From assembly GCF_003752135.1 (NCBI RefSeq), contig NZ_RJVK01000002.1, positions 248,001 through 312,000 of the forward strand: a DNA stretch of 64,000 nt, written 5' to 3'. The notes beneath the pieces are model-generated. The model was given only the letters and a program-made list of their open reading frames with translations. It searched no databases and was not told the origin of the DNA. Positions 1 to 64,000 of this stretch are shown piece after piece. The DNA comes from Caminibacter pacificus. Lineage in GTDB: Bacteria; Campylobacterota; Campylobacteria; Campylobacterales; Nautiliaceae. The position numbers were made by a program, and so were the translations under genes. The number at the start of each line of letters is the position of its first letter. Within the stretch, counting starts at the first letter, position 1.

Positions 1-175
1 ATGCTCCCTCGAATCTCTTATAAAAAAACCAAAAAAGCCATAAAACGAAAAGATTAAACATCGCAAAAAAAACATACTTCCCGAAATAATTCAGCCCTTC
101 ATACAAAACATAGTCTATTTTATACATACCGACAGCACCAAGCACCAATCCGACAATAAGCCCTATATATCTCAA
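1..175 (-). CDS. Small membrane protein, 3' part beyond the window edge
   Basis: The first 58 codons of a minus-strand gene run off the left edge. A TTG start at 175 follows an AAAAAAGG ribosome site, and a TATAAT box lies just upstream around 190-200. The visible protein has a hydrophobic segment at about residues 3-18 and a second, very aromatic one at about 35-52, with a short polar loop between them. It is therefore an integral inner-membrane protein. I do not recognise the family. It is transcribed divergently from rimO, and the two starts are only about 60 bases apart, so the promoters overlap. Confidence 0.6.
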   Translation of the reverse strand, partial: MRYIGLIVGLVLGAVGMYKIDYVLYEGLNYFGKYVFFAMFNLFVLWLFWFFYKRFEGA

Positions 176-235
176 AACAGCCCTTTTTTGCGAAATTATA
201 CCATTTTTGATAAAATCATAATAAAAAGGAAACTC

Positions 236-1537
236 TTGAAAAAGCTCTATTTGGCTTCTCTTGGATGTGTAAAAAATTTGATAGACAGCGAAGTAATGCT
301 CGGTCGTTTAAAAGATGAATACGAGCTAACTCAAAACCCGAGCGAAGCGGATTTGATAATAGTAAATACCTGCGGGTTTATCAATCCGGCAAAAGAAGAA
401 TCTATCGAAACTATCTTAGAACTTGCCAACGAAAAAAAAGAAAACGCAAAACTCGTAGTCACGGGATGTCTTAGCGAGAGATATAAAGATATCCTGCCTC
501 AAGAAATTCCTGAAGTCGATATTTGGAGCGGTGTTGGAGATTTCGGAAATATCGATAAAGTAATAAAATCGAATAAAAAGAAATATTTTTCACCGAAAGT
601 TTATTTAATCCATAATGAAGATAGAGTAATCACCGGAAGTGCGTATCACGCTTATATTAAACTTAGCGAAGGGTGCAATCAAAAATGTGCATTTTGCGCT
701 ATTCCTAACTTCAAAGGCAGATTAAATTCCCGTCCTATCGAAGAAATAATAGAAGAGATTAAAAGATTAAAAGCAAAAGGCTACAAAGACTTCTCACTCG
801 CAAGCCAAGACAGCAGCTCGTATCTAAGAGACAAAGGAATAAAAGACGGACTTGAGAGACTTATTGACGAAATAGATAAAATCGAAGGTATTACCGTTCG
901 AATACTATATCTCTACCCGGCAACCACTACAAAAAGATTGATAAGAAAAATTTTTTCATCAAAAAAAGTCCAAAATTATTTTGATATGCCGATTCAACAT
1001 ATCAGCCCTAAAATGCTAAAAATTATGAGAAGACCGGGCAGTGTCGAGAGATTAAAAGAACTTCTTTACGAAATGAGAAAAGAGTTTTCTTTTGTCAGAA
1101 CTTCCGTGATCGTAGGTCATCCGGGTGAAAGTGAAGAGGATTTTAACGAACTTAAAGAGTTTTTAAAAGAGTACGAATTTGACAGAGTAAACGTTTTTGC
1201 TTATTCCGACGAAGAAGATACGCCTGCATTTAAAAGAAAAGACAAAATCCCTCAAGACATAATCGAAAAAAGAGTAAAAGAGATTAGCAAAATAGTCAAA
1301 AAAACAACTAAAAAAGCTCTTAAAAAATATGTCGGTAAAATTTGTGAATGCTATATGGACGGATTAACCAAAGATAATCTTTTCTATTCGGTAAGACCGA
1401 AACTTTGGGCTCCCGAAGTTGACGGAGACATTTTAGTAAACGAAAGCGAAATAGAAAATTTAAAAGTCGGCGAACTTTATAAAGTAAAAGTGGAAAATTT
1501 AGCCGGAGAAGATTTAATTGGAAAAATCATCAAATAA
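236..1537 (+). CDS. rimO: Ribosomal protein S12 methylthiotransferase RimO
   Basis: Radical-SAM enzyme that adds a methylthio group to an aspartate of ribosomal protein S12. The N-terminal UPF0004 domain has its three cluster cysteines at about residues 11, 46 and 78. The radical-SAM motif CxxxCxxC is at C147, C151 and C154, and the C-terminus looks like a TRAM domain. I chose the TTG at 236 because AAAAAGGA precedes it and the conserved start of the family (KLYLASLGC) begins there; the open frame reaches back to 188, but without a ribosome site. Length 433 aa is normal. It heads an operon with tilS, which overlaps its end by 20 nt. Confidence 0.93.
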   Translation: MKKLYLASLGCVKNLIDSEVMLGRLKDEYELTQNPSEADLIIVNTCGFINPAKEESIETILELANEKKENAKLVVTGCLSERYKDILPQEIPEVDIWSGVGDFGNIDKVIKSNKKKYFSPKVYLIHNEDRVITGSAYHAYIKLSEGCNQKCAFCAIPNFKGRLNSRPIEEIIEEIKRLKAKGYKDFSLASQDSSSYLRDKGIKDGLERLIDEIDKIEGITVRILYLYPATTTKRLIRKIFSSKKVQNYFDMPIQHISPKMLKIMRRPGSVERLKELLYEMRKEFSFVRTSVIVGHPGESEEDFNELKEFLKEYEFDRVNVFAYSDEEDTPAFKRKDKIPQDIIEKRVKEISKIVKKTTKKALKKYVGKICECYMDGLTKDNLFYSVRPKLWAPEVDGDILVNESEIENLKVGELYKVKVENLAGEDLIGKIIK

Positions 1538-2456
1538 TCTTTTGGCATTTTCCGCCGGAGTAGACTCTACAGCCCTATTTTTTTGGCTGCTTGAAAAAAA
1601 TATTCCCTTTGATATTGCAATCGTAAACTATCACACAAGAAAAACAAGCGACGAAGAAGTAGAATACGCAAAAACGCTCGCAAAAAAATATAATAAAAAA
1701 ATTTACATAAAAGACTGCTTTTTAGAAAAATTCTCAGAAAACGAAGCAAGAAAATGCAGATATGAATTTTTTGAAGAAATTATGAAAAAACATAATTACG
1801 ACACTCTCATTTTAGCTCATCAACTAAACGACAGATTCGAATGGTTTTTAATGCAACTCTCAAAAGGAGCGGGCTTAAAAGAGTTAATAGCGATGGAAAA
1901 ATGGGAGGAGAGAGAATGGTATAGAATATATAGGCCTTTTTATAACGTATCTCGTGATGAAATTTTAACATTCCTAAATGAAAGAGGAATTAAATACTAC
2001 ATAGACGAAACGAATTTCGATAAAAAATACAAAAGAAACTTTTTTCGACACAACTTTTCGGATAAATTTATAAAACTTTATAAAGAGGGAGTTAAAAGAA
2101 GTTTTGAGTTTTTAGAAGAAGATAAAAAGCTACTTTTCGATACCGATTGGAAAAGAGAAAAAGATCTTTTTTGGTTTAAAAAATCAAATCCAAAAAGAGA
2201 TATCAAAAAAATAGATTTAATTTTGAAAAAATTAGGAATATTACCGACAAAAGCCCAAAAAGACGAAATTTTAAAAACCGACTTTAACTGCGTAATACAA
2301 GGGAAAATAGCTATCGATTCCAATAATTCACATATTTTTATAGCTCCGTATGTTAAAATTCCTTTATCGAAGGAAAATAAAGAAAAATATAGAAAATTAA
2401 AAATTCCGCCTAAAATCAGAGGTTACCTGCAAAAGGAAAATATATGTATTACGTAA
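1518..2456 (+). CDS. tilS: tRNA(Ile)-lysidine synthase TilS
   Basis: N-type PP-loop ATPase that converts the wobble C of tRNA-Ile2(CAU) to lysidine, so that the tRNA reads AUA and is charged with isoleucine. The PP-loop is FSAGVDST near residue 11, with Ala at the second Gly of the usual SGGxDS. Downstream are the family features around LILAHQLNDRFEW and YIDETNFD (residues about 95-165). Length 312 aa matches the short epsilon form without the large C-terminal domains. The TTG start at 1518 lies inside the rimO end, with GGAGAAG about 7 nt before it. A tRNA gene that looks like its substrate lies 725 nt downstream. Confidence 0.88.
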   Translation: MEKSSNNLLAFSAGVDSTALFFWLLEKNIPFDIAIVNYHTRKTSDEEVEYAKTLAKKYNKKIYIKDCFLEKFSENEARKCRYEFFEEIMKKHNYDTLILAHQLNDRFEWFLMQLSKGAGLKELIAMEKWEEREWYRIYRPFYNVSRDEILTFLNERGIKYYIDETNFDKKYKRNFFRHNFSDKFIKLYKEGVKRSFEFLEEDKKLLFDTDWKREKDLFWFKKSNPKRDIKKIDLILKKLGILPTKAQKDEILKTDFNCVIQGKIAIDSNNSHIFIAPYVKIPLSKENKEKYRKLKIPPKIRGYLQKENICIT

Positions 2457-3139
2457 TATACGGTGACGTACACGGATGTTTGGAAGAGTGGGAAGAGCTT
2501 AGAAAACTTATACCTAAAAACTCTTTTGAAATTAGTGTAGGAGATATTTTAGATAAAGGCCCCTATCCCGTAGAAGCATTAAGATACGCAAAAAAAAATA
2601 AGATTTTCACCATTATGGGAAACCACGAATATAAACATTTAAGAAAATATTGGGGAAGAAAAGTTATTCTTGATGAAGACCAGCAAAGAGTATATCCTCA
2701 ACTAAAACAAGAAGATTTCGATTTTATAGAAAGTATGCCTTTTTTTCTAAAACTTAATCACTTAACTATTCTTCACGGAGGCATTACTAACAAAATAAGA
2801 TTAAACAACCCGCCTTTAAATATAATGACATTGCTACTTTTTTTAAGAGAAGTGGATGAAAACGATAAATTTTTACCCTTAAATCACAACCATCCGAACG
2901 CTTCTTTTTGGGCGGATAGATACGACGGACACGAAGGATTTATTGTATACGGACATAATCCTTTTAAAGATGTCAAAAAAAATAAGTTTGCCGCCGGGAT
3001 CGATACGGCATGCGTTTACGGAAACAAACTGACCGCACTCGTTATTAAAAATACTTTAAAACCTTGGGATTACGAAATTATTCAAGTAAATGCAAAAAAA
3101 CAATATTCCCCTCTTCATTTTGAAATTCAAAACCCTTGA
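2444..3139 (+). CDS. PPP-family metallophosphatase
   Basis: A calcineurin-like phosphoesterase of the serine/threonine phosphatase (PPP) superfamily, the group that includes bacterial diadenosine-tetraphosphatases (ApaH, PrpE). The metal-binding motifs are visible in order: GDVHG near residue 7, GDILDKGP near 33, GNHE near 60, and later LHGG and GHNP. The ATG at 2444 has AAAGGA about 6 nt upstream and overlaps the tilS end by 13 nt, so it is the third gene of the operon. The substrate (nucleotide or phosphoprotein) cannot be told from sequence. 231 aa. Confidence 0.75.
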   Translation: MYYVIYGDVHGCLEEWEELRKLIPKNSFEISVGDILDKGPYPVEALRYAKKNKIFTIMGNHEYKHLRKYWGRKVILDEDQQRVYPQLKQEDFDFIESMPFFLKLNHLTILHGGITNKIRLNNPPLNIMTLLLFLREVDENDKFLPLNHNHPNASFWADRYDGHEGFIVYGHNPFKDVKKNKFAAGIDTACVYGNKLTALVIKNTLKPWDYEIIQVNAKKQYSPLHFEIQNP

Positions 3140-3164
3140 ATAAATAAAAAAAAGTAGATATAAT
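3136..3164 (+). promoter_or_regulatory. Promoter of the tRNA pair
   Basis: TTGAAT (3136-3141), a 17-nt spacer, then TATAAT (3159-3164), which ends 17 nt before the first tRNA base. The -35 box overlaps the stop codon of the phosphatase gene. Confidence 0.65.
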
Positions 3165-3181
3165 TTCATTCCACATCTGCT

Positions 3182-3258
3182 GGGCCTGTAGCTCAGCTGG
3201 TTAGAGCAACCGGCTCATAACCGGTTGGTCGCAGGTTCGAGTCCTGCCAGGCCCACCA
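3182..3258 (+). tRNA. tRNA with CAU anticodon, probably tRNA-Ile2 (lysidine type)
   Basis: Complete 77-nt cloverleaf with encoded CCA. The acceptor stem GGGCCTG pairs perfectly with CAGGCCC, and the anticodon arm is ACCGG-CTCATAA-CCGGT. The G1-C72 pair excludes initiator tRNA-fMet. The consecutive C4-G69 and C5-G68 pairs are the known acceptor-stem determinants by which TilS distinguishes tRNA-Ile2(CAU) from elongator tRNA-Met, and the body resembles the Bacillus Ile2(CAU) tRNA as I remember it. I therefore read it as Ile2. Elongator Met is the alternative. It is co-transcribed with tRNA-Phe. Confidence 0.75.
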
Positions 3259-3267
3259 GCTTTTTTT

Positions 3268-3343
3268 GCCCAGGTAGCTCAGTCGGTAGAGCAAGGGACT
3301 GAAAATCCCTGTGTCGGCGGTTCGATTCCGTCCCTGGGCACCA
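3268..3343 (+). tRNA. tRNA-Phe (GAA)
   Basis: 76-nt cloverleaf with encoded CCA. Acceptor GCCCAGG pairs with CCTGGGC. The anticodon loop CTGAAAA has GAA at 3301-3303, and the T-loop is TTCGATT. Only 9 nt, mostly T, separate it from the preceding tRNA, so the two are processed from one transcript. Confidence 0.95.
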
Positions 3344-3507
3344 TGTAATTTCCGCCTCTAATTCCCCACTTATAATAAAATCTTATAATATAGACTTTTT
3401 TAAAAACATTTTGTTATAATGAATTGCTCCTAAATAGTGTCAATAAAGCACTATTAACTTTTTCCTTTTAGCTCCATTTGTTAAAATTCCAACCAAAAAG
3501 GATTTTT

Positions 3508-4017
3508 TTGAAAAAGATAATTGTATTTTTCGGAAAAGGCGGAAGTAATTTTATTAATCTTTTAAAAAATCAGTCAAATTATAAAATAATAGCTGGTATT
3601 ACAAATAGAAACGACTCCGAAGCTCTAAAATACAAAAATCTACCCCCGATATTAATATCAAACGACAATGATGAAATTTTATCTTTCTTAAAAGAAAAAA
3701 ATCCGGATTTAATAGTATTGGCCGGATATATGAAAATAGTACCTCCAAAAATTATAAACGCTTTTAAAAAAAAGATTATCAACCTACACCCGAGTATTTT
3801 ACCCGAGTTTAAGGGTTTGAATGCAGATAAAAAATCTTTTGAAGCCAAAAAAGCGTGTGGAATTACAATTCATTATGCTGATATAGAGCTTGATAGCGGT
3901 GATATAATTTTACAATATCATATTAATCCGAATAATTTTAATAATTTCGAAGAGTATCATGAAGCATTAAAAAAAGCCGAGCATAAGTTTTTGCCGGCTG
4001 TAGTTGAACTATTTTAG
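3508..4017 (+). CDS. purN: Phosphoribosylglycinamide formyltransferase (PurN-like)
   Basis: Transfers a formyl group from 10-formyl-THF to GAR in purine synthesis. The N-terminal VFFGKGGSNF corresponds to the phosphate-binding loop. The catalytic region has LAGYMK and then INLHPSILPEFKG (the Asn, His and loop of the family) near residues 75-100, followed by GITIHYADIELDSGD with the catalytic Asp. At 169 aa it is slightly short for PurN (about 190). The TTG at 3508 is preferred because AAAAAGGA lies 6 nt before it. A TATAAT box is at 3415-3420. Its end overlaps the convergent gene by 9 nt. Confidence 0.82.
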   Translation: MKKIIVFFGKGGSNFINLLKNQSNYKIIAGITNRNDSEALKYKNLPPILISNDNDEILSFLKEKNPDLIVLAGYMKIVPPKIINAFKKKIINLHPSILPEFKGLNADKKSFEAKKACGITIHYADIELDSGDIILQYHINPNNFNNFEEYHEALKKAEHKFLPAVVELF

Positions 4018-4299
4018 TCTTATTATAGTACCTTGCCCTAAGAAATCGACTACTTCTTTTCCTTCGTTATCTGTTGTAGTCACTACCTTAACATCGATGT
4101 TTTTTACGCCGTCCGCTTCAAGGTCTTGAGCTTGCTGTTGAAGGTAAATGATAACCTCTTTCATTCCGTCCGTAGGATAAACATCTTGATATAATCTATC
4201 ACTCTCTATTCTTACACCTGCATACGCTATTGTAACGCACTCGTGAGGTTCTTGAATTTCTCCGAAACTAAGAATCATATTTTCAATATCTCTTGCCAT
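4009..4299 (-). CDS. Conserved-looking hypothetical protein, 96 aa
   Basis: Small soluble acidic protein without signal peptide or membrane segment. The ATG at 4299 has AAAGGAGAAAA directly upstream. A central stretch rich in Gln and acidic residues (about 50-65) suggests a helix between two beta-rich parts. I do not recognise the family. It lies alone between convergent purN and the rplS operon on the same strand, separated from rplS by 142 nt. Confidence 0.65.
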   Translation of the reverse strand: MARDIENMILSFGEIQEPHECVTIAYAGVRIESDRLYQDVYPTDGMKEVIIYLQQQAQDLEADGVKNIDVKVVTTTDNEGKEVVDFLGQGTIIRLK

Positions 4300-4435
4300 T
4301 TTTTCTCCTTTTTAACAAATTATACCAAAGAAAAAACGGCAAAAAGTGCCAAAACAACAAAAAAAAGAGTTTGAATAATAATTTGAAAATATTTGAGTCA
4401 GTCACTTATTTTTGGAGTAAAAATAAAAGAGGAAA

Positions 4436-4451
4436 AAGAGATTAATCTCTT
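4436..4451 (-). terminator. Possible weak terminator at the rplS stop
   Basis: A perfect 16-bp palindrome AAGAGATTAATCTCTT spans the rplS stop codon and is followed on the minus strand by TTTTTCC. The loop would be only TTAA or so, and the stem is AT-rich, so termination is plausible but unproven. Confidence 0.3.
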
Positions 4452-4798
4452 CTTTCTTTAATTCTTGCTTTTTTACCTGTTTTACCTCTTAGGTAGTAAA
4501 GTTTAGCTCTTCTTACTTTACCTTTTCTTACTACCTCGATACCTTTAATACTTTCGCTGTAAAGTGGGAAAATTCTTTCTACACCGATGTTGTTCGCACC
4601 GATTTTTCTAACTGTAAAAGTTTTTCCGGCACCTCTACCTTTAATAGCGATTACAACACCTTCGAAATTTTGGATTCTTGATTTTTCACCTTCTTTAATT
4701 TCAACTGCAACTCTTACAGTATCCCCAGGTCTGAATTCAGGAATCTCTTTACCTTCTACTTGCTTAGATTCGAATGCTTCAATGTATTTATTAATCAT
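4442..4798 (-). CDS. rplS: 50S ribosomal protein L19
   Basis: L19 sits at the 30S-50S interface near the A-site side of the 50S subunit. The 118-aa product shows the family core: FRPGDTVRV near residue 25, [16 protein letters not shown], and [10 protein letters not shown] with a basic C-terminus. I start at the ATG at 4798, which has AAGGAGACAGT before it, rather than at an in-frame upstream start 36 nt earlier that would add a non-homologous leader. Last gene of the rpsP-khpA-rimM-trmD-rplS cluster, with its own -10 box. Confidence 0.95.
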
Positions 4799-4856
4799 AC
4801 TGTCTCCTTTGTGCCATTGGCCACTTACGGGCATTCACACTTAATTTTGAAGTGAA

Positions 4857-4862
4857 ATTATA
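4857..4862 (-). promoter_or_regulatory. -10 box for rplS
   Basis: TATAAT on the minus strand between trmD and rplS, giving a transcript leader of about 50 nt. The leader contains the short inverted elements TGCC and GGCA just before the ribosome site. No convincing -35 box. Confidence 0.45.
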
Positions 4863-4887
4863 TCAAAAAATTTAAAAAGTTAAAACA

Positions 4888-5544
4888 TCAAATCAAATCG
4901 GGTCTATGAAATTTTGTTTTTAATAAAGAGGCTATGTTTTTCCACTCGTCTATTTTTTTATGATTTCCGCTTTTTAAAATAGAAGGCACTTCACCTTTTT
5001 TGGAGAAATTCGGAGCCTCAAGAAGATTATTTCCAAAACTCTCTCCCTCTAAAGATTCGCTATTACCAAGCACACCTTTTACGTTTCTAAGCACACTGTC
5101 TACTATAACCAAAGCCCCAAGTTCTCCGCCTGTTAGCACATAATCACCAATACTCAAAACCTCATCTGCAAAATCTTCGATTAATCTCTCATCAAACCCT
5201 TCATATCTTCCGCACACTAAAAAAAGTACTTTTTCATTTGCAAGTCTTATTGCGTCTTTTTGATTATATTTTTTTGCAACGGGTGTTAAAAATATCGTTC
5301 TTGCCTGTGGAAATTTGTTTTTATAACTCTCAAGAGCGTATCTTAAAGCATTGTTGTCGATTATCATTCCGGCACCACCGCCGACAAGCTCGGTATCCAC
5401 TTTTTTATGTCTGTTTTTTGCATAATCTCTAAAATTAACAACTTCAATCTCAAAAAGATTTTTATCAAGTGCTTTTTTTAGTATGGAATCTTGAAAATAA
5501 GGAAGTATTAAATTAGGAAAAAGCGAAAAGAAAACTATTTTCAT
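4888..5544 (-). CDS. trmD: tRNA (guanine-N1-)-methyltransferase TrmD
   Basis: SPOUT-class enzyme making m1G37 in tRNAs to prevent frameshifting. The deep-trefoil-knot SAM site is seen as LVCGRYEGFDERL near residues 110-122 and SIGDYVLTGGELGAL near 133-147. The early motif GGGAGMIID is near residue 55. Length 218 aa is a little under the usual 230-250. Its ATG overlaps the rimM stop as ATGA, so the two are translationally coupled. Confidence 0.94.
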   Translation of the reverse strand: MKIVFFSLFPNLILPYFQDSILKKALDKNLFEIEVVNFRDYAKNRHKKVDTELVGGGAGMIIDNNALRYALESYKNKFPQARTIFLTPVAKKYNQKDAIRLANEKVLFLVCGRYEGFDERLIEDFADEVLSIGDYVLTGGELGALVIVDSVLRNVKGVLGNSESLEGESFGNNLLEAPNFSKKGEVPSILKSGNHKKIDEWKNIASLLKTKFHRPDLI

Positions 5545-6065
5545 TTTAAAGATTCTAAAATATCGATAGCACCGCTTGCTGTTATTTTTTTATTTTGGAT
5601 ATCCACATCTTTTACGTGACGTTTAAAATCTATCATAAATCTTTTAGGATAGCCTTCTTTTACCAACTCTTCATCAGTATTTATCAGCAAATAATCAACA
5701 TCGGCTCTTTCAATCTCTTTTACTCTGCCAAGTCTTTTTCCGTCTTCATAAACGTCACACCCTTCAATATCGAACCAAAAATACTCGCCCTCTTTTAGCT
5801 TAATATTTTCTCTTGTCTCTTCTTCCGTAGTATATAGCTGTCTATTTGTGATTTTTTTGGCGTCTTCGGGAGTATCTATACCTTTGATTTTAACAAGACC
5901 TCTTTTTAGGTCTATTTTTTCAATAGTTAAATCCTCTCTGTCGGATTTAAAAGTACTTCCTGGTTTGAATTGTTCTGGAAAATCTGAAAGAATGTGTATT
6001 TTTTGCCAACCTCTTACGCCATGACTTTTGCCAAGTTTCGCAATAGGTATTTTTCTATTCTTCAT
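5541..6065 (-). CDS. rimM: Ribosome maturation factor RimM
   Basis: Assembly factor for the 30S head that binds S19. The N-terminal RimM domain begins with IAKLGKSHGVRGW, and a PRC-barrel domain (about residues 95-170) contains the FWFDIEGCDVYEDG core. 174 aa is normal. It starts 11 nt before the khpA end and has AAAGG as ribosome site. Confidence 0.93.
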   Translation of the reverse strand: MKNRKIPIAKLGKSHGVRGWQKIHILSDFPEQFKPGSTFKSDREDLTIEKIDLKRGLVKIKGIDTPEDAKKITNRQLYTTEEETRENIKLKEGEYFWFDIEGCDVYEDGKRLGRVKEIERADVDYLLINTDEELVKEGYPKRFMIDFKRHVKDVDIQNKKITASGAIDILESLK

Positions 6066-6297
6066 AGGCCTTTACCGTTATTTTGTAGTTTTTGTCTTCT
6101 TTTGCACGACAACCGCTTATCACCATTTTAATGGCACGAACCATCGAACCTTCTTTGCCGATGATTCTGCCTACATCCGCTTTTTTCGCGTATATTACGA
6201 TTTCGTCGAAATCTTCGTGAGGCACTACCTCGACTTTAATTTTTTCAGGTTCGAAGCTTAAAAGTTTTGCATACTCTTTTACGAAATCAACAACCAT
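6055..6297 (-). CDS. khpA: KH-domain RNA-binding protein KhpA
   Basis: 80-aa single KH domain with the GxxG loop as GKEG inside VGRIIGKEGSMVRAIK near residues 43-58. It is the standard partner of rpsP and rimM in this operon. KhpA family proteins bind RNA, often with KhpB. The ATG overlaps the rpsP stop codon by one base (TAATG), so it is coupled to rpsP. Confidence 0.9.
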   Translation of the reverse strand: MVVDFVKEYAKLLSFEPEKIKVEVVPHEDFDEIVIYAKKADVGRIIGKEGSMVRAIKMVISGCRAKEDKNYKITVKAYEE

Positions 6298-6548
6298 TAA
6301 GCGTTAGCCGTTCTTTCTTCGTAAATTTTTTTAAGTTTTTCAACTCTTTCGCTCATTTGAGCACCGTTGCTTAGCCAGTAGTTTAATCTTTCCATATCGA
6401 TTTCAACAGTTTTAGGATCAGTCAAAGGATTGTAATATCCGATTACTTCAATCCATCCACTATCTCTTCTTTTTCTGCTATCCGTTACAACTATTCTGTA
6501 AAAAGGTCTTTTTTTTCTACCAAATCTTGCGAGTCTAATTTTAACCAC
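6297..6548 (-). CDS. rpsP: 30S ribosomal protein S16
   Basis: The N-terminal signature [18 protein letters not shown] is complete and the 83-aa length is typical. I place the start at the GTG at 6548 because GGAGAGACGC precedes it and the family begins there; the open frame continues 17 codons further upstream without homology. First gene of its cluster, 79 nt after ffh on the same strand. Confidence 0.94.
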
Positions 6549-6627
6549 GCGTCTCTCCTTATTTTTTATTTTTATTTTATCCCACCCAAACCGACCCAAT
6601 TAAAATTTAATTTGGAATTTTAATCAA

Positions 6628-7977
6628 TTATTTAGGAAATTTCAAGCCCTGAGTCATTTTCATCAGCTCATTTATGTCAGGCATTTTCTTTCCTGCGAAC
6701 TTTTTCGCCATTTTTGCGGCGTTTTGGAACTGTTTGTTAATTCTATTAACTTCTTGCACACTTAACCCTGCACCTCTTGCGATTCTTCTTCTTCTACTCG
6801 CACTCTCTTTAATAAGATGAGGATTTTCTCTCTCTTTTTTGGTCATAGAATTTATCATAGCTTTTATTTTTTTAATTTCGGCAGAATTTTCAAGGTCGAT
6901 ATCTCCGAGCTGTTTTAACATATTACCCATACCGGGAATCATGGAAAGAAGATTTTTCATACTTCCTAATTTTTTCATCTGTTCGAGTTGTTTTAAAAAG
7001 TCATCGTAGTTAAACTGACCTTTTTTAAGTTTTTTAGTTAATTTTTTCGCTTCTTTTTCGTCGATAACAGCACTCGTTTTTTCAACCAAACTCTCAATAT
7101 CCCCCGCACCCATAATTCTACTAACGATTCTATCTGGTACGAATACTTCCAAATCGGCAATTTTTTCACCAGTACCTATAAATCTTAGAGGTTTACCTAC
7201 TTGATGAGCTATACTTAAAGCCACCCCACCTTTACTATCACCGTCGTATTTAGTAAGAATTACCCCCGTAATATCAAGTTTTTCGTCAAATTGTTTTGCC
7301 GTATTTAGAGCGTCTTTACCGGTCAAAGAATCGGCAACATAGAAAATTTCATGAGGTTTAACAGCTTCTTTCATTCTTACAAGCTCATCCATAAGCGCAT
7401 CATCAATTGCCAAACGACCCGCCGTATCGATTAATACCACGTCATAAAATTTCTCTTTTGCAAATTCCACACCTTTTTTTGCCACTTCCACCGGGTCTTT
7501 TGCGTTTTCGTCATAATAAATATCAAGTCCGTTTTGTTCGGCAAGTTGTTTTAATTGTTCTACCGCCGCAAGTCTTTGAAGGTCTGCCGCAACCATTAAT
7601 ACTTTTTTCTTTTTAAATGTTTTTAGATAATTAGCAAGTTTTGCGGTCGTAGTGGTTTTACCGCTACCTTGAAGACCTGTCATCATTACGATAGTAGGCG
7701 GTTTGCTCGCATAAACAAACCCGTAATTCCCGGGTGCCGTTAAAATATTCGTCAAATGTTTATCAAGAGCTTTTAAAAAATTAGCTTTACCGATACCCTC
7801 TTTTTTAGTATCAAGCTCTACGTTTTTCAATAAATCTTTTACAACTTTAAAATGAACGTCCGATTTTAAAAGACTCTTTTTAAGCTCATCCAAAGCTTTT
7901 TTTAAAGCTTTTTCGTCATCTTTCATTCTTATTTTATTTATCGCACCTCTAAAGCCGTCACTTATCTTGTCAAACAT
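6628..7977 (-). CDS. ffh: Signal recognition particle protein Ffh
   Basis: SRP54 GTPase that recognises signal sequences and docks on FtsY (also in this window). Residues 1-90 form the N helical bundle. The G domain shows GLQGSGKTTT (G1), DTAGR (G3) and TKYDGDSKGG (G4 region). The C-terminal M domain carries methionine-rich helices and SxRRRRIARGAG near residue 395. 449 aa is normal. AAAGGAGTAAATGT precedes the ATG, and the GTGAAA-type repeat of the upstream element begins right behind this ribosome site. No SRP RNA gene was found in the window. Confidence 0.96.
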   Translation of the reverse strand: MFDKISDGFRGAINKIRMKDDEKALKKALDELKKSLLKSDVHFKVVKDLLKNVELDTKKEGIGKANFLKALDKHLTNILTAPGNYGFVYASKPPTIVMMTGLQGSGKTTTTAKLANYLKTFKKKKVLMVAADLQRLAAVEQLKQLAEQNGLDIYYDENAKDPVEVAKKGVEFAKEKFYDVVLIDTAGRLAIDDALMDELVRMKEAVKPHEIFYVADSLTGKDALNTAKQFDEKLDITGVILTKYDGDSKGGVALSIAHQVGKPLRFIGTGEKIADLEVFVPDRIVSRIMGAGDIESLVEKTSAVIDEKEAKKLTKKLKKGQFNYDDFLKQLEQMKKLGSMKNLLSMIPGMGNMLKQLGDIDLENSAEIKKIKAMINSMTKKERENPHLIKESASRRRRIARGAGLSVQEVNRINKQFQNAAKMAKKFAGKKMPDINELMKMTQGLKFPK

Positions 7978-7991
7978 ACATTTACTCCTTT

Positions 7992-8024
7992 GTGATACTG
8001 TGAAACAGTGAGTTTGTGAAATCG
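7992..8024. repeat. Left GTGA-rich repeat of the four-helix-bundle element
   Basis: On the plus strand this reads as four 8-9 bp units starting GTGA (GTGATACT, GTGAAACA, GTGAGTTT, GTGAAATCG). It lies in inverted orientation to the repeat array at 8405-8448, so the pair frames the small gene like imperfect terminal inverted repeats. Confidence 0.6.
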
Positions 8025-8030
8025 TTAAAA

Positions 8031-8382
8031 TTAATTTTTTAGTGATTGTATCATATTAATAATCATTTTTTTGAGACCTTTTATTTTAAAAAGCAATTTT
8101 TCAGTCTCAAAAACAAAATTTAACCTTTGCGCAATCAATATTTGAGTTTCAAGTTCACTAAGAGAGCCTAAAGAAATATATAAAAATGTTAATAAATTCT
8201 TTTGTTGTTTGTCGAGCAGCACCTTCAGCTATGTTACTCGGTACTGAAACTGCCGCTCTTTTCATTTGAGATGTTAAAGCAAATATTTCATTTTTAGGAA
8301 AAGAAGAAGTCATTTTATAAATATCTTCTGCCAAATCCATAGAAATTTTCCATATTTTTAAATCCATATGACTTTTAATCAA
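8031..8382 (-). pseudogene. Four-helix-bundle (23S rRNA IVS-type) protein, frameshifted
   Basis: Two overlapping frames together give one protein of the S23/intervening-sequence four-helix-bundle family. The first frame (8382 down to about 8185) has LKIWKISMDLAEDIY and the hallmark VPSNIAEGAARQT; the second (about 8185 down to 8031) has FLYISLGSLSELETQ and ends in MIQSLKN. The frame changes at an A plus T5 stretch around 8182-8190, consistent with a one-base insertion or two-base loss. The TTG start at 8382 has AAAAGGAA upstream. The gene is flanked by GTGA-rich inverted repeats and lies between the RluA-family gene and ffh. A sequencing error in the T-run is the alternative to true decay. 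Confidence 0.75.
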
Positions 8383-8404
8383 ATTATTCCTTTTATTACC
8401 TTAC

Positions 8405-8448
8405 AATTTCACCATTTTCACTATTTCACCACTTTCACTATTTCACTT
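8405..8448. repeat. Right GTGAAA tandem repeat array
   Basis: Read on the minus strand this has a 17-bp unit GTGAAATAGTGAAAGTG followed by a second copy that differs at one base, then GTGAAATTG. One TGA of the array serves as the stop codon of the pseudouridine synthase gene, so the repeat abuts or has replaced the original gene end. Confidence 0.65.
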
Positions 8449-9204
8449 CTTCTTTTTCCTCGTATTATCCCTCTGCTCTTGCATTTTAAAGTCTCTCGGT
8501 TCAGGTGATTCGAATTCATAATCGAAAATTTTAAATTTATGATGATGAAGCATTACTCTTTTATAAGGTTCTCCGCCGTATTTCTCATCACCTATAATAG
8601 GATGATCGATCGCTTTTAAATGAGCTCTGATTTGATGAGTTTTTCCGGTGTGAATAATCGCTTTTATTTTCGATTTCGTTCTAAAAGCCAAAATAGGCTC
8701 GATTTCAGTTACTGCATCTTCTCCGTCTGCACTAACTTTTGCAAAAGCTCCGCTTTTGGTTTTTATAACCTTAATAGGTAAATCGATAGTTTCAGGTTCC
8801 GCTACTATTCCTTTTACCCAAGCAAGATACTCTTTATAAACGTTTTGTTTTTTAAATTCTTCAATCGCTTTTTTCCTAAAATCTTCGTTTTTCGTCAAAA
8901 CCAAAATACCGCTTGTTTCTTTATCCAGTCTATGCAAAAGAGGATATTTGAATTTTTTGCTGATTTCCTCACTCGTAATATAAGAAGGTTTGTCAACAAC
9001 CAAAATATTTTCATCTTCAAAGATTTTTTTAGCTTCGGGAACTTTTTCGATTTTAAATCTCGTATTGACAGGCAAAAGACCTCTTGCAATTTTTATTTTT
9101 CTGTCATGAGTATAAACCAAACCTCGATCTATTAAATCTTTTGCCGCTCTGTTTGATATACCTTCTTGCTTAGCAAGTAAGATATACGCTTTTTCTTTCT
9201 TCAA
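8443..9204 (-). CDS. RluA-family 23S rRNA/tRNA pseudouridine synthase
   Basis: Converts uridine to pseudouridine in rRNA or tRNA. Residues 1-50 look like a small S4-type RNA-binding domain, and the catalytic core has LLHRLDKETSGILVLTK near residues 90-106 with the catalytic Asp. Later the family motif HTGKTHQIRAHL is near 188-199. 253 aa. The TTG start has AAAGGATAACAA upstream. The C-terminus ends in a Lys run and the stop codon comes from the GTGAAA repeat. The target base cannot be assigned. Confidence 0.88.
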   Translation of the reverse strand: MKKEKAYILLAKQEGISNRAAKDLIDRGLVYTHDRKIKIARGLLPVNTRFKIEKVPEAKKIFEDENILVVDKPSYITSEEISKKFKYPLLHRLDKETSGILVLTKNEDFRKKAIEEFKKQNVYKEYLAWVKGIVAEPETIDLPIKVIKTKSGAFAKVSADGEDAVTEIEPILAFRTKSKIKAIIHTGKTHQIRAHLKAIDHPIIGDEKYGGEPYKRVMLHHHKFKIFDYEFESPEPRDFKMQEQRDNTRKKKK

Positions 9205-9225
9205 TTGTTATCCTTTTTTATAAAA

Positions 9226-9231
9226 ATTATA
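9226..9231 (-). promoter_or_regulatory. -10 box for the pseudouridine synthase gene
   Basis: TATAAT on the minus strand 22 nt upstream of the TTG start. Confidence 0.45.
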
Positions 9232-9338
9232 TCATATTAAGGTAAATAATAAGTTTTTATTAAAATTTTATGAAATTTGTCATAATTTTTTCTTATATTA
9301 AGCAAACTTTAAGTTTTAAAGAGTTATCATACTTTTGA

Positions 9339-9360
9339 TGAATGAATAAAAGTTCATTCA
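9339..9360 (+). promoter_or_regulatory. Palindrome ahead of the first small secreted protein gene
   Basis: TGAATGAA, six spacer bases, TTCATTCA: perfect 8-bp arms ending 2 nt before the GAGGGAGAG ribosome site. It could be a regulator-binding palindrome or a 5'-UTR hairpin that affects translation. It has no T-run. Confidence 0.45.
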
Positions 9361-9374
9361 CGAGGGAGAGAACA

Positions 9375-9716
9375 TTGAAAACCGAAAGATTTATCTTTAT
9401 TTTACTATTCTGTTGTTCAGTTAACTTGCATGCTATTTCTCCTTATGTAAAGGGATACAGACTTTACATAAGGTACGTTAAACATATCCCAAAATATGGG
9501 ATAAAAGCACCCGAACTATTGAAAAAATTACACATTCGTTCATCGCAACAGTTACATCAATTGATTCAAAGCGGTAAAATTGTAGAAGAAGTTGCCAAAT
9601 TCAATCCAAATGCTGCTAAAGGTATTGAAAAGATTCTCAAAAAAGGTAAAGAAAAAGAGCTGGAAGTCTTCCTAAACGAAGTAATGAAGGGAAGAATTCC
9701 ACTAGGGTGCAATTAA
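9375..9716 (+). CDS. Small secreted protein, paralogue 1, single penultimate Cys
   Basis: 113-aa protein with a signal peptide (positive start, then FIFILLFCCSVNLHA) and a basic, helical mature part of about 93 residues. The mature part has one cysteine only, the penultimate residue in RIPLGCN. The next gene encodes a clear paralogue with the same layout: a Y-rich start (GYRLYIRYVK against GFKYYSKFIK), IKAPE/IKAPK, KKGK before a helix, and the C-terminal (G)K/RIPxGC. No CxxCH haem motif. The TTG at 9375 is preferred for its GGGAGAG site. It may be a distant relative of small epsilonproteobacterial secreted or cytochrome-like proteins that end in a Pro-x-Cys tail (from memory, unchecked). Function unknown. 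Confidence 0.75.
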   Translation: MKTERFIFILLFCCSVNLHAISPYVKGYRLYIRYVKHIPKYGIKAPELLKKLHIRSSQQLHQLIQSGKIVEEVAKFNPNAAKGIEKILKKGKEKELEVFLNEVMKGRIPLGCN

Positions 9717-9727
9717 ATTTTTCTTAT

Positions 9728-9761
9728 TTTAAGGAAACTTTAAGGAAAAAAGGACTATAAT
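9728..9761 (+). promoter_or_regulatory. 11-bp direct repeats and -10 box before paralogue 2
   Basis: TTTAAGGAAAC followed directly by TTTAAGGAAAA (9728-9749), then TATAAT at 9756-9761. Adjacent 11-bp direct repeats, one helical turn apart, are the usual form of OmpR/PhoB-type operators. A related copy (TTAAGCAAACTTTAAG, about 9299-9314) precedes paralogue 1, and an exact tandem pair lies before rbfA. Confidence 0.5.
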
Positions 9762-9793
9762 TGAAGCTTGAAAACAAAAATAAAGGAGTTAGC

Positions 9794-10141
9794 ATGAAAT
9801 TTGCAAAATTACTATTAGCTGGAGCTATCGCAACTGGACTTACTGTATCAGTAGCAATGGCAGATTACAACGTAGGATTCAAATACTACTCAAAATTCAT
9901 TAAAAGAAAAGCACACATTAAAGCACCAAAATTCGTACAAGCGCTTGGAGTACAAACTGTTGATCAACTAAAAGCGCTATTCAAAGACAACGGAAAACCT
10001 CTAATCGAAAAATTAAAAGCAAAAGGGCTTGACAAAGCTGCAGCTGGTGTAGAAAAAATCATCAAAAAAGGAAAACTTAAAGACCTAGAAGATTTCCTTG
10101 TAGGTATTATGGAAGGAAAAATCCCAGCAGGATGTTCATAA
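9794..10141 (+). CDS. Small secreted protein, paralogue 2, single penultimate Cys
   Basis: 115 aa. The start is the ATG at 9794 with AAAGGAG 6 nt upstream. The signal peptide ends at about VSVAMA-DYN (residues 18-24). The Lys-rich helical mature chain contains a single Cys, again penultimate, in KIPAGCS. It lies 77 nt after its paralogue and 63 nt before the porin gene, and probably shares a transcript with the porin, since no promoter is visible between them. The placement, just before the porin and the Mo reductase, suggests a periplasmic role in sulfur handling; this is inference from context and from the exposed terminal thiol. Confidence 0.8.
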   Translation: MKFAKLLLAGAIATGLTVSVAMADYNVGFKYYSKFIKRKAHIKAPKFVQALGVQTVDQLKALFKDNGKPLIEKLKAKGLDKAAAGVEKIIKKGKLKDLEDFLVGIMEGKIPAGCS

Positions 10142-10204
10142 TATCTTCTCTCCCTCTTTCTTTTTTTTAATCAACAACAAAAAAATAAAACACAAGGAGC
10201 TAAA

Positions 10205-11602
10205 ATGAAAAAGTTAATTATCTCTGCATTGGCAGTAGGAGCATTATTCGCACAAACTGACAACGCTTCACTTGAAAAGCAAATTAAAGAATTAAAAGCT
10301 AAACTTGCTCAAGTAGAGCAAATGGCTATCCAAAACCAAAAAAAAGTTAATCCTATTGCGGCAAACAATCATATCTATTTCAGCTATGATTTAAGAACAA
10401 CTTACGATTTCATCGAATATAAAATGAACAAAGCTGCAAATGATGATAAACTTACAAATAACATTTTCACTAACAGAGTAACATTAACAGGTGTTGCAAA
10501 ACCTGCAGAAAACCTAAAAGCTACATTAAAACTTGAAGCAAACGCAATTTTCGGTATGAATAGCGAGCTTCAATATTCTCAATTCAACAACATTTCATGG
10601 GTGGCAAACGAAACACCTGATGATTTAAATATCAGAATTAAACAAGCATTCTTTAACTATCATTTCGGACCTGACAACGGTTTAATGTTTAGTGCGGGTA
10701 GAAGACCAGCAACAGGCGGATTCCCTGCAAACTTAAGAAACAACGACGCACCTGCAAGTCCATTGGCACACTTAATTAATATGGAATTCGACGGATTCAG
10801 TTTTGAAATTTCAAATACTATTTTCTCAAATATGTCTGATAAATTCAGCGACTGGGGAACATGGTTGAAATTCTGTGCTGGTAGAGGTTATTCTAGCTCA
10901 AAAGGAAAATGGCCAGCAGACGGAAGCCCAGCATATTCAAAAGACAACTTAGGAATTACTGATTTCGCAGGATTTATTTTAGTACCTTATGACGACGGTC
11001 AATATTCATTATGGATGGAAAACGTTTGGGCATGGAATCTTAAAGGTTACATCGATACAAACGGAGACCACATTCCTGACACAATGAAAGACGTTGGGGA
11101 TTACTATGGTCTAGACGTAACATTCAGAGCTTACGGAATCGGTGAAGATTTGGGTGATTTCTTCGATAATACTACTGCATTCGTTTCATTCGCACTATCT
11201 CAAACAAAACCTTACAGCGGTGAAAGAATGTTAGGTACTACTGACAATAAAGTTGGTACATCATGGTGGATCGGGGCACAAATGCCTGGATTTAAAGAAG
11301 TTGACAACTGGGGATTCAACTACGTACACGGAAGCAAATACTGGAGAAGTATGACTTACGGAGAAGATACTCTTATCGGAAGTATCGCAGCAGTTAGAGG
11401 TAATGCATATGAAGTTTACTATAATCACCAAATCCAACCTCATTTAACAACTGGATTAAGATTAACTTATGTTGATTATAAATATACAGGAAGCGACGCG
11501 TTCTTCGGTGACGCTGGTACACCTGTTGACGTTGACAAAGCTCCGTTCCCTGCTGCTGATAAAGCTTATGACTTAAGAGCTTATATCAGATATAACTTCT
11601 AA
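10205..11602 (+). CDS. Outer-membrane porin-like protein (epsilon type)
   Basis: 465 aa with signal peptide (KKLIISALAVGALFAQ), then a short coiled-coil segment (about residues 22-45, EKQIKELKAKLAQVEQ), then a long beta-rich domain with many Asp/Gly/aromatic turns, ending in IRYNF with the terminal Phe expected for BamA-dependent insertion. This fits the DUF3373-type porins of Campylobacterota (family from memory). A second member of the same design lies at 61971-63296. ACAAGGAGCTAAA precedes the ATG. It probably gives substrates access to the periplasmic reductase encoded next. Confidence 0.82.
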   Translation: MKKLIISALAVGALFAQTDNASLEKQIKELKAKLAQVEQMAIQNQKKVNPIAANNHIYFSYDLRTTYDFIEYKMNKAANDDKLTNNIFTNRVTLTGVAKPAENLKATLKLEANAIFGMNSELQYSQFNNISWVANETPDDLNIRIKQAFFNYHFGPDNGLMFSAGRRPATGGFPANLRNNDAPASPLAHLINMEFDGFSFEISNTIFSNMSDKFSDWGTWLKFCAGRGYSSSKGKWPADGSPAYSKDNLGITDFAGFILVPYDDGQYSLWMENVWAWNLKGYIDTNGDHIPDTMKDVGDYYGLDVTFRAYGIGEDLGDFFDNTTAFVSFALSQTKPYSGERMLGTTDNKVGTSWWIGAQMPGFKEVDNWGFNYVHGSKYWRSMTYGEDTLIGSIAAVRGNAYEVYYNHQIQPHLTTGLRLTYVDYKYTGSDAFFGDAGTPVDVDKAPFPAADKAYDLRAYIRYNF

Positions 11603-11607
11603 TTATT

Positions 11608-11630
11608 TCAAGCCTTTTGGCTTGATTTTT
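11608..11630 (+). terminator. Rho-independent terminator after the porin
   Basis: Perfect 7-bp stem TCAAGCC / GGCTTGA with a TTTT loop, followed by TTTTT, starting 6 nt after the porin stop. Confidence 0.88.
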
Positions 11631-11643
11631 AACATTGATTTAA

Positions 11644-11649
11644 TATAAT
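11644..11649 (+). promoter_or_regulatory. -10 box for the psrABC-like operon
   Basis: TATAAT 30 nt before the ATG at 11679, just behind the porin terminator, so the reductase operon has its own promoter. Confidence 0.5.
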
Positions 11650-11678
11650 AAACTTGGAAAAACTAAAAAGGAGAGTAG

Positions 11679-14333
11679 ATGTCTGAAATTATTGACTTAA
11701 AAAGAAGAAGTTTCCTAAAAGGTTCGGCAGCTGCTGCTGGAGGTGTGGCATTAGCATCTACTTCTTCATTCGCACTTAGTGCTTATGAAGATGCCGAAAA
11801 TGCAAAACAACTAAAAGAAGATCAAATCAAAAACGCAAAATATACTCCGACTTTCTGTGGTATGTGCGTTAACATGTGTGGTTTCATCGCAAGAAACGTC
11901 GATGGAAAAATCACAAAATTAGACCCTAACCCTCTATTTACGAAAAGTAGAAGCTTTGCGTGTGCGAGGGGTAATGCCGGTATCGCAGCCGCATATGACC
12001 CTGACAGATTAAAAGCTCCTATGATTAGAGTTGGAAAAAGAGGAGAAGGTAAATTCAAAGAAGTTTCTTGGGAAGAAGCTTACGAATACATTAGACAAAA
12101 ATTGGTAAAAATTCTTGATGAAGAAAAAGACAACAGAAGTACAATCGCATTCGGTGCGGGTGCGGGTGCTGAAGAGCCGTTATTTGCAACTTTCGCTAAC
12201 GGTATCGGAAGTAACAACTTCGTAGACCACTTTACAACATGTTTCGCTCCTGCATTCTTAGCAAACAAACTAACTTACGGAAGCTGGGGAAGTGCGGATT
12301 TTGAAAAATCAAAATACGTACTAATGCTCGGAGCAAACAGAGCCGAAGCTATCGTTACACCTGATACGCTCGATTTATTCAGAAACACTCATAAAAGAGG
12401 TACTAAAATCGTTTATATCGACGTAAGATATACAAACACTGCGGCACAAGCGGATGAATTTATCCCTATCAAACCTGGTACGGATTTAGCTTTAATGCTT
12501 GCAATGATTCACGAAACTATTAATAAAGGTTATCACAAAACACCTTATAAAGCAGACTATCTTGCAAAATATGCCGACGGTCTTGCAGAGCTTGAAGACT
12601 ACTTCACAAACGGTGAAGGAGCAAAATATACACCTGAATGGGCGGCAAAAATCACTGAAATTCCTGCCGATACAATCAGAAGACTTACAAAAGAATTCAG
12701 CGACGCAGCGGAAAAATACGAAGGTGCTGCAAACTGTTATAGAAGTAGAAAATCAACATGGTATTATCAAGACTTCGAATTCAGAAGAGCTCAAGCAATC
12801 TTCAATGCACTTCACGGATGTGTAAACAGACCTGGGGGAGTATTATTAAATAGAGGTCTTAAAGCTGAAAAATACGAATATGAAGATTTCCCTATTTATG
12901 ACAATGCAAAACCAAGAATCGACCTTGCTCTTAAACCAAAAGACGCATGGCCTTTAATGAACCCTGGAAAAGGAAGCTGGCAAGTATTCAGAAACACAGT
13001 AAGAGATATCAATAAAAAATGGAAAAACGGAGAAAAACTACCTGAAGGTGCATATCCTGTAAGAGGAATGTTTATTTATAGAGAAAACCCTATCCAATCA
13101 GTACCGGGTAGAGAAGAAACTGAAAAAATGTTCGATACTATGGACTTAGTGGTAGTTATCGACATTCTACCAAACGATACGGCGATGTATGCGGACGTAA
13201 TCTTACCTGATACGGTTTATCTTGAAAGAACATCACCTCTAAAATCATTCGGTACTCTTAGAGAACCTATGATCGGTGCAAGATGGGCGACAAGCAAACC
13301 TTTATACAAAACAAAACCTCTTTATAACATTTTAAAAGAGCTTAGCGAAAAAATCGAAAAAGATTTAGCCGCAATTACATTCAAATATACTTGGGATGCA
13401 GACGATTTAGGAGCAGAACTTCCAAAAGATTTCAATTTGGCTAAATACTTAACTGACGATTTTGAAATTGACGAAGCAAAATTAAAAGCTGATATTAAAG
13501 ATCCTAAGTTAATTAAAGCAATCTTAGAACATGCAAGTGAAGACGACCTAGATATCGGTTCATTCAAATTAAGTGCGGCATACGAAAAAACTCCTGAAGA
13601 ATTCAACGAAGAAGTAATGAAAGAACTTTACGGAGACAAAGCTGCTGAAATATTAAAAGAATACGGAGTTTATTGGCCTGGAATCGAAAAAGCTATCGAA
13701 GAAGCTATCGACGAACACCTTAAAACGTTCAAAAAAGATTATCCTGGCAAAAATACGGCAATGTACGAACTTTACAAAAAATACTGTACTCTTCCGAAAG
13801 ACTACTGTATCGTTCCTAAAAAAGGAAAATTCATTAAATTCTCGCTCAAAAACATTGCGGGACAAAAATTCGTTAACCCTATTACAGGTCAAGAAGAACA
13901 AGTTACAGATTTACCTGTATGGCGTGACAGTATGTTCGAAGAACCTAAAAACAATCAAGTAAGACTTGTAATCGGAAGACACGGTTACTTTACTCAAAGT
14001 TCTCATCCGAACAACTATCTACTACTTGACTTGATGAATTACAACTATATTTGGATTAATCAAGACCTTGCAAACGAAATGGGATTAAAATTCAAAGACG
14101 AAGTAGAACTTGTAAATAGACAAGGAAAAACTGTTAGAGGAAAAGTTTATCCTACTAAGAGAATTAGAAAAGACACTATTTTCGTAGCAACTGGACTTGG
14201 AAGTCAATCAAAACTATTTACACTTGGATATGACAACGGTATTTCACAAGCTCAAATTGCAGAAGACAGAATCGATCCGTTTATCGGAGCTGCAAGTATG
14301 AACGAAACATTTGTAACAATAAGAAAGGTGTAA
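11679..14333 (+). CDS. psrA: Molybdopterin oxidoreductase, polysulfide/thiosulfate reductase-like catalytic subunit
   Basis: Periplasmic catalytic subunit exported by Tat: RRSFLKG at residues 9-15. It binds an N-terminal [4Fe-4S] cluster through C60, C63, C67 and C95, and C188 in HFTTCFAP is placed where the Mo-ligating cysteine occurs in PsrA/PhsA/TtrA-type enzymes. The C-terminal dinucleotide-binding domain is intact (RLVIGRHGYFTQSSHPNN). It is 884 aa, roughly 120 residues longer than Wolinella PsrA or Salmonella PhsA as I recall them; a charged Lys/Glu/Asp-rich stretch at about residues 550-715 likely accounts for this. AAGGAGAGTAG precedes the ATG. Followed after 3 nt by the FeS subunit. 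Polysulfide, sulfur or thiosulfate is the probable acceptor; arsenate or tetrathionate cannot be excluded. Confidence 0.82.
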   Translation: MSEIIDLKRRSFLKGSAAAAGGVALASTSSFALSAYEDAENAKQLKEDQIKNAKYTPTFCGMCVNMCGFIARNVDGKITKLDPNPLFTKSRSFACARGNAGIAAAYDPDRLKAPMIRVGKRGEGKFKEVSWEEAYEYIRQKLVKILDEEKDNRSTIAFGAGAGAEEPLFATFANGIGSNNFVDHFTTCFAPAFLANKLTYGSWGSADFEKSKYVLMLGANRAEAIVTPDTLDLFRNTHKRGTKIVYIDVRYTNTAAQADEFIPIKPGTDLALMLAMIHETINKGYHKTPYKADYLAKYADGLAELEDYFTNGEGAKYTPEWAAKITEIPADTIRRLTKEFSDAAEKYEGAANCYRSRKSTWYYQDFEFRRAQAIFNALHGCVNRPGGVLLNRGLKAEKYEYEDFPIYDNAKPRIDLALKPKDAWPLMNPGKGSWQVFRNTVRDINKKWKNGEKLPEGAYPVRGMFIYRENPIQSVPGREETEKMFDTMDLVVVIDILPNDTAMYADVILPDTVYLERTSPLKSFGTLREPMIGARWATSKPLYKTKPLYNILKELSEKIEKDLAAITFKYTWDADDLGAELPKDFNLAKYLTDDFEIDEAKLKADIKDPKLIKAILEHASEDDLDIGSFKLSAAYEKTPEEFNEEVMKELYGDKAAEILKEYGVYWPGIEKAIEEAIDEHLKTFKKDYPGKNTAMYELYKKYCTLPKDYCIVPKKGKFIKFSLKNIAGQKFVNPITGQEEQVTDLPVWRDSMFEEPKNNQVRLVIGRHGYFTQSSHPNNYLLLDLMNYNYIWINQDLANEMGLKFKDEVELVNRQGKTVRGKVYPTKRIRKDTIFVATGLGSQSKLFTLGYDNGISQAQIAEDRIDPFIGAASMNETFVTIRKV

Positions 14334-14336
14334 GCC

Positions 14337-15008
14337 ATGGCAAACTATGCAATAGCACTTGAATATCAAAACTGTATCGACTGTAGAGCATGCGAAGTTG
14401 CGTGTAAAGACGAAAACGGAGTAATGCTCGGTGCGGATAAACAAAGAATTTGGGTAGGTGTTGTCGAAGGTGGAAACACACTTGCTGACGTTTTCCTAAA
14501 CTTTTATCCGAGTCAATGTAACCACTGTGAAGACGCTCCGTGTGTTACGGTATGTCCGACAGGAGCTTCACATTTTGTTGAAGGCGGAATCGTAAAAGTT
14601 GATTATGATATGTGTATTATCTGTAAGGGATGTATGGAAGCGTGTCCTTACGATGCAAGATTCGTAGACGAAACAAGACACGCGGTAGATAAATGTACAT
14701 TCTGTGACGGAAGAATTCAAGAATACGGAACGACTGCATGTAGTGCGACATGTCCTACAAAAGTTAGAACGTTCGGTGACTTGGAAGACGAAAATTCCGA
14801 TATCGTAAAACTACTTAAAAATAGAAAATTCTTCGTACTTAAAGAAGACGAAGGTACGTTACCTAAACTATTCTATCTCGTACCGGAAGATGAAGAGTTC
14901 GCAAGAAGAACTATCGGTGAAGGTATTAAATTCCATACATGGGATGAAATCAAATCAACATATGAAGCAGCTGCTCAGGCTAAAAAACCTGAGTGGAAAA
15001 AAGCGTAA
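14337..15008 (+). CDS. psrB: Four-cluster ferredoxin-type electron-transfer subunit (PsrB-like)
   Basis: 223 aa, transfers electrons between the membrane subunit and the Mo subunit. Four cysteine sets for [4Fe-4S] clusters are visible: CxxCxxCxxxC near residues 13-23, CNHCxxxPCxxxC near 61-73, CIICKGCMEAC near 92-102, and CTFC...CSATC near 119-142. No signal sequence, so it is carried out with the Tat-exported partner. Start ATG at 14337, three bases after the psrA stop codon. Confidence 0.9.
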   Translation: MANYAIALEYQNCIDCRACEVACKDENGVMLGADKQRIWVGVVEGGNTLADVFLNFYPSQCNHCEDAPCVTVCPTGASHFVEGGIVKVDYDMCIICKGCMEACPYDARFVDETRHAVDKCTFCDGRIQEYGTTACSATCPTKVRTFGDLEDENSDIVKLLKNRKFFVLKEDEGTLPKLFYLVPEDEEFARRTIGEGIKFHTWDEIKSTYEAAAQAKKPEWKKA

Positions 15009-15017
15009 GGAGCTACT

Positions 15018-16319
15018 ATGGCTGAATATACTCAATGCTGCGGGCTAAATATTAAAAAAGTTAGCCTTGGAGAACTTTTATTTAATAAAACTATGCTTGT
15101 TGCTTATATTCTTTTAGCAATAGGTTTGGTAGGATGGTATGAAGTATTCTATTTAAGATGGGCTCATCATTTCGTTAACAATGCGGACGTAATTGCAGCT
15201 GCAGGCGGTAGCAGCGAACATCTTAAGGCGATTGCGGAAGCTTTAAAAGAACAAATTTTTAATTTAAGAGAAGTTGAAGAAGTAAATAAATCAAACCCTT
15301 GGGGTGTATTTGTTACTCAATACGTATATCTACTTTACGGTGGTAGTGCACTTATTTTCTTAACTGCGCTTGCAGAACTTTTCCATGCTAAAATAGCTCC
15401 GAAAGTTGCAGCGGCACTAATGACTTTCGGTATTGCAATGGTATTTGGCGGATTGACATCAATCTTTACTGACTTAGCAAACCAATTAAACATCTATTGG
15501 ATGATGATTAACCCTCAACCACAAAGCGGTATGTGGTTAATGTTGCCTCTTTACGGTGTATATATTCCGTTTACATTTATTGAAATTTATTTCTTAATCA
15601 CAAACAAAAGAGATTTAGCAAGAAAACTTGCAGGTATTTTAGTAATTCTCGGTATTATTATCGACCTAATCGAATTCTATATCCAAGGTCTTTTATTCAA
15701 CCTTAACACACCAAGACATTTATGGACTGACATTCCGTTGTTATGGTTATATTTCCTTGTAACAGGTGCTCTAACAGGAATTGCAGGAGCAATCGTTTTC
15801 GCATTCTTAGGACTTAAAAACAAACCTTACTTCGAAGATATGATTAAAACTGCGGCAACTGCGGGTGTTGTACTTACAGCTCTTGCAGCACTTTACGAAG
15901 TAATCAACTTCATGACAGTTGATCCTAAATGGATGAAACTTATCATGAGCGGAAGTCCTATTAGCTGGATGTATTGGGGATGGATCATACTTGGAATCGC
16001 TATTCCTTTCGTATTATTCTTAACAAGAAAACCTGGAGCCGTATTATTAGGCGGTATTTCAGCACTAATCGGTACTTTTTTAATGAGACAAGCATTTATT
16101 TACGGTGGTAACATCGTTCCGATGACTGACAGATTCGGTATGGGACCTGAAGCTACAGGAATTTACGACTTAGATGCCGTAACACCATGGGCTTATATCG
16201 CTCCTCATACTATGGAATGGATGGTTATTATCGGATGTTTAGGACTTGGTATTGCTATTTACTCAATCCTTGATTCTCTATTTGACGTAAGAAACGTAAA
16301 CGACAACGTAGAACACTAA
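15018..16319 (+). CDS. psrC: NrfD/PsrC-type quinone-interacting membrane subunit
   Basis: 433 aa with about nine or ten hydrophobic segments; anchors the complex and exchanges electrons with menaquinol. The first membrane helix (about residues 24-44) is followed by a long loop with HHFVNNAD and an acidic helix, then a regular series of membrane spans. It is longer than Wolinella PsrC (about 317 aa), nearer to the long NrfD-type subunits. AAGGAGCTACT precedes the ATG. A terminator follows the stop. Confidence 0.85.
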   Translation: MAEYTQCCGLNIKKVSLGELLFNKTMLVAYILLAIGLVGWYEVFYLRWAHHFVNNADVIAAAGGSSEHLKAIAEALKEQIFNLREVEEVNKSNPWGVFVTQYVYLLYGGSALIFLTALAELFHAKIAPKVAAALMTFGIAMVFGGLTSIFTDLANQLNIYWMMINPQPQSGMWLMLPLYGVYIPFTFIEIYFLITNKRDLARKLAGILVILGIIIDLIEFYIQGLLFNLNTPRHLWTDIPLLWLYFLVTGALTGIAGAIVFAFLGLKNKPYFEDMIKTAATAGVVLTALAALYEVINFMTVDPKWMKLIMSGSPISWMYWGWIILGIAIPFVLFLTRKPGAVLLGGISALIGTFLMRQAFIYGGNIVPMTDRFGMGPEATGIYDLDAVTPWAYIAPHTMEWMVIIGCLGLGIAIYSILDSLFDVRNVNDNVEH

Positions 16320-16350
16320 TCCCTTTTGGGATTTTCCCTCTTTTTTTAAT
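16317..16350 (+). terminator. Terminator after psrC
   Basis: AATCCC, TTTT loop, GGGATT stem (16318-16333) overlapping the psrC stop codon, then a T-rich tail with seven consecutive T. Confidence 0.75.
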
Positions 16351-16482
16351 TTCTTCAATTTCCCTACATATGATAATCATTTAAAACCAATTTCTTCTTA
16401 ATGTATATTTAATATTCTCTTATAGATTTTATAACTTTTTTTTAATTTAAGATAAAAATACTCTTTTTATCAAAAATAGAGA

Positions 16483-16488
16483 TATAAT
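16483..16488 (+). promoter_or_regulatory. -10 box for the SQR-like gene
   Basis: TATAAT 29 nt before the chosen ATG; the upstream region is very AT-rich. Confidence 0.5.
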
Positions 16489-16517
16489 TAATTGTACATT
16501 AAACGGAAAGGATGAAA

Positions 16518-17984
16518 ATGAAACCAAGAGTGGTTATTTTAGGTGCGGGTATTTCCGGACATACCGCGGCATTAAATCTTAAACGTAAACTTGGAAATAA
16601 AGGTGAAGTTATCGTAGTTTCACCAAACTCTAACTATCAATGGGTACCTTCGAATATTTGGGTGGGTACAGGTCATATGAAACCGGAAGATGTTTATTTT
16701 CCATTAAAACCCGTATATGACAAAATGAAAATCGACTTCAAACAAGCAAAAGCACTCTCAATACACCCTGAAGGTGACGCGGGAGAAAACAAACCTTACG
16801 TAACTATTGAATATGTAAGCGGAACTGATGCGGGGAAAAAAGAAAAAGTTTATTATGATTTTCTTATAAACGCAACAGGTCCTAAACTAAACTTTGAAGC
16901 AACTCCGGGGCTCGGTCCTGATGCAAGCGGAACCGTTTCTATTTGTAGCTATAACCATGCCGATCATGCTTGGAGTGAGCTTAGTAAAGTAATAGAAAAA
17001 ATGAAAAAAGGCCAAAAACAAAAAATAGTTATCGGTCTTGGACACGGAGGAGCTACATGTCAAGGTGCGGCTCTTGAATACACTCTAAACGTAGCGAGTT
17101 TAATTAAAGACTTAGGTCTTGAAGATATGGCCGATATCAGATATATTACAAACGAAATGTTTATCGGTGATTTGGGAATGGCCGGTGCGTATGTAAAAAA
17201 TGCCGGTTATGTAGCTCATACCAAAAATATTATTAGTGCTCTATTTTATGAATACGGAGTTAGATGGCATCACCAATCAAGCGTCTATAAAGTAGAACCC
17301 GGCAAAATATACTATGAAACGTATCAAGGCGAAGAGCTTACAATGGATTATGATTTCGCTATGTTAATTCCTCCGTTTAGCGGTGTAGGTATCACTTCCG
17401 TAGGACCGAACGGAGAAGATTATACGGATAGATTATTCAAGCCGAATAAATTAATGATTGTCGATGCTGATTATGAAAGTGCCAAAAAACCTTATCACGA
17501 ATGGAGCGGGGATGATTGGCCTAAAAAGCTCCAAAACCCGACATATCCGAATATTTTCGCAATAGGTATCGCATTTGCGCCTCCACATACGATATCAAAA
17601 CCTCACACAACACCAAGCGGAAGACCTCTAACACCGGCACCGCCAAGAACAGGTATGCCAAGTGCGGTAATGGGTCACGCTACGGCTATGAATATTGCCG
17701 AATGGATTTTGGAAGGAAAACCGAGTTTCAAACATAAAGCGAGTATGGCTGAGATAGCAAGTATTTGTGTAGTGTCAATCGGTTACGGATTTAGAGGAAT
17801 TGCGGGAAGTATGTCGGTATATCCTACTATTCCCGATTACAACAAATATCCGGATTTCGGAAGAGATATCAACTATACTATCGGTGAAGTCGGAGTAGCC
17901 GGACATTGGTTTAAATACTTAATGCACCATCTATTCTTATACAAAGCTAAAGCAAAACCGGGTTGGTGGTTAATTCCAGATTAA
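16518..17984 (+). CDS. Sulfide:quinone oxidoreductase-like flavoprotein
   Basis: 488-aa two-dinucleotide-fold flavoprotein. FAD site GAGISGHTAAL at the N-terminus; second Rossmann motif GLGHGGATCQGAALEY near residues 172-188. Cysteines near 143, 181 and 413 are candidates for the redox-active pair of SQR-type enzymes. The C-terminus (HWFKYLMHHLFLYKAK) is amphipathic and aromatic, as expected for monotopic membrane binding. The ATG at 16518 is preferred to the one at 16512, which has no spacing from the AAAGG site. In an anaerobic sulfur reducer it may oxidise sulfide or act on polysulfide; direction cannot be read from sequence. Confidence 0.75.
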   Translation: MKPRVVILGAGISGHTAALNLKRKLGNKGEVIVVSPNSNYQWVPSNIWVGTGHMKPEDVYFPLKPVYDKMKIDFKQAKALSIHPEGDAGENKPYVTIEYVSGTDAGKKEKVYYDFLINATGPKLNFEATPGLGPDASGTVSICSYNHADHAWSELSKVIEKMKKGQKQKIVIGLGHGGATCQGAALEYTLNVASLIKDLGLEDMADIRYITNEMFIGDLGMAGAYVKNAGYVAHTKNIISALFYEYGVRWHHQSSVYKVEPGKIYYETYQGEELTMDYDFAMLIPPFSGVGITSVGPNGEDYTDRLFKPNKLMIVDADYESAKKPYHEWSGDDWPKKLQNPTYPNIFAIGIAFAPPHTISKPHTTPSGRPLTPAPPRTGMPSAVMGHATAMNIAEWILEGKPSFKHKASMAEIASICVVSIGYGFRGIAGSMSVYPTIPDYNKYPDFGRDINYTIGEVGVAGHWFKYLMHHLFLYKAKAKPGWWLIPD

Positions 17985-17999
17985 TATAAAGGAGATAAA

Positions 18000-18179
18000 A
18001 TGGATACGAAACAACATAAAATCAAAATTCCTTGGAGTGAGAGAGCTTATACCGATTGGAATTTCGGTATGTACCCTACTCCGTTTGAACAATGGAAAAG
18101 AAGATGTATCATTTGGCAATTTTTTAGATTTGTGGTGTTATCACTCAAATTCAAAAAAACTGCGGCAGTAAATGAGTAA
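18000..18179 (+). CDS. 59-aa companion of the SQR-like protein
   Basis: Short gene 15 nt after the SQR-like stop, with a strong AAAGGAG site. The product has an N-terminal half rich in Trp, Tyr and Pro (PWSERAYTDWNFGMYPTPF) and then a basic turn (WKRR) followed by a 14-residue hydrophobic stretch (CIIWQFFRFVVLSL), which could be a short membrane helix or an amphipathic anchor. One cysteine at residue 36. No family recognised. Spacing and ribosome site suggest it is translated with the flavoprotein and may anchor or complete it. Confidence 0.65.
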   Translation: MDTKQHKIKIPWSERAYTDWNFGMYPTPFEQWKRRCIIWQFFRFVVLSLKFKKTAAVNE

Positions 18180-18196
18180 ATTTGTCTTTTTTTATG

Positions 18197-18202
18197 TATA
18201 AT
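18197..18202 (+). promoter_or_regulatory. -10 box for trxA
   Basis: TATAAT 24 nt before the trxA ATG; no clear -35. Confidence 0.45.
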
Positions 18203-18226
18203 ATAGAAAAAAATTAAGGAGATATA

Positions 18227-18550
18227 ATGGCATTAGAAATTACAGCACAAAACTTTGCCGATACGGTAAAAAACGCGAAAGTTGCAGTAGTAGACTTCTG
18301 GGCGCCTTGGTGCGGACCTTGTAGAATGATTGCACCTATTATCGAAGAGCTTGCGGAAGAATACAAAGATAAAGGCGTAGTAGTAGGAAAAGTAAACACT
18401 GACGAACAACAAGAACTTGCAATGCAATTCGGAATCAGAAGTATTCCTACGGTACTATTCTTTAAAGACGGTCAACTTGCCGATTCAATGATCGGTGCGG
18501 CACCTAAAAACTTCTATGAAGAAAAAATTAACGCACTACTTGGAGAATAA
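18227..18550 (+). CDS. trxA: Thioredoxin
   Basis: 107-aa cytosolic thioredoxin with the active site WAPWCGPCRM near residues 29-38 and the cis-proline region IRSIPTVLFF near 73-82. AAGGAGATATA precedes the ATG. It heads a trxA-X-trxB-dapB run, giving the reductase and its substrate together next to the sulfur genes. Confidence 0.97.
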   Translation: MALEITAQNFADTVKNAKVAVVDFWAPWCGPCRMIAPIIEELAEEYKDKGVVVGKVNTDEQQELAMQFGIRSIPTVLFFKDGQLADSMIGAAPKNFYEEKINALLGE

Positions 18551-18552
18551 TA

Positions 18553-18987
18553 ATCTTTAAAAATAAACTTTTCTACACATTCAGCTCCTTTTTCGGGGCA
18601 TTACTTGTAGCTGCTTTTTTCTTTTATTACAACTACAAATTCTCAACATATAAATTTATTGACTTTAATAAAATAGTCCTTTATGAAAAAACGGACATTT
18701 TCGAGCCGAAAAATGATGAGTATTATCTACTTCTTTTCAGTTCGAAAATGTCCGATTTGGAAAAACTAAAAAAAGAGATTCCAAAAGACGCACCGATTTT
18801 AGCAGTAGATATTTTTCAGCAAAGAAAAAAAATTCCGGGCGTAATCTATACAACAGCCGGAATAAATACTATAATTAAAATAATACAATACCTGAATATT
18901 TATGAAGTACCGGTTGTTGTCAAAATAAAAAGATACAATAAAAAATTATATAAACAAGATTCACCTCTTGAAGTGTTAAAGGATTAA
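18553..18987 (+). CDS. Membrane-anchored protein between trxA and trxB, non-standard start
   Basis: An open frame runs from the trxA end to the base before trxB. It encodes an N-terminal hydrophobic helix (LFYTFSSFFGALLVAAFFFYY), then a soluble domain of about 115 residues (YEKTDIFEPKNDEYYLLLFSS...). The helix at the expected place argues that translation begins near 18553, yet the only in-frame ATG (18748) would remove the helix. The candidates at the front are ATA (18547, 18550) and ATC (18553), with GGAG at 18542-18545. So the gene uses a rare start or has lost its ATG. The family is not recognised; it sits in a redox operon. Confidence 0.6.
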   Translation: MFKNKLFYTFSSFFGALLVAAFFFYYNYKFSTYKFIDFNKIVLYEKTDIFEPKNDEYYLLLFSSKMSDLEKLKKEIPKDAPILAVDIFQQRKKIPGVIYTTAGINTIIKIIQYLNIYEVPVVVKIKRYNKKLYKQDSPLEVLKD

Positions 18988-18988
18988 A

Positions 18989-19900
18989 ATGTATGATGTA
19001 ATCATCATCGGTGGAGGACCTGCGGGACTGACCGCCGGATTATACGCAAGTCGTTTGGGTGCTAAAACATTACTACTTGAAAAACTGACTCCCGGAGGCC
19101 AAATTACTCTAAGCAGCGAAATAGAAAACTACCCGGGTGTTTGCGATGTTAAAAGCGGTCTTGAGCTTATGATGTGCTGGCCCGCTCAAGCGCAAAAATT
19201 CGGTTGTGAAATAAAAAGCGAAGAAGCCGTTAAAATTCAAAAAGAAAATTCTCACTTTATCGTAAAAACTCCAAAAAACGAATATAAGTCCAAAACCTTA
19301 ATAATAGCAACAGGTTCTACTCCTAAAAAAGCGGGGTTTGAAGGAGAAATCGAATATACCGGAAAAGGAGTAAGCTATTGTGCGGTTTGCGACGGATTTT
19401 TTTATAAAGATAAAATAGTTGCGGTTATAGGAGGAGGTGATACGGCTCTTGAAGAAGCCCTATATCTCAGCAAAATTGCAAAAAAAGTATATCTCATCCA
19501 CAGACGCGATAAATTCAGAGCCGCTCCCGTTACTCAAAAAAAAATATTCGAAACGGAAAATATCGAAATAATTTTTAACGCAACCGTTAAAAAAGTATTT
19601 GGAAATCAGTTTGTAGAAGGTATAATTCTAAACTTAAACGGCGAAGAAAAAGAACTGAAAGTTGACGGAGTTTTTGTATTTGTCGGTATGAAAGTCAATA
19701 ACGAACTTGTTAAAGATTTGGTAGAGTTAAACGAATGGGGAGAAGTAAAAGTAAATCTTAAAATGGAAACATCCCAAAAAGGCCTTTATGCCGCGGGAGA
19801 TATTAGAGAAGACAGCGTAAAACAAGTAGTCGCCGCAGCAGGTGACGGAGCGACAGCGGCAATCAACGCATTAAAATATATAGAAAAGGAAGAACTATGA
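18989..19900 (+). CDS. trxB: Thioredoxin reductase
   Basis: 303-aa flavoprotein that reduces thioredoxin with NADPH. FAD motif GGGPAGLTAGLYASR near residues 8-22, redox pair CAVC in SYCAVCDGFFYK near 130, NAD(P) motif GGGDTALEEALYLS near 150, and C-terminal FAD motif AAGDIRED near 265. Its TGA overlaps the dapB start as ATGA. Confidence 0.95.
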   Translation: MYDVIIIGGGPAGLTAGLYASRLGAKTLLLEKLTPGGQITLSSEIENYPGVCDVKSGLELMMCWPAQAQKFGCEIKSEEAVKIQKENSHFIVKTPKNEYKSKTLIIATGSTPKKAGFEGEIEYTGKGVSYCAVCDGFFYKDKIVAVIGGGDTALEEALYLSKIAKKVYLIHRRDKFRAAPVTQKKIFETENIEIIFNATVKKVFGNQFVEGIILNLNGEEKELKVDGVFVFVGMKVNNELVKDLVELNEWGEVKVNLKMETSQKGLYAAGDIREDSVKQVVAAAGDGATAAINALKYIEKEEL

Positions 19901-20658
19901 AATACGGAATCGTAGGTGCTACAGGTAGAGTCGGAACGCTTCTTGTAAATATTTTGAAAAACGAAAACGAAAAAATCGGAGCTGTAATGTTCGAAGGCGA
20001 ACAAACTATAGAATTCCCGAGCGAAACGATTATCACTAACGACGCAAAAACGCTTCTTGAAAATAGCGACGTCGTAATTGATTTTTCAGCTCCGATAGCG
20101 ACTCAAAAACTTCTTGAAGCGGCACTTGAAAACCCGACACCGCTTGTAATAGCCACAACAGGTCTAAATAATCATCAAAAAAATCTAATGATTGAAGCAA
20201 GTAAAAAAATGCCGATTTTATACGCTACGAACATGAGTTTGGGAGTGGCTATTTTAAATAAACTCGTAGCGATGGTAAGCGAAAAACTTAGAGATTTCGA
20301 TATAGAAATAGTAGAACAACACCACAGATATAAAGTGGACGCGCCAAGCGGTACGGCTTTGACTCTTGCCGAGAGTTGTGCAAAAGCCAGAGGACTTGAG
20401 CTTAAAGACGTAATGGTTACGGGCAGAAGCGGACACGTCGGAGCAAGAACAAAAGATGAAATCGGAGTATTTGCCGTAAGAGGCGGTGACGTAGTGGGAA
20501 GACATACCGTAGGATTTTACAACGACGGAGAATTCTTAGAGCTAAACCATACGGCTACAAGCAGAGAAACATTCGCAAGAGGAGCTTTAAAAGTAGCGAA
20601 ATGGATTGTAAATCAAAATCCGGGACTTTATTCAATTAACGACGCATTAGGAATATAA
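19897..20658 (+). CDS. dapB: 4-hydroxy-tetrahydrodipicolinate reductase
   Basis: Lysine and diaminopimelate pathway. NAD(P) loop GATGRVG at residue 6; the active-site region EIVEQHHRYKVDAPSGTALTLA near 130-151 holds the catalytic His and the DAPSGTA signature; later GxVGxRTxDEIG and the C-terminal HTA region. 253 aa. Start overlaps trxB by 4 nt. Confidence 0.96.
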   Translation: MKYGIVGATGRVGTLLVNILKNENEKIGAVMFEGEQTIEFPSETIITNDAKTLLENSDVVIDFSAPIATQKLLEAALENPTPLVIATTGLNNHQKNLMIEASKKMPILYATNMSLGVAILNKLVAMVSEKLRDFDIEIVEQHHRYKVDAPSGTALTLAESCAKARGLELKDVMVTGRSGHVGARTKDEIGVFAVRGGDVVGRHTVGFYNDGEFLELNHTATSRETFARGALKVAKWIVNQNPGLYSINDALGI

Positions 20659-20669
20659 AGGAAAAAATT

Positions 20670-22007
20670 ATGTGTTCAGTAGTAGGAATTTACGGAAACG
20701 AAAACGCAAGCAAATTGGCTTTTTATTCTCTTTTTGCAATGCAACACAGAGGTCAAGAAGCGGCCGGTATCAGTAGCAGTGACGGAAGTCATATCCATAC
20801 GATAAAAGACAGAGGATTGGTAACTCAAATTTTCAAAGAAGAGCATTTTAAAATCCTAAAAGGACATATGGCAATAGGTCATACGAGATATTCGACTGCG
20901 GGAGATGATTCCATTCTTGACGCTCAGCCTGTTTTTGCAAGATACGGACTTGGTGAAATTTCGATAGTTCATAACGGAAACTTAGTAAACGCAAGAGAAA
21001 TAAGAGAAGATTTGATTAAAAGAGGCGCGATTTTCCAATCAAATATGGATACGGAAAACCTTATTCACTTAATAGCCAAAAACTATGAAAAAAACACTCT
21101 AAAAGAGAGAATTATCGATGCCGTTAAAAAAATAAAAGGCGCTTTTTCTTTGATTATTCTTAGTAGAAGTAAAATGTTTGCTATAAGAGACCCGTTCGGA
21201 TTCAGACCGCTATCACTTGGAAAAATCAAATCGGGAGGTTACATAGTAGCCAGCGAAACATGCGCTTTTGAACTTGTAGGCGCTGAATATGTCAGAGACA
21301 TCAAACCTGGTGAAATGGTAATTTTTGAAAACGACGAAATAAAAAGCGAAATGATTTTCGAACCTACTCCTAAACAATGTATTTTCGAATATATCTACTT
21401 TGCAAGACCGGATAGTAACGTTTTTGGCAAAAACGTATATAGCATAAGAAAACAGATGGGAAGAGAGCTTGCAAAAGAGCTTCCGGTAGATGCCGATATG
21501 GTAGTACCCGTACCTGATAGCGGTGTTGCTGCTGCGCTCGGATATTCGCAAGAGAGCCAAATTCCGTTTGAAATGGCAATTATGAGAAATCATTATGTTG
21601 GAAGAACGTTTATCGAGCCTACTCAAGAGATAAGAGATTTAAAAGTAAAAATGAAACTCTCTCCGATAAAACACAAAATCGAAGGCAAAAAGCTTGTAGT
21701 TATCGATGACAGTATCGTAAGAGGTACGACAAGTAGAAGAATTGTAAGAATGCTAAAAGAAGCGGGAGCTAAAGAAGTGCATATGAGAATCGCTTCGCCT
21801 GCGACTACAGGACCATGTTACTATGGGGTTGATACTCCTACAAAAGAAGAGCTTATCGCAAGCAAAATGAGCGTTAATGAGATTTGTAAATATATCGAAG
21901 CCGACTCTTTAGCTTATCTATCAATTGAGGGAATGGTAAGAGCGGTAAAAGACAAAAAAGAAAACTACTGCTTTGCGTGTTTCGACGGCGAATATCCTAT
22001 CCTATAA
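20670..22007 (+). CDS. purF: Amidophosphoribosyltransferase
   Basis: First committed step of purine synthesis. Cys2 is the Ntn-type glutaminase nucleophile (MCSVVGIYG). The glutaminase domain has QHRGQEAAGI and HTRYST; the phosphoribosyl domain has the PRPP loop VVIDDSIVRGTTSRRIV near residue 350. 445 aa, normal. 11 nt after dapB. Confidence 0.96.
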   Translation: MCSVVGIYGNENASKLAFYSLFAMQHRGQEAAGISSSDGSHIHTIKDRGLVTQIFKEEHFKILKGHMAIGHTRYSTAGDDSILDAQPVFARYGLGEISIVHNGNLVNAREIREDLIKRGAIFQSNMDTENLIHLIAKNYEKNTLKERIIDAVKKIKGAFSLIILSRSKMFAIRDPFGFRPLSLGKIKSGGYIVASETCAFELVGAEYVRDIKPGEMVIFENDEIKSEMIFEPTPKQCIFEYIYFARPDSNVFGKNVYSIRKQMGRELAKELPVDADMVVPVPDSGVAAALGYSQESQIPFEMAIMRNHYVGRTFIEPTQEIRDLKVKMKLSPIKHKIEGKKLVVIDDSIVRGTTSRRIVRMLKEAGAKEVHMRIASPATTGPCYYGVDTPTKEELIASKMSVNEICKYIEADSLAYLSIEGMVRAVKDKKENYCFACFDGEYPIL

Positions 22008-22058
22008 TCTGGACTTTTTTTCTCTTTTTTGTTATATTCTCCCCAAAAAGAAGGTGCG

Positions 22059-23000
22059 ATGAAAAGACTTTACACTTTTGGTAAATATTTAAAAAAGAAA
22101 TTCAAAACGAATGTAAAAAAAGTCCCTATTTCAATACCGGGATTTACTTGTCCTAATATTGACGGGACGGTAGCAAGAGGAGGCTGTGTTTTTTGTGAAA
22201 ACGAAAGTTTTTCACCCAACTTCACAAAAGAAAAATTTACTCTAAATTTGCAATCTCAAGAAAATCCTCTGCTTGAAAAACAGCTGAAATCTTTAGAATT
22301 TCAATTTTTTAACACCGTACCTTCTTTAAAAAAATATTACAACGCAAAAAAATTTATTGTATATTTTCAAAGCTTTACAAACACATACGCACCTTTTGAA
22401 ACCTTAAAAGCTTTATACGAAAAAGCACTCTCTTTTCCTGATGTAATCGGAATAAGTGTAGGCACAAGAACGGACTCGATAACTGATGAAACATTGGAAT
22501 ATCTTAAAAAACTTAGTGAAAAATACGAAGTTTGGGTTGAATACGGTATCCAAACAAGTAACGACGAAACTCTAAAAAAAATTAATAGAGGACATGATTT
22601 TCAAAACGTAGTAGAAACTATCACAAAAACCAAAAAATTGGGACTTAACGTTTGCGGTCATCTTATTTTCGGATTCCCGGGAGAAACACAAAAAGATATG
22701 CTAAAAAGCGTAGAAGACTCCATAAAACTCAATATCGATTCGATTAAATTTCATCCTTTATACGTTACGGAAAATACACTTTTAGCTCTTGAATACAAAA
22801 AAGGAAACTTCACTCCTATAACTGAAGAAGAGTATATCGATACACTCGTAAAATCTATAAAAATGCTGCCTGAAAATATATCTATCCAAAGAATGACTGC
22901 AGGTACCGAGAATCTACTTGCTCCTGAGTGGTGTAAATATAAATCTTCACAAATGAGTCATATTCACAAAGCCTTAAAAAAAGCGGGAATAAGGCTTTAG
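22059..23000 (+). CDS. Radical-SAM protein, YhcC/TIGR01212 type
   Basis: 313 aa. The cluster motif is the extended C-x12-C-x2-C seen in this family (CPNIDGTVARGGCVFC near residues 31-46). QSFTNTYAP near 100, GIQTSNDETLKKINRGHDF near 165 and GHLIFGFPGE near 205 follow the family order. The ATG at 22059 has AAGAAGG upstream. Its exact substrate is not established. Its stop overlaps that of the convergent algK-like gene. Confidence 0.85.
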   Translation: MKRLYTFGKYLKKKFKTNVKKVPISIPGFTCPNIDGTVARGGCVFCENESFSPNFTKEKFTLNLQSQENPLLEKQLKSLEFQFFNTVPSLKKYYNAKKFIVYFQSFTNTYAPFETLKALYEKALSFPDVIGISVGTRTDSITDETLEYLKKLSEKYEVWVEYGIQTSNDETLKKINRGHDFQNVVETITKTKKLGLNVCGHLIFGFPGETQKDMLKSVEDSIKLNIDSIKFHPLYVTENTLLALEYKKGNFTPITEEEYIDTLVKSIKMLPENISIQRMTAGTENLLAPEWCKYKSSQMSHIHKALKKAGIRL

Positions 23001-25264
23001 TTTAAATAACATTTCGGAGCTCTTTTTGCTCTTTTGTAAATTGAATCGATAACTCTTGCGTTATTTATCCTCTTCATAAGCTCAATAGCAACTTTCGGAG
23101 TTTTCGGAGTATTACATAACATTGCTCTAAAAGCGTAATATAATGCTCTTCTTGGAGCTTTTTTCGAATAAACTTCAGCTTTTGCAAGAAGCAGATATCC
23201 GTAATTGGTATCGCCGTTTTTTACATATCTGAGATTTCCGGTCAATAGATACAATAAATAACTTGCTTTCGGATTGTTAGGCATACTTTTTAAAATTCTC
23301 AAAGCTTTTTGTTTTTCGTTTTGTGAAATATAAAATTTCGCAAGTTTGATTTTCGCATTTTTTAATCCGGCATTAATCGCTTCATTATAAAGAGAGACGA
23401 TTTTATTATTATATTTTCCGTTTACGTTTATTTTTTCATATAAAGCGGCAATATTTAAAATAGCCGGCTTATAGCCTTTGTTTATAGCTTTTTGGTAATA
23501 CTCTTCAGCTTTTTTAGGGTCAAAATCAACATACCAGCCGTTAGCATACACTCTTGCAAGTACCAAATCCGATTGAAGTGAGTCGTCTTTTTCCAATGCA
23601 TTTAAAGCTTTTTTATAATCTCCGTCAATATATCTCTCAAGAACAGAAGTATAATATAACGCCTCTCCTTTTTTATCCGCTTCTTTTACAAGAGTATCGA
23701 GCCATGTTTTTAATTTATCGTAATTACAATGATTTTTATAGAACTTAGAAATATAAAGCTGTGCTTGTCTGTTTTTCATTTGAGCGTAATAATAATTGAT
23801 AGTTAAAGCTTTATTTTCGTTTTTTAATACGTCGTTATCATAGTTTGCAATTTTTAAGTCTTCACTCGGAATATAAAAAGGCTTTTTCTCTAAAATACAG
23901 GCTTGCTTGTAATAATCTATGCTTTTTGTTTTAGGCGTTAAAATTTCTCTTGAATACAAACTTCCAAGATAATTTAAAGCCAAAATATTGCCTTGATTAG
24001 CATAATATTCAAGCACTTTTTTATTGTTTTGTATATCTTTATTTTGAATTGACATTTGATATGCCATTTCCACAATTGCCGGTACGAATTTTTTCTCTAC
24101 CAAATAACTTAAAAGTTCCAAATCCACCCTGTTTTCAAATCTTTTTTCATATTGATAAAGATGCCAGTCGGCTTGAAGTTTATTGATTTTTTCATACCAT
24201 TTATAAATTTCTTTAGCTTTTTTATATGAGTTCAGATAAAGATATTTTTCATATATTTTTGCAAGTATCAATTTAGATTCGACGTCATTTTTAGATTTTA
24301 AATATGAAACCGCTCCTTTTAAATCAAATCCGCTATAGGTTTCAGGAGTAAGTTCGAAAGTATTATCTTCAATATCAAGCCTTATGAGCTGATATAATGC
24401 TTTTTTATTTCCGAGTTTATAAGAAATATCATAAGCTTTTTTTACATTTTTTCTTGTAAACAGGTCGTTATACTTATAAATCGTAAGTTTTTTTACGAAA
24501 AAATCTTCCGGAGTATCAAACCCGCAAGTAATACATCCGCTATTTAAAAGTTTTTCTTTTGTAATCATTTCATCATATAGATAGTTACCAAGATAATACG
24601 CCGCTCTTTTATCTTTATATGCGACATCTTTTAAAATCTCATAACCTTCTTGTTTTTTTCCATTTTTAATATAAAAAATACCAAGCACAACTCCTGCTTG
24701 ATAATAGCCTTTATCGTATGCTTTTTGTAATAATTTTTCAGCTCTTTGAGGATTATAAAAAGGTGACTCTTGTAAATAATATTTTCCTAAAATAGTTTGA
24801 AGTTTCGGATTGTCGGATTTTTGTGCGTAAGCGTTTAATTTATCCAGATAGGCAACTTTTTCTTTGATATTATCAAGACTCTCGACACAAGTCAGATAAT
24901 TTTCGAAATCTCTTATTCTGAATTTATCAAAAGATACTTTGTCATACCATTTCAAAGCTTCTTTATAATTTTTTTCTCTAAAATAAGAATCGGCAACATA
25001 CAAAGCCGCATCATTGTAGCCGTTTTTATATGCTATAAGAGCATATTTCCTCTCTATATAAGGCGGTTTGTTTACTTTATTGAAATAAATTAACCTTGCA
25101 ACTTTATCGGCTGCGTCAGGAAAACCTCTTTTTGCAAATTTATAATATTCCTCATAAGCTTTTTCATAATTTTTGCTTTTATAGTAATTGCTTGCAATTC
25201 TTTTGTCCGCACAGCCGACAAAAAAAATAAGCGATACACCGGCTATTAATCCAAATACTCTCAT
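22997..25264 (-). CDS. algK: AlgK-like TPR/Sel1 lipoprotein of alginate export
   Basis: 755-aa lipoprotein: the signal peptide ends in the lipobox FVGC (Cys about residue 18). The rest is a long series of Sel1/TPR-like helical repeats (for example ALKWYDKV, AEKLLQKAYDKGYYQAGVVLGIFY, AEEYYQKAINKGYKPAILNIAALYEK). AlgK of Pseudomonas is a TPR lipoprotein of about 475 aa that supports AlgE in the outer membrane; this one is much longer. ATG at 25264 is preferred over an in-frame TTG 18 nt upstream because GGGGA precedes it. Last gene of the alginate-type operon, 8 nt after the algE-like gene. The assignment relies on architecture and context more than on motif. Confidence 0.72.
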   Translation of the reverse strand: MRVFGLIAGVSLIFFVGCADKRIASNYYKSKNYEKAYEEYYKFAKRGFPDAADKVARLIYFNKVNKPPYIERKYALIAYKNGYNDAALYVADSYFREKNYKEALKWYDKVSFDKFRIRDFENYLTCVESLDNIKEKVAYLDKLNAYAQKSDNPKLQTILGKYYLQESPFYNPQRAEKLLQKAYDKGYYQAGVVLGIFYIKNGKKQEGYEILKDVAYKDKRAAYYLGNYLYDEMITKEKLLNSGCITCGFDTPEDFFVKKLTIYKYNDLFTRKNVKKAYDISYKLGNKKALYQLIRLDIEDNTFELTPETYSGFDLKGAVSYLKSKNDVESKLILAKIYEKYLYLNSYKKAKEIYKWYEKINKLQADWHLYQYEKRFENRVDLELLSYLVEKKFVPAIVEMAYQMSIQNKDIQNNKKVLEYYANQGNILALNYLGSLYSREILTPKTKSIDYYKQACILEKKPFYIPSEDLKIANYDNDVLKNENKALTINYYYAQMKNRQAQLYISKFYKNHCNYDKLKTWLDTLVKEADKKGEALYYTSVLERYIDGDYKKALNALEKDDSLQSDLVLARVYANGWYVDFDPKKAEEYYQKAINKGYKPAILNIAALYEKINVNGKYNNKIVSLYNEAINAGLKNAKIKLAKFYISQNEKQKALRILKSMPNNPKASYLLYLLTGNLRYVKNGDTNYGYLLLAKAEVYSKKAPRRALYYAFRAMLCNTPKTPKVAIELMKRINNARVIDSIYKRAKRAPKCYLN

Positions 25265-25272
25265 CTTTTCCC

Positions 25273-27033
25273 CTATTTCCAATAATATCTATAATTAACA
25301 AAAATTCTGTATGCGTTTTTTTCACTCAAATAATTGAAAGCATCTCCGCCTAAGAAATACCCGGCTCCGATTTTTAATTTTTGTTTTTTGGTTGTGTTAT
25401 ATTGATATACCAAGTCGATTTCATTTCCGATATCTTTGCTTTTTCCGTTAGTAGGATAAAAATACTTAGTATTGAATTGAACTTTTTTCTTAACGTCTTG
25501 ACGATAATTATGCAATGAAGCGATTAGTGCGGCTTTCGGATTAAAGTCATATATTCCGTATAAAGAAATAATATGTAAATTTTCAAGTACAGGATTTAAA
25601 ACGTTTCCGTAGTATCTAAACGAAAAACTTTTATTTAGATAATCGGAGTTGTTCGTTGCAATATACGGCTGAGTAAAATAGTGACTTCCGCTACCGAAAG
25701 CATAACTTGCCGCATATGAAAGTTTTTGTGAATACGGAGCTCTAAAGCCGATATCAAAACCATACCCGTCACTTCTGTTGGTTTTGGTATATTTATTTAT
25801 TTTACCGCCGCTATATCCAACATTTAGCCAATAAAATAGATTTTTTTCAAATCCGTTTAAGTCCACACCCAAAAACGATAGTTTTCTATTTTTAATATAC
25901 CCGTCATTAGGTTTTGAATGCTCGTAAATATAATAAAAACCTACGTTTTTTCTGTAATAATATTCATAATTCGTATGTAAAATAAAAAAACTCGAATGTT
26001 TTAATTTTGATTTTGGAGAGTTATCATCCGTAATCGTTTCGTTATTTATCCTTGTGGCTGCAATCAACTGATAAGTTAAAAGATTGTTTTCATTAAACAC
26101 CATTATCTCATCAAGAGGCGCATCATACCACCAAGACCTAAAATCTTTTGTTTTTTTACGACCGATTAAGATATTCGCCATATCGCAATTTAAACAATAA
26201 CTTCTAATATAAAGTTCATTTATATCTAAATAAGCGTCAAAAGAGACATCTCCACTTGAATTTTTTCTGGAAAGAATAATTCTGTCATCAGTAAAAAATT
26301 TCCAATTATTCCAAAAGAATTTTTCATATATAATCCCAAGTTTTATATTTTCACTATCTCCATAAAGCCTTGAAGTGTATTTTTGTCCTTGATATAAGTT
26401 ACCATATACATCCCAATAAAAAATATAATTTGAAACGGATGGATATTTACATGTAAAAATATTATTATTTTTTTGAGTAGAGCTGTTATTATTTTCTGAC
26501 GTTACTTTTACTACTTTTAATGATATATTATTTTCATTTTTTAAATAGTCTTTAACTTCAATATGTATAGAACTTAAAACTTTTGTTTTATTTACTTCCC
26601 ACGAATAATTTTTTTTCGTATTACATCCGCATTCACCTTTGCAATATATAAGCCAATTATTCTTTTTTTTGATAGCAACAGGAGTTATATAACTTGCGGA
26701 TAATTTATTTTTAGGCTTTACAACTTTTACGAAATGTTCTTTATTTTTAGGATACAAAACAATACCCAAATTAGGATTATAAGGGATAATTAACGGATAT
26801 TTATAATATTTTTTTACTTTTTTAAGATACTCTTTTGCTGCTTTATAGCTTTTGAACGGTTCTATTTTATATTCCACGAATCTCGTATATTGTTTAACAA
26901 TTCCGTTTGGAAAACGCTTAATAAATTTTTGAGCCGCTTTTTTATCAAATGTCTTAGTACTAAATGCAATAATAGAATACTCTTTTGCAAAAGCAAAAAG
27001 AGAAATGATTAATATTAAAATTACCTTTTTCAT
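25273..27033 (-). CDS. algE: AlgE-like outer-membrane alginate export porin with N-terminal SPOR-like domain
   Basis: 586 aa. Signal peptide (about 1-17), then a short repeat domain of about 70 residues beginning EYSIIAFS that closely matches the C-terminal domain of the Alg44-like protein. A linker with CKGECGC follows, and from about residue 210 to the end a beta-barrel region. The barrel contains RSWWYDAPLDEIM near residue 300, matching the conserved WWYD segment of AlgE in my memory, and ends in FVNYRYYWK. The ATG at 27033 (AGGAG 5 nt before) shares one base with the algG stop. AlgE of Pseudomonas (about 490 aa) forms the alginate-selective channel; the N-terminal addition is new to me. 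Confidence 0.82.
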   Translation of the reverse strand: MKKVILILIISLFAFAKEYSIIAFSTKTFDKKAAQKFIKRFPNGIVKQYTRFVEYKIEPFKSYKAAKEYLKKVKKYYKYPLIIPYNPNLGIVLYPKNKEHFVKVVKPKNKLSASYITPVAIKKKNNWLIYCKGECGCNTKKNYSWEVNKTKVLSSIHIEVKDYLKNENNISLKVVKVTSENNNSSTQKNNNIFTCKYPSVSNYIFYWDVYGNLYQGQKYTSRLYGDSENIKLGIIYEKFFWNNWKFFTDDRIILSRKNSSGDVSFDAYLDINELYIRSYCLNCDMANILIGRKKTKDFRSWWYDAPLDEIMVFNENNLLTYQLIAATRINNETITDDNSPKSKLKHSSFFILHTNYEYYYRKNVGFYYIYEHSKPNDGYIKNRKLSFLGVDLNGFEKNLFYWLNVGYSGGKINKYTKTNRSDGYGFDIGFRAPYSQKLSYAASYAFGSGSHYFTQPYIATNNSDYLNKSFSFRYYGNVLNPVLENLHIISLYGIYDFNPKAALIASLHNYRQDVKKKVQFNTKYFYPTNGKSKDIGNEIDLVYQYNTTKKQKLKIGAGYFLGGDAFNYLSEKNAYRIFVNYRYYWK

Positions 27034-29648
27034 CAATTCTCCTGCATTAATTCGTGAATTTGTTTTTTGGAAACTTTGTGAAGTCTATATTCGTTTATTA
27101 ATTTCAAATATTGATCGATATAAGGATTTAAAACTTTTATCATTTTACTTCTTTCGGTTTGATAATATTGATCTAAACTATCCCTAATCCTTTTTAGTCT
27201 AATAGATACAAGCTTGCAATCCGGCGAATCTTTTATTAACTGATTTTCTTTTAATAATTTTCGGTAATACGCTTTTTTAGGTTCATTCGCCTTTGCAAAA
27301 ATATAATGTATCTTTTTTATAATTTTAGGAGTAAAAATAGTAAAATCCTTCAAAGGTAAACTGCAATATTCAAAATAATCTTTAGCACCCGAATGTTTAA
27401 ATTTATAATTAAAAATTTTCCAAGCACTCTCGATCTTAGCTTTTTTTCTATCATCAATTTTACAAGCCGAACTGTAAATATCATCAACAACTTTATAATT
27501 TTTTAATCTATTTAAAGCAATTTCAAAGGCTTTATTTATATCGTTTTTATCTACAGGCACGACATAAGGAATTTGAGAAATATCAATTTTAGCTCTACTA
27601 TTTCCAAAAATAATACTTTGAGCGATATAACTTATTGCGTTTATATACTCTTTTTTAGTATTTGCTTTTGATAAAAGAAAATATCCATACGAACTCATAT
27701 CGTTAGGATATAATTGAGAAATACCTCTAATATATTCTTTTTGAGCCATATACTGATTTTTATATTTTGAAACATATAATTTTCCTAACATTTCAGAAAC
27801 AAAATCGTTATTACACGAAGCGTCAATAAATATTTTTCTCGCTTCATCAACAACTTTTTTACTCATCCTGATTTCATCAATACTTCTCGCTCTAAAAGGA
27901 TTTCCTATTCCATATAATTTAAACTTACCGTGATTTTTATCGATTTTAGAGGTAAATATATTTAAATCCCCACCGAAATTCGGATAATATTTATTTCTTA
28001 ATTCATTATCTTTTAGATAAACAGCGGCATTATTCTTAACTACAATACTATAAAAAATATTATCGATTATTTTGTTATCTTCCACAACAGCCGCAGTTGC
28101 TTTATGATAAGGATCCCTAGCAAAATTTCTATAAATCATACCGTCAATATTTTTCGTTAAAACTTCAACTCCGTTTTTTGCATTGTATGCTATATAATTA
28201 TCAAGAACACTGATTCTTAAAGAGTTTCTGATAATTATTCCGTCTATTTTATTACCGATTAAATAATTTTTATAAACAAGAACATCATCACTTTCTTGTA
28301 TGGAAACTCCCATATAACCATTAATAGCCGATAGATTATCAAAAATATAATTATAATTTGATAATCTATCTAGCATAATTCCGGCCGAATGGTTATTGAA
28401 AGAAAAATTTTGAGCGATAATAGTATGATTTACTTGTCTTGAAATAACAATTCCATGAGCATGTTTTGCTTTAGCGGTAATATTTCTCGCAATAATCAAA
28501 CCTTCGGAATAATCATGAGGGTCAATATTATAAATCAAATTATCATACATCAAATTTCCAATTATTGCCGTATTTTTGGCTTCGGAACAATAAAATCCCA
28601 TCATATTATCAACCATTGTATTACCTATGTAATATCCTTTTGGTAATCCTCTTTGATTTAAAAAAGTGAATAAATTGTATTTATTTACGATTAAATCTTT
28701 AGGAAAATGTAACAAAGCTATTCCGAAAGTAGCCGAAGTTGAATGAAATCCCAATCCTTTAAAATAGTTATTTATAAAATACGTTTTTGAACCGGTAAGT
28801 CCGATAAAATATGGTCTAGGTTTTTGAAGTCCTATTAATAACAACTCTTCTTCAGGTATATGTTCTCTTTTATCGTAATTATTATCTTTTAAATTCCACG
28901 TTATAAATTTAGAATTTTTTGCGTAAATATCACCATGATACATGATAAAAACAGGTTTCGGGGTAGTTTCTAAAAGAAGGGTTTTATTATTCACTACCAA
29001 TTTAGCGGTAGGAGAAATATATAGCGGAACTTTTAAAATATAAGTTTTATCGTCAATCTTTTTTAAGATACTAGGATTATGTATTTTCTGATAAAGATAA
29101 TCAATTGAATAAACACCGTTATAAAGCACCATTACTTTTGTAGAAAGATTATGCTTTCTATAAAATCTATAAAAATCATACAAGTTTACGGTAGGCATAA
29201 AAGTGATTTTCGTAATATCAATAAAATCGATTCCATTACCGTAAAATTTAGTAGGAAAGTTTTTTTCTAATATTTGGGGTTTAAATTTAGAGATTATTTT
29301 ATTGACATTTTTAGGTTTTACCGTTGAAGTTGTAGGGAAAATTACATATTGGTCTTTAAAAGTTACATTGTGTTCAACAATTTTAGGAGTTACGAAATTA
29401 AACTTTAAATGGTGTAGTGTATAATTTGCTTCTTTATATGTTTTGTAACATCCTACATAAGAAAGATTATTATCCCAAACAATTCTATCATCCAATAAAT
29501 TACATTTAACTTCTCTAAAATTAGGATTATCTCTAAAGTTATACGGATAAACAGGAGTAAAAAGTCCTGTTTGTGTCAATATGGAATAACATTTACCCGC
29601 ATAAAGCGTTATAACCGCTGTTAATAAAACAAATAACTTTTTAGTCAT
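27033..29648 (-). CDS. algG: AlgG-like mannuronan C5-epimerase with long C-terminal extension
   Basis: 871 aa, secreted (signal peptide KKLFVLLTAVITLYAG). A central right-handed beta-helix holds the catalytic DPHD motif at residues 376-379 inside NIDPHDYSEGLIIARN, the signature of periplasmic AlgG, which converts mannuronate to guluronate in the polymer. Residues about 20-100 resemble a divergent SPOR-like repeat. After the helix (about residue 600) comes some 270 residues of alpha-helical, TPR-like sequence absent from the 540-aa Pseudomonas enzyme. Start overlaps the alg44 stop by 8 nt. The extension might supply a scaffold function, since no algX is present. Confidence 0.88.
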   Translation of the reverse strand: MTKKLFVLLTAVITLYAGKCYSILTQTGLFTPVYPYNFRDNPNFREVKCNLLDDRIVWDNNLSYVGCYKTYKEANYTLHHLKFNFVTPKIVEHNVTFKDQYVIFPTTSTVKPKNVNKIISKFKPQILEKNFPTKFYGNGIDFIDITKITFMPTVNLYDFYRFYRKHNLSTKVMVLYNGVYSIDYLYQKIHNPSILKKIDDKTYILKVPLYISPTAKLVVNNKTLLLETTPKPVFIMYHGDIYAKNSKFITWNLKDNNYDKREHIPEEELLLIGLQKPRPYFIGLTGSKTYFINNYFKGLGFHSTSATFGIALLHFPKDLIVNKYNLFTFLNQRGLPKGYYIGNTMVDNMMGFYCSEAKNTAIIGNLMYDNLIYNIDPHDYSEGLIIARNITAKAKHAHGIVISRQVNHTIIAQNFSFNNHSAGIMLDRLSNYNYIFDNLSAINGYMGVSIQESDDVLVYKNYLIGNKIDGIIIRNSLRISVLDNYIAYNAKNGVEVLTKNIDGMIYRNFARDPYHKATAAVVEDNKIIDNIFYSIVVKNNAAVYLKDNELRNKYYPNFGGDLNIFTSKIDKNHGKFKLYGIGNPFRARSIDEIRMSKKVVDEARKIFIDASCNNDFVSEMLGKLYVSKYKNQYMAQKEYIRGISQLYPNDMSSYGYFLLSKANTKKEYINAISYIAQSIIFGNSRAKIDISQIPYVVPVDKNDINKAFEIALNRLKNYKVVDDIYSSACKIDDRKKAKIESAWKIFNYKFKHSGAKDYFEYCSLPLKDFTIFTPKIIKKIHYIFAKANEPKKAYYRKLLKENQLIKDSPDCKLVSIRLKRIRDSLDQYYQTERSKMIKVLNPYIDQYLKLINEYRLHKVSKKQIHELMQEN

Positions 29649-31236
29649 TCTTTTTCACTTTACATTTGATGATAAAAGCATCTTTATAATATTTTTTTAC
29701 ATTATTTAAAACATAACTTTTTGCTTGTTTATAAGAATCAAACGATTCAATTTTAATCTCATAAATTTTTCCGACCTTTACTACTTTTGCATTGGTAAAT
29801 TTATTTAAAAACTCTTTTGATTTTCTATCGTTAAACGGTCTAGGAGATGAAGCCGCAATTATGCAATACTTATTTTCATACACAACTTCTTGTGTTTCTT
29901 GTTGTGTTTGGGGTTCATTATTAGTTTGTACTTCTGCAACTTCTTTTTCTTTTGTTTCTTCTGTTAGAGTTTTTTCATTATTTGTAGTTTCTTGAACGTT
30001 TTTTTCTTTCTGAATCTCATTGTTAATTTCATTTGCGTTATTGTCATCAGCTTTAAAATTTTCTTGAGCCTGTTCGTCTTGATTTTGAGATTCAGTTACT
30101 TGCTTTTTTTCAGGCTCACTTGAAGTTTGTTTTTCTTCTTTGATTGAATACCAGTCGTATTTATTTAACAAAGTATCGATAGTAATAACGGCACTTGTAC
30201 TTATTAAATCCGTAGAAGGTTTGTAATTAATTGGTTTTAAAATTACTTTATCGTAATTTCTTGCCTGGTTATAAATATTTTCAAGCGGTCTTGCGTGTTC
30301 TTCTACAACGTTATAAGGAAACTCTATTTTTGAAACTCTTGCATAAAATCTATCACCGTTAGGAAGTTGAACTTTCGCAATATCTCCGATTCTTATTTTC
30401 ACCAAATCTTTATGTAAAACGTTTGCAACTATATAAATTTCATAATTTTTTTCAAGGACGGCAAAAACAGGCTCACCCACATTTCTGAAATCTCCGTTAT
30501 GAATCATAATTTTAAAAATCGTTCCGTTAAGAGGTGATTTTACAACTTTCACACCTCCGTACATAATATGAGCATACATCAACACTTCGCTCGTATTTAC
30601 TTCTTGATTTACTTTAAAATCTTTTGCAAACTCTATATATGAAGGAGATGGTGCTCTAATAATTGTCATATTGGCATCAAAAAATGCGTTTTCACTTTTT
30701 ACGATATAAATTCTTTGGTACATTACGAAAAGTAAAAATAATATTAAAACTATTACGAAAAACCATAAAAGTAATAAGACCAAAATTGATTTTTTCTTAT
30801 CGACTTTCGGTTTGGTTTCTTTCTTTTCCATAAAATTAGCACGAGTTACCGCATGGATAATATCATCTTCAGTAACAATATCACCAGCTAAATATGCAGA
30901 AATAATTTGGTTTAAAATCGCTATTTGCTGAGGAGTAAGCTCTGTAAATCTTGCTCCGACTACCCCATCAGGTCTTTTAGATACGAATTCCAAATGCAGG
31001 TTATCAATAACGGTTTCGAAGTCATCGAATTTAAATATCATTTTTGCAACCACATGTTTTTTATTATAAATTTCATCCGGAAGTCCTATAATTCCCACCC
31101 CAGAAACAGACCAATCGTAAACTTTATATTTTTTACCTTCTATTTCTATAGTTGCCGGAATTTTATATCTTGCATGCTGTCTCGTTATTTCCGCTTCATG
31201 AACTATCTGTTTTGCTTTATCCGTATATTGTGCCAT
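29641..31236 (-). CDS. alg44: Alg44-like c-di-GMP receptor and periplasmic adaptor with C-terminal SPOR-like domain
   Basis: 531 aa. The N-terminal cytosolic PilZ domain has RQHAR (R19-R23) and DWSVSGVG (D41), the c-di-GMP-binding pattern. A membrane helix is near residues 150-172. The periplasmic part is HlyD-like (VNQEVNTSEVLMYAHI, SPLNGTIFKI). A long Glu/Asn/Gln-rich linker (about 365-450) follows, and a final 70-residue SPOR-like domain starts YCIIAASS. Pseudomonas Alg44 (389 aa) lacks this tail. PilZ binding of c-di-GMP activates polymerisation with Alg8. ATG at 31236 has AGGAGAAAGTT before it. Confidence 0.9.
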   Translation of the reverse strand: MAQYTDKAKQIVHEAEITRQHARYKIPATIEIEGKKYKVYDWSVSGVGIIGLPDEIYNKKHVVAKMIFKFDDFETVIDNLHLEFVSKRPDGVVGARFTELTPQQIAILNQIISAYLAGDIVTEDDIIHAVTRANFMEKKETKPKVDKKKSILVLLLLWFFVIVLILFLLFVMYQRIYIVKSENAFFDANMTIIRAPSPSYIEFAKDFKVNQEVNTSEVLMYAHIMYGGVKVVKSPLNGTIFKIMIHNGDFRNVGEPVFAVLEKNYEIYIVANVLHKDLVKIRIGDIAKVQLPNGDRFYARVSKIEFPYNVVEEHARPLENIYNQARNYDKVILKPINYKPSTDLISTSAVITIDTLLNKYDWYSIKEEKQTSSEPEKKQVTESQNQDEQAQENFKADDNNANEINNEIQKEKNVQETTNNEKTLTEETKEKEVAEVQTNNEPQTQQETQEVVYENKYCIIAASSPRPFNDRKSKEFLNKFTNAKVVKVGKIYEIKIESFDSYKQAKSYVLNNVKKYYKDAFIIKCKVKKND

Positions 31237-31245
31237 AACTTTCTC

Positions 31246-32763
31246 CTATAACCAGTTTAAATATGCCCAAAGATCATCAAAATTGATGTTTTGAACTAAA
31301 AAATTAATAATAATAATGAAAAACAACAACTGCAATAAAAGCATGGTATTCGAACTAAACCTTTGATACCATGCAATAAATCTGCTACCTGCCGCAAGTT
31401 TCGTTTTTTGTCTGGTCCAAGACTGTTTATATAAATGATTCCAAATATAAATTTTTACAAATGAACCAACTATCTGATTGTAATATAAGAAAAACGGCCA
31501 ACTCGGTAAAATATCTTTTCTGGAAGTTCGGTAAGCAAATGTCATTAATAATCTACTTAACATTACCCACCAAATATAAGCCGCAAAAATATACGCTCCC
31601 CAATGTATCGACCCAAATATCGCTATAAATAATCCATAAGGTGAAGTCCACATTGTAAATCGTTGATCCCAAAGAGCGTACCATGCATACCATCCAAGTA
31701 TTTTTCTCGGTATTTTAAGAGCCCTTTCGTTTGTCCTATATTGGTTACCAAACCATCTTTGCATAAGCATTATAGAACCGATAAAATAATTTTTATGAGG
31801 AATTTCTTCAATCGTATAAACTATTACATCCGGTACATAAAGCATATCCCAACCGTTTTTAATAACATAATACCAACTCGACTTATCATCACCCGTTAAG
31901 AACTTAAATCTTCCGAGTCTCCAATGTTCGATATAATCGTTTTGTACAGTATTTACAAACTCTCTATCGGCTACGATATTTGCTCTTATCATAGACATAC
32001 GACCCGTTAATGTCAAAACTCTATTGGAAAGAGCAAGAGACCCCATTGTAACGTTTCTTTGAGCAAATCTTAACCTATACCATCTTCTGTAAATATTAGT
32101 CGCTCTATCTTTTCCGTCAAGTCTTGCGTCTTCATCCGTAGTTAAAGCCCCTAAATTATCGTTTAAGCCGAATAATCTTGCAGATTTTTTAATAACTCCT
32201 TCACCTAAAATAGAATCCCCATCAACAACGGCAACTACGGATTTATAAAGATTGACAGGAGCGTTTGCCACTACTCTAAATCCTACCGCAAGACCGTCTC
32301 TTTTTCCGGTACCTTTAATTCTTGTGATTACGGGTTTGACCCTCTCAGGCGGATTCATCTCTAAAAATATTTTTCTAACAAGTCTCTCTTCAGACATTTC
32401 AACAATAGATGCAATCAGCGTAACATCATATCCGCAATTGATAGCCTCTTGAATAGCAGCTCTGTAAACTTCAACTGAAACACTCGTACCGATTCTAAAC
32501 GTAGTAATCAAAATAAATACATGTTCCGGATCTATTTCACTTCCTGCCTGTTGTTCCTCTTTTCTTATTCTCTTAAATTTAATCTTTCTATAGATTAAAG
32601 AACGAGTAATATTCAAGAAAAACCAAGAATATCTCCAAATCCCCACCAGACCCAAAAAGAAAATTAACTGTCTGGCATAAGGATCGAATTCCTTATAAGG
32701 AATAAGAAAACCGAGAATTACGACAACAAGGATATAAATCAGAAAAAAAAGAAACGTTTTCAC
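31246..32763 (-). CDS. alg8: Alg8-like mannuronan synthase (GT2)
   Basis: 505-aa processive family-2 glycosyltransferase in the inner membrane. Two N-terminal membrane helices, cytosolic GT domain with DGDS at 181-184 and TGDD at 288-291, the QRW-type motif (QRWFGNQYR) at 333-341, and four or so membrane spans at the C-terminus. Close in design and length to Pseudomonas Alg8 (494 aa), which polymerises GDP-mannuronate. GTG start, 28 nt after algD; the ribosome site may be AAAAGGA about 10 nt upstream. Confidence 0.93.
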   Translation of the reverse strand: MKTFLFFLIYILVVVILGFLIPYKEFDPYARQLIFFLGLVGIWRYSWFFLNITRSLIYRKIKFKRIRKEEQQAGSEIDPEHVFILITTFRIGTSVSVEVYRAAIQEAINCGYDVTLIASIVEMSEERLVRKIFLEMNPPERVKPVITRIKGTGKRDGLAVGFRVVANAPVNLYKSVVAVVDGDSILGEGVIKKSARLFGLNDNLGALTTDEDARLDGKDRATNIYRRWYRLRFAQRNVTMGSLALSNRVLTLTGRMSMIRANIVADREFVNTVQNDYIEHWRLGRFKFLTGDDKSSWYYVIKNGWDMLYVPDVIVYTIEEIPHKNYFIGSIMLMQRWFGNQYRTNERALKIPRKILGWYAWYALWDQRFTMWTSPYGLFIAIFGSIHWGAYIFAAYIWWVMLSRLLMTFAYRTSRKDILPSWPFFLYYNQIVGSFVKIYIWNHLYKQSWTRQKTKLAAGSRFIAWYQRFSSNTMLLLQLLFFIIIINFLVQNINFDDLWAYLNWL

Positions 32764-32791
32764 CCTTTTTTCATCCTTTTCCCCTTATTTT

Positions 32792-34108
32792 TTAAACTAT
32801 TCTAAAATAGTTCCCTTGTGATATTCTATCCTCGATTGCTGCTACGTCGATAATAATTTTATCTTTATATTTATCAGCTAATCCTTTAAATCGGTTATCT
32901 TTATTTCCAATTACTAAAATTTCTGAGCTATCAATTACTTCTTGGAGATTATCGGTGAGTCTTTCATTGATATGATGAAGTTCGGTTTCTAAAAATTCTT
33001 TTGCAGCCCCCTCTTCTCTTGCTTTAACTACATTTTCGTCAAAAATTTTAACAAAATATCCTTTACCAATCAATGTCTCAGTAAGCTCAAGTATCGGAGA
33101 TTCTCTTAAATCATCGGTTCCGGCTTTAAAACTAAGACCTAAAATACCGACTTTTTTCTTTCTTAAAGGTTTAATAAAATGATTAAAAACTCTTTTAATT
33201 TGATATTCGTTACTTTCCATTAAAGAGTTTAAAAGAGGTGTTTTTTCATCAACTTCTTTAGCTTTATAAGTTAAAGCCTTAACATCTTTTGGTAAACAAC
33301 TACCTCCGAACGCAAATCCCGGAGTTAAATAATAACAAGAAATATTAAGCTTTCTATCGGCACAAAAGATTTTCATCACTTTATGAGAATCAATTCCGAG
33401 TCTTGAACAAATCATACCTATTTCGTTACCGAAAGTAACTTTTACGGCATGCCAAGAATTATCAGCATATTTAACCATTTCCGCAGTTTCTATTTCCGTT
33501 TTGAAAAGAGGTGCTTCGTTTGTATCTATAAAAGAGTACAACTCTTCCAAAGTATTTGCAGTTTTTTCGTCACTTGCACCGATAACTGTTTTTGGAGGAT
33601 GATAAAAGTCCCAAATTGCCGTACTTTCTCTTAAAAATTCAGGATTTGAAGCATATCCAAAATCAACACCTACTTTTTTACCTGAATTTTCTTCAATAAT
33701 CGGAATTACAACACCTTTTCCCGTACCAGGTAAAACGGTGCTTCTCATAACTACGATATGAAAATCTTTTTTATCTTTTAAGACTTCACCTATTGATTTT
33801 GCCGCTTCTTTGATATATTTTAAATCGATACTTCCGTTTTCTCTTGAAGGAGTACCTACAGCAATAAAAGTAATATCACTATTTTCGATAGCTTCTTTAA
33901 GATTGGTTGTAGCTCTAAGTCTACCTTCTTTTACGTTTTTTTCAATTAAAACGTCAAGGTCTTTTTCCACTATAGGAGATTTTCCTTCGTTAATTAATTC
34001 CACTTTCGTTTTATCGATATCCATACCGATAACTTGATGCCCTTCGTTAGCTAACGCTGCGCTACATACGGCACCGACATACCCAAGTCCCACTACTGAT
34101 ATTCTCAT
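32792..34108 (-). CDS. algD: GDP-mannose 6-dehydrogenase AlgD
   Basis: Oxidises GDP-mannose to GDP-mannuronate, the committed step of alginate synthesis. NAD loop VVGLGYVGAV at residues 5-14, VGTPS at 84-88, and the catalytic thiol C271 in FGGSCLPKDV. 438 aa, against 436 for Pseudomonas AlgD. UDP-glucose dehydrogenases share these motifs, but the neighbours algA and alg8 decide for GDP-mannose. AAAGGATTAAC precedes the ATG. Confidence 0.93.
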   Translation of the reverse strand: MRISVVGLGYVGAVCSAALANEGHQVIGMDIDKTKVELINEGKSPIVEKDLDVLIEKNVKEGRLRATTNLKEAIENSDITFIAVGTPSRENGSIDLKYIKEAAKSIGEVLKDKKDFHIVVMRSTVLPGTGKGVVIPIIEENSGKKVGVDFGYASNPEFLRESTAIWDFYHPPKTVIGASDEKTANTLEELYSFIDTNEAPLFKTEIETAEMVKYADNSWHAVKVTFGNEIGMICSRLGIDSHKVMKIFCADRKLNISCYYLTPGFAFGGSCLPKDVKALTYKAKEVDEKTPLLNSLMESNEYQIKRVFNHFIKPLRKKKVGILGLSFKAGTDDLRESPILELTETLIGKGYFVKIFDENVVKAREEGAAKEFLETELHHINERLTDNLQEVIDSSEILVIGNKDNRFKGLADKYKDKIIIDVAAIEDRISQGNYFRIV

Positions 34109-34109
34109 G

Positions 34110-34823
34110 TTAATCCTTTACGGTTAATTTTTTAAATAATACTTTTGCACAACCATCGTCTTGCAAATAGACGCCGGCTTTAAAATAGTTGTAATATTTC
34201 CCCCAATAACCGACATCCATATTCACCTTTTCCACACCGTTAACAAAAATCTTCAAGACATTTTTATAAACCGATATTTTAACATCAAAAAACGATTTTG
34301 GCATAACTCCCAAATCAATCTTTTGATAGCGACTGAAAATATCGTCCCCCAATCTTATTATCGCCCAAATATGGCTCCTTTTTCCTTTTAGCTTTTTATA
34401 CCAAACCACTCTTAAAAGAGGTTTGTTTATAGTAGGCATATTTTTTAAAGTACTATCCGCATGTATTTGTAAAAAAGTAAACTCTTTTTTTTCATCAAGC
34501 GGAAAAAGTTTAACTTCCGCTTCCATTTCTTTTTTATTTTCAGTGCCTACTTTCCATATGTTTTTAAACCTAAGCTCGCTTCTATTATGATTACCACACA
34601 TATAAAAAACCATATATTTTCTATCTTGCAGATAAAAATACTTATTTGAATAATCTGCAAAATCCCCGTATTTTCTACTATATAAAGGGTTGAAAGAACT
34701 CTTGGGCGCTTGAAGTTTGGAAATTTCAAGGACCGGTTTAAACTTATCCAAAGAATACGGAGAATCGTGAGCTAATAACAACGTTGTAAAAAAGAAAAAA
34801 ATTACCTTCTTAAATTCTGCCAT
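34110..34823 (-). CDS. PL7-family alginate lyase
   Basis: 237 aa with a short signal peptide (VIFFFFTTLLLAHD). It carries all three hallmark motifs of polysaccharide lyase family 7: RSELR at 81-85, QIH at 119-121 (catalytic His), and YFKAGVYLQ at 213-221 (catalytic Tyr). Pseudomonas uses a PL5 lyase (AlgL) in its operon for periplasmic clearance or trimming; here a PL7 enzyme occupies that role. ATG at 34823 with GAGG upstream; overlaps the algA end by 14 nt and abuts algD. Confidence 0.92.
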   Translation of the reverse strand: MAEFKKVIFFFFTTLLLAHDSPYSLDKFKPVLEISKLQAPKSSFNPLYSRKYGDFADYSNKYFYLQDRKYMVFYMCGNHNRSELRFKNIWKVGTENKKEMEAEVKLFPLDEKKEFTFLQIHADSTLKNMPTINKPLLRVVWYKKLKGKRSHIWAIIRLGDDIFSRYQKIDLGVMPKSFFDVKISVYKNVLKIFVNGVEKVNMDVGYWGKYYNYFKAGVYLQDDGCAKVLFKKLTVKD

Positions 34824-36198
34824 AATCATCCTCGATTCTTACTATATCGTCTTCACTTAAATATTCACCCACTTGCACTTCGATTATTTCAAGAGGTATT
34901 TTGCCCGGATTTGCAAGTCTGTGAATTTCCCCTATCGGAATATAAGTGGATTCGTTCGGTCTTAAAAGAAATGTTTTATCTCCAATAGTAACTTCAGCAA
35001 TTCCGCTTACTACCACCCAGTGTTCGCTTCTATGAAAATGTTTTTGTAACGAGAGTCTTTTACCCGGATTTACCGTAATAATTTTTACTTTAAAATTCGG
35101 TGCGTCTTCTAGATTTATGTATTTACCCCAAGGTCTATAAACCGTTCTTCCGAATTTTACAACTTCGGGATTGATTTTTTTCAAAACTTTTACAATATCT
35201 TTTACTTTTTGCCCGTTACCTCTTTTTGTTACTAATAAAGCGGTAGGAGTATCAACTATTATCATATCGTCTATATCGTTTATCGCAATTTGTTTTTTAT
35301 ATCTTCCGAAAACCAAGTTATTTTTAGAATTTAATGCTAATAGTTTTTCATTTTTAGTATTTCCGTTTTCATCTTTTGGTAAAACTTCGTATAAAGCGTC
35401 AAAGTCTCCTACGTCTTTCCAATCGATATCCGATTTTACCATTTTAATTTTTTTACTATGTTCCATTACGGCATAATCTATACTCTCGTCTCTAATCTCA
35501 AGCATATCCTCTTTTTTAATTCTCATAAAATCGCGTTTTTTAATATGTTTACACGCATTTTTAACCGCTTCATAAATATCCGGAGCATATTTTTTAAGTT
35601 CATTCAAATATACTCCCGCTTTAAACATAAACATTCCGCTATTCCAATAATAATTACCTTCTTCAAGATACTTTTTAGCCGTCTTTTCATCCGGCTTTTC
35701 TTTAAAAGACTCCACATCACAAATATCGTTATTACAATTTTTTACTTTTATATATCCGTATCCGGTTTTAGGAGCGTTAGGAGTAATACCAAAAGTAATC
35801 AAATACCCTTTTTTCGCTTCTTCATATGCTGCTTTAATAGCTTTTTCATAGTGTTCGTCATCTTTTATCAAATGATCCGATGGTGTTACGAACAGAACTT
35901 CTTCTTCATCGACACTAAAGGCCGCAAAAGCGATAGAAGCGGCGGTATTTCTTCCTATAGGTTCGATAATAGAGATATAATCTTCAAGCTTAATTTCATC
36001 TAATTGATCCAAAGCCATAAAATATTGATTTTCATTTGAAACTAAAACAAATTTATTGCTATATTTTCTATTTCTCTCAACAGTGAGTTGAAAAAGAGAT
36101 TTTCCATCAAACATTTTTAAAAATTGTTTCGGCAAATTTTCTCTACTTACAGGCCAAAGTCTTGTCCCGCTCCCCCCACACAATATAACATTTGTCAT
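34810..36198 (-). CDS. algA: Mannose-1-phosphate guanylyltransferase / mannose-6-phosphate isomerase
   Basis: 462-aa bifunctional AlgA/ManC enzyme giving GDP-mannose. The nucleotidyltransferase signature GGSGTRLWPVSRENLPKQF is at the N-terminus and VEKPDEKTA-like SFKEKPDE near residue 165; the C-terminal cupin with KHFHRSEHWVVVSG near 395-408 is the isomerase domain. ATG at 36198 is chosen because GGGGA lies 5 nt before it; two upstream in-frame starts lack this. First gene of the alginate-type operon, directly behind a good promoter. Confidence 0.94.
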   Translation of the reverse strand: MTNVILCGGSGTRLWPVSRENLPKQFLKMFDGKSLFQLTVERNRKYSNKFVLVSNENQYFMALDQLDEIKLEDYISIIEPIGRNTAASIAFAAFSVDEEEVLFVTPSDHLIKDDEHYEKAIKAAYEEAKKGYLITFGITPNAPKTGYGYIKVKNCNNDICDVESFKEKPDEKTAKKYLEEGNYYWNSGMFMFKAGVYLNELKKYAPDIYEAVKNACKHIKKRDFMRIKKEDMLEIRDESIDYAVMEHSKKIKMVKSDIDWKDVGDFDALYEVLPKDENGNTKNEKLLALNSKNNLVFGRYKKQIAINDIDDMIIVDTPTALLVTKRGNGQKVKDIVKVLKKINPEVVKFGRTVYRPWGKYINLEDAPNFKVKIITVNPGKRLSLQKHFHRSEHWVVVSGIAEVTIGDKTFLLRPNESTYIPIGEIHRLANPGKIPLEIIEVQVGEYLSEDDIVRIEDDYGRI

Positions 36199-36222
36199 TT
36201 TCATCCCCATTTTTTTTATATA

Positions 36223-36251
36223 ATTATAACTCTTTTCGGAATTTAACACAA
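36223..36251 (-). promoter_or_regulatory. Promoter of the alginate-type operon
   Basis: On the minus strand TTGTGT (36251-36246), 17-nt spacer, TATAAT (36228-36223), placed 24 nt before the algA ATG. No other promoter of this quality is seen inside the 13-kb operon, whose genes overlap or abut. Confidence 0.65.
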
Positions 36252-36293
36252 AATTAATGATACAAAAATGATAATGTTAATAAAAGGTGCCAA

Positions 36294-36860
36294 ATGAATA
36301 GATTCAACAAAGACGCTATCACTTGGGACGACTTACCAAGAAGAGTAGAACTTGCAAAAAAAGTAGTACAAAACGTCAAACCTTTTGTCAAAAACAAAAA
36401 AGTACTCGAATTCGGTTGCGGTACGGGACTTGTAGGTATCAACATAGCCGATGTTACGAAAGAACTGATAGGAATAGATACTTCTGAGAAAATGGTAGAA
36501 AAATTTAACGAAAAAGCAAAAAAATTAAACTTAAACGCAAAAGCTTTTGTTAAAAATATTTTTGAAGAAAATGATAAATATGACGCAATAGTAAGCTCTA
36601 TGACGATTCATCATATAAAGGATATAAAAAAACTAAGCAAAAAATTATATGAATTAACAAATATCGTTTTTATTGCGGATTTAGTAAAAGAAGACGGAAC
36701 GTTTCACACAAGAGGAAACGAAGACGTTGAACATTTCGGTTTTTCTATAGATGAGCTAAAGGACTATTTTAGCGAATGGAAAATGGATTATAAAATAATC
36801 CATACAATAAAAAAACACAAAGATTTCGACGTATTTTTAATCACTCTTCAAAAAAAGTAA
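36294..36860 (+). CDS. Class I SAM-dependent methyltransferase
   Basis: 188 aa. SAM-binding motif I VLEFGCGTGLVGI near residues 42-54, acidic motif II ELIGIDTSEKMV, and motif IV DAIVSSMTIHHI near 100. The N-terminus AITWDD resembles small methyltransferases of unknown substrate. Divergent from algA; AAAAGGTGCC precedes the ATG. It overlaps the convergent GGDEF gene by 20 nt. Confidence 0.82.
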   Translation: MNRFNKDAITWDDLPRRVELAKKVVQNVKPFVKNKKVLEFGCGTGLVGINIADVTKELIGIDTSEKMVEKFNEKAKKLNLNAKAFVKNIFEENDKYDAIVSSMTIHHIKDIKKLSKKLYELTNIVFIADLVKEDGTFHTRGNEDVEHFGFSIDELKDYFSEWKMDYKIIHTIKKHKDFDVFLITLQKK

Positions 36861-37821
36861 CCTTATTTCTTCTATTCTTGGAAATATAAAGGGCATTGTC
36901 GGCTAAATTAAAACTTTTTTGCAAATCACCCTCATAATTTGCAAGACCGATAGATACGGAAACTTTAATCCCCTTATACGGTGATAATTCGAGCCTTTTA
37001 TAAAACTCTTCAACCCATTTATCCAAATCGTCTTTTTTTGCGTTGATAAACAATACTACAAATTCATCTCCGCCAAATCTCCCAATAATATCATCTTTTC
37101 TAAGAGAATTTTTTAATATTTTCACAAAATGCCTTAAATATTCATCCCCGAATTCATGCCCGTAAGTATCGTTTATTTTTTTAAAATAATCCAAATCAAA
37201 AACTCCTAAAACTCCTTTTTTATCCAAAATTTCCTGCATAAATCCTCTTCTGTTTAAAACATTAGTCAAATAATCGGTTTTCGCCTGTACGTCCAGTTTT
37301 TTTTGTTCTTCTAAAACTTTTTTTTCGTATGTTTGCATTTGAGTAATAAAAAACCAGCTGATAGAGGCTACCATTAAATCCGAAATAACATAAGCGACAT
37401 AATCTTGAAAAGTTATCGGAAAAAATCCTTTTTCGTAAGCTACATACATTAAAACGATAGAATAAATCGCTACTGCAGTTCCTATTTTTTTATCCGCATA
37501 TAAATATATGAAAGGCAAACTGGCAATAAACCAAAAACTCCGGTATATAACATGATTGTTAAAAAAGAAAATAAGTGTTATCATAAAAATAATACTAAAG
37601 GTAAGTATATAAGCAAAAGTTTTATATGTAATTTTTTTCAATTTATAAGAAAAATAAAACAGTAAATCCGTAATAACAAATATTAATTCCACTTTCAAAA
37701 GAGGCTTATATATTAAAAAAATTCCGAAATAAGCACCGATAAAATAAAAAATACTAATACACAAAAAAAGAAAAAAAGATATATGAATAGTCTCTTCTCT
37801 AAATTTTTCTAATGAAAACAT
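36841..37821 (-). CDS. Membrane-bound diguanylate cyclase (GGDEF)
   Basis: 326 aa. About six hydrophobic segments fill residues 10-165, followed by a short coiled coil (YEKKVLEEQKKLDVQ) and a GGDEF domain. The active site GRFGGDEF is near residue 248, and RKDD five residues earlier is an intact product-inhibition I-site. Makes c-di-GMP. It lies about 640 nt upstream of the alginate-type operon on the same strand, separated by the opposing methyltransferase gene, so it is a candidate source of the signal read by Alg44. Confidence 0.9.
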   Translation of the reverse strand: MFSLEKFREETIHISFFLFLCISIFYFIGAYFGIFLIYKPLLKVELIFVITDLLFYFSYKLKKITYKTFAYILTFSIIFMITLIFFFNNHVIYRSFWFIASLPFIYLYADKKIGTAVAIYSIVLMYVAYEKGFFPITFQDYVAYVISDLMVASISWFFITQMQTYEKKVLEEQKKLDVQAKTDYLTNVLNRRGFMQEILDKKGVLGVFDLDYFKKINDTYGHEFGDEYLRHFVKILKNSLRKDDIIGRFGGDEFVVLFINAKKDDLDKWVEEFYKRLELSPYKGIKVSVSIGLANYEGDLQKSFNLADNALYISKNRRNKVTFFEE

Positions 37822-37830
37822 TCTCTTTCT

Positions 37831-38412
37831 TTATAAATACTCAAGCCAAGTCGGTAAAAACTTTTGTGCCTTTTTAATCGTTGTAGCCGGTCCGTGTCCC
37901 GGTAATACTCTTTTATCATAAGGAATTTTTAAAAATTTTTCAATAGATTTTTTCATATCTTCGGCACTCGAATACGGAAAATCGACTCTTCCTATGCTTC
38001 CGTCGAAAATAAAATCCCCGCTAAACATTTCATCACCTGTTTCGATAGTGATACTACCGGGAGTATGCCCCGGAAAATGTCTTATTTTAATATCGTAATC
38101 CCCTATTTTAATATCACCTTCTTCCAAAAGATAATCGGGCTTGACTTTCGGAGGATTATACCCGAAAGGGTCGTTTTCAAGCATAAAAGCGTCATTTTTA
38201 TGGATATAAACAGGAATATCGTACATCTCTTTTATCGTTTTATCATCCCACATATGATCGAAATGTCCGTGAGTGTTGATAATAGCCAAAGGCTTATCGA
38301 CATGCTCCCTTACAAATTCATAAGCTCCAATACCCGGGTCGATAATGATTTTTCTATCTACGATATAACAATTGGTATAAAATTCCCCGCAAGGCTTTAC
38401 TAAAATTTCCAT
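37831..38412 (-). CDS. Metallo-beta-lactamase-fold hydrolase (glyoxalase II-like)
   Basis: 193 aa. Metal-binding motif THGHFDH near residue 50, then HFPGHTPGS near 113, SGDFIFDGSIGR near 130, and the late His in LPGHGPATT near 175. This is the layout of the short hydroxyacylglutathione hydrolase-like or persulfide dioxygenase-like proteins. The substrate is unknown. AAAGGAGTAAA precedes the ATG. It follows rny on the same strand. Confidence 0.85.
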   Translation of the reverse strand: MEILVKPCGEFYTNCYIVDRKIIIDPGIGAYEFVREHVDKPLAIINTHGHFDHMWDDKTIKEMYDIPVYIHKNDAFMLENDPFGYNPPKVKPDYLLEEGDIKIGDYDIKIRHFPGHTPGSITIETGDEMFSGDFIFDGSIGRVDFPYSSAEDMKKSIEKFLKIPYDKRVLPGHGPATTIKKAQKFLPTWLEYL

Positions 38413-38454
38413 TTTACTCCTTTTAAACCATTATCGGCACAAGCTAAAGCTTCT

Positions 38455-40014
38455 TTATGCCACAGCTTTAGAAATAGCTCTTTTTTCTCTTATAACGTTT
38501 ACTTTTATCTCACCCGGGAAGGTCACTTCTTCTTCAATTCTTTTTGCTATTTCACGACTCAAAAGCACCGCTTCGTCATCGCTTATCAAATCGGCTTCCA
38601 CAATCACTCTAAGCTCTCTTCCGGCATTAAGCGCATACGCTTTTATCACACCCTCAAAACTCGTAGCAATCTCTTCAAGCTGTTTTACGCGCTTCAAAAA
38701 CGCTTCCAATACTTCTCTTCTGGCCCCAGGTCTTGCCGCTGATAGTGCATCGGCAGTACATACCGCGGCAGCTTCTATGCTTGTAGGTTCTTCGTGTCCG
38801 TGGTGAGCTTTTATTGCGTTTAGTACGGCTTCTGGCTCTCCGTAACGCTTACATATGTCATAACCCAAGCTGACGTGGTCTCCTCCGAAATCGTGAGTTA
38901 AAGCTTTTCCGATATCATGCAAGATTCCGGCTCTTTTGGCAAGCAGCTCGTCTCCTCCCATTTCAGCAGCCATAATACCGGCAAGATGAGCGACTTCCAA
39001 AGAATGCCCAAGCGCATTTTGTCCGTAACTCGCACGGTATCTGAGTCTTCCTATGAGTTTTACAATCTCAGGATGAATTCCCGCACCGCTTAAGCCCAAA
39101 TCAATCAAAATCTCTTCACCCTCTTTTGCTATTTTTTCTTCATACTCTTCTTCCACTTTTTTATACACTTCTTCAATTCTCGCCGGATGTATTCTTCCGT
39201 CTTCAATCAATCTTTTTATAGTCTCAACGGCAATTTGACGTCTGTAAATATTAAAACTACTAACAGTAATTATTCCGGGAGTCTCGTCAATTATGATATC
39301 GCACCCCGTAACCATCTCTAAAGTTTTTATGTTTTTACCCTCTTTTCCGATAATTCTACCTTTCATTTCGTCATCGCCGATAGCCACTACGTTTATCAAT
39401 CTCTCGCCAGCAAAATCCCCGGCATACCTCGTAGTAGCTTGAGCTATGATAAAGTTGGCTTTTCTTTGCGCTTCGTTTTCGGCTTCTTTTAGCATTTTTC
39501 TCGTTAAATGAGCGATTTCTTCTCTTAAAGACTCTTCGGTTTTTTTCAAAATCACCTCTCTTGCCTCTTCTTTCGTAAGCCCTGCGGCATTTTCAAGGAT
39601 TTTTTGAACTTCATCAAGTTTTTGATTATAGAGCTCTTTTTGTTTTTGTAGTAAAATCTCCTCTTTTTGAAGAGCTTTTTCTTTTTGAGCGATTTCCTCT
39701 TTTTTCTCCATTTGAGCTTGAATTAATTTTTCGATTTCGTCTTCTTTTTTCAAAATTTCGTTAAGCTTCGCTTCATACTCTTTTTGAAGTTCTATTTTTT
39801 GAAGTTCATAAGAGTTTTTTGCTTCAAGCTCGAGCTCTTTTGCTTTGCTTTTAGCATTTTCCAAAAGCTTATCAGCTTCATACTCTATCGCTTTCGCTTT
39901 CGCTTTTGCTTGTTCTACGTATAAATCGTATTTTGCTTTATCCATCTTTTTGGCGATAAAAAACGCCCCGAGAGCGGATAAAGAAGAAACGAGAATAACC
40001 CATATTACCGTCAT
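38455..40014 (-). CDS. rny: Ribonuclease Y
   Basis: 519-aa membrane-anchored endoribonuclease. N-terminal membrane helix (VIWVILVSSLSALGAFF), long Lys/Glu/Ala coiled coil to about residue 200, KH domain with GRIIGKEGKNIK near 220, and HD domain with HSLEVAHLAG and ILHDIGKA near 340-368. Acts in mRNA decay. Its 5' end lies under the 3' end of the cyclo-ligase gene (77-nt overlap); the ATG has AAGGAGAAAAA upstream. Confidence 0.95.
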   Translation of the reverse strand: MTVIWVILVSSLSALGAFFIAKKMDKAKYDLYVEQAKAKAKAIEYEADKLLENAKSKAKELELEAKNSYELQKIELQKEYEAKLNEILKKEDEIEKLIQAQMEKKEEIAQKEKALQKEEILLQKQKELYNQKLDEVQKILENAAGLTKEEAREVILKKTEESLREEIAHLTRKMLKEAENEAQRKANFIIAQATTRYAGDFAGERLINVVAIGDDEMKGRIIGKEGKNIKTLEMVTGCDIIIDETPGIITVSSFNIYRRQIAVETIKRLIEDGRIHPARIEEVYKKVEEEYEEKIAKEGEEILIDLGLSGAGIHPEIVKLIGRLRYRASYGQNALGHSLEVAHLAGIMAAEMGGDELLAKRAGILHDIGKALTHDFGGDHVSLGYDICKRYGEPEAVLNAIKAHHGHEEPTSIEAAAVCTADALSAARPGARREVLEAFLKRVKQLEEIATSFEGVIKAYALNAGRELRVIVEADLISDDEAVLLSREIAKRIEEEVTFPGEIKVNVIREKRAISKAVA

Positions 40015-40543
40015 TTTTTCTCCTTATGTTAAAACTTATATATTCATCCGCAGTAATATCGTGCGAATCGGTCACCTTGTGAAAAGAGACACAAGGTCTT
40101 AATTGTAAAAAAATTATTTTAGGTTTATAAGGCAGTCTTGCAAAAAACCTATCGTACATACCCTTACCAAAACCGACTCTTTTAAAATCACTATCTATCC
40201 CGACGACCGGGACAATCGCCAAGTCGATTTTTTCAAGAGCAGCGTTTTTGTTATGAGGTTCCAAGATTGAGAATTTTTTTTTCTTTAAAGGCAAAGAGTA
40301 TTTTACCATTTTAAAGCTGTCACCTTCAACTAAAGGTACGAAAATGTTCTTTTTCTCTCTTCTTAATCTCTTAAGGACAAAATAAATGTCCGCTTCATTT
40401 TTTAACGGTATAAATAAAAGAATATTTTTATAAGGCTTAGCCGCTTTATATAAAATATCGCCTATTTTTTTAGAATATAAATAGCGATTGTGTTTTGACA
40501 TATCAAAGCAGACTTTTCTAAACTCGGCCTTTTGGTTTTTCAT
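39938..40543 (-). CDS. 5-formyltetrahydrofolate cyclo-ligase
   Basis: Recycles 5-formyl-THF to 5,10-methenyl-THF using ATP. Family features: basic N-terminal helix region, FIPLKNEADI near residue 44, and VGFGKGMYDRFF near 122-133 (the GxGxGYYDR-type loop). 201 aa. After the usual family end (ITADEYISF) the frame continues about 29 residues of non-homologous basic sequence, of which about 25 codons lie inside rny; this looks like loss of an earlier stop. Confidence 0.8.
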   Translation of the reverse strand: MKNQKAEFRKVCFDMSKHNRYLYSKKIGDILYKAAKPYKNILLFIPLKNEADIYFVLKRLRREKKNIFVPLVEGDSFKMVKYSLPLKKKKFSILEPHNKNAALEKIDLAIVPVVGIDSDFKRVGFGKGMYDRFFARLPYKPKIIFLQLRPCVSFHKVTDSHDITADEYISFNIRRKNDGNMGYSRFFFIRSRGVFYRQKDG

Positions 40544-40582
40544 TTATGTCGCCTTTTGATAAAATTTCACTAAAGGAGTATA

Positions 40583-41020
40583 ATGAAGTATATTTTACCA
40601 ATTATTTTACTGATACTTTTAACCGGATGTAACAAAAAAGAATCAAACCAAAAAAATAACGAAAACAATCAGTCAAAAATAATACGAACCAAATCCATAA
40701 TAACAAAAAATAACGAAAAACCCAAAGAAAATCCTATAGTCGTAATTAAATTAAAAGATTTGAATTTGACGTTTAATAACGGAAAATTGGTTTATCCTAA
40801 TAAAAAAACAGTCATTTTATTCGATGACGGCACTCCGTATTGCACGGAGCAAAAAGACGTATTAAAAAGACTGAAAGTCAAATATATCACGACCGACAAC
40901 AAATATTTGGAAAATTATTTTAATATCAAACTATATCCGACAATAGTAATTTTAGACAAAAACAAAACTATTAAATACGAAAATTTTACACCGTACGAAT
41001 TTTTGAAGGAGGCATTTTAA
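40583..41020 (+). CDS. Thioredoxin-fold-like lipoprotein
   Basis: 145 aa. Lipobox LLTGC (Cys 16), then a Lys/Asn-rich linker of about 50 residues, then a small domain with FDDGTPYCTEQKDVLKRL and LYPTIVILD, which recall the active-site helix and cis-Pro strand of thioredoxin folds. Only one cysteine is in that place, so a CxxC disulfide chemistry is unlikely. Divergent from the cyclo-ligase gene; AAAGGAG before the ATG. The stop overlaps the ftsY ATG by one base. Confidence 0.7.
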   Translation: MKYILPIILLILLTGCNKKESNQKNNENNQSKIIRTKSIITKNNEKPKENPIVVIKLKDLNLTFNNGKLVYPNKKTVILFDDGTPYCTEQKDVLKRLKVKYITTDNKYLENYFNIKLYPTIVILDKNKTIKYENFTPYEFLKEAF

Positions 41021-41892
41021 TGTTCGGTTTTATTAAAAAAGGACTACAAAAAACAAAAGAGGCTATCCAAACGGTAGTCGGAAGCGAAAAAAAAGAGAAA
41101 ATTTCAAAAGAACTTTTGGAAGAAGCTCTTCTTGAAGCCGACCTCGATTACGATTTGGTAGAAAAAATCTTAGACAGACTACCTGAGGAAGTCAGCAAAG
41201 ATAAACTTAAAAAAGAGCTTTTATGGGTATTTGACGTGCCTCCTAACGATATAAAATTCGACGACAAACCTTACGTAATGCTTATTATCGGTGTCAACGG
41301 AGCCGGAAAGACTACAACAATCGCAAAATTAGCACATAAATATAAAAGCGAAGGCAAAAGCGTAATATTAGGCGCGGCAGATACGTTTAGAGCCGCGGCA
41401 ATCGAGCAACTTAGCAAATGGGCCGAAATTTTAGACGTACCTATTATAAAAACAAAACACGGACACGACCCGGCAGCCGTAGCATACGATACTATCTCAA
41501 GCGCAAAAGCAAAAGGAATCGACGTAGCTCTTATAGATACCGCCGGAAGGCTTCATAACAAAGTAAATTTACAAAACGAACTTAAAAAAATAGTAAACGT
41601 ATCAAAAAAAGCTTACGAAAACGCTCCTCACAAAAAAATCCTTATAATAGACGGTACTCAAGGTAGCAGCGCTATTAATCAGGCAAAAGTGTTTAAAGAA
41701 CTTATCGGTGCGGACGGAGTGATAATCACAAAACTCGACGGAACAGCAAAAGGCGGTAGCGTATTTACTATCGCAAACGATTTGGCTCTTCCTATTTATT
41801 ATGTAGGAGTGGGAGAAAAACCCGAAGATTTAGTAAAATTCGACAAAGAAGAGTTTGTCGAGGGAATTTTGGAGAGTATTTACGGTGGCTAA
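41020..41892 (+). CDS. ftsY: Signal recognition particle receptor FtsY
   Basis: 290-aa SRP GTPase that docks Ffh (also in this window) at the membrane. N domain about residues 1-85, then GVNGAGKTTTIAKLA (G1), ADTFRAAAIEQL (G2), DTAGRLHNK (G3) and TKLDGTAKGG (G4). The acidic N-terminal A domain is almost absent, as in many epsilonproteobacteria. Ends inside the radA start. Confidence 0.96.
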   Translation: MFGFIKKGLQKTKEAIQTVVGSEKKEKISKELLEEALLEADLDYDLVEKILDRLPEEVSKDKLKKELLWVFDVPPNDIKFDDKPYVMLIIGVNGAGKTTTIAKLAHKYKSEGKSVILGAADTFRAAAIEQLSKWAEILDVPIIKTKHGHDPAAVAYDTISSAKAKGIDVALIDTAGRLHNKVNLQNELKKIVNVSKKAYENAPHKKILIIDGTQGSSAINQAKVFKELIGADGVIITKLDGTAKGGSVFTIANDLALPIYYVGVGEKPEDLVKFDKEEFVEGILESIYGG

Positions 41893-43186
41893 GCAAAAAA
41901 CCGTTTTCGAATGTATCGAGTGCGGATACAAAAGCGCCAAATGGATGGGAAAATGCCCCGCCTGCGGCGCTTGGGACAGCTTTGTCGAAGTTAGCGAATC
42001 AAAAACTTCAAAAACCGCAAAAACACCTTCTAAAATCTTAAAATTCGAAGAAATAGAAAAAGACGAAATCGAAAGATTCAGCTCCGGAGATAGCGAGCTT
42101 GATTTGGTCTTAGGCGGAGGAATAGTACCCGGAAGTTTGGTATTAATAGGCGGAAGCCCCGGTGTTGGAAAATCGACTCTTATGCTAAAACTCGCAGGAA
42201 ACATTGACAAAAAAACCCTTTATGTAGCGGGAGAAGAGTCCCCAGGACAAATAAAAATAAGAGCCGAAAGACTTGGAATAAAAAATAAAGACCTCTATTT
42301 GATGCCTGAAATTGTAGTTGAAAATATAATAGAAGAGATAAAAAAAGGTTACGAACTTGTCATAATAGATTCAATCCAAACAATCTACTCCCAAAATCTC
42401 CAATCGGCTCCCGGAAGCGTATCGCAAGTGAGAGAAGCTACTTTCGAGCTTATGAGAGCGGCAAAAGAAACGAAAACGCCTATTTTTATCATCGGTCATA
42501 TCACAAAAGAAGGCTCGATAGCAGGTCCGAGAGTACTTGAGCATATGGTCGATACGGTCTTATATTTCGAAGGAGACGCAAGTAAAGAGCTTAGAATACT
42601 TAGAAGTTTCAAAAACAGATTCGGCTCAACAAGCGAAATAGGAATTTTCGAAATGACTAAAGAAGGTCTTAAAAGCGCCAAAAATAAAAGCTTCTTTAGC
42701 AAAAAAGCGCTTCCTGGAAGTGCGATTACGGTCATTTTAGAAGGAACAAGACCTATCGTCCTTGAAGTCCAAGCACTTGTGAGTGAGAGTTATTCTATTC
42801 CAAAAAGAAGCGCAACGGGATTTGATTTGGCAAGACTTAATATGATTTTAGCTTTGCTCGAAAAAAAACTAAATCTTCCTTTTAATCAATACGATGTATT
42901 TATAAACGTAACGGGAGGTATCAAAATAAACGAACCGGCCGCGGATTTGGCTATTATCGCAGCGATAGTGAGCTCTTTTAGAAACAGACCAATAAGCAAA
43001 GAGACCGTATTTTTAGGAGAAGTCAGCCTTGTAGGAGACATAAGAGAAGTCCCGGGGCTTGATTTGAGATTAAAAGAAGCGGCGAGCTTGGGCTTTAAAA
43101 AAGCCATAACTCCGACAAAACCACTTGAAAACCACCTAAAAACCTACGTAGTCACAGAAGTAGAAAAACTTCTTGAATGGATGTAA
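41885..43186 (+). CDS. radA: DNA repair protein RadA
   Basis: 433 aa. Zinc finger C-x2-C...C-x2-C (CIECGYKS...CPACGAW) near residues 10-30, Walker A GGSPGVGKSTLM near 95, the KNRFGS motif near 240 and the Lon-type C-terminal domain. Processes recombination intermediates with RecA. GTG at 41885 is chosen because the zinc-finger start aligns there and GGAGAG lies upstream; the start overlaps ftsY by 8 nt. Confidence 0.94.
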   Translation: MAKQKTVFECIECGYKSAKWMGKCPACGAWDSFVEVSESKTSKTAKTPSKILKFEEIEKDEIERFSSGDSELDLVLGGGIVPGSLVLIGGSPGVGKSTLMLKLAGNIDKKTLYVAGEESPGQIKIRAERLGIKNKDLYLMPEIVVENIIEEIKKGYELVIIDSIQTIYSQNLQSAPGSVSQVREATFELMRAAKETKTPIFIIGHITKEGSIAGPRVLEHMVDTVLYFEGDASKELRILRSFKNRFGSTSEIGIFEMTKEGLKSAKNKSFFSKKALPGSAITVILEGTRPIVLEVQALVSESYSIPKRSATGFDLARLNMILALLEKKLNLPFNQYDVFINVTGGIKINEPAADLAIIAAIVSSFRNRPISKETVFLGEVSLVGDIREVPGLDLRLKEAASLGFKKAITPTKPLENHLKTYVVTEVEKLLEWM

Positions 43187-43247
43187 CCAAAGCGACGAAG
43201 ACCAATACCCCACTAGTGTCATTAACACTTTGTTAACTTTCGCTTAA

Positions 43248-43253
43248 TATAAT
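43248..43253 (+). promoter_or_regulatory. -10 box for the small membrane protein gene
   Basis: TATAAT 22 nt before the ATG at 43276, behind AT-rich sequence containing GTTAAC. Confidence 0.45.
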
Positions 43254-43275
43254 ATAAAAAATAAGGGGGATTAGG

Positions 43276-43626
43276 ATGGTTGGGGTAATTTCAAACAGCT
43301 TGATTATCGCTTTGATTTTTAATTTAATAGCTATATTACTAGCAGCATGTGCGTGTATTAACTCCGTAATGATTCTAAATCTTCAAAACAATCCCGAATT
43401 GAAAATAGAAGGAATAGTATCGGTTACGATTATATTATTACTTTCATACGCTTCAAATTTAATAGCCGCATATAATTACAAAAAATTTTTCGCAAAACAA
43501 CAAAAATATAAATATGCAAGCAATTTAATACTTGCCGGTGCATTAATGTCATTGATTCCGGTGGGAGAAGTTTTAATATTGATAGGATGGCTACTTATAG
43601 CTATTAATTTAATTATGAGTAAGTGA
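43276..43626 (+). CDS. Small polytopic membrane protein
   Basis: 116 aa with four hydrophobic segments (about residues 5-33, 45-66, 80-95 and 97-113) and short basic loops containing YNYKKFF and KQQKYKY. Own -10 box and an AAGGGGG site. No family recognised. Its end overlaps the convergent J-domain gene by 14 nt. Confidence 0.7.
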   Translation: MVGVISNSLIIALIFNLIAILLAACACINSVMILNLQNNPELKIEGIVSVTIILLLSYASNLIAAYNYKKFFAKQQKYKYASNLILAGALMSLIPVGEVLILIGWLLIAINLIMSK

Positions 43627-44428
43627 CTTTTTGTTTGTAGTATTCCTCTAAAAGCTCATAACTCTCTTGTACTCTTCTAAATTTTTTTTCATATATTTTT
43701 CTGATAAGTTCGGGTTTGTTTCTATGCAAATCGGGATGATATTTTTTTGCAAGCCTTCTATACTCTTTTTTGATATTGTCCCATTCGTATATAGATTCGG
43801 CCCCGAAAAGCTCCAATGCATTTCTAATTTTATTAAGATACTCTTTCAAAGACCCCTCGACACTAAAGCTTCTGCTCTTTTTAAACTCTTCTTCATTAAC
43901 ACTAAAAATCACCTTATATCCCATAATCGTATGTTTTGAAATAAGAGCGCTTACAATTTTTTTTGTTTCTTCATTTAAAGAAACGACCATTTTATATTTA
44001 TCCATATCAAGCAAATCGAAAAGAAAAAGTCCTTTGATATAGTTATAGACTTTTTCGTTAGGATTTGCATAATTTATCTCAAATTCGCCGCTTGAGAGTT
44101 TTCTGATTGTAATATACAAAGCTTCTTCATCAAATGTCACTTCGTGTTTTTTAATCTTTACGATTACGTCTTTTTTGAAGTTTAAAATCATCTTTTTATA
44201 TGTAGCTTCGTCTTTTTTGTGTTTTTTATAAAGATTCGCAAGAGTCTGTACTAAAAGTCGATGATTTTTAACGTTTTCCTTGTCATAAAAAATCTTATAA
44301 GTATCCCCTTTTATCTCCAAATCGTTAAAAGAGAGTCTGATAAACTGAATAAAACCTTTTATCTTAAAACGACTATCAAGAACAACTTCGATATTATCAT
44401 CCACTTTTACTTCAAGAATCTTTTCCAT
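43613..44428 (-). CDS. J-domain (DnaJ-like) protein
   Basis: 271 aa. Residues 1-200 form a soluble, Lys-rich domain with no match known to me; the C-terminal 70 residues are a J domain with YRRLAKKYHPDLH and the HPD motif near 230. Such proteins recruit and stimulate DnaK-type chaperones; the N-terminal part probably selects the client. Overlaps the UbiE-type gene end by 17 nt. Confidence 0.85.
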   Translation of the reverse strand: MEKILEVKVDDNIEVVLDSRFKIKGFIQFIRLSFNDLEIKGDTYKIFYDKENVKNHRLLVQTLANLYKKHKKDEATYKKMILNFKKDVIVKIKKHEVTFDEEALYITIRKLSSGEFEINYANPNEKVYNYIKGLFLFDLLDMDKYKMVVSLNEETKKIVSALISKHTIMGYKVIFSVNEEEFKKSRSFSVEGSLKEYLNKIRNALELFGAESIYEWDNIKKEYRRLAKKYHPDLHRNKPELIRKIYEKKFRRVQESYELLEEYYKQKVTYS

Positions 44429-45143
44429 TCTTCCTCATTATTATCATTGTAGCTATAGGGAAAATAAGTTTTTGTTTTTTTATTATTTCATAGTCTTTAA
44501 AATTTTCCAAAATCTCCTCTTCTTTTAAAGAATCTATACTCTTCCCAAGCAATTTATATTCCTCTTTCATCCCCACCAAAAATCCGGCGATTATCGGAAC
44601 CACATTATTCATATACCACAAAATCGGCTTAGCTATCAAAGAATCGCTCTTTACCATCTCCACTATCGCAAAATATCCGCCATCTTTTAGCTGCGAATCG
44701 AGATTTTTTATTCCTTTTTTCAAATCGTCAAAATTCCTAAGAGCCATAAATGCGGTTATCAAATCTGCTTTTTCCTCGAGCTTAACGTTTTCGGCGGTAT
44801 CTTGAATAATAATAATCTCTTTTTTACCTTTTTTCATCTTTATATGAGGTCTCTCTTGAAACACAACTTCGAAGTTTTCTTTTTTATAACCCTCTTTTTC
44901 AAATTTTTCGACTATTACTTTTACCATTTCGCTGCTTGGCTCAACCAAATATATTTTATCAAAATCCAAAACCCTTGCCATCTCACCCGTGGCACTCGCT
45001 ACATCCAAAAGCACCCCGTTTTTTATATGCTTTTTGATTTCTCTTTTAAACATCCATCTCCAAAGCTCCTCAATCCCGAAACTTACTATCTTAGTAGCAA
45101 GATCATATTTTTTTGCGAGTTTATCGTATATCTTTATGTCCAT
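44412..45143 (-). CDS. ubiE: UbiE/COQ5-type methyltransferase
   Basis: 243 aa. N-terminal YDKLAKKYDLATKIVSFGIEELWR is the start of UbiE-like enzymes; motif I is LLDVASATGEMARVL near residue 45, with Ser-Ala where GxGTG is usual, and AFMALRNFDDLKKG near 130 matches the family's core FGLRNxxD. In a menaquinone organism the likely role is demethylmenaquinone methylation, possibly for the quinone used by the Psr complex. The divergence at motif I leaves room for another quinone-like substrate. Confidence 0.72.
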   Translation of the reverse strand: MDIKIYDKLAKKYDLATKIVSFGIEELWRWMFKREIKKHIKNGVLLDVASATGEMARVLDFDKIYLVEPSSEMVKVIVEKFEKEGYKKENFEVVFQERPHIKMKKGKKEIIIIQDTAENVKLEEKADLITAFMALRNFDDLKKGIKNLDSQLKDGGYFAIVEMVKSDSLIAKPILWYMNNVVPIIAGFLVGMKEEYKLLGKSIDSLKEEEILENFKDYEIIKKQKLIFPIATMIIMRKNGKDS

Positions 45144-45152
45144 CCAATACCT

Positions 45153-45706
45153 TTAAATATTTACTTTCCAATATCCTCTTGTGCCTCCAACTCTTTCAAT
45201 TACTCCAAGTTTTTTTAACTTTTCCAAATGTTTTTTAACTGCCGAATCCGCAATATCCAAAATTTCAGCCATTTTTCTATAACTAATTTTTGGATTTTGT
45301 TTAATTAAATCGATTATATCCTTTTGTCTATCACTTAAATAGATTTGACCACCTATTGAGCCACCTATTGAGCTACTCTTATAAAACACCCTTTTTCGCT
45401 CATTCCTCTTTTTTTGATGTAATAAGGCTTTTCACTTCCACTTGCAATATTTATTTTTATAACTTTCTCACCCTTAAACTCCTCAACTACTATATCAAAA
45501 AGACCAAGGATTGAGGGAGAGATATTATGTTTTAATCTATCTTTTATTTTTAACTGAATCTCATCAATATTATTTAATTTATAAGCTTTTTCCTCATCTC
45601 TCCCGATATAAATCACTCCTCCTTCACTATTTAAAAAAGCAACAACCTCTTTTTCCAATTCATCTGTAAGTTTTGATTTAAATTCAATCCTACTGTTTTC
45701 AGTCAT
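45153..45706 (-). pseudogene. Remnant of an AlbA_2/Schlafen-type regulator with C-terminal HTH
   Basis: Two overlapping frames correspond to the two ends of a protein that is normally about 400-480 aa. The first (ATG 45706, site GGGAGAAG) has the N-terminal AlbA_2 domain: ENSRIEFKSKL, FLNSEGGVIYIG, ending RVAQ and a stop. The second (to 45153) has the GG-repeat hinge (SIGGSIGGQIYLS) and a winged helix-turn-helix (KISYRKMAEILDIADSAVKKHL). The middle part is gone and the junction near 45365-45389 is out of frame. It is best explained as an internal deletion; two separate small proteins are less likely. It overlaps the ribD end. Confidence 0.72.
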
Positions 45707-46676
45707 TACTTCTCCCAAACACAATCAAATCGTCTCTTCTTTCTACATGCAATATTTCAAACTCATCTTCACTTTTATAATTTATTCTATCAAAGATTTT
45801 GGGAGTTACGATAAAAACTTTCCAATCTACAAAGTTTTTAAGCTTCTTATAAAGCCTTTCACCACCCTCAATCATTATAAACTTATAATCGTTTATTTTT
45901 TCAAGGTTATCTTCAATAAAAACTCGTCTTTTAGGGATGCTAAAAAGAGGTATGGTTTTATCAAAGTTTTTCTCTTTGCTGTAGATTAAAACATCGGGAG
46001 ATTTTCCGTTAACTTTTCTTGCATCAAGCGTTGGTCTATCGATTCTGACAGTATTTCCTCCGATTACCAAAAGCTCTATTTTATCTCTTATCTGATGTAC
46101 CCACTTTAAAGAACTCTCACTGCTTATATATCCGCCGGTAATTGCGCCGTTGAAACTTTGAGCGAGTTTGAAAAAGATAAATTTATCATTCGTCCATTTT
46201 ATAAAAGGCTCGATTAAATCGTAACATCTCTTATCATTCAACACATTTACTTCAATTCCAGCGCTTTTTAACATCTCCACCCCACCGCTGTGCTCACTAA
46301 TTGGGTCAAGCCAGCCGATAGTTACACTTTTGGGTTTTAAGTGTTTCAAAAGATTCGCGCATGAAGGAGTTTTTCCTACGTGAGAGCAAGGCTCAAGAGT
46401 AACGAATACGTTTGATTCTCTAAAAAATCCGTTATGGTTTTTTATTAGAAATTCGTGTATTTCATGAGATATAGTTAGAGGAGGAGCATCAAAAAAAGCC
46501 TTGTAAGCTTCCCAAAGAGCGTTAACTTCGGCATGAGGCTCCCCGGCTTTTTTGTGAGCTGAAACGAAAAGTCGGTTTTTGACAATTACCGCCGCTCCGA
46601 CAGCGGGGTTGGGATATGTCAAAAACTGATATCTCCAGGCTTCCTTAATCGCCGCATCAAGAGCAAAATTATTCAT
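45699..46676 (-). CDS. ribD: Riboflavin biosynthesis deaminase/reductase RibD
   Basis: 325 aa. Deaminase domain with zinc ligands HAE near residue 48 and EPCSHVGKTPSC near 95-106; reductase domain from about 165 with FFKLAQSFNGAIT and LLVIGGNTVRIDRPTLD near 200-215. Performs the second and third steps of riboflavin synthesis. Start overlaps rimP by 8 nt. Confidence 0.9.
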   Translation of the reverse strand: MNNFALDAAIKEAWRYQFLTYPNPAVGAAVIVKNRLFVSAHKKAGEPHAEVNALWEAYKAFFDAPPLTISHEIHEFLIKNHNGFFRESNVFVTLEPCSHVGKTPSCANLLKHLKPKSVTIGWLDPISEHSGGVEMLKSAGIEVNVLNDKRCYDLIEPFIKWTNDKFIFFKLAQSFNGAITGGYISSESSLKWVHQIRDKIELLVIGGNTVRIDRPTLDARKVNGKSPDVLIYSKEKNFDKTIPLFSIPKRRVFIEDNLEKINDYKFIMIEGGERLYKKLKNFVDWKVFIVTPKIFDRINYKSEDEFEILHVERRDDLIVFGRSND

Positions 46677-47115
46677 CGAACTTATATGTACTCCAATCTA
46701 CGTATGTTTTTGCTTTTTTTATGTCGTTAAAATTTACTTTTTCTTTTCCTATTTCCGCAACTCCGTCGATGAAACTTTTAAGCTGTCCTTTTAGTTTTTT
46801 ACCTTCGTTTGTGGTAACTTTTACGTTTTCTCCGATACTTTTTTCAAAATGCTCGGGTTTTGTGAGTTTTCTCTCAACGCCCGGGCTTGAAACTTCAAGA
46901 AAATATTTCCCTTCCACCGGGTCTTCAACGTCGAAAATCGGAGAAATAAGGTTGTTAATAGCGGTACAATCGTTTAGATTCACACCGCCAGGTTTCGTTA
47001 TATATACTCTAAAATATTTATGATCCCCCTCCATTGTCTCTTCGATATCGTAAAGTTCGCACCCGTTATCTTCTACGATATTTTTTATTACGTTTTTTAA
47101 CTCTTCTCTTGTCAT
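46669..47115 (-). CDS. rimP: Ribosome maturation factor RimP
   Basis: 148 aa; 30S assembly. N-terminal domain with FRVYITKPGGVNLNDC and DPVEGKYFLEVSSPGVERKL near residues 60-80, the family signature; small SH3-like C-terminal domain. ATG overlaps the HAD gene stop (ATGA). Confidence 0.93.
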   Translation of the reverse strand: MTREELKNVIKNIVEDNGCELYDIEETMEGDHKYFRVYITKPGGVNLNDCTAINNLISPIFDVEDPVEGKYFLEVSSPGVERKLTKPEHFEKSIGENVKVTTNEGKKLKGQLKSFIDGVAEIGKEKVNFNDIKKAKTYVDWSTYKFDE

Positions 47116-47915
47116 TTTATCTCCTTTAAATATTTTGCGACGGCATCTTCGTCATTGGTATGAGGAAGTACGATATCGGCTCTTTTTTTAACTTCTTCCA
47201 AAGCGTTTTTGACGGCTACGGATGTCCCTGCCCATTCGAACATTCCGATATCGTTTATGTTATCCCCAAAAACCGTCACTTTTTCTTTATCTATATCCAT
47301 TATTTCCTCAAGGTATTTTAGCCCGTGCGCCTTATCGGCTTCTTTGTGAAGAACTGTCAAAAACCAATAAGGCCCGTATGCATCTTCCGTGAGTTTGGTT
47401 TCAACGTCAAAATGATTTTTTATAAACTTTTCAATTTCTTCCAAAAACTCTTTTTGTCCTAAATAGACCATTTTAAGATTGTGTTTTAAAGCTCTGAAAT
47501 TATCGATATTTAATACTCTGCTGTCATTTTTATAATTTTCAAGCAGATGTTTTTGATAAGGATTTAGTTTTTTAGGATACAAAAACTTCTCATCCCCTAT
47601 TTCGTCAAATCCGACTATTAACGGGTAATCTTTAAAATTTTTATAAACTTCTTCAATAATACTATCACCCGTATTTTTATCTAAAGAGGTGATTTTTAAA
47701 ATCTCTCCATCAGGCTTTGCAATCATGGCCCCGTCAAGCAAAATCATTGGAAAATCAAGCTTCAAGCCTTTTAATAATCCGATAGAACCCTTATAACTCC
47801 TGGCAGTCGCCACGGAGAGTGGATATTTAAACTCATTCCAAACCCGACGGCTAAAATCGCTAATACTCAAATCGCTTTTCAAAAACGTCTTATCAAGGTC
47901 TGTAATAAAAATCAT
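47112..47915 (-). CDS. HAD-superfamily (IIB, Cof-like) phosphatase
   Basis: 267 aa. Motif I DLDKTFLKSD at residue 6 (nucleophile and acid Asp), C2B cap, Lys in the HKEADKAHGLKYL region near 195, and motif IV GDNINDIGM near 220. These enzymes dephosphorylate sugar phosphates or related metabolites; the substrate is unknown. It is coupled by ATGA overlaps to rbfA before it and rimP after it. Confidence 0.83.
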   Translation of the reverse strand: MIFITDLDKTFLKSDLSISDFSRRVWNEFKYPLSVATARSYKGSIGLLKGLKLDFPMILLDGAMIAKPDGEILKITSLDKNTGDSIIEEVYKNFKDYPLIVGFDEIGDEKFLYPKKLNPYQKHLLENYKNDSRVLNIDNFRALKHNLKMVYLGQKEFLEEIEKFIKNHFDVETKLTEDAYGPYWFLTVLHKEADKAHGLKYLEEIMDIDKEKVTVFGDNINDIGMFEWAGTSVAVKNALEEVKKRADIVLPHTNDEDAVAKYLKEIK

Positions 47916-48259
47916 TTTTTCTTAATCTTATCGAAAAGCTCTTCCATTTTGTTTTCATGTTCAAGCATATCGTCGAACGTAAATGTCAAATTCGGTACTT
48001 TATACCACCCGGTCGCTTTAAGCGCTTGGGATTGAATATAACCTCTTGCCTGTTTTAATTTTTTTAGAGCCGTTTTTTGTTCGCTATCATTAAGATAGCT
48101 TTTTTCAAGATATACTTTCGCATCGCTTCCGTCGCGACTACAAACGACGTCAACAACGCTTAGTCCTCTGATTCTTCCGTCTCCCATTTGAGATAAAACT
48201 TCAGGAATTATCTCTTTTAGCAAAGACTCTTTTCTTTGGACTTTAATACTTTTACCCAT
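47912..48259 (-). CDS. rbfA: Ribosome-binding factor A
   Basis: 115-aa KH-like 30S maturation factor. Features: VQRKESLLKEIIPEVLSQ at the start, VDVVCSRDGSDAKVYLE near 38-54, and LTFTFDDMLEHENKMEELF near the end. It follows infB by 67 nt, with its own -10 box in that gap. Confidence 0.92.
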   Translation of the reverse strand: MGKSIKVQRKESLLKEIIPEVLSQMGDGRIRGLSVVDVVCSRDGSDAKVYLEKSYLNDSEQKTALKKLKQARGYIQSQALKATGWYKVPNLTFTFDDMLEHENKMEELFDKIKKK

Positions 48260-48279
48260 TTAGGTCCTTTTTTATTAAG

Positions 48280-48314
48280 ATTATATCAAATTTTTAAGGA
48301 AAGTTTAAGGAAAG
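48280..48314 (-). promoter_or_regulatory. rbfA -10 box with exact 11-bp tandem repeat upstream
   Basis: TATAAT on the minus strand (48285-48280). Seven bases upstream lie two exact copies of TTTAAGGAAAG in plus-strand orientation (48293-48303 and 48304-48314). The same motif, in the opposite orientation to transcription, precedes the small secreted protein genes at 9.3-9.8 kb. Confidence 0.5.
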
Positions 48315-48326
48315 AAAAAAGAAGGG

Positions 48327-50825
48327 TTATTCGAATTTGGCTTTTTCTTCGATTTTTTGATAAGTCTCTAAAATATCTCCGACTTTAACGTCGTTGTAAC
48401 CCTCTACCATAATACCGCACTCAAAACCTTTTCCGACTTCTTTAACGTCGTCTTTAAAGCGTTTGAGGCTTGCAAGTTTGCTGTCATAAATAACTACGCC
48501 GTCTCTAATAACTCTAACGAAATCGCCTCTATGAACCACTCCGTCTTGTACGTAACATCCCGCAACCGTTCCGACTTTAGGTACGTTAAATACATCCCTA
48601 ACTTCAACTGTTGCCGTTACTTGTTCTTTAATTTTCGGAGTCATAAGACCTGATAATAACTCTTTAACGTCATCAATTAAATCATAAATAATCGAATATG
48701 TTCTAATTTCGATACCCTCTTGTTTCGCTTTGTTTTTAGCTTGCGTTGTCGGACGTACGTTGAATCCTAAAATAATTGCATGCGGTTCGCTCGCTTTTGC
48801 CAAAATAACGTCGTTTTCGGTAATAGCTCCGACATCGCTGTGAATGATATCCACTTTAACTTCTTCGTTTTTAAGTTTAGCAAGACTACCTTTGATAGCT
48901 TCCACACTACCTTGAGTGTCCGCTTTAACGATAACAGGTAGTTTTTTAAGGTTACCCTCAAGAATCATTTTTTGTAAATCTTCAAGAGTCGCTTTTGTTG
49001 TTTTTGATTTTTCTCTTCTTTCAAGATACTCTTTCCATTTTTCGGCAGTCTCTTTTGCTATTCTGTCACTCTCAACCGCTACCAACGTATCACCGGCAAA
49101 CGGCGCTTCGTCAAATCCGGTAATCTCAGCAGGTTCGCCAGGAAGTACTTCTTTTTTCTGTTTTCCGAGGTCGTCGATAATCAATCTAACCCTACCGAAC
49201 GTCTTACCGCAAACGAAGCTGTCTTGTTTTTTAAGCGTTCCGTTTTTAACTATAACGGTAGCAACAGGACCTTTTCCTTTTTCCACTCTACTTTCGATTA
49301 CAACAGCTTTTGCCGGGCATTTAGGATTTGCTTTTAGCTCCATCATTTCAGCTTGAAGAAGGATAGTTTCAAGTAAATCGTCAATTCCTTCTCCCGTTTT
49401 TGCCGAAACGTTTACGAATTCATACTCTCCACCCCATTCTACAGGCATAATTCCCATTTCCGCAAGTTGAGATTTTACAAGGTCAGGATTTGCTTCAGGC
49501 AAGTCTATTTTATTTACCGCTACGATAAACGGCACTCCGGCAGCCTGTGCGTGGGCGATTGCTTCTCTTGTTTGAGGCATAACCCCGTCGTTTGCCGCAA
49601 CTACGATAATCGCGATATCCGTAACCTGAGCTCCTCTCGCTCTCATTTCAGTAAATGCTTCGTGCCCCGGAGTATCGATAAACGTAATTTTTTTGCCGTC
49701 TTTTTCTACCATATATGCACCGATGTGCTGAGTAATCCCTCCGGCTTCTTTTGCTGCGATTCTACTGTTTCTGATTCTATCAAGTAAGCTTGTTTTTCCG
49801 TGGTCTACGTGTCCCATAATAGTAACGATAGGCGGTCTTTCGGTGTCGAATTCTTCTTCCGGGCATTGTTCGTCATATTTTTTAACATAATCAAACTCCG
49901 CCAACGGATCGTAAATCTCAACAGGTACGTCAAACTCCTCCGCCAACGTTTCGATATACTCTTCACCTAAAAAGTCGTTTTTATCTCTCTCTTCACCAAG
50001 CTCTCTTAGCGCTTCGATTACGTCTTCAAGAGGTTTATTAATTGCTTCTGCGAATTCATAAACCCTAACTTCTTTAGGAATTTTAATAACTTCGACCTCT
50101 TTTTCTTTTTTCTTTTTCTTTTTCTTCTTTTTAATCGCCGTTTTTGTTATACCGCCCGATTTTTTAGCAGCTTTTTGTTTTTTAAGCTGTTGTTGTTTTT
50201 TAGCCTCTTTTTGATTTTCTATTTGAGTTTTAGTTTTTGCTTTTTCTTCAAGCTTTTCTTCGTCTTTCATAGCTATATCGTTAAAATACAAATCCAAAAG
50301 CTCAACTTGATTCTCTTCGATAACGTCCATTTCAGCCAAATCTACGTTAATTTCAAGTTCTTTTTCCTCAACATGCTTTTTAGGCGCCGGTTTTTTAGTT
50401 TTTTTAGGTTTAGGTTTTTCGCTCTTTTCTTGTTTTTGTTCAGGCTGAGGCTGAGTTTTAGGTTTTTCAGCTTTTGCTTCGACTTTTTCCTCTTTTTTAG
50501 GCTCTTCTTTAGGCGCTTTAGGCGCTTTTTGTACTATTTGGATACCTTTTTGAGTCTTTTTCACAAGCTCGTTAAAACTACTTCTTCTTTTTCTTTTAGG
50601 TTTTTCTTCAGCTTTTTCCTCTTTTTTAGGCTCTTGTTTTTCAACTTTTTTCTCAGGCTGAGGCTTTGCGTGTTTGTTTTTAATATACTCTTCTATTTTC
50701 ATCGCATCCATCGGAGAAATTCCGCCTCTGATAGACGCAGGGACACCGATTTCTTTTGCGATTTCGACCACTTCTTTAGATTTTAGACCAAGTTCTTTCG
50801 CAACTTCACTTACTTTTAACTTCAA
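48327..50825 (-). CDS. infB: Translation initiation factor IF-2
   Basis: 832 aa. N-terminal IF2_N domain, then a long Lys/Glu/Pro-rich low-complexity linker (about residues 55-240), G domain with GHVDHGKTSLL near 340, DTPGHEAF and NKIDLP, and C-terminal domains II-IV with VKADTQGSVEAI. Recruits fMet-tRNA. ATGA overlap with the ylxR stop. Confidence 0.97.
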   Translation of the reverse strand: MKLKVSEVAKELGLKSKEVVEIAKEIGVPASIRGGISPMDAMKIEEYIKNKHAKPQPEKKVEKQEPKKEEKAEEKPKRKRRSSFNELVKKTQKGIQIVQKAPKAPKEEPKKEEKVEAKAEKPKTQPQPEQKQEKSEKPKPKKTKKPAPKKHVEEKELEINVDLAEMDVIEENQVELLDLYFNDIAMKDEEKLEEKAKTKTQIENQKEAKKQQQLKKQKAAKKSGGITKTAIKKKKKKKKKEKEVEVIKIPKEVRVYEFAEAINKPLEDVIEALRELGEERDKNDFLGEEYIETLAEEFDVPVEIYDPLAEFDYVKKYDEQCPEEEFDTERPPIVTIMGHVDHGKTSLLDRIRNSRIAAKEAGGITQHIGAYMVEKDGKKITFIDTPGHEAFTEMRARGAQVTDIAIIVVAANDGVMPQTREAIAHAQAAGVPFIVAVNKIDLPEANPDLVKSQLAEMGIMPVEWGGEYEFVNVSAKTGEGIDDLLETILLQAEMMELKANPKCPAKAVVIESRVEKGKGPVATVIVKNGTLKKQDSFVCGKTFGRVRLIIDDLGKQKKEVLPGEPAEITGFDEAPFAGDTLVAVESDRIAKETAEKWKEYLERREKSKTTKATLEDLQKMILEGNLKKLPVIVKADTQGSVEAIKGSLAKLKNEEVKVDIIHSDVGAITENDVILAKASEPHAIILGFNVRPTTQAKNKAKQEGIEIRTYSIIYDLIDDVKELLSGLMTPKIKEQVTATVEVRDVFNVPKVGTVAGCYVQDGVVHRGDFVRVIRDGVVIYDSKLASLKRFKDDVKEVGKGFECGIMVEGYNDVKVGDILETYQKIEEKAKFE

Positions 50826-51043
50826 GTAAACTCCTTTAATAATAATTCAATTTGTTTTTCAGCTTTTTCTTTTGAAATTTTACAAAAATATGAAACTTTT
50901 TTTGATAATTTTTTATCTTTTATACAATCTTTACACAAATAAAAGCTTCTACCGCTTCCGCTAAAGTTAATAAGTTCTCCGTTTTTACACTGAAGTCTTA
51001 TTAAATCTTTTTGAGCGAATCTCTTACGACATAAAATACACAT
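50822..51043 (-). CDS. YlxR (DUF448) RNA-binding-like protein
   Basis: Small basic protein usual upstream of infB. CILCRKRFAQKDLIRL and the later CKDCIKDKKL fit the YlxR fold. From the ATG it is 73 aa. Family members, as I recall them, start slightly earlier with a K-x-IP-x-R-x-C pattern; the codons upstream (KQKHIPIR) fit that, but the only possible earlier start is an ATT at 51070, inside the thrB end. So the true N-terminus may lie at a rare start codon. Confidence 0.85.
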   Translation of the reverse strand: MCILCRKRFAQKDLIRLQCKNGELINFSGSGRSFYLCKDCIKDKKLSKKVSYFCKISKEKAEKQIELLLKEFT

Positions 51044-51065
51044 TCTAATAGGTATATGTTTTTGT

Positions 51066-51947
51066 TTAATTGTACACCTTTACACCGACATTGTCAAAGT
51101 ATAAAATTTTAACATTAAAATCTTTAAAATTGTCTTTTAACGCACTATAAATATTATAAGCGTCGTCTTTATAGGCTAAGTTAAAAAACGTAGAGCCGCT
51201 ACCGCTAAGAGTGGACATCAAAGCGCCCTCTCTTAGTGCGATTTCTCTTACTCTAAAGAGCTCTGGCATAAGTTTCATTCTGTTTTCTTGATGAATCTTA
51301 TCTTCCACTATATATTTTAAAATATCGAACTTTTCACTAAAAAACGCCGCCGTTATCATAGCTGTCGATGAAATATTGGTTACGACGTCTTTTAGGGGAT
51401 AGTGAGATTTTAAAGAATTTCTACTTTTTGCCGTCGATACGGGCTTATTCGGAATTACGACAATAGCCCTTAAATTCGTAGGAATAAATTTTTTTAAGAA
51501 ATAGACTCTGTTTTTTTTGAGTTTTGCTACACAAAAACCTCCCAGCGTCGCAGGTGTTATATTATCCGGATGAGGCTCGTAGTTTAGTGCTAAATTTATG
51601 ATTTTATCTTTTTTATAAGGTACTTGAGCCATTTCATAAGCAGCCGTAATTGCCGCAACGATTACGGCCGAGCTACTTCCAAGACCGCGAGACAGCGGAA
51701 TTTTATTGTTAAACTTAAAAGAAAACTTATCTTCTTTTCCGGTTAAGTTTTTATAAATATCACTAAAAATTTCAACAAAAAAATTTCTTTTTAGGCTTCT
51801 TAAATATTCTGCGTTTTCTCCGTAAATCTCTATCGAAGTGATATTTGAAGGTTTGATTTCTATTTCGTTTCTTAAATTTAAAGCAAGTCCTAAAGTATCA
51901 AATCCTGGTCCTAAATTCGCACTTGTCGCTGGGACTGTAATAACCAT
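51066..51947 (-). CDS. thrB: Homoserine kinase
   Basis: 293-aa GHMP kinase of threonine synthesis. N-terminal VPATSANLGPGFDTLGLAL, ATP loop PLSRGLGSSSAVIVAA near residues 88-103, and the C-terminal LSGSGSTFF near 240. Sits between ylxR and tsaB as in other Campylobacterota. Confidence 0.95.
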   Translation of the reverse strand: MVITVPATSANLGPGFDTLGLALNLRNEIEIKPSNITSIEIYGENAEYLRSLKRNFFVEIFSDIYKNLTGKEDKFSFKFNNKIPLSRGLGSSSAVIVAAITAAYEMAQVPYKKDKIINLALNYEPHPDNITPATLGGFCVAKLKKNRVYFLKKFIPTNLRAIVVIPNKPVSTAKSRNSLKSHYPLKDVVTNISSTAMITAAFFSEKFDILKYIVEDKIHQENRMKLMPELFRVREIALREGALMSTLSGSGSTFFNLAYKDDAYNIYSALKDNFKDFNVKILYFDNVGVKVYN

Positions 51948-51957
51948 CCATTTCCTT

Positions 51958-52413
51958 CTACACTGGGCTTAATACGTATAAAGGAGAGACGTCTTGGCTA
52001 AAATCGTTCAGATTCAACTCTTTTGGCAAATAAAACTCTCCCTCTTTTACGTTTTTAGTTATTGAAATTATATCGTCTTTTTTTACAAAACAAGAATTAC
52101 CCACCGCTTTAATAGGAGCGCTATTATTAAAATAAAATCCGTCCGCAGCTAAAAGCTTGATGTTTTTTGCAATTTCAAGAGTTTTAAAAAATACGTAGCT
52201 TAGCTTAATAGACATATAACTTCCGGGACCTTTTGCGTAGATTATATGAGAAATTGTATATTTTTTTAGAAGATTATCGAAAATTTCAGGGAGAATGTCG
52301 CTTGTCATTCCCTCTTTTTCTATTTTTTCAATCAATTTTCCGTTTTCATAAACCCCAACAAGAAGAGGTTTGGAGATAGGTATGACAACTATATCAACCG
52401 AACGCTTTGACAA
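51958..52413 (-). CDS. tsaB: TsaB-like protein of tRNA t6A synthesis
   Basis: 151-aa short, divergent member. YAKGPGSYMSIKLSYVFFKTL near residues 60-80 corresponds to the GPGSFTGLRIG segment of TsaB, the inactive paralogue that supports TsaD in making t6A37. The location between lpxC and thrB is the usual one in epsilonproteobacteria. Overlaps the lpxC end by 20 nt. Confidence 0.75.
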   Translation of the reverse strand: MSKRSVDIVVIPISKPLLVGVYENGKLIEKIEKEGMTSDILPEIFDNLLKKYTISHIIYAKGPGSYMSIKLSYVFFKTLEIAKNIKLLAADGFYFNNSAPIKAVGNSCFVKKDDIISITKNVKEGEFYLPKELNLNDFSQDVSPLYVLSPV

Positions 52414-53272
52414 TACTTAGCTCCTCTTCTTTTGAGAATTCCACAATTTCATACGCGTTTTCTTCGAAAACTTTTAGAGTTAATAAATGATTCAAGTGAT
52501 GTCCGCTTGCAAACGCTTCGTAATTTCCTATGAAATTGTACCCAAGAAGACTCATATCACCGATAGCGTCAAGAATTTTGTGTCTTACGAATTCGTCAGG
52601 AAATCTTAAAGAATCGTTTAAGATACCTTTTTCATCAAGCACTATCGCATTCTCAAGACTTCCTCCAAGAGCAAGACCGATACTTCTTAGATATTGTACC
52701 TCTTTTAAAAACCCGAACGTTCTTGCTTTCGCAATCTCATCGATATAGTTTTTAGTCGAAAATTTAAAGTTATATTTTTGATTTCCGATTACGGGGTGGT
52801 CGAAATTTATCTCAAAATCAAACTCTATTTCGCTTGAGGGCTTCAATACCGCAAATTTATTATTATCTTCGATTTTCACTTCTTTTGTTATTCTCAAAAA
52901 CTTCTTAGGCGCACTCAGTTCTTTAATTCCGGCTTCTTTTAACATCATCACGAAACTTATAGCACTCCCGTCCATAATAGGAACTTCGTCGTTATCAAGT
53001 ACGATTCTTAAATTATCTATCCCGAAAGCATAAACAGCACTCATCAAATGCTCTATTGTCGAAACGACGGCACCTTCGTTTCCGAGCACCGTAGCCATTT
53101 TAGTATCCACTACGTATTCGGGCTTCAAAGGAATAGTAACTCCCTTATCCGCTCTATAAAAAACAATTCCGCTGTTTTCACTCATCGGTTCGAGTCTAAG
53201 TTTTACCGGAACACCTTTATGAAGCCCCATTCCGACAACTTCGACCGGTTTTTTTATAGTTCTTTGTCTCAT
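52394..53272 (-). CDS. lpxC: UDP-3-O-acyl-N-acetylglucosamine deacetylase
   Basis: 292-aa zinc enzyme of lipid A synthesis. VEVVGMGLHKGVPV at the start, zinc ligand region STIEHLMSAVYAFGIDN near 74-90, DGSAISFV near 105, and the late RHKILDAIGDMSLLG and SGHHLNH zinc and catalytic region. Its ATG overlaps the minC stop. Confidence 0.96.
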   Translation of the reverse strand: MRQRTIKKPVEVVGMGLHKGVPVKLRLEPMSENSGIVFYRADKGVTIPLKPEYVVDTKMATVLGNEGAVVSTIEHLMSAVYAFGIDNLRIVLDNDEVPIMDGSAISFVMMLKEAGIKELSAPKKFLRITKEVKIEDNNKFAVLKPSSEIEFDFEINFDHPVIGNQKYNFKFSTKNYIDEIAKARTFGFLKEVQYLRSIGLALGGSLENAIVLDEKGILNDSLRFPDEFVRHKILDAIGDMSLLGYNFIGNYEAFASGHHLNHLLTLKVFEENAYEIVEFSKEEELSIVKAFG

Positions 53273-53799
53273 TCCAAAACCTTTTTAATTTTCTCACTAA
53301 TAAACGTTAGCCTATCAACTTTTCCGATATCAAGACCTTTAAAAATTATCGTCCCTTTAACGTTTTTCTTGACTATGATATATTCGCCCTCGGCTATTAT
53401 CAAACCTTCGTTTTCATCATATATTTCTATATTAGCCGAAGTGACGATTTTAGCACCCGCATTGATTCTATTAAGAAACAAGGCGTTTTGAGAGAGTTCG
53501 AGCTCTTCTCCGCTTCTTATAATTTTATCATAAATTAACGTTTCGCAGTTTTTAACAACCACCTTTTCTTTTTCGATTACCATAATACTCTCTTTTGATG
53601 TTTCCTTCTTAGAAGTAAAACTTTCACCATTCACAATAAAATAACTAAGAAAATTGCGTCTTAAAAGGTCTTCTATCTCTTCGTTTTTCTCTTTTAACAT
53701 AAAAATATGGTTTTTGATAAGAGGATATTTCGTTTTTATTACCGATTTTAAATTTTCAAAATCCTCTACCTCAAAAACCCTAAGCGTCTTTTGTTTCAT
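53269..53799 (-). CDS. minC: Septum site-determining protein MinC
   Basis: 176 aa. A short N-terminal domain (to about residue 85) and a C-terminal beta-helix with LFLNRINAGAKIVTSANIEIYDENEGLI that fits MinC. Inhibits FtsZ ring assembly with MinD. At the C-terminus the usual RIxC-type turn is not clear. Between the M23 gene and lpxC. Confidence 0.8.
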   Translation of the reverse strand: MKQKTLRVFEVEDFENLKSVIKTKYPLIKNHIFMLKEKNEEIEDLLRRNFLSYFIVNGESFTSKKETSKESIMVIEKEKVVVKNCETLIYDKIIRSGEELELSQNALFLNRINAGAKIVTSANIEIYDENEGLIIAEGEYIIVKKNVKGTIIFKGLDIGKVDRLTFISEKIKKVLE

Positions 53800-53800
53800 T

Positions 53801-55138
53801 TTATTTAATCATCCTTTTTGCGCCGTTTATTACGTTTAAGATATTCGTTTTAATCCAGTGTGGGTCCATCCATTCAAGTGGTTGTACCGGAATCCCTTGT
53901 ACATATACCCCGAAATGTAAATGATCCCCGAATACCGCACCTGTCGCACCTGTTCTTGCAATTACCATTCCTCTATGAACCAAATCGCCTTTTTTTACTT
54001 TAAATTCGCTCGTATGCCCGTAAAGCGTATATAACCCGAGCCCGTGATAAATAATAAGTGCGTTTCCGTAAATTCCGATATATTCGTTTGCAACAACGCG
54101 TCCGTTATTGTTCGCATAAATTTTAGCTCTTTTGATTTTTGCCAAATCCACACCTTTATGAATAGCAAAAGAAATTTGCTCGCCTTTATAGTAATAGTGT
54201 CTTTTTTCTCCGAAATCGGCTCTTTTGGCACTTCCAGGTAACGGATTGAATCTTCTTATATAAAAGCTGTTTATTTTCTCTTCATATACTGGTGAAGTGA
54301 TTTGTGAAATTTTAGCTTCGTTTATTTTTCTAACAGTTTCGTTTACTTTTTTGAATATCTCTACAGGGTCGTTCGGGATACTCATTCCCATTCTCTCAAG
54401 CACTCTTTTTGCCACTTGGTTTATAAATTTGTCATTAATTCTTATTTTTACGTCTTTAGGGTTATAAATTCCTCTTGTTCTCCAATAATACGGAATATGC
54501 TCTCTTACGATATTGCCCGCATAATCTTCGGCTACCAAAGTGGCATCAAAATTGTTTTCCCAAATAGGCCAAGCTATAAGTGCTACGTAATATCCTTTTT
54601 TATAAAAAGGAGTGAGTTTAAATTTATATTTTCCGTCCACTAAGATATAAGCGTCTTTTAGGTTTTTGTCGTTTACTTGCACCACGGCAGCGGCACTTCC
54701 GCCTCTTCCGATTGCATAAGAATTATTTACCACTTGCGCATCCGGAGCTACTTTATCCACTTCCAACGTTACCGATTTTTGAGCTTCGTTTCCTGCAAAA
54801 AAATGCCATTTAGAAGTATCCACAGCAGTTACAACAAGTCTTATTTCGTTCGCTTTAATGTTTTTAGGAAGTTTGATTTTTAAAGTAACGTTTTTTCCCA
54901 TATTAGGATTATCGGCACTTGCAATAACTTCGGTATTGTTTCCGTTCATCAATACGACGGTATAAGATTTAATCCCGCTATCGTCTTTCAAATCCACCTC
55001 GATAGGATTTTTAAGATTCGTATATCCGTCGGTTTTTATGGTTATTTTAGGAGGATTTTTTTCAAACATAGGCGAAAAATAGACAAATCCGCCAGCTCCT
55101 ATTATAAGTAGAAGTATCAATATCCAAAGTTTTTTCAT
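53801..55138 (-). CDS. M23-family cell-wall metallopeptidase
   Basis: 445 aa, single N-terminal membrane anchor (LWILILLLIIGAGGFVYF). The C-terminal LytM domain has zinc ligands in HKGVDL near residue 330 and HLHFGVY near 405, with GLYTLYGH between. The middle part (about residues 30-230) is beta-rich. Such proteins trim peptidoglycan cross-links; related Csd/Pgp proteins set helical cell shape in Campylobacterota. Start overlaps nrnA by ATGA. Confidence 0.88.
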   Translation of the reverse strand: MKKLWILILLLIIGAGGFVYFSPMFEKNPPKITIKTDGYTNLKNPIEVDLKDDSGIKSYTVVLMNGNNTEVIASADNPNMGKNVTLKIKLPKNIKANEIRLVVTAVDTSKWHFFAGNEAQKSVTLEVDKVAPDAQVVNNSYAIGRGGSAAAVVQVNDKNLKDAYILVDGKYKFKLTPFYKKGYYVALIAWPIWENNFDATLVAEDYAGNIVREHIPYYWRTRGIYNPKDVKIRINDKFINQVAKRVLERMGMSIPNDPVEIFKKVNETVRKINEAKISQITSPVYEEKINSFYIRRFNPLPGSAKRADFGEKRHYYYKGEQISFAIHKGVDLAKIKRAKIYANNNGRVVANEYIGIYGNALIIYHGLGLYTLYGHTSEFKVKKGDLVHRGMVIARTGATGAVFGDHLHFGVYVQGIPVQPLEWMDPHWIKTNILNVINGAKRMIK

Positions 55139-56097
55139 TCTTCAACCTTTACTATTTCTTTTAAGTCTTCTTTAAGCATATTTTTTACTTTGTTAAAATC
55201 AAATTCGTCTTTTATAGTCGCTCCGGCAGCTCTTATATGTCCGCCGCCTCCGTATTTCACGGCCACTTTACTCACATCGGCGTAGTTTTTGCTTCTAAGA
55301 GATATTTTTATTCCGTCGTCGTCTTCTCTTAACATACAGGCAACTTCCACACTCGCAATCGCTCTAACACTATTTACTATCGTATCGGTATCGTCTTTAA
55401 TAGCGCCCGTAATCTCCATCATCTCTTTCGTTACTTCCACAAAAGCGACTTTGCCCTCACAACAAAGCTCGATAGTATCGTATGCTTTTGCCAAAAGTCT
55501 AAGACGAGAGAGCCTATCTCTTTGAAACAACATCTTAGCCACAAAATCCGGTTTTGCTCCGCACTTTACAAGCTCTGCGGCCGTTTGAAACACTTTTTCG
55601 TTTACGCTTTCATACTGAAAACTTCCCGTATCGGTTACAAGCGCGGTATAAATGCAAGTAGCGCTATCTTCGTCTATTTCGACTCCGTTTGTTTTTAACA
55701 TCTCAAAAACGACTTGAGAAGTCGAAGCGGCTTTGGGGTCGATAATATTGATATCTCCGTAATTAGTATTTGATATATGGTGGTCTATATTTATCAAAAA
55801 AGGAGGTTTTTCATCAATCCCGAGCCTATCGAAACTCCCGCAATCGAAACTTATCATCAAATCTACATTTTTCGGTAATTTATCCGTAACTTTATCAAAA
55901 TTAGGCAAAAAATCTAAATATTGAGGCAAAGGCTTTGTTACATTGAAAACTTTTACGTTTTTACCCATTCTTTTCAAAATAGGATATAAACTAAGCGAAC
56001 TGCCAAGCGCATCGCCGTCAGGATTTATATGTGATACCAAAACTATATTTTTAGCCTCTTTTATCTTTTCCCACGCTTTTTTAAAAAGCTCTTGCAT
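55135..56097 (-). CDS. DHH-family nanoRNase/pAp phosphatase
   Basis: 320 aa. SHINPDGDALGSSL near residue 24, DCGSFDR near 90, NIDHHISNTNYGDINI near 106-121 (DHH motif), and the DHHA1 end KYGGGGHIRAAGATI near 285. Degrades short oligoribonucleotides or pAp; in a c-di-GMP organism it may also remove pGpG. TATAAT lies 30-40 nt upstream of the ATG. Confidence 0.88.
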   Translation of the reverse strand: MQELFKKAWEKIKEAKNIVLVSHINPDGDALGSSLSLYPILKRMGKNVKVFNVTKPLPQYLDFLPNFDKVTDKLPKNVDLMISFDCGSFDRLGIDEKPPFLINIDHHISNTNYGDINIIDPKAASTSQVVFEMLKTNGVEIDEDSATCIYTALVTDTGSFQYESVNEKVFQTAAELVKCGAKPDFVAKMLFQRDRLSRLRLLAKAYDTIELCCEGKVAFVEVTKEMMEITGAIKDDTDTIVNSVRAIASVEVACMLREDDDGIKISLRSKNYADVSKVAVKYGGGGHIRAAGATIKDEFDFNKVKNMLKEDLKEIVKVEE

Positions 56098-56175
56098 AAT
56101 TTTCCTTTTTTTTGAATTATAAAATTATAACATTTAAGATAAATTGAAAGTTAAATTCTAAGATTTTTGAAAAAT

Positions 56176-57231
56176 TTAGACCATTCCTTTGGCTCTATAT
56201 ACGTATGCAAGCACTTCGGCAACGGCTTTATAGAGTTTTGGAGGTATGATTTCATCAACATCGACGCTTTTGTAAAGCTCTCTTGCCAAAGGAGGGTTTT
56301 CTACAATCATAACGTCGTGTTCTCTTGCGATTTCTTTTATTTTCAAAGCAAGATTATCCACTCCTTTTGCTATTACTCTTGGAGCTTCGTCTTTGGTTTT
56401 GTCATACCTTATAGCTACCGCGTAATGAGTCGGGTTTGTAATTACGACATCGGCTTTTGGCACTTCGCTCATCATTCTTTTTTTAGCCATTTCTCTTTGA
56501 ATCTGTCTGATTTTCGCCTTTACTTCCGGGTTTCCCTCGGTTTGTTTATATTCGTCTTTTATCTCTTGTTTGCTCATTCTCATCGATTTTTTATAGCTGT
56601 ATTTTTGATACGCAAAATCCAATACCGCAAAAACGAAAAAAACCCCGAGCATCGAAAAAATCAAAATCACGGCTTTATCGGAAAACCACTTTATCTGCTC
56701 GAAAAACTCCATAGATTCGACTCTTGGCATATCGTGAATAAAATCGAAAAACAGCCAAAACCCCACCAAAAACGCAATGATACTTTTTAGTATCATCTTT
56801 ATACCCTCGACCACGGTCTTAGCGCTAAAGAGTCTTTTTAGACCTTTTACGGGATTGATTTTTTCAAATTTAGGAATAAGAGGTTTAGTAGTGAATAAAA
56901 ACCCGAATTGCCCTACATTTCCGATAATCCCGGCAAGAATTAAAGCTATGAAAACGGGCGCTAAGACTATAAAAATATATTGAGTTGCTTTTAAAATAAG
57001 ATTAAAAACGACGCTTTTTGTTATCTCCACTCCCACAAAACTTATAAAATACCTATAAAAATCCTCCATATAATAAGTAACGTATTTGATATAAAAAATA
57101 ATAACTACACTCGCCACCAAAAGAACGACAAAAGCGCTCATTTCCATTGATTTGGCGATATTACCTTCTTTTCGGGCGTCCTCTAATTTTTTGGGGGTGG
57201 GTTCTTCCGTTTTTTCCATATCGTCAGCCAT
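56176..57231 (-). CDS. flhB: Flagellar export switch protein FlhB
   Basis: 351 aa, inner membrane. N-terminal EEPTPKKLEDARKEGNI, four membrane helices to about residue 210, and the autocleavage site NPTH in ITNPTHYAVAIRYD near 265. Sets substrate order in flagellar type III secretion. The ATG at 57231 shares a base with the UDG stop; an in-frame GTG three bases upstream is unlikely. The organism is therefore flagellated. Confidence 0.95.
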   Translation of the reverse strand: MADDMEKTEEPTPKKLEDARKEGNIAKSMEMSAFVVLLVASVVIIFYIKYVTYYMEDFYRYFISFVGVEITKSVVFNLILKATQYIFIVLAPVFIALILAGIIGNVGQFGFLFTTKPLIPKFEKINPVKGLKRLFSAKTVVEGIKMILKSIIAFLVGFWLFFDFIHDMPRVESMEFFEQIKWFSDKAVILIFSMLGVFFVFAVLDFAYQKYSYKKSMRMSKQEIKDEYKQTEGNPEVKAKIRQIQREMAKKRMMSEVPKADVVITNPTHYAVAIRYDKTKDEAPRVIAKGVDNLALKIKEIAREHDVMIVENPPLARELYKSVDVDEIIPPKLYKAVAEVLAYVYRAKGMV

Positions 57232-57827
57232 CACACCGCCTTAGAGAGATTTTTAAAAAACTTTTCTAACGATTCTCTTATCTCTTTTCTGTTAAAAGCA
57301 AGAGGTGATGGGTGATAGCAAACGCCGATTTTCAATTTCCCGATTTCGCTATCGATATTGTAATATCCGCATTTTTGAAGGTTTTTAACGTCTTTTACCA
57401 AATAAGAAAAGGCTTTTATAGCGGAATTTCCAAGAAGAAGTATGATTTTGGGTTTTACGATTTCTATCTCTTTTTTTAATAACTCGGCACCGATTTTAAG
57501 CTCTTTTGCTTTTGGAGTTCTGTTTTTTTTATCTTGAAACGTTCTAAAAGGAAATGCGTTCGTTATTAAAAAATCCCTTTTTCTATCAAAACCGCTGATA
57601 GAAATGAGATAGTTTAAATTTTCTCCAGCTTTACCTACGAAAGGTTGTTTTTGTTTAACTTCATTCTCCCCCGGAGCTTCCCCGATAATCATTATCGGAT
57701 TATCGTTTTTTTCTTCCAAATAAGGGTCAAAAACATCCGTAAAGTCAATATTTTCATTAAGATGAGCTTTTATAAACTCGGCTCTTGTTTTATAAAACTC
57801 TTTTAATCTGTTTTTCCAATCCCCCAA
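57231..57827 (-). CDS. Uracil-DNA glycosylase superfamily protein (family 4-like)
   Basis: 198 aa. MIIGEAPGENEVKQKQPFVGKAGENL near residues 46-70, TNAFPFRT near 90, LLGNSAIKAF near 130 and the late HPSPLAFNR near 170 follow family 4 UDGs. The four cysteines that bind [4Fe-4S] in that family are missing: only two Cys are present, both late. So it is a cluster-free branch or a related family. TTG start with AAGGA upstream. Confidence 0.82.
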   Translation of the reverse strand: MGDWKNRLKEFYKTRAEFIKAHLNENIDFTDVFDPYLEEKNDNPIMIIGEAPGENEVKQKQPFVGKAGENLNYLISISGFDRKRDFLITNAFPFRTFQDKKNRTPKAKELKIGAELLKKEIEIVKPKIILLLGNSAIKAFSYLVKDVKNLQKCGYYNIDSEIGKLKIGVCYHPSPLAFNRKEIRESLEKFFKNLSKAV

Positions 57828-57835
57828 AACAATCC

Positions 57836-58030
57836 TTATGCTTTAATATTCAAATTAGCACCCGTTCCCGTAGCCGCCGCTACTTGTTGTTCTATTTTCA
57901 TCGTATTTTCGAAATTTTTTTCCAAAATATCCCCGACGATATTTTTAACGGTGTCTTCCGATTTTTTGATTACGTCGGTTTGAATCGCTACCATCATTGA
58001 AGTTGGAGACATATTGTTATCAACTTGCAT
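57836..58030 (-). CDS. Putative motility protein, YjfB-like
   Basis: 64 aa, small, with alternating polar helix (MMVAIQTDVIKKSEDTVKNIV). It resembles the short YjfB-type putative motility proteins and stands in line with flhB. ATG at 58030 with AAAGGAATAA before it; overlaps the aroK end by 11 nt. Function unproven. Confidence 0.6.
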   Translation of the reverse strand: MQVDNNMSPTSMMVAIQTDVIKKSEDTVKNIVGDILEKNFENTMKIEQQVAAATGTGANLNIKA

Positions 58031-58520
58031 CGATTATTCCTTTTATTTTTTTTATCGTTCCGTCGATATCTCTGTTTTCAATTATATAATCGGCAAGTTG
58101 TCTGTAAATATTATCTCTTTTTGAAAAAAGCTCTTTTGCTTTTTTAATATCCTGAAAAAGAGGTCTTTTTGCAATTTCGTCTTCACTCATTCTTTTTAAA
58201 ATATCGTCAAAATCAACTTTCAAATATATTACAACTCCGGCTTCTTTAATCTCAGGAATAAATACCGGAAAACCTCCACCTACTGAAATTACGGTATTTT
58301 TTACGTTGTTTTTTATCCACTCGAAGCAATAGCGCTCTTTTTTTCTAAAACTCTCCTCACCTTCTTTTTCAAAAATCTCTTTTATACTTCTGTTTTCGAA
58401 ATATTCGATTAAATTATCCGTATCGATAAAATAAGTATTTAACTCTTTTGCCAAAATTCTACCTATCGTACTTTTTCCGCTTCCCATAAACCCGGTAAGA
58501 ATTACATTACCAGCACTCAA
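58020..58520 (-). CDS. aroK: Shikimate kinase
   Basis: 166 aa. Walker A GFMGSGKSTIGRIL at residue 9, DTDNLIE near 32 (shikimate-binding Asp), SVGGGFP near 78, and RPLF near 120 in the lid. Overlaps the AMIN-domain gene by 14 nt. Confidence 0.94.
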   Translation of the reverse strand: MSAGNVILTGFMGSGKSTIGRILAKELNTYFIDTDNLIEYFENRSIKEIFEKEGEESFRKKERYCFEWIKNNVKNTVISVGGGFPVFIPEIKEAGVVIYLKVDFDDILKRMSEDEIAKRPLFQDIKKAKELFSKRDNIYRQLADYIIENRDIDGTIKKIKGIIDAS

Positions 58521-59079
58521 TTTTTACGCCTTCGTCGGTTTTTGTAAGTTTATATTTATAGTTGGTATCGAAATATAAAACGACTCTGTAAAAACTTCCG
58601 TGAGAGCCTACAACAACTTTTTTTAAGAATATATTCGAGATATGTTTTTTGATAGTCGGAAAGTCTGATTTTCTTTTGAAATCCAAAATAATTCTAAAAG
58701 GTTTTACCAAAAAGAAACTTCTAATAAGCTTGTCTTTGGTTTTTATGAGGATTTTTTTATCTTTTATATAGATTGTCATAAATTTTGAAATTCTGTATTT
58801 TTTAAATCCGACCTCTTTGGGATTATGAAGTACGATAATAGGGGAGTGAAAATCGATATCTTTGTTTATCACAACCTCTTTTTGTTTGATATCGCTGTTT
58901 AGGTTTTGATAAACAAAGATGATTTTTTTAAGAACTCTTGCGTCGCTTGGCAAATAAACCTTGGCTTTTTTAAAATATTGAGGCTTTACAACCGTTGTGT
59001 TTTGAGGCGTAATTACGGGCTCGAAAGGATTCATTCTTGCAAAAAGCAAAACGCCGATTAGTAAAACTAAAAATCTCAC
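58507..59079 (-). CDS. AMIN-domain secreted protein
   Basis: 190 aa with signal peptide (FLVLLIGVLLFA). After a Pro/Thr/Val linker comes a beta-rich domain (KKIIFVYQNLNSDIKQKEVVI... PFRIILDFKRKSDF...VVGSHGSFYRVVLYFD) that has the pattern of AMIN domains, which bind peptidoglycan or localise envelope enzymes. It is between divIC and aroK, so a role in division is plausible. Confidence 0.7.
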   Translation of the reverse strand: MRFLVLLIGVLLFARMNPFEPVITPQNTTVVKPQYFKKAKVYLPSDARVLKKIIFVYQNLNSDIKQKEVVINKDIDFHSPIIVLHNPKEVGFKKYRISKFMTIYIKDKKILIKTKDKLIRSFFLVKPFRIILDFKRKSDFPTIKKHISNIFLKKVVVGSHGSFYRVVLYFDTNYKYKLTKTDEGVKIECW

Positions 59080-59321
59080 TATCCCTCCAATTCTTTAAGT
59101 TCGAAATACTCTTTTTGAAGTTTTTCGTTCTCTTTTTTTAGGTTATTAACTCTTTGTTGCAATATTTTTTTTGTGTTTTGCAACTCTATCATTTGAGAAA
59201 AAGACCTCTCTCCGAACATCAAATTAATAATGTATATACCCACAAGAATCGAAGCCGCAATAACGATTAAAATTTTAAAATCGAATCTTTTTTTATGAAA
59301 AACGTTATCGAAATCTATCAT
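59079..59321 (-). CDS. FtsB/DivIC-type septum formation protein
   Basis: 80 aa. One membrane helix (ILIVIAASILVGIYIINLMF) followed by a coiled coil rich in Lys/Leu/Glu (KKILQQRVNNLKKENEKLQK). This matches the small bitopic divisome proteins FtsB/DivIC that link with FtsL. The stop overlaps the start of the AMIN-domain gene. Confidence 0.82.
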   Translation of the reverse strand: MIDFDNVFHKKRFDFKILIVIAASILVGIYIINLMFGERSFSQMIELQNTKKILQQRVNNLKKENEKLQKEYFELKELEG

Positions 59322-59331
59322 TGATTAACTC

Positions 59332-59358
59332 CGATGAAAAGGAAAAATCCTTTCATCG
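59332..59358 (-). terminator. Hairpin between eno and divIC
   Basis: On the minus strand CGATGAAAGGA, T4 loop, TCCTTTTCATCG: an 11-bp stem with one bulged T, right after the eno stop. No T-run follows, so it could be a partial terminator, a processing site or an mRNA end protector. Confidence 0.45.
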
Positions 59359-59359
59359 A

Positions 59360-60625
<1,266 letters not shown>

Positions 60626-61687
60626 CTATTCTCCTTTTAAATTTAATTCGTCTTCGTTGTCTTTGTTGTTTTCGATTGCGTCTATCATATGAGAAAGTTC
60701 CACACCCAAAGCTTCTTTTATTTTTTGTTCTATCTCTTGAGCAAGTTCAGGATGCTCTTTTAAATAAGCTTTCGCGTTTTCTTTTCCTTGACCGAGTCTT
60801 GTAGCGCCATAACTAAACCAGCTACCGCTTTTATCGATAATATCAAGTTTTACTCCGTAATCTAAAAGTTCGCCCTCTCTACTGATTCCTTTTCCGAACA
60901 TAATGTCGAATTCAGCAATTCTAAACGGAGGTGCGACTTTGTTTTTGACCACTTTTACTTTTACTCTGTTTCCTACTTCTTTGTCGCCTTGTTTTAAAGT
61001 TGCGATTCTTCTTACATCAAGTCTTACAGACGAATAGAATTTAAGAGCGTTACCACCCGTAGTAGTTTCAGGGCTTCCGTATCCCATCATTCCGATTTTC
61101 ATTCTTATTTGGTTGATAAATACCACCGTCGTATTCATTTTATGAATAGCGGCTGTCAGTTTTCTTAGAGCCTGGCTCATAAGTCTTGCTTGCACACCTA
61201 CTTGCGCATCACCCATATTTCCTTCGATTTCCGCTTTTGGAGTTAAAGCCGCTACCGAGTCGATTACGATAATATCAACGGCACCGCTTCTTGCAAGCGT
61301 CTCTACAATCTCAAGAGCTTGTTCTCCGTAATCCGGCTGAGAAACCAAAAGATTATCGATATCAACACCGATATTTCTTGCATAAATAGGGTCAAAAGCA
61401 TGTTCCGCGTCTATAAACGCAGCAATTCCGCCTTGTTTTTGAGCCTGTGCGATAATAGATAGCGCAAGAGTCGTTTTACCACTACTCTCCGGCCCGTAAA
61501 TTTCAGTAATTCTTCCTTTTGGAATACCGCCTATTCCAAGAGCCAAATCAAGCCCGAAACTTCCGGTAGGAATAGAAGCGATAGGTTCTATCTCTTTTTC
61601 ACTTAATTTTACCAAAGAACCTTTACCGAACTGCTTTTCAACCTGTTTTAAAGCAAGTTCGAGTGCTTTTTGCTTTTTTTCGTCCAT
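60626..61687 (-). CDS. recA: Recombinase RecA
   Basis: 353 aa. Walker [13 protein letters not shown] near residue 65, Walker [20 protein letters not shown] near 140, [24 protein letters not shown] near 190-213. Homologous recombination. ATG preceded by AAAGGATTTTT and a TATAAT box. Confidence 0.98.
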
Positions 61688-61699
61688 AAAAATCCTTTA

Positions 61700-61720
61700 T
61701 GCATAATATATGCAATTATA
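61700..61720 (-). promoter_or_regulatory. recA promoter -10 with TGCATA/TATGCA palindrome
   Basis: TATAAT on the minus strand (61720-61715) is followed at once by TGCATA-N3-TATGCA (61714-61700), which covers the expected transcription start. The palindrome is placed like a repressor operator. Confidence 0.4.
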
Positions 61721-61737
61721 ACAAAAAAAAGAGGGAG

Positions 61738-61968
61738 TTATTCAGCGGCTGTGGTTTCTTGGTTGGGGTTGTCAGCGGCGTTTTCTATAAGACATTCCAA
61801 AATATCTTCTTTATAGGGATTGTTTTTTAAATGAGCTTTAGCCCACCTTTTTAGCTGTTTCATAGTTTTTGTTTTAGGATCGGGGGTGTGAAATTTTTTG
61901 AAAAGCTCTTCGCACGTAAATCCGAAAAGAGAGCACACAAAACACACCGTTATCACTATTTCTCTCAT
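61738..61968 (-). CDS. Small secreted protein beside the second porin
   Basis: 76 aa. Signal peptide (EIVITVCFVCSLFGFTC), then a short basic helical domain (KQLKRWAKAHLKNNPYKED) and an acidic tail. Mature cysteines in TCEELF and ECLIEN may form one disulfide. ATG at 61968 with AGGTGG upstream; the frame opens 9 nt earlier with GTG. It follows the porin by 2 nt, so the two are co-expressed. Family unknown. Confidence 0.65.
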   Translation of the reverse strand: MREIVITVCFVCSLFGFTCEELFKKFHTPDPKTKTMKQLKRWAKAHLKNNPYKEDILECLIENAADNPNQETTAAE

Positions 61969-61970
61969 TT

Positions 61971-63296
61971 TTACCACCTAACGTCGTAAGTTAAATAGAT
62001 AAGTTTTAAAGCGTCGTTTACTTTATCCGGCTCTCCGTTTGGAGCGTAGTACATTCCGTCGTAGTTATAATTAATATCCGCATACATATACCCGAGCCTA
62101 AAGTATTGGTACAAATCGACTTTGTATATCGCATAAAAATCGTGCACGTTTCCTCTGATAGCGAGTTTGTTTATAGGGTCGTAAAGATTTGTCGAAAAAC
62201 TAAACCAATATTTTGAGCCGTGATTAAACTCATAGCCTATTTTCCAATGCCTAAAATCATATCTCCCGCCAATATGATAAGCGTATCCGTTGTTTTTTAA
62301 AAGCTCGACTTCGGTATCGGGCACTCCGTCGTTATTCAAATCGGCAACTCCTTTTTTGCCGTTGCCTTTAGGTATCGCATAAGCAAAAGAGACAAAATAA
62401 TTCCACCTCGTATCAAACGCTCTTAGATTTTCAAAATAAACCCCGAAATGTTCATAATCCCCTAAATCCTGATTAGCCGTAGCATTTCTGTCATCAAAAG
62501 GATTAGTGACAAGATGAGTCGTTTTTACGCCTGTTAGGATAAATAGATTTCTTCCCATTTTTTCGATAGGTAGAGCTCCTTCGAAAAAAACTCCGTAAAC
62601 GTTTGTGTCTTTAATACCGGGATTCTCAGCCGCCCAGCCGTAAAATGGGTCTTGCCATTCGTATCCTTTCCCGTAAGCAAATCTGAATTTACATTTCGGA
62701 ATATACGGATTTTTGTATTTGTAAGTAAATACCACCCCGTCAGCCGCGCCGTTGAACAAAAGCGCCGGATAAGTCGCTTTTCTTGGAGTGTCGTATTTTA
62801 GGTTCATTCCCGGTCCGTCGCTACTTGGCTGACGACCGATTGTCATAATAAAGTTTTTCGTAATATGAAAATCAACATAAGCCCTTTCTACAAAAAGAGC
62901 CGAAGTCCCGTCCGCTCGACCTTGAAGAGCGTCAAGCTGAGATAAATCCTCACCTCTTGAATTTCCCCAAGCCTTACTCATCATAAGCCTACCGGTAAAT
63001 TTCGTGCGCTCGTTTATTCTCGTTTCCATATTGAGTTTTAATCTCATATCCCATTTATTGGGGTTGCTAAAGTGTTTATTATCATACGTCCCGCTATAAA
63101 ACCCCCAATTTACTTCCAACTCACCTCCCCACTTAATCCTATTAATGCTCGCTTCAAATTCGTTCTCATCGACTCTTTGAGATAGCGCTTCTATTTTTGC
63201 GTTAAATTCCGCTTTTAATTTTTCTATCTGTTTTTGAATATCCTGATTTGAAGCGAATAATAGACTCGCACTTAAAAACAATAAAAGCTTTTTCAT
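61971..63296 (-). CDS. Second outer-membrane porin-like protein (epsilon type)
   Basis: 441 aa with the same plan as the porin at 10205-11602: signal peptide (KKLLLFLSASLLFA), coiled coil (about residues 17-45, IQKQIEKLKAEFNAKIEALSQ), then a beta-barrel with GRQPSSDGPGMNLKYD near 160 and FNHGSKYWFSFS near 365, and an aromatic C-terminal residue (LTYDVRW). The shared G-R-x-P and HGSKYW elements show both are one family. Start overlaps the EAL gene stop (ATGA). Confidence 0.82.
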   Translation of the reverse strand: MKKLLLFLSASLLFASNQDIQKQIEKLKAEFNAKIEALSQRVDENEFEASINRIKWGGELEVNWGFYSGTYDNKHFSNPNKWDMRLKLNMETRINERTKFTGRLMMSKAWGNSRGEDLSQLDALQGRADGTSALFVERAYVDFHITKNFIMTIGRQPSSDGPGMNLKYDTPRKATYPALLFNGAADGVVFTYKYKNPYIPKCKFRFAYGKGYEWQDPFYGWAAENPGIKDTNVYGVFFEGALPIEKMGRNLFILTGVKTTHLVTNPFDDRNATANQDLGDYEHFGVYFENLRAFDTRWNYFVSFAYAIPKGNGKKGVADLNNDGVPDTEVELLKNNGYAYHIGGRYDFRHWKIGYEFNHGSKYWFSFSTNLYDPINKLAIRGNVHDFYAIYKVDLYQYFRLGYMYADINYNYDGMYYAPNGEPDKVNDALKLIYLTYDVRW

Positions 63297-64000
63297 TCTT
63301 TCTCCTTTAAATTATTGATATCAAAAGGTTTCGAAAAATAATATCCTTGCAAACAATCAACTCCGTATTTTTCTAAACACTCGGCTATTTCGGCATTTTC
63401 TACAAACTCGGCAATCGTTTTAAGTTCAAAAATCTTAGCCATACTCACGATAACTTGAATAAGTTTTTTATTGTTTTCGTTTTTCATCATATCTTTAATC
63501 AAACTACCGTCAAGCTTTAATATCGTAACGGGCATTTTTCGAATTAAATACGAAATATTGCTATTACCAGAACCGAAATCGTCAATAGCAATCTCAACCC
63601 CTACCATCTCTCTTAAAAAAATTAAAAATCCCAATAACTCCTCATCCATAAGCTTTTCATCTTCCAAAAGCTCTATTGTCAATTTTTCACTAACTTTATA
63701 TTCATCTATCATATCGAGAAGATATTTTTTGAAGCTAACGTTTGAGAGTTCCATAACCGACAAATTGATAGAAAAATTCGAATCGATTTTCGAAAAAACT
63801 TCAAAACTTTTTTTAATCATAACTTTTTGCAAATCTACATACAACCCCGCTCTTTTCGCATGTTCTAAGAAAAAAGGAGGATAAATTTTGCCGTTATGCT
63901 CAAGCCTTAAAAGTACTTCGTATTTTTTCGTCTCTTTTGTTTTCGCGTCCACTATAGGTTGAACGTAAGGGATGATTTTGTCATCTCTTAGAGCTTGTTT
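63293..64000 (-). CDS. EAL-domain c-di-GMP phosphodiesterase, N-terminus beyond the window
   Basis: The frame is open to the right edge, so only the C-terminal 235 residues are seen. The EAL domain is complete and its key residues are present: EVLLRLE (catalytic Glu and Arg), INLS (Asn), ELLED (Glu), IDDFGSG (DD pair), KLDG (Lys), AEFVE (Glu) and LQGYYFSKP (Gln). It is therefore likely an active phosphodiesterase that cleaves c-di-GMP. It is first in line with the porin, an unusual coupling. Confidence 0.9.
   Translation of the reverse strand, partial: KQALRDDKIIPYVQPIVDAKTKETKKYEVLLRLEHNGKIYPPFFLEHAKRAGLYVDLQKVMIKKSFEVFSKIDSNFSINLSVMELSNVSFKKYLLDMIDEYKVSEKLTIELLEDEKLMDEELLGFLIFLREMVGVEIAIDDFGSGNSNISYLIRKMPVTILKLDGSLIKDMMKNENNKKLIQVIVSMAKIFELKTIAEFVENAEIAECLEKYGVDCLQGYYFSKPFDINNLKEKE

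Follow-up and report, generated by a model that had tools for sequence, protein, structure and literature searches.

Eight genes resembling those for alginate production lie in the window, the whole 64,000-nucleotide stretch of Caminibacter pacificus DNA analysed here, and raise the question whether a member of the Campylobacterota encodes an alginate machine that manages without AlgX. Known producers that have lost AlgX, AlgK or AlgG by mutation yield only lyase-cut oligomers (PMC4444821), and the AlgK-AlgX complex has been described as vital (PMC9734138). Judged from its sequence, the operon in the window is a natural alginate-type system without AlgX, and it very probably directs c-di-GMP-controlled synthesis and secretion of a non-acetylated poly-M/G alginate.

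Organization of the operon

Between 36198 and 22997 the minus strand carries eight open reading frames arranged head to tail, and the contiguous same-strand genes reported in a preliminary description of this DNA were thus all found in place. In order of transcription they are algA, a PL7 lyase gene, algD, alg8, alg44, algG, algE and an algK-like gene. Successive gaps or overlaps are -20, 1, 28, 9, -8, -4 and -10 bases, the largest spacing between neighbours being 28 bases and all others closer or overlapping. The GC content of the operon is 0.30 versus 0.354 in the rest of the window. Scans for promoters and terminators gave about as many sites as in shuffled sequence. The host belongs to the same family as Nautilia profundicola but to a different genus, which agrees with its earlier placement as a probable vent epsilonproteobacterium.

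In Pfam and NCBIfam family searches algA, the lyase and algE exceeded curated cut-offs, and the remaining five genes fell below specific models, matched general models or had no model. Chance resemblance is ruled out by independent family or structure matches for each gene together with the recurrence of this gene order in further genera. An alginate-type system can be assigned with high certainty from these comparisons: the best solved-structure relatives of AlgD, AlgG, AlgE and the Alg44 PilZ domain are alginate proteins, the nearest Alg8 relatives found outside the phylum lie in alginate-type clusters, the gene order is kept in five genera and the catalytic motifs are invariant. The alginate-type exopolysaccharide proposed at the outset is therefore supported by profile and PDB comparisons, and the motifs then noted are present, namely DGDS and TGDD (as TGDDKS) in Alg8, DPHD in AlgG and WWYD (as RSWWYD) in AlgE.

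Precursor supply and polymerization

The product of algA (34810-36198, minus strand, start ATG at 36198) matched NCBIfam TIGR01479 with 572 bits against a cut-off of 373, and also had a Pfam match. Among the loci read, algA adjoins the operon only in the host genus and in L015. Two phosphohexomutase genes in the genome could be a source of mannose-1-P. The neighbouring algD (32792-34108, minus strand) encodes a GDP-mannose 6-dehydrogenase with the motif GGSCLPKD, which aligned to GDP-mannose dehydrogenase 1mfz with 506 bits. The runner-up in the PDB was a UDP-glucose dehydrogenase with 261 bits, and we rejected this function for AlgD on the strength of that comparison.

The alg8 gene (31246-32763, minus strand) is assigned to a processive GT2 mannuronan synthase (Pfam Glyco_tranf_2_3, 1e-31) carrying the motifs DGDS, TTDE and TGDDKS. 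Neither a solved structure in the PDB search nor a curated NCBIfam model matched Alg8, and the lack of a solved relative counts against the alginate reading. In a plasmid search the nearest sequences were GT2 synthases of Rhizobium and roseobacters (37-44%). The nearest relatives found outside the phylum (38-42%) lie within alginate-type clusters with a D-8 gene pair on plasmids of Rhizobium sp. T1473 and Loktanella salsilacus, and share DGDS, TTDE, TGDDKS and LMxRWFGN with Alg8 of the window. The Rhizobium homologue is flanked by homologues of AlgD, Alg44 and AlgG; downstream of that of Loktanella come a sugar-phosphate nucleotidyltransferase gene and genes for a beta-helix protein, an MBOAT protein and AlgF. 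A cellulose-type synthase was rejected for Alg8 because the relatives examined outside the phylum reside in such clusters. A better fit of AlgG, AlgE and Alg8 to a non-alginate system, which the preliminary description had named as the outcome that would speak against alginate, was looked for and not found, given that the nearest Alg8 relatives identified outside the phylum are inside alginate-type clusters.

The alg44 gene (29641-31236, minus strand) encodes a cytoplasmic PilZ domain, a transmembrane helix, a HlyD-like periplasmic domain and a genus-specific C-terminal tail. In a profile comparison with the PDB the best solved match of the N-terminus was the Alg44 PilZ domain 4rt1 (2.1e-9), and both PilZ motifs, RQxAR and (D/N)WSxxG, are kept unchanged across nine Alg44 homologues. 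Alg44 is accordingly described here as a putative c-di-GMP receptor.

Epimerase and export proteins carry additional domains

The algG gene (27033-29648, minus strand) encodes a mannuronan C5-epimerase within an enlarged protein of 871 residues. Its match to NCBIfam AlgG (4.9e-47, 161 bits) lies far below the curated cut-off of 700. The best solved structure was mannuronan C5-epimerase 4nk6 (8.8e-53, profile positions 172-550), and the catalytic DPHD, a motif whose role in AlgG catalysis has been described (PMC4444821), aligns to the DPHD of 4nk6 with the surrounding catalytic strip retained.

The distance of AlgG from its curated family is relevant to the possibility that the operon makes a related uronan, either pure polymannuronate or a mannuronate heteropolymer, with AlgG being structural or acting on another bond. 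Such a product would be in keeping with the roughly 27% identity of AlgG to the homologue of the Rhizobium cluster, with the absence of AlgX and with the fact that polysaccharide specificity cannot be fixed with certainty from a GT2 sequence. We regard it as improbable, given that AlgD is clearly of the GDP-mannose type, AlgG retains DPHD and the catalytic strip, a lyase of the alginate-cutting family PL7 travels with the cluster, and the AlgE barrel matches AlgE only. The product is likely to be alginate with G residues.

AlgG carries extra domains at both ends. The N-terminal domain (29328-29591, minus strand; CYSI...GCY...) is conserved in nine homologues and, in hhalign, matched the AlgE SPOR-like profile described below with a probability of 88.5% over 37 columns; it would be a distant SPOR relative at most. 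At the C-terminus, AlphaFold predicted an all-helical Sel1/TPR-like solenoid of about 290 residues (27036-27905, minus strand; pLDDT 75) which falls outside the region matching Pseudomonas AlgG. Foldseek placed Sel1 proteins at the top, with AlgK 3e4b among the matches and none with an E-value below 0.09. Comparison of the AlgG C-terminus with the AlgK-like profile in hhalign was not significant.

The algE gene (25273-27036, minus strand) encodes an outer-membrane alginate export barrel preceded by a SPOR-fold domain. The barrel, in which the RSWWYD motif was found, matched Pfam Alginate_exp (PF13372) above cut-off (6.7e-22), and in the profile search against the PDB AlgE entries were the sole matches (4afk, 5.9e-24). 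The N-terminal domain (26749-26982, minus strand) was modelled by AlphaFold with a pLDDT of 94 as beta-alpha-beta-beta-alpha-beta, the topology required of a SPOR domain. The model reached TM scores of 0.67 to the CwlC SPOR domain 1x60 and of 0.61-0.62 to the RlpA SPOR domains 6i09/6i05, with Foldseek E-values above 0.1. At the sequence level the AlgE N-terminus stayed under the Pfam SPOR cut-off (E=0.11; 13.2 bits, cut-off 21), and the SPOR-like profile gave no SPOR match among PDB sequences. The domain is present in two tandem copies in Nitratiruptor and in G052. A similar domain forms the C-terminus of Alg44 (29644-29883, minus strand), sharing 45% of 67 aligned residues with the one in AlgE (E=2e-13); among the homologues this tail occurs in the window and in the congener G004 only. 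Foldseek E-values for the SPOR and Sel1 fold matches exceed 0.05, which counts against the proposed reading of the operon. The literature search returned nothing on a SPOR domain in connection with alginate.

The last gene (22997-25282, minus strand; likely start ATG at 25264) encodes a Sel1/TPR lipoprotein with an invariant lipobox GC. With 761 residues against about 450, it is much longer than in Pseudomonas and Azotobacter. Its match to NCBIfam AlgK (4.1e-5) is far below the curated cut-off, and its profile matched AlgK 3e4b in the PDB (1.3e-10), yet generic Sel1 proteins scored better, down to 1e-25. We call the protein AlgK-like largely on account of its gene position. The claim that every core alginate function is present thus stands for the other genes and has to be weakened for AlgK, whose family match is weak and is surpassed by generic Sel1 proteins. 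That both AlgG and the AlgK-like protein lie far below curated cut-offs counts against the alginate reading.

AlgX, AlgJ, AlgI and PL5 lyase are absent

The operon shares with those of Pseudomonas and Azotobacter the supply of GDP-mannuronate, a GT2 synthase with a PilZ co-polymerase, an AlgG epimerase, an AlgE barrel, a TPR lipoprotein and a lyase in the cluster. In contrast to their order algD-8-44-K-E-G-X-L-I-J-F-A, the window has A-lyase-D-8-44-G-E-K, its AlgG is longer with extra domains, SPOR-fold domains are present on AlgE and Alg44, and the lyase is PL7 instead of PL5. AlgX, AlgI and AlgJ were not found, and AlgF is not among the eight operon genes. The ALGX/AlgJ family, the MBOAT acyltransferase family (AlgI) and PL5 AlgL were each searched for in all six carrier genomes with no match. 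The absence of ALGX is meaningful because the same search detected ALGX in the two plasmid records that contain alginate-type clusters: unlike the carriers, the Rhizobium and Loktanella plasmids encode ALGX-family acetylases, and the Loktanella cluster, unlike the window, also has AlgF and MBOAT. A gene order different from that of Pseudomonas had been pointed out before; this is correct, but beyond any rearrangement the genome lacks AlgX, AlgI, AlgJ and AlgL altogether. More important than gene order are the lack of AlgX and acetylation genes and the new domains on AlgG, AlgE and Alg44.

Pseudomonas requires AlgX to produce polymer, and the absence of AlgX from the carriers counts against the alginate reading. 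The absences of AlgX, MBOAT and PL5 and the GC content of the operon relative to the window might also suggest an operon acquired by transfer that has lost its AlgX and acetylation genes and is decaying or non-functional. We consider this very unlikely, as all frames are open, the active sites are invariant and the AlgX-less form is common to five genera, which together argue that this form is stable.

The PL7 lyase

The lyase gene (34110-34829, minus strand) encodes an exported PL7 alginate lyase (Pfam Alginate_lyase2, 4.9e-31; PDB 7w13, 9e-31) with a hydrophobic signal sequence at its N-terminus. The motifs RSELR, QIH and YFKAGVY as well as Cys78/Cys227 are invariant in eight homologues. The preliminary description had correctly listed a lyase in the operon, and was silent on its type, which is PL7 and not the PL5 AlgL of Pseudomonas. 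The enzyme is 58% identical to the lyase of the Nitratiruptor sp. SB155-2 cluster, and the two are orthologues. A lyase of this strain, NitAly, was reportedly characterised by Inoue and co-workers in 2016. NitAly is a polyM-specific PL7 enzyme with an optimum at 70 C (PMC6165035, PMC8286568). The cluster lyase was the sole PL7 match found in the Nitratiruptor SB155-2 genome, and its equation with NitAly rests on the same genome and the same family.

AlgG and a periplasmic lyase are found in the cluster of all alginate-producing bacteria according to a review (PMC4444821), and a housekeeping role has been described for AlgL (PMC8829089). We propose that the PL7 enzyme replaces AlgL in the operon, and by analogy it may have a periplasmic housekeeping role.

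A lyase and a porin might alternatively point to an island for eating alginate. The PL7 lyase in the cluster and a second PL7 gene elsewhere in the genome would fit this possibility, as would the finding that several genomes, N. profundicola among them, have PL7 genes but no operon, which also means that co-occurrence of lyase and operon is not strict. It is nevertheless the least probable of the readings considered and was rejected: the cluster includes a complete synthase, precursor enzymes and an epimerase, the PL15/PL17-type family PF07940 was not found in five of the six carriers, and the organisms closely related to the host are chemolithoautotrophs.

Further PL7 genes were seen outside the window. 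The second PL7 lyase of the host genome (G000:C2:467344-467949; L035:7339-8016) is an apparent lipoprotein encoded alone and 43% identical to the operon lyase. N. profundicola, whose genome is without the alginate operon, encodes one at L034:7678-8379. G104 (family f12) has a PL7 lyase (L032:6006-6704) with 60% identity to that of the operon, on a contig ending where algD would be expected; no Alg8 was found in this assembly, perhaps due to an assembly gap.

Distribution and evolutionary history

A search across Campylobacterota, proposed as a check in the preliminary description, located Alg8 and AlgG in exactly the same 6 of 397 genomes, representing five genera in three families and including Nitratiruptor sp. 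SB155-2 (G036). A seventh Alg8 match among the 397 genomes is distant and belongs to a different system. The order D-8-44-G-E-K with a lyase at either end was seen in all carriers, the K end being lost at contig breaks. The Nitratiruptor SB155-2 cluster is of the same type as the window; unlike the window, it has the lyase after algK, algA is not adjacent, and a kinase and a PP2C phosphatase flank it.

In N. profundicola (G039) and G028, genes for PurF, a radical-SAM protein, a methyltransferase, MBL and RNase Y follow each other in the same order as around the operon, with no operon between them. The operon-free junction is that of the radical-SAM and methyltransferase genes, which in N. profundicola have 38 bases between them. 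The congener G299 has the same operon-free arrangement as far as its contig extends. In G381, a member of the host's family, the radical-SAM gene is closely followed by MBL with no operon there, and the operon is on another contig. Trees of Alg8 and AlgG placed G381, a long branch, with Nitratiruptor and not with the host genus (support 98/99 and 100/99). The empty site, the low GC content and these trees point to horizontal spread of the operon among vent Campylobacterota, loss being the alternative.

A membrane diguanylate cyclase gene (GGDEF) flanks the operon at 36841-37821. It was rejected as a dedicated regulator, since it is also present at the operon-free site of N. profundicola and is not beside the operon in G004. 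The gene predates or is independent of the operon, yet its product could feed the PilZ receptor.

Some loci outside the window deserve mention. Directly before algD in Nitratiruptor are genes for a PP2C phosphatase and a WD40-repeat Ser/Thr kinase (L011:15436-19257, L012:15269-19078), and in G052 genes of the same size as this pair precede algD; control of alginate by phosphorylation is possible in the family of Nitratiruptor. A contig filed as Candidatus Gracilibacteria (L017) encodes an Alg8 about 71% identical to that of the window in a cluster close to a Campylobacterota one, and is probably mis-binned. G356, from another family, encodes a distant Alg8-like GT2 (L014:9342-13420; 33%, 893 residues) with a C-terminal pectate-lyase/epimerase-like PF12708 domain. 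Its neighbours are a PilZ-HlyD protein resembling Alg44 and a cellulose operon (with a PilZ-bearing GT2, BcsB and GH8), and a 246-residue protein nearby has an Alg44-tail-like domain. This GT2 is possibly an unknown uronan synthase.

Proposed mechanism and significance

In the alginate system that we propose, AlgA and AlgD would make GDP-mannuronate, and binding of c-di-GMP by the Alg44 PilZ domain would switch on Alg8, which would polymerise GDP-mannuronate through the inner membrane into polymannuronate. Periplasmic AlgG would convert some residues to guluronate, and the polymer would leave via AlgE, helped by the AlgK-like lipoprotein, and would not be acetylated. Chains straying into the periplasm would be removed by the exported PL7 lyase, as by AlgL in Pseudomonas. 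We hypothesize that the enlarged AlgG, equipped with the Sel1/TPR-like tail, most likely does the work of AlgX, which in Pseudomonas bridges modification and export through AlgK. The predicted SPOR folds suggest, again as a hypothesis, that these domains of AlgE and Alg44 probably anchor the trans-envelope complex at the peptidoglycan. The combined picture, a distinct and horizontally spread machine of vent Campylobacterota that works without AlgX or acetylation, uses AlgG as periplasmic scaffold and docks to peptidoglycan through SPOR folds on AlgE and Alg44, is put forward tentatively and falls just short of being probable.

Parts of this were already known: the alginate system type, NitAly, the suggestion, drawn from raised AlgA, that the Nitrosophilus labii pellicle contains alginate (PMC11539149), and a survey in which atypical alginate operons are reported for deep-sea bacteria (Bundalovic-Torma et al. 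2020, PMC7112194), with the taxa left unnamed in the main-text passages found. The initial remark that no characterised case exists in Campylobacterota therefore holds for the operon itself, but the lyase NitAly has been characterised and alginate had been suspected in N. labii. Relative to the open-licence literature, in which no paper describing them was found, the Campylobacterota operon, its AlgX-less make-up and the added domains are new here.

Pseudomonas cannot run its alginate machine when AlgX is missing, and a naturally occurring, stable form that lacks it offers a simpler test system. How such systems traverse peptidoglycan has been called poorly understood (PMC9734138); with SPOR-fold parts in an AlgX-less version, both the need for AlgX and the crossing of peptidoglycan become testable. 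The operon is also a source of epimerase and synthase parts that are probably thermostable, and points to a possible biological function of heat-stable NitAly. For deep-sea vent chemolithoautotrophs, alginate thereby becomes a testable matrix polymer.
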